The notes under the pieces were generated by a model that worked only from the letters and a program-made list of their open reading frames with translations, did not search any database and had not been told where the DNA came from. 12,124 nucleotides of DNA from Acidimicrobiaceae bacterium (lineage in GTDB: Bacteria > Actinomycetota > Acidimicrobiia > Acidimicrobiales > MedAcidi-G1), in contig PACE01000029.1 of NCBI GenBank assembly GCA_002699725.1, positions 11,942 to 24,065 of the forward strand. Reading direction: 5' to 3'. Position numbers and translations under genes: made by a program. Positions 1 through 12,124 of this stretch are shown in pieces (position 1 is the stretch's first letter; the number at the start of each line of letters is the position of its first letter).

Positions 1-470
1 CGGGTCCGGAGCAACCCGCCGTCGACGAAGTCCATGTAGTGGCGGTTGCCCTCGCGGTCGATCTCAACCTCGACCAGCGAGGAAAGGGCGTTGACGACAG
101 AGACGCCGACGCCGTGGAGGCCGCCCGAGATCTTGTAGCCCTCTCCGCCGAACTTGCCGCCGGCGTGGAGAACGGTGAGGACGACCTCGGCGGCCGCCAT
201 CTCCTCGAACTGGGGGTGCCGGTCGACGGGAATTCCACGCCCGTCGTCGCTCACCTCGCACCCCCCGTCGGCCAGGAGTCGAACCCGGATGATCGAACAA
301 TGGCCGGCCATGGCCTCGTCGACGCTGTTGTCGACGACCTCCCAGACAAGGTGGTGCAGGCCGGTCGGGCCGGTCGACCCGATGTACATGCCGGGCCGCT
401 TCCGAACGGCCTCCAGCCCCTCGAGGACAGTGATGTCGACGGCGCTGTACGAGTTCTCGGTGCTCGTCAT
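1..470 (-). CDS. gyrB: DNA gyrase subunit B, N-terminal part (cut by window edge)
   Basis: ATPase subunit of DNA gyrase, the type II topoisomerase that introduces negative supercoils and relieves strain ahead of forks. About 156 residues are visible, all from the GHKL ATPase domain. Residues 44-57 ([14 protein letters not shown]) carry the catalytic Glu44 and Mg-binding Asn48, equivalent to E. coli E42 and N46. DDGRGIP at 75-81 is the adenine-contacting motif, and [21 protein letters not shown] from 102 is the ATP lid. The ATG at 470 gives the normal short N-terminus ([20 protein letters not shown]). No clear Shine-Dalgarno precedes it and no other in-frame start was seen close upstream. It is the last gene of the dnaA-dnaN-recF-dciA-gyrB arm, but a terminator-like hairpin at 549-584 separates it from dciA, so it may use its own promoter. 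The family identity is certain; the rest of the gene lies outside the window. Confidence 0.97.
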
Positions 471-548
471 CGGAGGGGCTCCACCGGGTGTGAAGGCCCA
501 GGATTCCGACGGGAGGGAAAGCCCGACGTTGCGAAGTGTCTGATGTTG

Positions 549-584
549 AAAAACCGCAGGTCAGAGGGCATGTTCACGACCTGC
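549..584 (-). terminator. Hairpin plus T-run between dciA and gyrB
   Basis: Read on the minus strand, GCAGGTC (584-578) pairs perfectly with GACCTGC (562-556) across a 15-base loop, followed two bases later by five T's (553-549). This is the layout of an intrinsic terminator, though the 15-base loop is long. It lies about 100 bp after the dciA stop and 79 bp before the gyrB start. A -10-like TAGACT on the minus strand (592-587) sits immediately upstream of the stem, with no convincing -35. If that promoter is used, the hairpin would be at the 5' end of the gyrB leader and could act as an attenuator. A second imperfect hairpin (679-653, 8-bp stem with one bulge, no T-run) follows the dciA stop directly. 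Confidence 0.5.
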
Positions 585-687
585 CAAGTCTACCAGTCGA
601 ACCCCCGGATCGACCGTCTCTGGCGTGTTATCCGGGAGCCCCGGTTGCCGGTCGGAAACGGCTACAACCGTCCGTTCCGGACTCGGT

Positions 688-1011
688 TCAGGGAGTGTCC
701 CGAGGGACCACCCGGGCGGTCACAGAAGTGATCCTTCCGGGCCCGACCAGCGCCTCGACCCGGGTCAGCAACTGCTGCTCGAGCCAGCCCAACTGGCTGG
801 CCCAAGCCGGATCCTCGACGCGGACCACGAGGTCCGAGCCGCGGACGGCCACGGCCACGATCCGGCTGGCGAGTTCGGGTCCGACGATGTCCGGCCAGGC
901 TTCGACGATGGTGGTGGTGGCATCGATCTCGGGGGCCCCCATGCCCGACATCAGGCGTTCGAGAGTCCGTCGGATTGGCACAGGGCCTCCTTGGCCGCCC
1001 GGGCGGGTCAT
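688..1011 (-). CDS. dciA: DUF721 protein, DciA-like helicase loader/operator
   Basis: A 107-residue protein of the DUF721 family. In bacteria lacking DnaC/DnaI, DciA interacts with the replicative helicase DnaB and promotes its loading at the origin. Visible family features are the compact N-terminal module with AWPDIVGPELASR (about residues 38-50), followed by a KH-like half with LVVRVEDPAWASQLGWLEQQ, where the hydrophobic strand and the W/Q helix are typical. Its ATG overlaps the recF stop (ATGA at 1008-1011), implying translational coupling. Position between recF and gyrB is the standard actinobacterial location for this gene. No helicase-loader ATPase is visible nearby, which fits DciA doing that job. 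The role is inferred from the family. Confidence 0.88.
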   Translation of the reverse strand: MTRPGGQGGPVPIRRTLERLMSGMGAPEIDATTTIVEAWPDIVGPELASRIVAVAVRGSDLVVRVEDPAWASQLGWLEQQLLTRVEALVGPGRITSVTARVVPRDTP

Positions 1012-2105
1012 TCCCCCGCCTCCGAGTCCGCCACGATCGTTCCCGCCTCCATCCGGAGCACGCGGTCTGCGTGGATGCCCGTGGGAAGCGTTCCGGCGGC
1101 GGTGACGAGAACCTGCGTGGACGGCAGCAGGCCTACGAGTCGACCGGCTCGTCCCTCGTCGAGTTCCGAGAACACGTCGTCGAGGATGATCACGGGATCG
1201 ACGCCCAGGTGCTCGCCGAGGATGCGGTGGCCTCCAAGTCGGAGTGCCAACGCCAGCGACCGCTGTTCACCCTGCGAGGCATGCGTGCGCGACGGCAGGC
1301 CACCGAGCCTGATGCCCAGGTCGTCACGGTGGGGACCCACCGTGGTGACGCCACGCCGGATGTCGTCCGGCCGGGTCGCGGCGAGTGCCGACCCCAGTCC
1401 GGCGTCGAGCCAGTCCGACTCGTAGTCCAGGGTTGCAGCACGCGTGCCGTCGCCCAGGGCGTCGAGGATGTCGGCGATCTCGGGCCGGAGCAGCACCACC
1501 AGGTCCCTACGGGCTCGGCCCAACTCATCGCCGACGCCCGCCAGCTTGTCGTCCCAGACATCGAGGGTCGACGCGATCTCCCGGGTCATCCGTCCGCCCG
1601 CCTGGCGTAGGAGGGCATTGCGCTGTCGGAGGATGCGCTCGAGGTCGGTGATGAGGCCGCGGTGGCGAGGGTGCATGGCGACCAGCAGGTCGTCCAGGTA
1701 GCGGCGGCGCCCGACAGGACCTCCCTTGACGAGGACGAGGAGGTCATCCGGTCCGAAGACCGTGGCAACGAAGTAGCCGAGTAGATCGCGTACCCGGGTC
1801 ACAGGGTTCCGGTTGACCTGCATCCGGTTGCGTCCCGAGGCAGCCAGTTCGACCTCGAGCAGCGTCGTGCGACCACCGTTCTCGACCTCGGCCCGCAGGA
1901 TTGCACGCTCGGCGCCCATACGAACGAGTGCCTCGGTGGGGACGCCCCGGAACGACGAGGCACTCGCCAGCCAGGCGAGTGCCTCCATCAGGTTCGTCTT
2001 GCCCTGGGCGTTGTTGCCGACCACGGCGGTCCAGCCGTTACCCAGTTCGAGGTCGACCTTCACCAGGTTCCGAAAGTCGACGATCGATACCCGCCGGACC
2101 GGCAT
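1008..2105 (-). CDS. recF: RecF, DNA replication/repair ATPase
   Basis: RecF is an SMC-like ABC ATPase that acts with RecO and RecR to load RecA at single-strand gaps and stalled forks. The 365-residue length is normal. The N-terminus VRRVSIVDFRN is the family's opening strand. Walker A is GNNAQGKT at 30-37; the ABC signature SQGEQ is at 277-281; Walker B VIILDD is at 305-310, with the D-loop ELDE at 314-317. The C-terminal VLVTAAG strand corresponds to the H-loop region of relatives. The ATG at 2105 is 17 bp after the dnaN stop, and the start matches the family N-terminus although the Shine-Dalgarno is weak. It overlaps dciA by 4 bp, so dnaN, recF and dciA probably share a transcript. Confidence 0.96.
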   Translation of the reverse strand: MPVRRVSIVDFRNLVKVDLELGNGWTAVVGNNAQGKTNLMEALAWLASASSFRGVPTEALVRMGAERAILRAEVENGGRTTLLEVELAASGRNRMQVNRNPVTRVRDLLGYFVATVFGPDDLLVLVKGGPVGRRRYLDDLLVAMHPRHRGLITDLERILRQRNALLRQAGGRMTREIASTLDVWDDKLAGVGDELGRARRDLVVLLRPEIADILDALGDGTRAATLDYESDWLDAGLGSALAATRPDDIRRGVTTVGPHRDDLGIRLGGLPSRTHASQGEQRSLALALRLGGHRILGEHLGVDPVIILDDVFSELDEGRAGRLVGLLPSTQVLVTAAGTLPTGIHADRVLRMEAGTIVADSEAGE

Positions 2106-2122
2106 CGGTCGGGCCGGCCGGT

Positions 2123-3217
2123 CTAGGAGACGCGAACCGGCATCAGCAGATAGAGGAAGTCCGAGTCCTCCACGCCGCGGATAACCGCCGGCTTGAGCGC
2201 ATCACAAGTCTCGAGGCGGAGTTCCTCGTCCGGGCACACCTCGAGTCCTGCAATCAGGTAGGCCGGGTTAAACGCCACGGTGAGGTCGTCACCGTCGTAG
2301 GTGGCGTCAACCGTCTCGTGGGCCTGGCCGATGTCCTGCGTGATGGCGATGAGTTCTAGCCCGTCGCTGCTCATCTCGAGGCGGACGGGCGTGTTGTCTG
2401 TTGCCAGGAGTCGGACGCGGCGGAGGGCGTCGAGCATGTCGTAGCGTTCAACCACCAGTGAGTTCGGGTGATCGTCTGGGATCAGGGCCCGGTAGTTGGG
2501 ATACTCACCCACGATCAGGCTGGTGACGACCTGGACGTCGCCGACCGTGAAAACCGCTTCTCGCTCACCCAGGCAGATGGTGAGGTCGTCGACGTCTCCG
2601 AGGAGGCGGCCCACGACCTCGAGTGCTCGGGAGGGAACCAACACCGTCTGGTCACGACTCAGGATGCTCGTACCGGGGAGGTCACGCATGGCGAGACGGT
2701 AGGAGTCGGTGGCAACGAACCTCAGTCCGTCTTCCTCGGCGGCGAGCAGGACTCCTGTGAGGATCGGACGGCTGTCGTCGCCACTGGCGGCTCCCACAAC
2801 CTGGTCGAGGGCATCGGCCACCCCTGCGGCGGTCAGGGTCACTTCGTCGCCAATCGGTAACTCGAACCGGGGGAATTCGTCGGGGGCGAGTGTCCGGAGG
2901 CTGAAATTCGAACGTCCCGAGCTCAGGCTGGCCTCGTCGTCGCCGACGACCACCTCGACCTGGCCGCTGTCAAGAGAATGTGCAATATCGGCGGCCAACT
3001 TGGCCGGCAAGACCGCCACACCATCCTCTTGGCCTCCCACCTGACAGGTCACCCGGACGGTCAGATTGCGATCGCTGCCCGTCACCGACAGGGAATTGCC
3101 CTCCAGGTGGAGGTGGATGCCCCCGAGTACCTGCAGGAGGGAACCTCGGGTGGCAGCAGCACGACTGGCAACCGACAGCGCCCGGTCGAGGACATCACGT
3201 TCACAACGGAACTTCAC
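2123..3217 (-). CDS. dnaN: DNA polymerase III beta subunit (sliding clamp)
   Basis: Ring-forming clamp that tethers DNA polymerase III and other partners to DNA. The 364 residues fit three clamp domains of about 120 each. The opening KFRCERDVLDRALSVASRAA, the central TDSYRLAMRD strand (family T-D-S-[YF]-R-L motif, part of the partner-binding pocket) and the C-terminal LYLLMPVRVS (family MP[VM]R ending) are clear. The start is a GTG at 3217, preceded by AAGGTGAG on the minus strand (3231-3224) at suitable spacing; starting here gives the conserved N-terminus. It lies 198 bp after dnaA, and that gap contains DnaA-box-like sequences. recF follows after 17 bp. Confidence 0.97.
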   Translation of the reverse strand: MKFRCERDVLDRALSVASRAAATRGSLLQVLGGIHLHLEGNSLSVTGSDRNLTVRVTCQVGGQEDGVAVLPAKLAADIAHSLDSGQVEVVVGDDEASLSSGRSNFSLRTLAPDEFPRFELPIGDEVTLTAAGVADALDQVVGAASGDDSRPILTGVLLAAEEDGLRFVATDSYRLAMRDLPGTSILSRDQTVLVPSRALEVVGRLLGDVDDLTICLGEREAVFTVGDVQVVTSLIVGEYPNYRALIPDDHPNSLVVERYDMLDALRRVRLLATDNTPVRLEMSSDGLELIAITQDIGQAHETVDATYDGDDLTVAFNPAYLIAGLEVCPDEELRLETCDALKPAVIRGVEDSDFLYLLMPVRVS

Positions 3218-3415
3218 AGGACACTCACCTTCGGCTTAGCCGGGATTTCATCAGGTAATAGGAAGAGTAGGCGTGTGGATTGTGGACAATGTGGCATTCT
3301 CGCAGGTAGGAGTGACATTCCGCGTCCACCGGATTTCCACGCGGTTCAACAGGCCGGACCCGAGCCGAGATCGAAGCTGTGGAGAACAGGGTGGGCGTCC
3401 ACATGTTGTCCGATG
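3218..3415. other. dnaA-dnaN intergenic region with DnaA boxes; possible part of oriC
   Basis: Non-coding gap of 198 bp. The 9-mer at 3281-3289 reads TTGTCCACA on the minus strand, a full match to the actinobacterial DnaA-box type. It overlaps CAATCCACA (3282-3274) and is next to a poorer copy at 3290. TTCTCCACA (3386-3378) is a one-mismatch box. A less GC-rich stretch at about 3247-3265 lies on the dnaN side. In Mycobacterium and Streptomyces the dnaA-dnaN gap is oriC itself, with many boxes; this one is short and box-poor, so the origin may be shared with the gap beyond dnaA. The dnaN promoter must also be here or further upstream, but no convincing -35/-10 pair was found. Confidence 0.6.
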
Positions 3416-4891
3416 TCAATCCCCGGTCTTGATGGCGGCGGTCAGATTTGTCACCTGGTCGTAGATCTCCTGGCGAGACAAAATGAGCGTCCGGATCTTG
3501 TTGACGGCGTGGATGACGGTCGTGTGGTCGCGGTCGCCGAATTCTCGTCCAATGGCGGGGAAACTCAGGTCGGTGAGGTCGCGGAAGACGTACATGGCAA
3601 TCTGTCGGGCCTGGACCAGTGGGCGCCGGCGACTCGGACCAATGAGGTCCACGAGCGAGAATCCATACATCTCCGACGTGTGGCGCAGGATGACCTCGGA
3701 GGTGATCATCCGTGGCTTGTTCGAGGTGATTAGGTCCCTGAGCACTGTGCGCGCCAGTTCCTCGGTCGCCGTGGTTTGGTTGAGGCTGGCATAGGCCGTG
3801 ATCCGGGTGAGGGCGCCCTCGAGTTCCCGAATGTTGTTCGTGATGTTCTCGGCGATGAAGACCAGGACCTCCTCGCTCAGCAGGTTGAGATTGGTTGCCT
3901 CCTCACCCTTCTTTCGCAGGATGGCGAGGCGTGTCTCCAAGTCCGGTGGCTGGATGTCGGTGGTAAGGCCCATCTTGAAGCGACTCAGCAACCGTTCCTC
4001 GAGGGTGTTGATCTTGTCGGGTGGCCGGTCGCTGGAGAGCAGGATCTGTCCGCCGGCCTGGTGGATCGAGTTGAACGTGTGGAAGAACTCTTCCTGGAGG
4101 CCCTCCTTGCCGGCGAGGAACTGGACGTCGTCGACAAGGAGGACGTCGACTTCCCGGTAGCGCTGCTTGAACTCGGGCAGAGTCCTGTTTCGGATCGCTT
4201 CGATGAAGCGGTTCATGAACTCCTCGCTCGAGACGTACCTCACTCGAAGACTCGGGTACTGGTCGGTCACATAGGTGGAGACAGCGCGCAGGAGGTGCGT
4301 CTTGCCGAGGCCGGCGGAGCCGTAGATGAACAGGGGGTTGTAGTGCTTTGCCGGCTCACCGGCCACGGCGAGTGCGGCGGCGTGGGCGAACCGGTTCGAG
4401 GTGCCGATGACGAAGTCGTCAAAGGTGAACCGCACTGGTTGTGTGTCGGTGTCCACCAGAAGTGGATCGGCTTCGAGGGAAGTGGCGTGGTGACCGTTGC
4501 CCGAAAGGTGCAGGTCGTCGATCGGTGTCGTAACGATCGGCTGCTCGGTGGTCAGGCCGATGTGGTCGAACGCGACGACCCCGAGGAGTTCGTCGTCATG
4601 CTCCGCCGCCTGGCGGAGCTCGATGCGGGGACGCAGGTGGTCGTCGGTGGCCTCGGCGACTGTCTCAGCGATGATGTTCTTGTAACGGCCCTCGATGCGG
4701 TCCCTTGTGACCGAACTCGGGACGGTGAGTACGATCTCGTCGTCCTCGATACCGGAAGGCCGGATCGAACTGAATGTTATCTGATAGACGATTTCGGAGA
4801 CCTGGGAGCGAACGGCAGCTGCACACTTTTCCCACACCTCGTCGACATCCCACACCTCGTCAACGTTCCGGTTCGGTGTCGTCTGTGTCAC
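3416..4891 (-). CDS. dnaA: Chromosomal replication initiator DnaA
   Basis: AAA+ initiator that binds DnaA boxes and opens oriC. The frame is open to 5032, but the start is taken as the GTG at 4891: GGAG lies 7 bases upstream and it gives a normal N-terminus and 491 residues. Upstream codons lie in the DnaA-box region and do not look like DnaA. Domain I is about 17-90 (VWEKCAAAVRSQVSE), with a variable linker to about 150. The AAA+ core has Walker A GSAGLGKT at 191-198, Walker B VLLVDD at 250-255 and sensor I LLSSDRPPDKI at 284-294. The DNA-binding domain IV carries GDRDHTTVIHA at 452-462, the box-recognition signature. Oddity: residues 11-22 are a tandem repeat (VDEVWD VDEVWE). DnaA boxes both up- and downstream suggest autoregulation. 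Confidence 0.96.
   Translation of the reverse strand: MTQTTPNRNVDEVWDVDEVWEKCAAAVRSQVSEIVYQITFSSIRPSGIEDDEIVLTVPSSVTRDRIEGRYKNIIAETVAEATDDHLRPRIELRQAAEHDDELLGVVAFDHIGLTTEQPIVTTPIDDLHLSGNGHHATSLEADPLLVDTDTQPVRFTFDDFVIGTSNRFAHAAALAVAGEPAKHYNPLFIYGSAGLGKTHLLRAVSTYVTDQYPSLRVRYVSSEEFMNRFIEAIRNRTLPEFKQRYREVDVLLVDDVQFLAGKEGLQEEFFHTFNSIHQAGGQILLSSDRPPDKINTLEERLLSRFKMGLTTDIQPPDLETRLAILRKKGEEATNLNLLSEEVLVFIAENITNNIRELEGALTRITAYASLNQTTATEELARTVLRDLITSNKPRMITSEVILRHTSEMYGFSLVDLIGPSRRRPLVQARQIAMYVFRDLTDLSFPAIGREFGDRDHTTVIHAVNKIRTLILSRQEIYDQVTNLTAAIKTGD
4831..4866. repeat. 18-bp tandem duplication in the 5' end of dnaA
   Basis: Two adjacent 18-bp units, 4831-4848 and 4849-4866, match at 16 of 18 positions (each begins CCCACACCTCGTC on the plus strand). 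The duplication is in frame and makes DnaA residues VDEVWD then VDEVWE just before domain I. Each unit also contains a CCCACA core, and the first is preceded by TTTT, giving TTTTCCCACA, a DnaA-box-like sequence with one extra C. Confidence 0.75.
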
Positions 4892-5405
4892 GTTCCTGCT
4901 CCGATCGTCTTTTCCACAGGTGTGGAACCTGCTGTGGAAACCGGGCAGAACAGGCGCAACGGTGAGGAAGGAGTCCACGCCGCCCGGTTGGTGGGCGGGG
5001 CAACGTAGCACTGTGGACGACCGCCCGCGCAAGGCCGAATCACGCGCGGCAAAGATGCTGGTCGGTCCCTATTTTTTCGCGCGTCGGCCCGCGGTGATCG
5101 CGTTTTCGACAGGTCCAGCGTGCCGTGATCGCGTGCCGTGGCCCGACCGGTGGCCCTGTGGATAAACCGGTTCGACGGGAGCGGCCGAAGGGTTGGGGAC
5201 GAGCGGTGTACGCAGGGGTGGTTGGCGCGGGGACCGGGGCGCCCGTAGCCTCAGCAGGTCGCCACGCGCCTTCGTGTGGCGCGCGTGGCCTGCCTTCACG
5301 GGTCGGCCGCGGATCGACCGCCGTTCGCTGCGGTTCGAACCCAATCGAAGGCATGCCGGGTGCTCCAACCTCTCCTGACACCGGGCGTGCCAACAGGAGT
5401 CTGCG
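4892..5405. other. dnaA-rpmH intergenic region: DnaA boxes, probable oriC or dnaA regulatory region
   Basis: Non-coding stretch of 514 bp between the divergent dnaA and rpmH. Box-like 9-mers: TTTTCCACA on plus at 4910-4918; GTTTCCACA on minus at 4941-4933, facing the first, with a poorer GGTTCCACA (4929-4921) between; TCGTCCACA on minus at 5020-5012; and the perfect TTATCCACA on minus at 5165-5157. A short A+T tract (TATTTTTT, about 5070-5077) is the only obvious one in an otherwise very GC-rich gap. In relatives this gap holds dnaA promoters and DnaA boxes, while oriC is often on the other side of dnaA; here this side has at least as many good boxes. Open frames on both strands within it have no recognisable product and are probably chance. 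The rpmH promoter and leader lie at the right end. Confidence 0.65.
5222..5289 (+). promoter_or_regulatory. Putative rpmH promoter and 5'-leader hairpins
   Basis: TTGGCG (5222-5227) and TAGCCT (5246-5251) are spaced 18 bp apart and form a fair -35/-10 pair for the rpmH cluster. They would start transcription near 5258. The first bases of that RNA could fold two ways. GCCACGCG (5261-5268) can pair with CGTGTGGC (5273-5280), with one G-U pair and a 4-base CCTT loop. Alternatively GCCACGCGC (5261-5269) can pair perfectly with GCGCGTGGC (5281-5289). The two are mutually exclusive because they share the left arm. The promoter call is weak; the inverted repeats are directly visible. Confidence 0.35.
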
Positions 5406-5540
5406 ATGAAGCGCACCTATCAGCCGAACACCCGGAGGCGTGCCCGCAAGCATGGCTTCCGCCGACGCATGCGTACCCGGGCCGGGCGGGCCATCATCAA
5501 GGCCCGCCGTCAGAAGGGCCGGACCCGTCTCTCGGCTTGA
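5406..5540 (+). CDS. rpmH: 50S ribosomal protein L34
   Basis: A 44-residue, extremely basic ribosomal protein of the large subunit. It begins [19 protein letters not shown], the invariant L34 opening, and continues to a basic tail ending [10 protein letters not shown]. The ATG at 5406 has AGGAG (5395-5399) 6 bases upstream. It is the first gene of the rightward cluster next to the origin. Its stop overlaps the TTG start of rnpA (TTGA, 5537-5540), so the two are probably translationally coupled. Confidence 0.97.
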
Positions 5541-5869
5541 TTAGCCGACTCTCCCGCCGGGACGACTTTGATGCCCTTCGACGGCACGGCCGGACGGTTC
5601 GGCGCGGGTCGCTGCGCGTGCGCTACCTCGCTGGATCTCGTCCTGAGGCAAGGGTGGCGTACGGCATCGGACGATCCGTCGGAAACGCGGTCGCCCGCAA
5701 CCGGCTCCGTCGACGCCTTCGTGTGGTTATGACCGGCGTCGACGCACGTGGAAGCCTCCCGGCCGGCGACTACCTGGTTCGGGCCGAGCCCTCGGCGGCT
5801 GGGGCGACGTTCGCCGAACTGCACGATGACCTCGCGGGAATCACCGACGAACTGGGATCGGAGGCCTGA
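5537..5869 (+). CDS. rnpA: Ribonuclease P protein component
   Basis: Protein subunit of RNase P, which assists the catalytic RNA in trimming the 5' leader of tRNA precursors. The product is 110 residues, close to the usual 110-120. [21 protein letters not shown] is the typical opening, [23 protein letters not shown] carries the conserved RNR basic helix that binds RNA, and [22 protein letters not shown] is the usual C-terminal part. The start is taken as the TTG at 5537, overlapping the rpmH stop, because it gives a family-like N-terminus; the frame is open further upstream but only through rpmH. No Shine-Dalgarno is visible, which fits coupling to rpmH. Confidence 0.93.
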
Positions 5870-5870
5870 T

Positions 5871-6155
5871 ATGGCGGCGTTCGGAGCCCTTGCGGTCCGC
5901 CCGATGTTGGGACTCGTCCACCTGTACCAGCGGCTGGCCGACGGCCGCCCGACCCCGTGCCGGTACGTCCCGACCTGTTCGAACTATGCGCTCGATGCCC
6001 TCGAGGGCCACGGGGCGGTCCGTGGCGGCTGGCTCACCCTCCGGCGCCTGTCCCGCTGCCATCCCTGGGGCCGCAGCGGGTGGGACCCGGTACCCGCCAC
6101 TTCTGGCGATTCGAGCCCATTGACCAACGAGAAACGTGACACATGTTCGACCTGA
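5871..6155 (+). CDS. yidD: Membrane protein insertion efficiency factor YidD
   Basis: Small (94-residue) member of the YidD family, thought to help YidC-dependent membrane insertion at the inner face of the membrane. The family core is complete: [19 protein letters not shown] (30-48), the basic turn [10 protein letters not shown] (58-67) and GWDPVP (70-75). The three conserved cysteines (30, 36, 63) are present. The ATG at 5871 has GGAGG (5860-5864) 6 bases upstream and follows the rnpA stop by one base. The 3' end overlaps yidC by 13 bp, and the last ~18 residues look like unconserved read-in to the yidC start. Rare context cue: the whole rnpA-yidD-yidC order is standard. Confidence 0.94.
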
Positions 6156-7426
6156 TCGCAAAGGTCCTCGCCTGGTTCTATGAACTGTGGCCCTCCTTCG
6201 GGATGGCCATCGTGCTGCTCACGCTCATCGTGATGGTGGTCCTGACGCCGCTGACCATGAAGGGCACGCGGTCGATGATCAAGATGCAGCACCTGCAACC
6301 TGAGATGAAGAAGATCCAGAACCGGTACAAGAACGACCGGGAGCGGATGAACAAGGAAATGATGGCCTTCTACCAGGCCAACAGCATCAACCCCATGGGG
6401 GGTTGTATTCCGATGATCGCCCAGGCCCCGGTGTTCATTGTCCTCTACAACGTGCTGCGGGGGCTGACTCGCCGCCGGTCCGATGTCGGGGAGGTCGTCG
6501 GCTGGGCGGCCGGTCGACTGTCGGCCGCACAGGATCTTGTCGGGGCCCCTGATAACGCCCGGACCTTCTACCCGGACTACCTGCCCGAGGATTCGCGCCT
6601 CTTCCTGGAACTCTCCGAGGAGACTGAGATGGTGTCGTGGGGGTTCGACCTGTCGAGGTCCCTCAGTCATGCGTTGGGAATCTCGATCGTGGCGGCGTTC
6701 CCCTATCTCGTCCTCGTCCTGGCCGTGTTTGTCACGTCGTGGGTGATGAACAAGCAGATCCGTGGCCGGAACAAGGGTCAGTCCACGAACCCGCAGCAGG
6801 AAATGATCATGAAGGTGATGCCCTTCTTCCTGCCGGTCATCTCGTTCGGTCTCGACGCCGCCCTCGTCACCTACTTCGTCGTGTCGAACCTGTACCGCAC
6901 GGGCCAGCAGTTCTACATCACCCGGGCCATGTATGGCGATGGCCAGGAGGCTCCGGCCGTCGTGGTGCCGGCGCCGATCCAGGAGTCGGAAGACAAGCCG
7001 AAGTCCGGCAAGGGCGGGAAGGGTGGTCCGAGCGGGAAGGCGGATCGCCGGCCGTCCGGGAGCGGAGGCGGAGGTCGCAATACGGGTGGGCCCAGAGACG
7101 TGTCCGACGAGGCCCGAAGTCGGCGTACACGAGCCGGGGGCAGTGGTACGGACGGCCAGAGCGAGAAGAAGGCAACGAATCCCCAAGAATCGGAGTCGAT
7201 GCAGCAAGAGGGACCGATCAGCCGAGGCCGGCGGAATAAACGGAGCAGGGATGACGGTTCGTCAGGCGTGTCCGGCCGTCGGGTTCGGCGTCGGCGAAAG
7301 TCCGAAGAGCCGGAAGCCAGCGACGGGCGCCCACCGGCAGCCCGCCACGGCGGTGGTCGGACCACCCCCCCGGGCACGGCCCGGGCACGGGGTGCGAGCC
7401 GCAAGAACAGGAAGAAGAGGAAGTAA
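6143..7426 (+). CDS. yidC: Membrane protein insertase YidC/Oxa1
   Basis: Insertase that inserts and folds membrane proteins, alone or with SecYEG. The 427-residue protein is the short form without a large periplasmic domain. Hydrophobic segments lie at about 20-37, 89-107, 182-200 and 224-250. The cytoplasmic hairpin 48-82 ([18 protein letters not shown]) and [16 protein letters not shown] (83-98) are strongly diagnostic. Oddity 1: the groove arginine of the first conserved segment (E. coli R366, B. subtilis SpoIIIJ R73) aligns with Met31 in [13 protein letters not shown]. Oddity 2: residues ~265-427 form a long, low-complexity, Lys/Arg/Gly/Ser-rich tail ending SRKNRKKRK, probably ribosome-binding. 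The ATG at 6143 has only a weak upstream GAG; overlap with yidD implies coupling. Jag starts 3 bases after the stop. Confidence 0.95.
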
Positions 7427-7429
7427 TCC

Positions 7430-8506
7430 ATGGAATGGATCGAGACAACCGGAGCGACAGTCGACGATGCCAAGGAGCGGGCACTGGACCGCCTGGGTGT
7501 GGCCGAGGACGAGTTGGAGTACGAGATCCTGGCAGAGGCTTCACGATCGATGCTGGGACTAAAGAAGACCGATGCCCGGCTGCGGGCACGGGTCCGTCCA
7601 CGCGCGCCTCGTCAGAGGGTCGAGCGCAGGGACCGGGATCGCAGTCGAGGCCGTCGAGGCGACCGGTCCCGGGCCGGCAAGGGCAAGGGGAACGGGCGCA
7701 ACGACGGTGGGCAGGGCGACGGGAACAAGCAGCGCGGCGACCGGGCGAAGAAGGGCGACGGGAACAGGCAGCGCAACGACGGTGGGCAGGGCGACGGGAA
7801 CAAGCAGCGCGGCGACCGGGCGAAATCGGGTGGTGGGGAAAGCAAACGTGCTGATCGGGCGAAGCCGTCAGCGGGTTCCTCGGACGGGGATTCGAAGGAG
7901 ACGTCGTCGAGTCGACGCCGGGGAAGGGGCTCTGGCGTTTCGGGGGAAGCCAGGACGGGCGTAGAGTCCACCAGCGATGATCGGGCCAGTGCCGGTCGGG
8001 ACGAAATCGTGCCGGATCCGGCGCCTAAGGGAGAGCAGATGGAATTAGAGACCCAGTCGGAGATCGTCGAGGCTTTTGTCACGGGCCTGCTCGACGAGAT
8101 GGGACTCGATGCCCGTGTCGTGAGCACAATCGAGGACGATCGCCTCTCGGTCGAGGCGCAGGGCCTGAACCTGGGCCGCGCTATTGGCCATCGTGGCGAG
8201 ACGGTCCGCGCCATTACCGAGATCGCCCGCACGATTGTCCAGCGCAGGTCCGAAGGAGATGCGGTGGGCTTTCTGAGCGTCGACGTCGGGGGCTACCGGG
8301 AACGCCGCCGGACCTTCCTCGAGGAATTCGCCCGGAATCAGGCCGATGCGGTCCTCGACGATGGACGGGCACGAGCACTCGAGCCGATGGGCTCTGCCGA
8401 TCGTAAGGTCATCCACGACACGGTCTCGGAAATTGACGGTGTCGAGACCGAGTCCGAGGGCTCCGATCGGGATCGCCGGGTGGTGATCCGGCCCGGCGCC
8501 GACTGA
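7430..8506 (+). CDS. jag: Jag/KhpB-type RNA-binding protein (Jag_N, KH, R3H)
   Basis: RNA-binding protein encoded next to yidC in most Gram-positive bacteria; Jag/KhpB relatives bind RNA and affect cell elongation and division. The Jag_N domain is residues 1-53 (WIETTGATVDDAKERALDRL, with the MLGLKK turn). Residues ~55-200 are a low-complexity basic linker with a duplicated 18-residue segment (90-107 and 115-132). The KH domain is about 208-286, with the GxxG loop IGHRG at 252-256. The R3H domain follows, with RKVIH (325-329) supplying the RxxxH motif. The ATG at 7430 has GAGGAAG upstream, inside the end of yidC. The linker is much longer than in B. subtilis, and together with the YidC tail it adds a second basic disordered segment to the same operon. 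Confidence 0.94.
   Translation: MEWIETTGATVDDAKERALDRLGVAEDELEYEILAEASRSMLGLKKTDARLRARVRPRAPRQRVERRDRDRSRGRRGDRSRAGKGKGNGRNDGGQGDGNKQRGDRAKKGDGNRQRNDGGQGDGNKQRGDRAKSGGGESKRADRAKPSAGSSDGDSKETSSSRRRGRGSGVSGEARTGVESTSDDRASAGRDEIVPDPAPKGEQMELETQSEIVEAFVTGLLDEMGLDARVVSTIEDDRLSVEAQGLNLGRAIGHRGETVRAITEIARTIVQRRSEGDAVGFLSVDVGGYRERRRTFLEEFARNQADAVLDDGRARALEPMGSADRKVIHDTVSEIDGVETESEGSDRDRRVVIRPGAD
7696..7824 (+). repeat. 54-bp exact direct repeat inside the jag linker
   Basis: Bases 7696-7749 and 7771-7824 are identical over 54 bp, with starts 75 bp apart. The repeat is in frame and encodes RNDGGQGDGNKQRGDRAK twice. The intervening 21 bases (KGDGNRQ) are a decayed partial copy of the same theme. Perfect nucleotide identity, including third positions, points to a recent duplication or ongoing slippage. 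Confidence 0.9.
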
Positions 8507-8514
8507 GTACAGCA

Positions 8515-9126
8515 ATGGACGGCGGTGTCGGGCGGGTGCTCGACGCTGCGGTCGACGAGGGTTTCCTTACCTCCGGTGCGGCGTCCGAGGGGTTTCGTCA
8601 CAGTTCCGGCTTCCTTGCCGGCACTCCCCTGCCCACTGCAGGCCAGTCCGCCGTGGATTTGGGCTCCGGTGGTGGTCTCCCGGGACTGGTTCTGGCGACC
8701 CTTACGAACTGCAATTGGTTCCTGGTGGAGCGCAGCGAGCGCCGTTGTCGCTTCCTCGAATGGGCGGCGCGGTCCCTTGAGGTTTTCGACCGCGTGTCGG
8801 TTGTGCACGCCGACGCCACGGAGGTGGGACGGGGCGAGCTGCGCTGCTCGGTGACGCTGGTGACGGCGCGGGCATTCGGACCACCGGGCGTCACCATTGA
8901 ATGTGGGGCGCCCCTCCTGGCCGATGAGGGACACCTGGTCGTGAGCGAACCACCGGAAGACGGACGGGCCCGCTGGCCGGAGGATCCCCTGGGAGAACTG
9001 GGCCTCTCCGATGCGGGTGCCTGGGAGCACGAGGGGGCCCGATTTCAGGCATTCCGGTCGGACGGACCTTGTGGCGACCGGTATCCGCGTGCCTGGAAGG
9101 CAATTGAACGTTCGCCAGTGTTCTGA
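8515..9126 (+). CDS. rsmG: 16S rRNA (guanine527-N7)-methyltransferase RsmG (GidB), divergent
   Basis: S-adenosylmethionine-dependent methyltransferase expected to modify G527 of 16S rRNA in the small-subunit decoding region; loss in other bacteria gives low-level streptomycin resistance. The 203-residue product has the SAM-binding motif I VDLGSGGGLPGL (47-58), the acidic residue ending strand 2 (VERSERR, E72), VVHADATEV (97-105), TARAFGPP (117-124, matching the family's [ST]RA[FV]), and the C-terminal YPRAWKAIERSPVF in place of the usual YPRxxGxPxxxPL. The core is clear but the second half is short and divergent. The ATG at 8515 is 8 bases after the jag stop with a poor Shine-Dalgarno. The position after jag supports the assignment. 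It appears to be the last gene of the rpmH cluster. Confidence 0.88.
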   Translation: MDGGVGRVLDAAVDEGFLTSGAASEGFRHSSGFLAGTPLPTAGQSAVDLGSGGGLPGLVLATLTNCNWFLVERSERRCRFLEWAARSLEVFDRVSVVHADATEVGRGELRCSVTLVTARAFGPPGVTIECGAPLLADEGHLVVSEPPEDGRARWPEDPLGELGLSDAGAWEHEGARFQAFRSDGPCGDRYPRAWKAIERSPVF

Positions 9127-9160
9127 CACTTGCCTGGGATCGCGGCCCTCGGGAGAATTG

Positions 9161-9180
9161 TGGGTAAACGCCCATGTTTT
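9161..9180 (+). terminator. Weak intrinsic terminator after rsmG
   Basis: TGGGT (9161-9165) can pair with GCCCA (9170-9174) over an AAAC loop, with one T-G pair at the loop end, followed by TGTTTT (9175-9180). It is 35 bp after the rsmG stop and before the 3' end of the convergent helix-turn-helix gene. The stem is short, so confidence is limited. Confidence 0.4.
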
Positions 9181-9197
9181 CGGGGATTTTGGTGAAC

Positions 9198-9578
9198 TCA
9201 GCCGCCGTCGAGTTCCCCGGAGAGGTCGGATAGCCATCCCTGGAGTTCCCCCAGGGCCTGTCTGGCCTCCGCTCTTTGATGCGGGCTCAGGGACCGTGGT
9301 TCCCGGGCGGTGAGGCGCGTGTCGATGGTGTCGGACCAGGCCCTCAACAGTTCGGGCAGAGTTCCCCCACCGGTGCCCGCGCGCGGCGTTCCGGAACGTC
9401 CGGCACTGGCGCCGTCGCGCAGGAGTTGTTCGAGGGAATCCACGGAAACCTTCCAGGGGGAATTCTCGGTCGGGCCCTTGAGGCCCTCGACCCGCTCCTC
9501 CTTGAGCCATCGTCGGATCGTGGAGGCCTCGTATCCGAACCGCCGTGAGGCTTCCTTGAGGGAGACGTACTCGGCCAT
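9198..9578 (-). CDS. Small MerR/excisionase-type helix-turn-helix protein
   Basis: A 126-residue protein not recognised as a named family member. Residues 4-50 are a classic MerR/excisionase-like winged helix-turn-helix: YVSLKEASRRFGYEASTIRRW (helix 1, turn, recognition helix) then KEERVEGLKGP and a tryptophan in the wing (PWKVSVDSLEQLL). Residues 55-75 are a Gly/Ser/Thr linker, and 76-123 form two amphipathic helices (LPELLRAWSDTIDTRL and AEARQALGELQGWLSDLSGEL) that could dimerise or bind a partner. No transmembrane segment or catalytic motif is seen. GGAG lies 4 bases before the ATG at 9578. It converges on rsmG and diverges from the coiled-coil gene across the phased repeat region, where a MerR-type dimer could bind. 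Likely a DNA-binding regulator or site-recognition factor; the role is inferred. Confidence 0.75.
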   Translation of the reverse strand: MAEYVSLKEASRRFGYEASTIRRWLKEERVEGLKGPTENSPWKVSVDSLEQLLRDGASAGRSGTPRAGTGGGTLPELLRAWSDTIDTRLTAREPRSLSPHQRAEARQALGELQGWLSDLSGELDGG

Positions 9579-9978
9579 GGAACTCCGATTGTGGGGTTCG
9601 ACGCATGGGATTCGCCGGATCGGACGGGTTCCGACATGGTAGCCCGATGGACAACGATGGGGAGCGATAGTTGGCTACTGGTGTCGAATTTGGCCATCCC
9701 GTTTTCCCGTGGATAGTTCTGTCGATCGCCTGAGCCAGGGCTTGGTCAGGGGGAGGAGGGCAGGAGATGAGTCTCGGAAGGCCCCGGATAGTTCCGAACA
9801 CTCCGGAGGTTTCCGAAGGGTTCGGAACTGTTCGGATCCGAAGAATCCCGGATCGAGAAGGCCCCATCCGGGGGAGGGCTGACGCCAGGTCCTCGGATAC
9901 TCGGAGGATCGAGCAAGCGTCTACGCCAAAGGGATCGGGTCCGGTCCGTGCCCTCCGTGGTGGTTGAATGAGTTCTCA
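9579..9978. promoter_or_regulatory. Divergent intergenic region between two helix-turn-helix genes
   Basis: About 400 bp, and about 490 bp if the downstream gene starts at 10072. It holds the first phased repeat block (9791-9842). Looser copies of the same theme occur at 9596-9632 (GGTTCGACG, GATTCGCCG, GATCGGACG, GGTTCCGAC) and 9892-9912 (CTCGGATA, CTCGGAGG). The heptamer GATAGTT occurs three times, at 9666, 9712 and 9787, twice as GGATAGTTC. A strong Shine-Dalgarno (AGGAGG, 9754-9759) precedes an ATG at 9767 that opens a 66-codon frame running to 9967 through the repeat block. Its codons (ATA, AGA, AGG, CGA) are unlike those of the neighbours, so it is probably not a normal gene but could be a leader peptide. 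No confident -35/-10 pair was found, and no parS-like TGTTTCACGTGAAACA is present. Confidence 0.55.
9791..9842. repeat. Phased palindromic repeat block A (TTCSGAA units every ~10 bp)
   Basis: Successive units start at 9792 (TTCCGAA), 9802 (TCCGGA), 9811 (TTCCGAA), 9821 (TTCGGAA) and 9831 (TTCGGA, continuing to TCCGAA at 9837): steps of 10, 9, 10 and 10 bp, close to one helical turn. Larger symmetries are built from them. GTTCCGAAC (9791-9799) and GTTCGGAAC (9820-9828) are perfect 9-bp inverted repeats. TTCCGAA-GGG-TTCGGAA (9811-9827) is a near-palindrome. TTCGGATCCGAA (9831-9842) is a perfect 12-bp palindrome. Sites on one face of the helix suit cooperative binding by a small dimeric DNA-binding protein, as at operator arrays or plasmid centromeres. 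Function is inferred. Confidence 0.8.
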
Positions 9979-11142
9979 ATGGACACTCCGAACCCTTCGA
10001 ACAGTTCGGAGTATTCCGAACCCTTCGAACTGTCCGCCACGACGCGGTCTGCCGGCACTACGGTCGGCACCATGGATCCTGCGCCCACATCGTCGACCTT
10101 CACCTCCCCGGTTGGCCCCGTTCGGCGCGGTCCTGCGGGCGAGGACGAGTTGTACCTCGACGAGATCCTGTCCCTGACGCCCATCAAGCGCACCCGCCTG
10201 TACACCTTTCGGGACCAGGGCCGGTTCGGGCCCGTGCGCGAGGCACCGGGCCCCACCTGCCCTCGCCCGGTCTTTCTCCTCGAGGGCGTTGCCGGCGTCT
10301 GCGAGGAATTGGGCTATCCGATCCCGACCGTTGCCGACATCCTCGCCTTCCGTAGCACAGGAGTGCCAACGGCCAGCGGCGACGACATCGTCGAGACCAC
10401 ATGGCAGGACTCGTTGGTGAAGGCGTCTCCGGAAACCAACGTCGATCCCGCTCGCGCCCGGGTTTCAGGCTTGGAATCCGTTCCCGGGACGGCGCAGCAC
10501 CGCACTGAACTCGAATTGGAGCAACGCGGGGACGTACTCCGGGCTCGCGATCCAGATCGGGGTCTCACCACACGCGTGGAGGACCCCAACAGGCAGGCGA
10601 TCGAAGCGGCGCTCCACGAGGAGCGGGCCCGGCAGTTGGAAGAGGAGAACGAGGCCTTGCGCGCCGAAAGGGATCGGGCGAGGGCCGAGGAAGTGTCGGG
10701 TCGGGAGCGTGTCATCACCCTCGAAGCCGACCTCCGGATCACAGAAGCGGCGAGAGAGCGGGCACTCGAGGACCTGGTTGGCCGTGACGCCCGCATCAGA
10801 CGCCTCGAGAGCGACCTGGAGGAACGGACAGCGGAAGCACATCGCCTGAATGCCGAACACCGTGGCGTTCAGGGAGAACTCCGCCATGCGGTCGCCGAGC
10901 TTGATGCGGCCCGTGGGGAGCGCAACGACCTCCGCGGCGATCGCGACGCCCTTCGGGAGGACGTAAGCGATGCACGTGAGGAGAATGCTGCATTACGACC
11001 TGAGGTCGAACTGCTCCGGGCAAACACCACGAGGGGATTTCGGCGCCGTCAGAGGCGTCAGGCGAAGCGCGACGCGAAGCCCGGCGTGGACACCGCATCT
11101 GCTGATGAGGCCGAGGTCTCGTCGACCGACGAGTCGGCCTGA
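9979..11142 (+). CDS. HTH-coiled-coil protein, RacA/KfrA-like architecture (unknown family)
   Basis: A 387-residue protein I do not recognise. Residues 1-50 are low-complexity Ser/Thr/Pro. Residues ~58-120 look like a MerR-type helix-turn-helix (YLDEILSLTPIKRTRLYTFR then DQGRFGPVRE, and a following helix LEGVAGVCEELGY). After a linker, ~207-350 is a long charged coiled coil (EERARQLEEENEALRAERDR and similar heptads). It ends with a basic patch (GFRRRQRRQAKRDAK, 353-367) and an acidic tail. An HTH followed by a coiled coil is the layout of RacA (B. subtilis chromosome anchor) and KfrA (plasmid stability), but no homology is claimed. Start is uncertain: TTG 9964, ATG 9979 (weak GAG upstream, chosen) and ATG 10072 are in frame. 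A 10072 start would leave repeat block B non-coding. Likely binds the flanking repeats. Confidence 0.7.
   Translation: MDTPNPSNSSEYSEPFELSATTRSAGTTVGTMDPAPTSSTFTSPVGPVRRGPAGEDELYLDEILSLTPIKRTRLYTFRDQGRFGPVREAPGPTCPRPVFLLEGVAGVCEELGYPIPTVADILAFRSTGVPTASGDDIVETTWQDSLVKASPETNVDPARARVSGLESVPGTAQHRTELELEQRGDVLRARDPDRGLTTRVEDPNRQAIEAALHEERARQLEEENEALRAERDRARAEEVSGRERVITLEADLRITEAARERALEDLVGRDARIRRLESDLEERTAEAHRLNAEHRGVQGELRHAVAELDAARGERNDLRGDRDALREDVSDAREENAALRPEVELLRANTTRGFRRRQRRQAKRDAKPGVDTASADEAEVSSTDESA
9985..10036. repeat. Phased palindromic repeat block B at the 5' end of the coiled-coil gene
   Basis: Units start at 9987 (TCCGAA), 9996 (TTCGAA), 10005 (TTCGGA), 10014 (TTCCGAA), 10024 (TTCGAA) and 10033 (TCCG): steps of 9, 9, 9, 10 and 9 bp. 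ACTCCGAAC (9985-9993) and GTTCGGAGT (10004-10012) are a perfect 9-bp inverted repeat. TCCGAACCCTTCGAAC is a 16-bp exact direct repeat at 9987-10002 and 10015-10030. The motif GAACTGTTCG (or GAACTGTCCG) is shared with block A at 9825-9834 and occurs here on both strands. If the gene starts at 9979, the block encodes TPNPSNSSEYSEPFELS; if it starts at 10072, it is an upstream operator or centromere-like site. Confidence 0.8.
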
Positions 11143-11163
11143 GAATACTGGCTGTCCTTCGGG

Positions 11164-11184
11164 GGAGGCCACACAAGGGCCTCC
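11164..11184. terminator. Inverted repeat between convergent genes, possible bidirectional terminator
   Basis: GGAGGCC (11164-11170) and GGCCTCC (11178-11184) form a perfect 7-bp GC-rich stem with a 7-base loop, lying in the 52-bp gap between the stop codons of the coiled-coil gene and the CwlM-like gene. There is no T-run on either side. Terminators without a U-tract are common in actinobacteria, so this is a plausible but unproven shared terminator. Confidence 0.45.
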
Positions 11185-11194
11185 GGGTTGGTGC

Positions 11195-12124
11195 TCAGGC
11201 TTCTGGGGAGGTGGTGGGGTCCGCTGCCCAGGCGGACACTGCCACAGTTAGTTGATCGGCGAGTTCGGCGGTGGCGGGAACCACCGACGGCGGGGGAGCC
11301 AGCGTGCAGAGCACCGCCGGCATCCGTGTTCGACGCAGGATCGGGAGCCTCATGCCGCGGACAGCGACCTCGGTACCGGCCATACCGTCGGCCAACACCT
11401 GTTTGAGGGCTGCGGCGCAACGTTGGGCCAGACGGAGGCCGCCCTCGCTGTGGAAGCCTTCGGTGGCGAAGTATGCAACCTCCGGGGCGGACAGGCTCTC
11501 GATGCGGAGCCCGAGGTAGGCCTCCGCCTCGAACCGGTTGGCCGTGGCGGCCTGGGTGGTGTCGTCCGGATGGTCGAGGGCGACGACGTTTGCACCACGG
11601 GTTCGCAGACCGCGCGACAGTGCGGCGGCGAGGGCGCCGCAGCTGCCGAAGTGGCCCAGGGCGATCCGCCGTTCGTCGAGGTCGGGTCGGCTGCGCAGAA
11701 GTAGGTCGAGTTCTCGAACCTGGGCCACAGGGGTGGTACCGGCTGAACGGCCGGCCAGGTGGCGGAGGGATCGGACCGTGGCGGCGCCGGCGATGCCATC
11801 CAGGATGAGGCCGGAATTGCGCTGGAAGTCCCGAAGTGCGGCCGATGTGTCGGTCCCGAAGATCCCGTCGATCCGACCGGCATTGAATCCGAGGCTGCCA
11901 AGCCGTAACTGGAGGTCGGCCACGTCGTCGCCGCGCAGCATCGGGGCATGCAGGTAGAGGTTGCGGTCGCCCAGTCGGTATCCGGCCTCGATCAGCGACG
12001 ACAGCGTGTGTTCGTCGACGAGGCCGTGTTCATGGAGGCCGCGTTCGGCCTGGAAGCGGGCGACCTGGGCCGATGTGTCTTCTCCGTAGTGGCCCGCGGT
12101 GGCCTCGGCAGGGACAACGGGATG
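11195..12124 (-). CDS. CwlM-like peptidoglycan-binding protein with degenerate amidase_3 domain (5' end cut)
   Basis: 309 residues are visible; the frame stays open to the window edge, so the start lies outside. Residues ~11-47 are the end of a first peptidoglycan_binding_1 domain (YGEDTSAQVARFQAERGL). About 63-125 is a second one (RGDDVADLQLRLGSLGFNAG, then FGTDTSAALRDFQRNSGL). The rest resembles N-acetylmuramoyl-L-alanine amidase (amidase_3): ANRFEAEAYLGLRI aligns with the family's ANrxxADlFxSIHaN, and MRLPILRRTRMPAVLCTL with the VLrxtxxPavLvElGF strand. Key residues are gone: Arg in place of the second zinc His, Thr in place of the catalytic Glu, and no Glu after the first GH. In mycobacteria CwlM sits in this neighbourhood and is a cytoplasmic, non-hydrolytic regulator of MurA; a similar regulatory role is inferred. 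Confidence 0.82.
   Translation of the reverse strand, partial: HPVVPAEATAGHYGEDTSAQVARFQAERGLHEHGLVDEHTLSSLIEAGYRLGDRNLYLHAPMLRGDDVADLQLRLGSLGFNAGRIDGIFGTDTSAALRDFQRNSGLILDGIAGAATVRSLRHLAGRSAGTTPVAQVRELDLLLRSRPDLDERRIALGHFGSCGALAAALSRGLRTRGANVVALDHPDDTTQAATANRFEAEAYLGLRIESLSAPEVAYFATEGFHSEGGLRLAQRCAAALKQVLADGMAGTEVAVRGMRLPILRRTRMPAVLCTLAPPPSVVPATAELADQLTVAVSAWAADPTTSPEA

What the first reader, a model, noticed from the sequence alone, without database searches (positions are those of the whole stretch)
9791..10036. Two blocks of helically phased TTCSGAA palindromic units beside oriC
Eleven short units of the TTCCGAA/TTCGGAA/TTCGAA/TCCGGA type occur in two blocks about 140 bp apart (9791-9842 and 9985-10036), spaced 9-10 bp within each block. 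They build several perfect inverted repeats, a 12-bp palindrome and a 16-bp direct repeat. Regular spacing of one helical turn suggests cooperative loading of a protein along one DNA face, as at plasmid centromeres or multi-site operators. The location, where parAB normally sits and between two HTH genes, makes a centromere-like or anchoring site a reasonable idea. An alternative is a simple autoregulatory operator.
Basis: partly seen in the sequence, partly recalled or inferred. Interest (0 to 1): 0.72.

Follow-up and report, generated by a model that had tools for sequence, protein, structure and literature searches.

The report
Protein-binding arrays in the parABS slot
Next to the replication origin of a little-known group of actinobacteria, the usual chromosome-partition genes are missing and in their place sit two new DNA-binding-protein genes with conserved, evenly spaced site arrays between them, which may be a substitute for the missing chromosome-sorting system.

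Summary
The two blocks are the only runs of three or more 9-10-bp-phased YCGRA cores in the window (7 units, 9773-9838; 5 units, 9987-10030); no shuffle reached 5. In all six genomes of the genus block 2 is the best-conserved intergenic stretch (77% identity; 40% between blocks), with spacing 9-9-10-9 in four. Block 1 is variable. Elsewhere in these genomes phased triplets occur at chance level. The arrays lie between gene A (126-aa wHTH) and gene B (wHTH, long coiled coil, basic end), found in 6 of 6 genus genomes and 0 of 113 other relatives. A and B occupy the rsmG-[parA-parB]-cwlM slot. ParB, ParB_N domains, Soj-type ParA and parS were found in 0 of 6 genus genomes but in most relatives; SMC is kept in 5 of 6. 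Block 2 abuts a conserved, apparently leaderless promoter of B. Most likely the arrays are cooperative BldC-like sites bound by A and/or B, at least an operator of B. A centromere role replacing parABS is plausible but unproven.

The parts
9773..9838 (.). Block 1: 7 near-palindromic units (core YCGRA) spaced 10,10,9,10,9,10; in part an inverted copy of block 2
   Evidence: run of 7; intergenic shuffles reach 3 at most; 14-bp perfect inverted match to block 2; aligned cores kept in 1-5 of 6 genomes, so loosely conserved; own run of 5 in G003, 3 in G005
9987..10030 (+). Block 2: 5 units, spacing 9,9,10,9, direct repeat of about TYCGAACNN; contains the 16-bp direct repeat
   Evidence: four cores kept in 6 of 6 genomes, the fifth in 5 of 6; same spacing in 4 of 6; G004 has 6 units; best-conserved 55-bp windows of the intergenic region lie on it
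10031..10038 (+). Conserved end of the array, NGTCCGCC, near the -35 position of gene B's promoter
   Evidence: present in 6 of 6 genomes (TGTCCGCC in 5, CGTCCGCC in G005), ATG 33 bp downstream in 5 of 6, 32 in G005 (the script printed +0 for G001 because of an ATGG directly after the array; its sequence gives 33 for the start codon)
10059..10064 (+). Putative -10 element TACGGT of gene B, 7 nt before the ATG (leaderless transcript likely)
   Evidence: TACGGT in 5 of 6, TACCGT in G002
10072..11142 (+). Gene B, 356 aa: MerR-like wHTH (about residues 18-95), disordered linker, about 164-residue helix (172-335) with a basic stretch TRGFRRRQRRQAKR at its end, acidic tail
   Evidence: 6 of 6 genus genomes, 0 of 113 other relatives
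9198..9578 (-). Gene A, 126 aa: wHTH with BldC-like Arg-Trp in the recognition helix plus two C-terminal helices
   Evidence: 6 of 6 genus genomes, 0 of 113 other relatives
9636..9673 (-). Putative gene A promoter: CAACTATCGCTCCCC, 17 bp, TACCAT
   Evidence: Read from the alignment: element in 6 of 6 (one change in G001), 17-bp spacer and TANNNT in 6 of 6; single match in window
8515..9126 (+). rsmG (gidB), left border of the former parAB slot
   Evidence: GidB, E 4.3e-15; same order in 6 of 6
11195..12124 (-). cwlM-like peptidoglycan-binding protein (runs off the window; gene name by recall), right border of the former parAB slot
   Evidence: PG_binding_1; same order in 6 of 6; sister genus: rsmG-parA-parB-cwlM

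Best explanation
The two blocks are cooperative binding arrays for the small winged-helix protein A and/or the coiled-coil protein B that flank them. Subunits load side by side on successive 9-10-bp sites, as BldC does on direct repeats, and build a short nucleoprotein filament. Block 2 lies against the -35 region of a conserved, probably leaderless promoter of gene B, so filament formation there should control B (operator). The whole unit A-arrays-B stands where parA-parB-parS stand in related genera. Because strongly phased arrays are found at this one place only, the filament probably also has an architectural role at the origin: a centromere-like or origin-anchoring complex bridged by B's long coiled coil. 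Shown: array, phasing, conservation, uniqueness of strong arrays, promoter geometry, gene slot, ParABS not found in the genus. Inferred: which protein binds, cooperativity, regulation. Least certain: the centromere role.
Confidence: 0.58

Rival explanations
1. Plain autoregulatory operator: A and B are ordinary transcription factors that moved into the slot when parAB was lost; the arrays only regulate their two divergent genes and have no role in chromosome positioning.
For: Divergent regulator pair with sites between them; block 2 fixed at the -35 region of gene B in 6 of 6. BldC itself is a transcription factor. Weaker sites elsewhere are not excluded.
Against: No other phased triplet arrays above chance in six genomes, so the regulators would have few strong targets. 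Block 1 is about 110 bp upstream of A's putative -35 and 200 bp from B's promoter. G002 has an array in a convergent 3' region. B's 164-residue helix with a conserved basic end is unusual for a plain regulator. The pair sits in all six genomes of the one genus where ParABS was not found in any member.
Confidence: 0.38
2. Centromere-like or anchoring site proper: A and/or B on the arrays form the partition or polar-anchoring complex that replaces ParB-parS, perhaps also the SMC loading platform; the operator role is secondary, as at plasmid centromeres.
For: ParA, ParB and parS not found in the genus, A and B present in exactly that slot. B has the domain order wHTH-coiled coil-tail described for RacA and pSK1 Par. 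SMC kept in 5 of 6. Strong array unique to the origin region. G002's non-promoter array.
Against: No NTPase gene directly beside A and B (neighbours are rsmG and the cwlM-like gene); only about 12 units at one place, unlike the dispersed RacA sites (recalled); no sequence homology to any partition protein found. Some bacteria live without ParABS and need no substitute, and five other relatives without ParB and parS hits lack A and B.
Confidence: 0.35
3. The arrays are targets of an unrelated global regulator (for example a BldC-type protein encoded elsewhere), not of A or B.
For: BldC-like spacing; weak HTH_BldC-like matches exist elsewhere in the genus.
Against: No gene in the six genus genomes passes the BldC cut-off; such weak relatives also occur in parAB-bearing genera whose scanned origin loci lack arrays; a global regulator should have arrays elsewhere (chance level).
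Confidence: 0.1
4. Neutral repetitive DNA, or an extended N-terminus of gene B read as repeats.
For: The frame of gene B stays open upstream through block 2 in the window (TTG start at 9964).
Against: Block 2 is better conserved than any other intergenic stretch; unit spacings change by single bases and the block-to-ATG distance is 32 in G005, 33 in the other five; not repeated elsewhere.
Confidence: 0.03

Closest known systems
BldC of Streptomyces (MerR-like head-to-tail filament on 9-bp direct repeats)
   Same: 9-bp repeat period; YCGRA-type core at the same spacing as in the published whiI site; A's recognition helix aligns without gaps with the Arg30-Trp31 pair matched; fold match.
   Different: A is 126 aa with two extra predicted C-terminal helices and does not match NCBIfam's BldC model; units are near-palindromic and occasionally 10 bp apart; AATT only partly present; locus tied to the origin region, not to a developmental regulon.
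RacA of Bacillus subtilis (wHTH + coiled coil, chromosome anchoring)
   Same: B is predicted as MerR-like wHTH, long helix, disordered end (architecture of RacA as described in PMC11500499, passages); wHTH fold match to RacA-DNA.
   Different: Sites form one compact array, not dispersed ones (RacA's dispersed sites are recalled); no sequence match; partner such as DivIVA not tested.
pSK1 Par (single-protein plasmid partition system) and RocS
   Different: Two proteins rather than one; chromosomal; no tblastn match in 72,556 plasmid records; a membrane anchor was not looked for.
ParABS
   Same: Same genomic slot near the origin; DNA-binding-protein genes next to clustered sites.
   Different: No ParB, ParB_N domain, close ParA or parS found in the six genus genomes.

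Membership tests
ParABS chromosome partition system | ParB family protein | tested here: not met
   TIGR00180 0 of 6 genus genomes, 102 of 113 others; PF02195 0 of 6, 22 of 25 others
ParABS chromosome partition system | parS sites | tested here: not met
   0 of 6 genus genomes with up to 2 mismatches, 94 of 113 others; consensus typed from recall
ParABS chromosome partition system | Soj-type ParA beside ParB | tested here: not met
   Close ParA (58-100% identity to the query from G007, G007 included) 0 of 6 against 38 of 43; only a 30-33% paralogue in 5 of 6, a kind also present in parAB-bearing relatives
BldC family (protein A) | Passes the curated BldC protein model | tested here: not met
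   A is not among the hits to NF033787 at E <= 1 nor among G000's hits
BldC family (protein A) | MerR-type wHTH with the base-reading Arg followed by Trp | tested here: met
BldC family (protein A) | Head-to-tail binding to 9-bp direct repeats | tested here: inconclusive
   9-bp spacing present and conserved, but units are near-palindromic and binding was not measured
RacA / pSK1 Par type (protein B) | wHTH, central coiled coil, C-terminal disordered tail | tested here: met
   Predicted (wHTH 26-95, helix 172-335, residues 338-356 below pLDDT 50); definition from PMC11500499 passages
RacA / pSK1 Par type (protein B) | Homology to RacA or Par beyond the generic wHTH | tested here: inconclusive
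RacA / pSK1 Par type (protein B) | Required for DNA segregation or plasmid stability | not testable with these tools
   Needs an experiment

The most novel reading that the evidence does not exclude
An actinobacterial genus has discarded ParABS and evolved, in the same slot near oriC, a new chromosome partition or origin-anchoring module: a small BldC-like protein that polymerises on two phased arrays and a RacA-like coiled-coil partner, with the array serving as both centromere and promoter operator, and possibly as the SMC loading site.
Probability: 0.33. Interest if true: 0.9.

Novelty: new variant of a known kind. Interest (0 to 1): 0.72.

Why it matters
[quoted passage not shown] Here, in six draft genomes of one genus, ParA (Soj type), ParB and parS were not found, and the slot holds a conserved pair of genus-only DNA-binding-protein genes with phased arrays. 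If the arrays are a centromere, this is a natural replacement of the chromosomal partition system and makes a clear question testable: what do SMC and the origin need once ParB-parS is gone? If they are only an operator, the locus is still a clean BldC-like filament operator in a genus where no gene passes the BldC model.

Tried and rejected
Repetitive-element explanation: rejected, single locus for phased triplets. Array older than A and B: rejected for the loci seen; 30 parA/parB loci (27 relatives, about 108 kb, mostly 1.5 kb either side of the match) have no run above 2. Coding repeat upstream of B: rejected. Mobile origin of A/B: no relative found in viral contigs or plasmid records; the phage-record collection was not searched; PHROGs gave generic HTH, terminase and excisionase-like matches for A and nothing at E <= 0.1 for B. 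Distant relatives within the class: the A profile found one 34.6-bit hit (G427) besides genus members, next to ABC-transporter-like frames in the 4.5 kb I read, with no origin gene recognised; the B wHTH profile found none outside the genus; each of these two samples held 395 genomes, 3 of them of the genus. Solved structures by sequence: no meaningful hit for A; for B only coiled-coil or engineered proteins. Foldseek alone: no hit at E <= 0.001. Profile comparison of B's wHTH with BldC and of A with B: no signal. The looser two-unit pattern was first read as possible extra sites; five of its 28 non-locus hits were held as loci and all five lie inside long open frames (252-538 codons). Papers: the listings of searches showed no title or abstract start describing ParABS loss or an A/B-like locus in this group; the library lacks most subscription papers. 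The RacA structure paper was not held, so RacA's dispersed sites are recalled. Taxonomy look-up of one record name found nothing.

The reversed-pattern control was replaced as main control by the shuffles.

Full report
What was checked. The window is G000:C27:11942-24065 of a 2.1-Mb draft genome. It carries the origin region: gyrB, recF, dnaN, dnaA, yidC, jag and rsmG frames followed by gene A (-), gene B (+) and a cwlM-like gene (-) (rsmG and the PG-binding gene by Pfam, the other names from the translations by recall). With a neutral core YCGRA and 9- or 10-bp steps, the two blocks are the only runs of three or more on either strand of the window; 5,000 intergenic shuffles gave at most 3 and 400 window shuffles at most 4, against 7 and 5 observed. 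The units are near-palindromes, so each block also reads on the other strand.

Comparison within the genus. Proteins A and B were found in all six genomes of the genus (own plus G001-G005) and in none of 113 other relatives. In 395-genome samples of the class, 3 of them genus members, only one weak HTH hit for A and none for B's wHTH appeared outside the genus. Four of the five relatives have contigs of the same length as named records: JARQPW010000016.1 (Acidimicrobiales bacterium ActinoDeep01), DEAL01000002.1 and DCXR01000019.1 (labelled Candidatus Microthrix sp.), JACNKQ010000035.1 (Actinomycetota bacterium). Gene order rsmG-A-B-cwlM holds in 6 of 6.

The array under drift. In the alignment of the A-B intergenic region mean pairwise identity is 0.77 in block 2, 0.57 in block 1, 0.40 between the blocks and 0.87 in the first codons of A. 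Of 438 sliding 55-bp windows the best lie on block 2; the best window not touching it (0.71) lies on the putative promoter of A. Four of block 2's five cores are kept in 6 of 6 genomes and the fifth in 5 of 6; block 1's seven aligned cores are kept in 3, 2, 4, 5, 1, 4 and 2 of 6. Spacing 9,9,10,9 occurs in G000, G001, G003 and G005; G004 has 9,10,9,10,9, i.e. a 19-bp unit repeated; G002 reads as six units at 9-bp steps, one of them degenerate. In the block 1 region G003 has a run of 5 of its own, G005 a run of 3, G004 two pairs, G002 one pair, G001 none. G002 also has a run of 6 at exactly 10-bp spacing in the convergent rsmG/A intergenic region.

Uniqueness. A pattern of three phased units has 53 matches in the six genomes; overlaps and both strands are counted, so these are not 53 arrays. 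43 lie in the rsmG-to-B interval and 10 elsewhere (2, 2, 2, 1, 1, 2 in G000 to G005). Dinucleotide shuffles of G000's 37-kb origin contig without the arrays predict 1.7 per 2.1 Mb, so the hits elsewhere are at chance level. The tool's reversed-pattern control gave 10 hits, 8 of them in G001, but is a poor match in composition (0.08 expected). A looser 17-bp two-unit pattern with up to 3 mismatches gave 34 hits in G000, 6 at the locus and 28 elsewhere, against 4 for its reversal; dinucleotide content predicts about 20, and the five non-locus hits held as loci all lie inside long open frames. Weak or single sites elsewhere are thus not excluded.

Promoter geometry. In all six genomes the array ends in NGTCCGCC, followed 20 bp later by TACNGT and, 6-7 nt after that, by the ATG of B. 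This looks like a -10 element of a leaderless transcript with the array's end near the -35. Upstream of A, on the other strand, CAACTATCGCTCCCC, 17 bp, TANNNT is kept in 6 of 6 (one change in G001). Block 1 lies about 110 bp upstream of that element, so it is not a close operator of A.

The parABS slot. In sister-genus genome G007 the order is rsmG-parA-parB-cwlM. ParB: 0 of 6 in the genus, 102 of 113 in other relatives. The wider ParB_N domain: 0 of 6 against 22 of 25. parS with up to two mismatches: 0 of 6 against 94 of 113. Close Soj-type ParA: 0 of 6 against 38 of 43 (the query's own genome among the 38); 5 of 6 genus genomes keep a 30-33% paralogue of a kind that parAB-bearing relatives also have. 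Because the contigs span the slot itself in all six genomes, the absence there is not an assembly gap; absence elsewhere rests on 85-97% complete drafts. SMC is found full length in 5 of 6; G005, in 410 contigs, has no full match. Of the 11 other relatives without a ParB hit, 10 are under 90% complete and 6 still have a parS match; five (G009, G031, G047, G083, G084) have neither, and none of the 11 has A or B. So ParB loss or a gap in the draft without A and B may occur; what singles out the genus is that all six members lack ParABS and all six have A and B.

Mechanism. BldC binds 9-bp direct repeats head to tail, with an arginine reading a YpG step; its optimised site is a repeat of AATTCGGAC (PMC5859096, passages). 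Block 2 scores 31 of 45 in five phased units against that 9-mer, above all of 500 mononucleotide shuffles (maximum 27). The simplest reading is a cooperative wHTH filament on block 2, with A the leading candidate and B the alternative, controlling B's promoter. The architectural or centromere role is an inference from the slot, the missing ParABS, B's RacA/Par-like domain order, the uniqueness of the strong array and the non-promoter array of G002. I give about 0.58 to the filament/operator explanation with probable architectural role, 0.35 to a genuine centromere or anchor and 0.38 to a plain operator; these overlap.

Compared with the known. It is not ParABS: three defining features tested, none met. 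It works like BldC operators and like the wHTH-coiled-coil partition proteins RacA, pSK1 Par and RocS (PMC11500499, passages), but membership in none of these is established. PMC4255298 (passages) says that all actinobacteria possess ParABS; this genus is an exception on present evidence. I found no paper on it in searches (listings only), in a library that lacks most subscription journals.

Noticed in passing
window 9636-9673 (-): Genus-conserved element CAACTATCGCTCCCC, 17 bp, TANNNT upstream of gene A; the -35-like CTCCCC is unusual and may belong to another sigma factor or an activator.
   Followed up: partly
L090 1397-1456 (G002:C7): Six-unit array at exactly 10-bp spacing directly after the rsmG stop codon, in the convergent rsmG/A intergenic region of the most divergent genus member.
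   Followed up: partly
G000:C42:7723-8409 and counterparts: An orphan ParA-like ATPase (30-33% identical to the Soj-type query) is found in 5 of 6 genus genomes and in parAB-bearing relatives; its role in the genus without ParABS is open.
   Followed up: no
window 7430-8506 (+): The jag/khpB-like frame (name by recall) carries an internal near-repeat in its linker (NDGGQGDGNKQRGDRAK twice).
   Followed up: no
window 9198-9578 (-), gene A: Weak PHROG match of A to terminase small subunits (E 1.8e-5, residues 2-109) and best VIA-align rows to viral DNA-packaging proteins, suggesting a possible distant phage ancestry.
   Followed up: partly
G001 whole genome: The reversed triplet pattern used as control hits 8 places in G001 but 0-1 in each of the other five genomes, which suggests an unrelated phased repeat there.
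   Followed up: no
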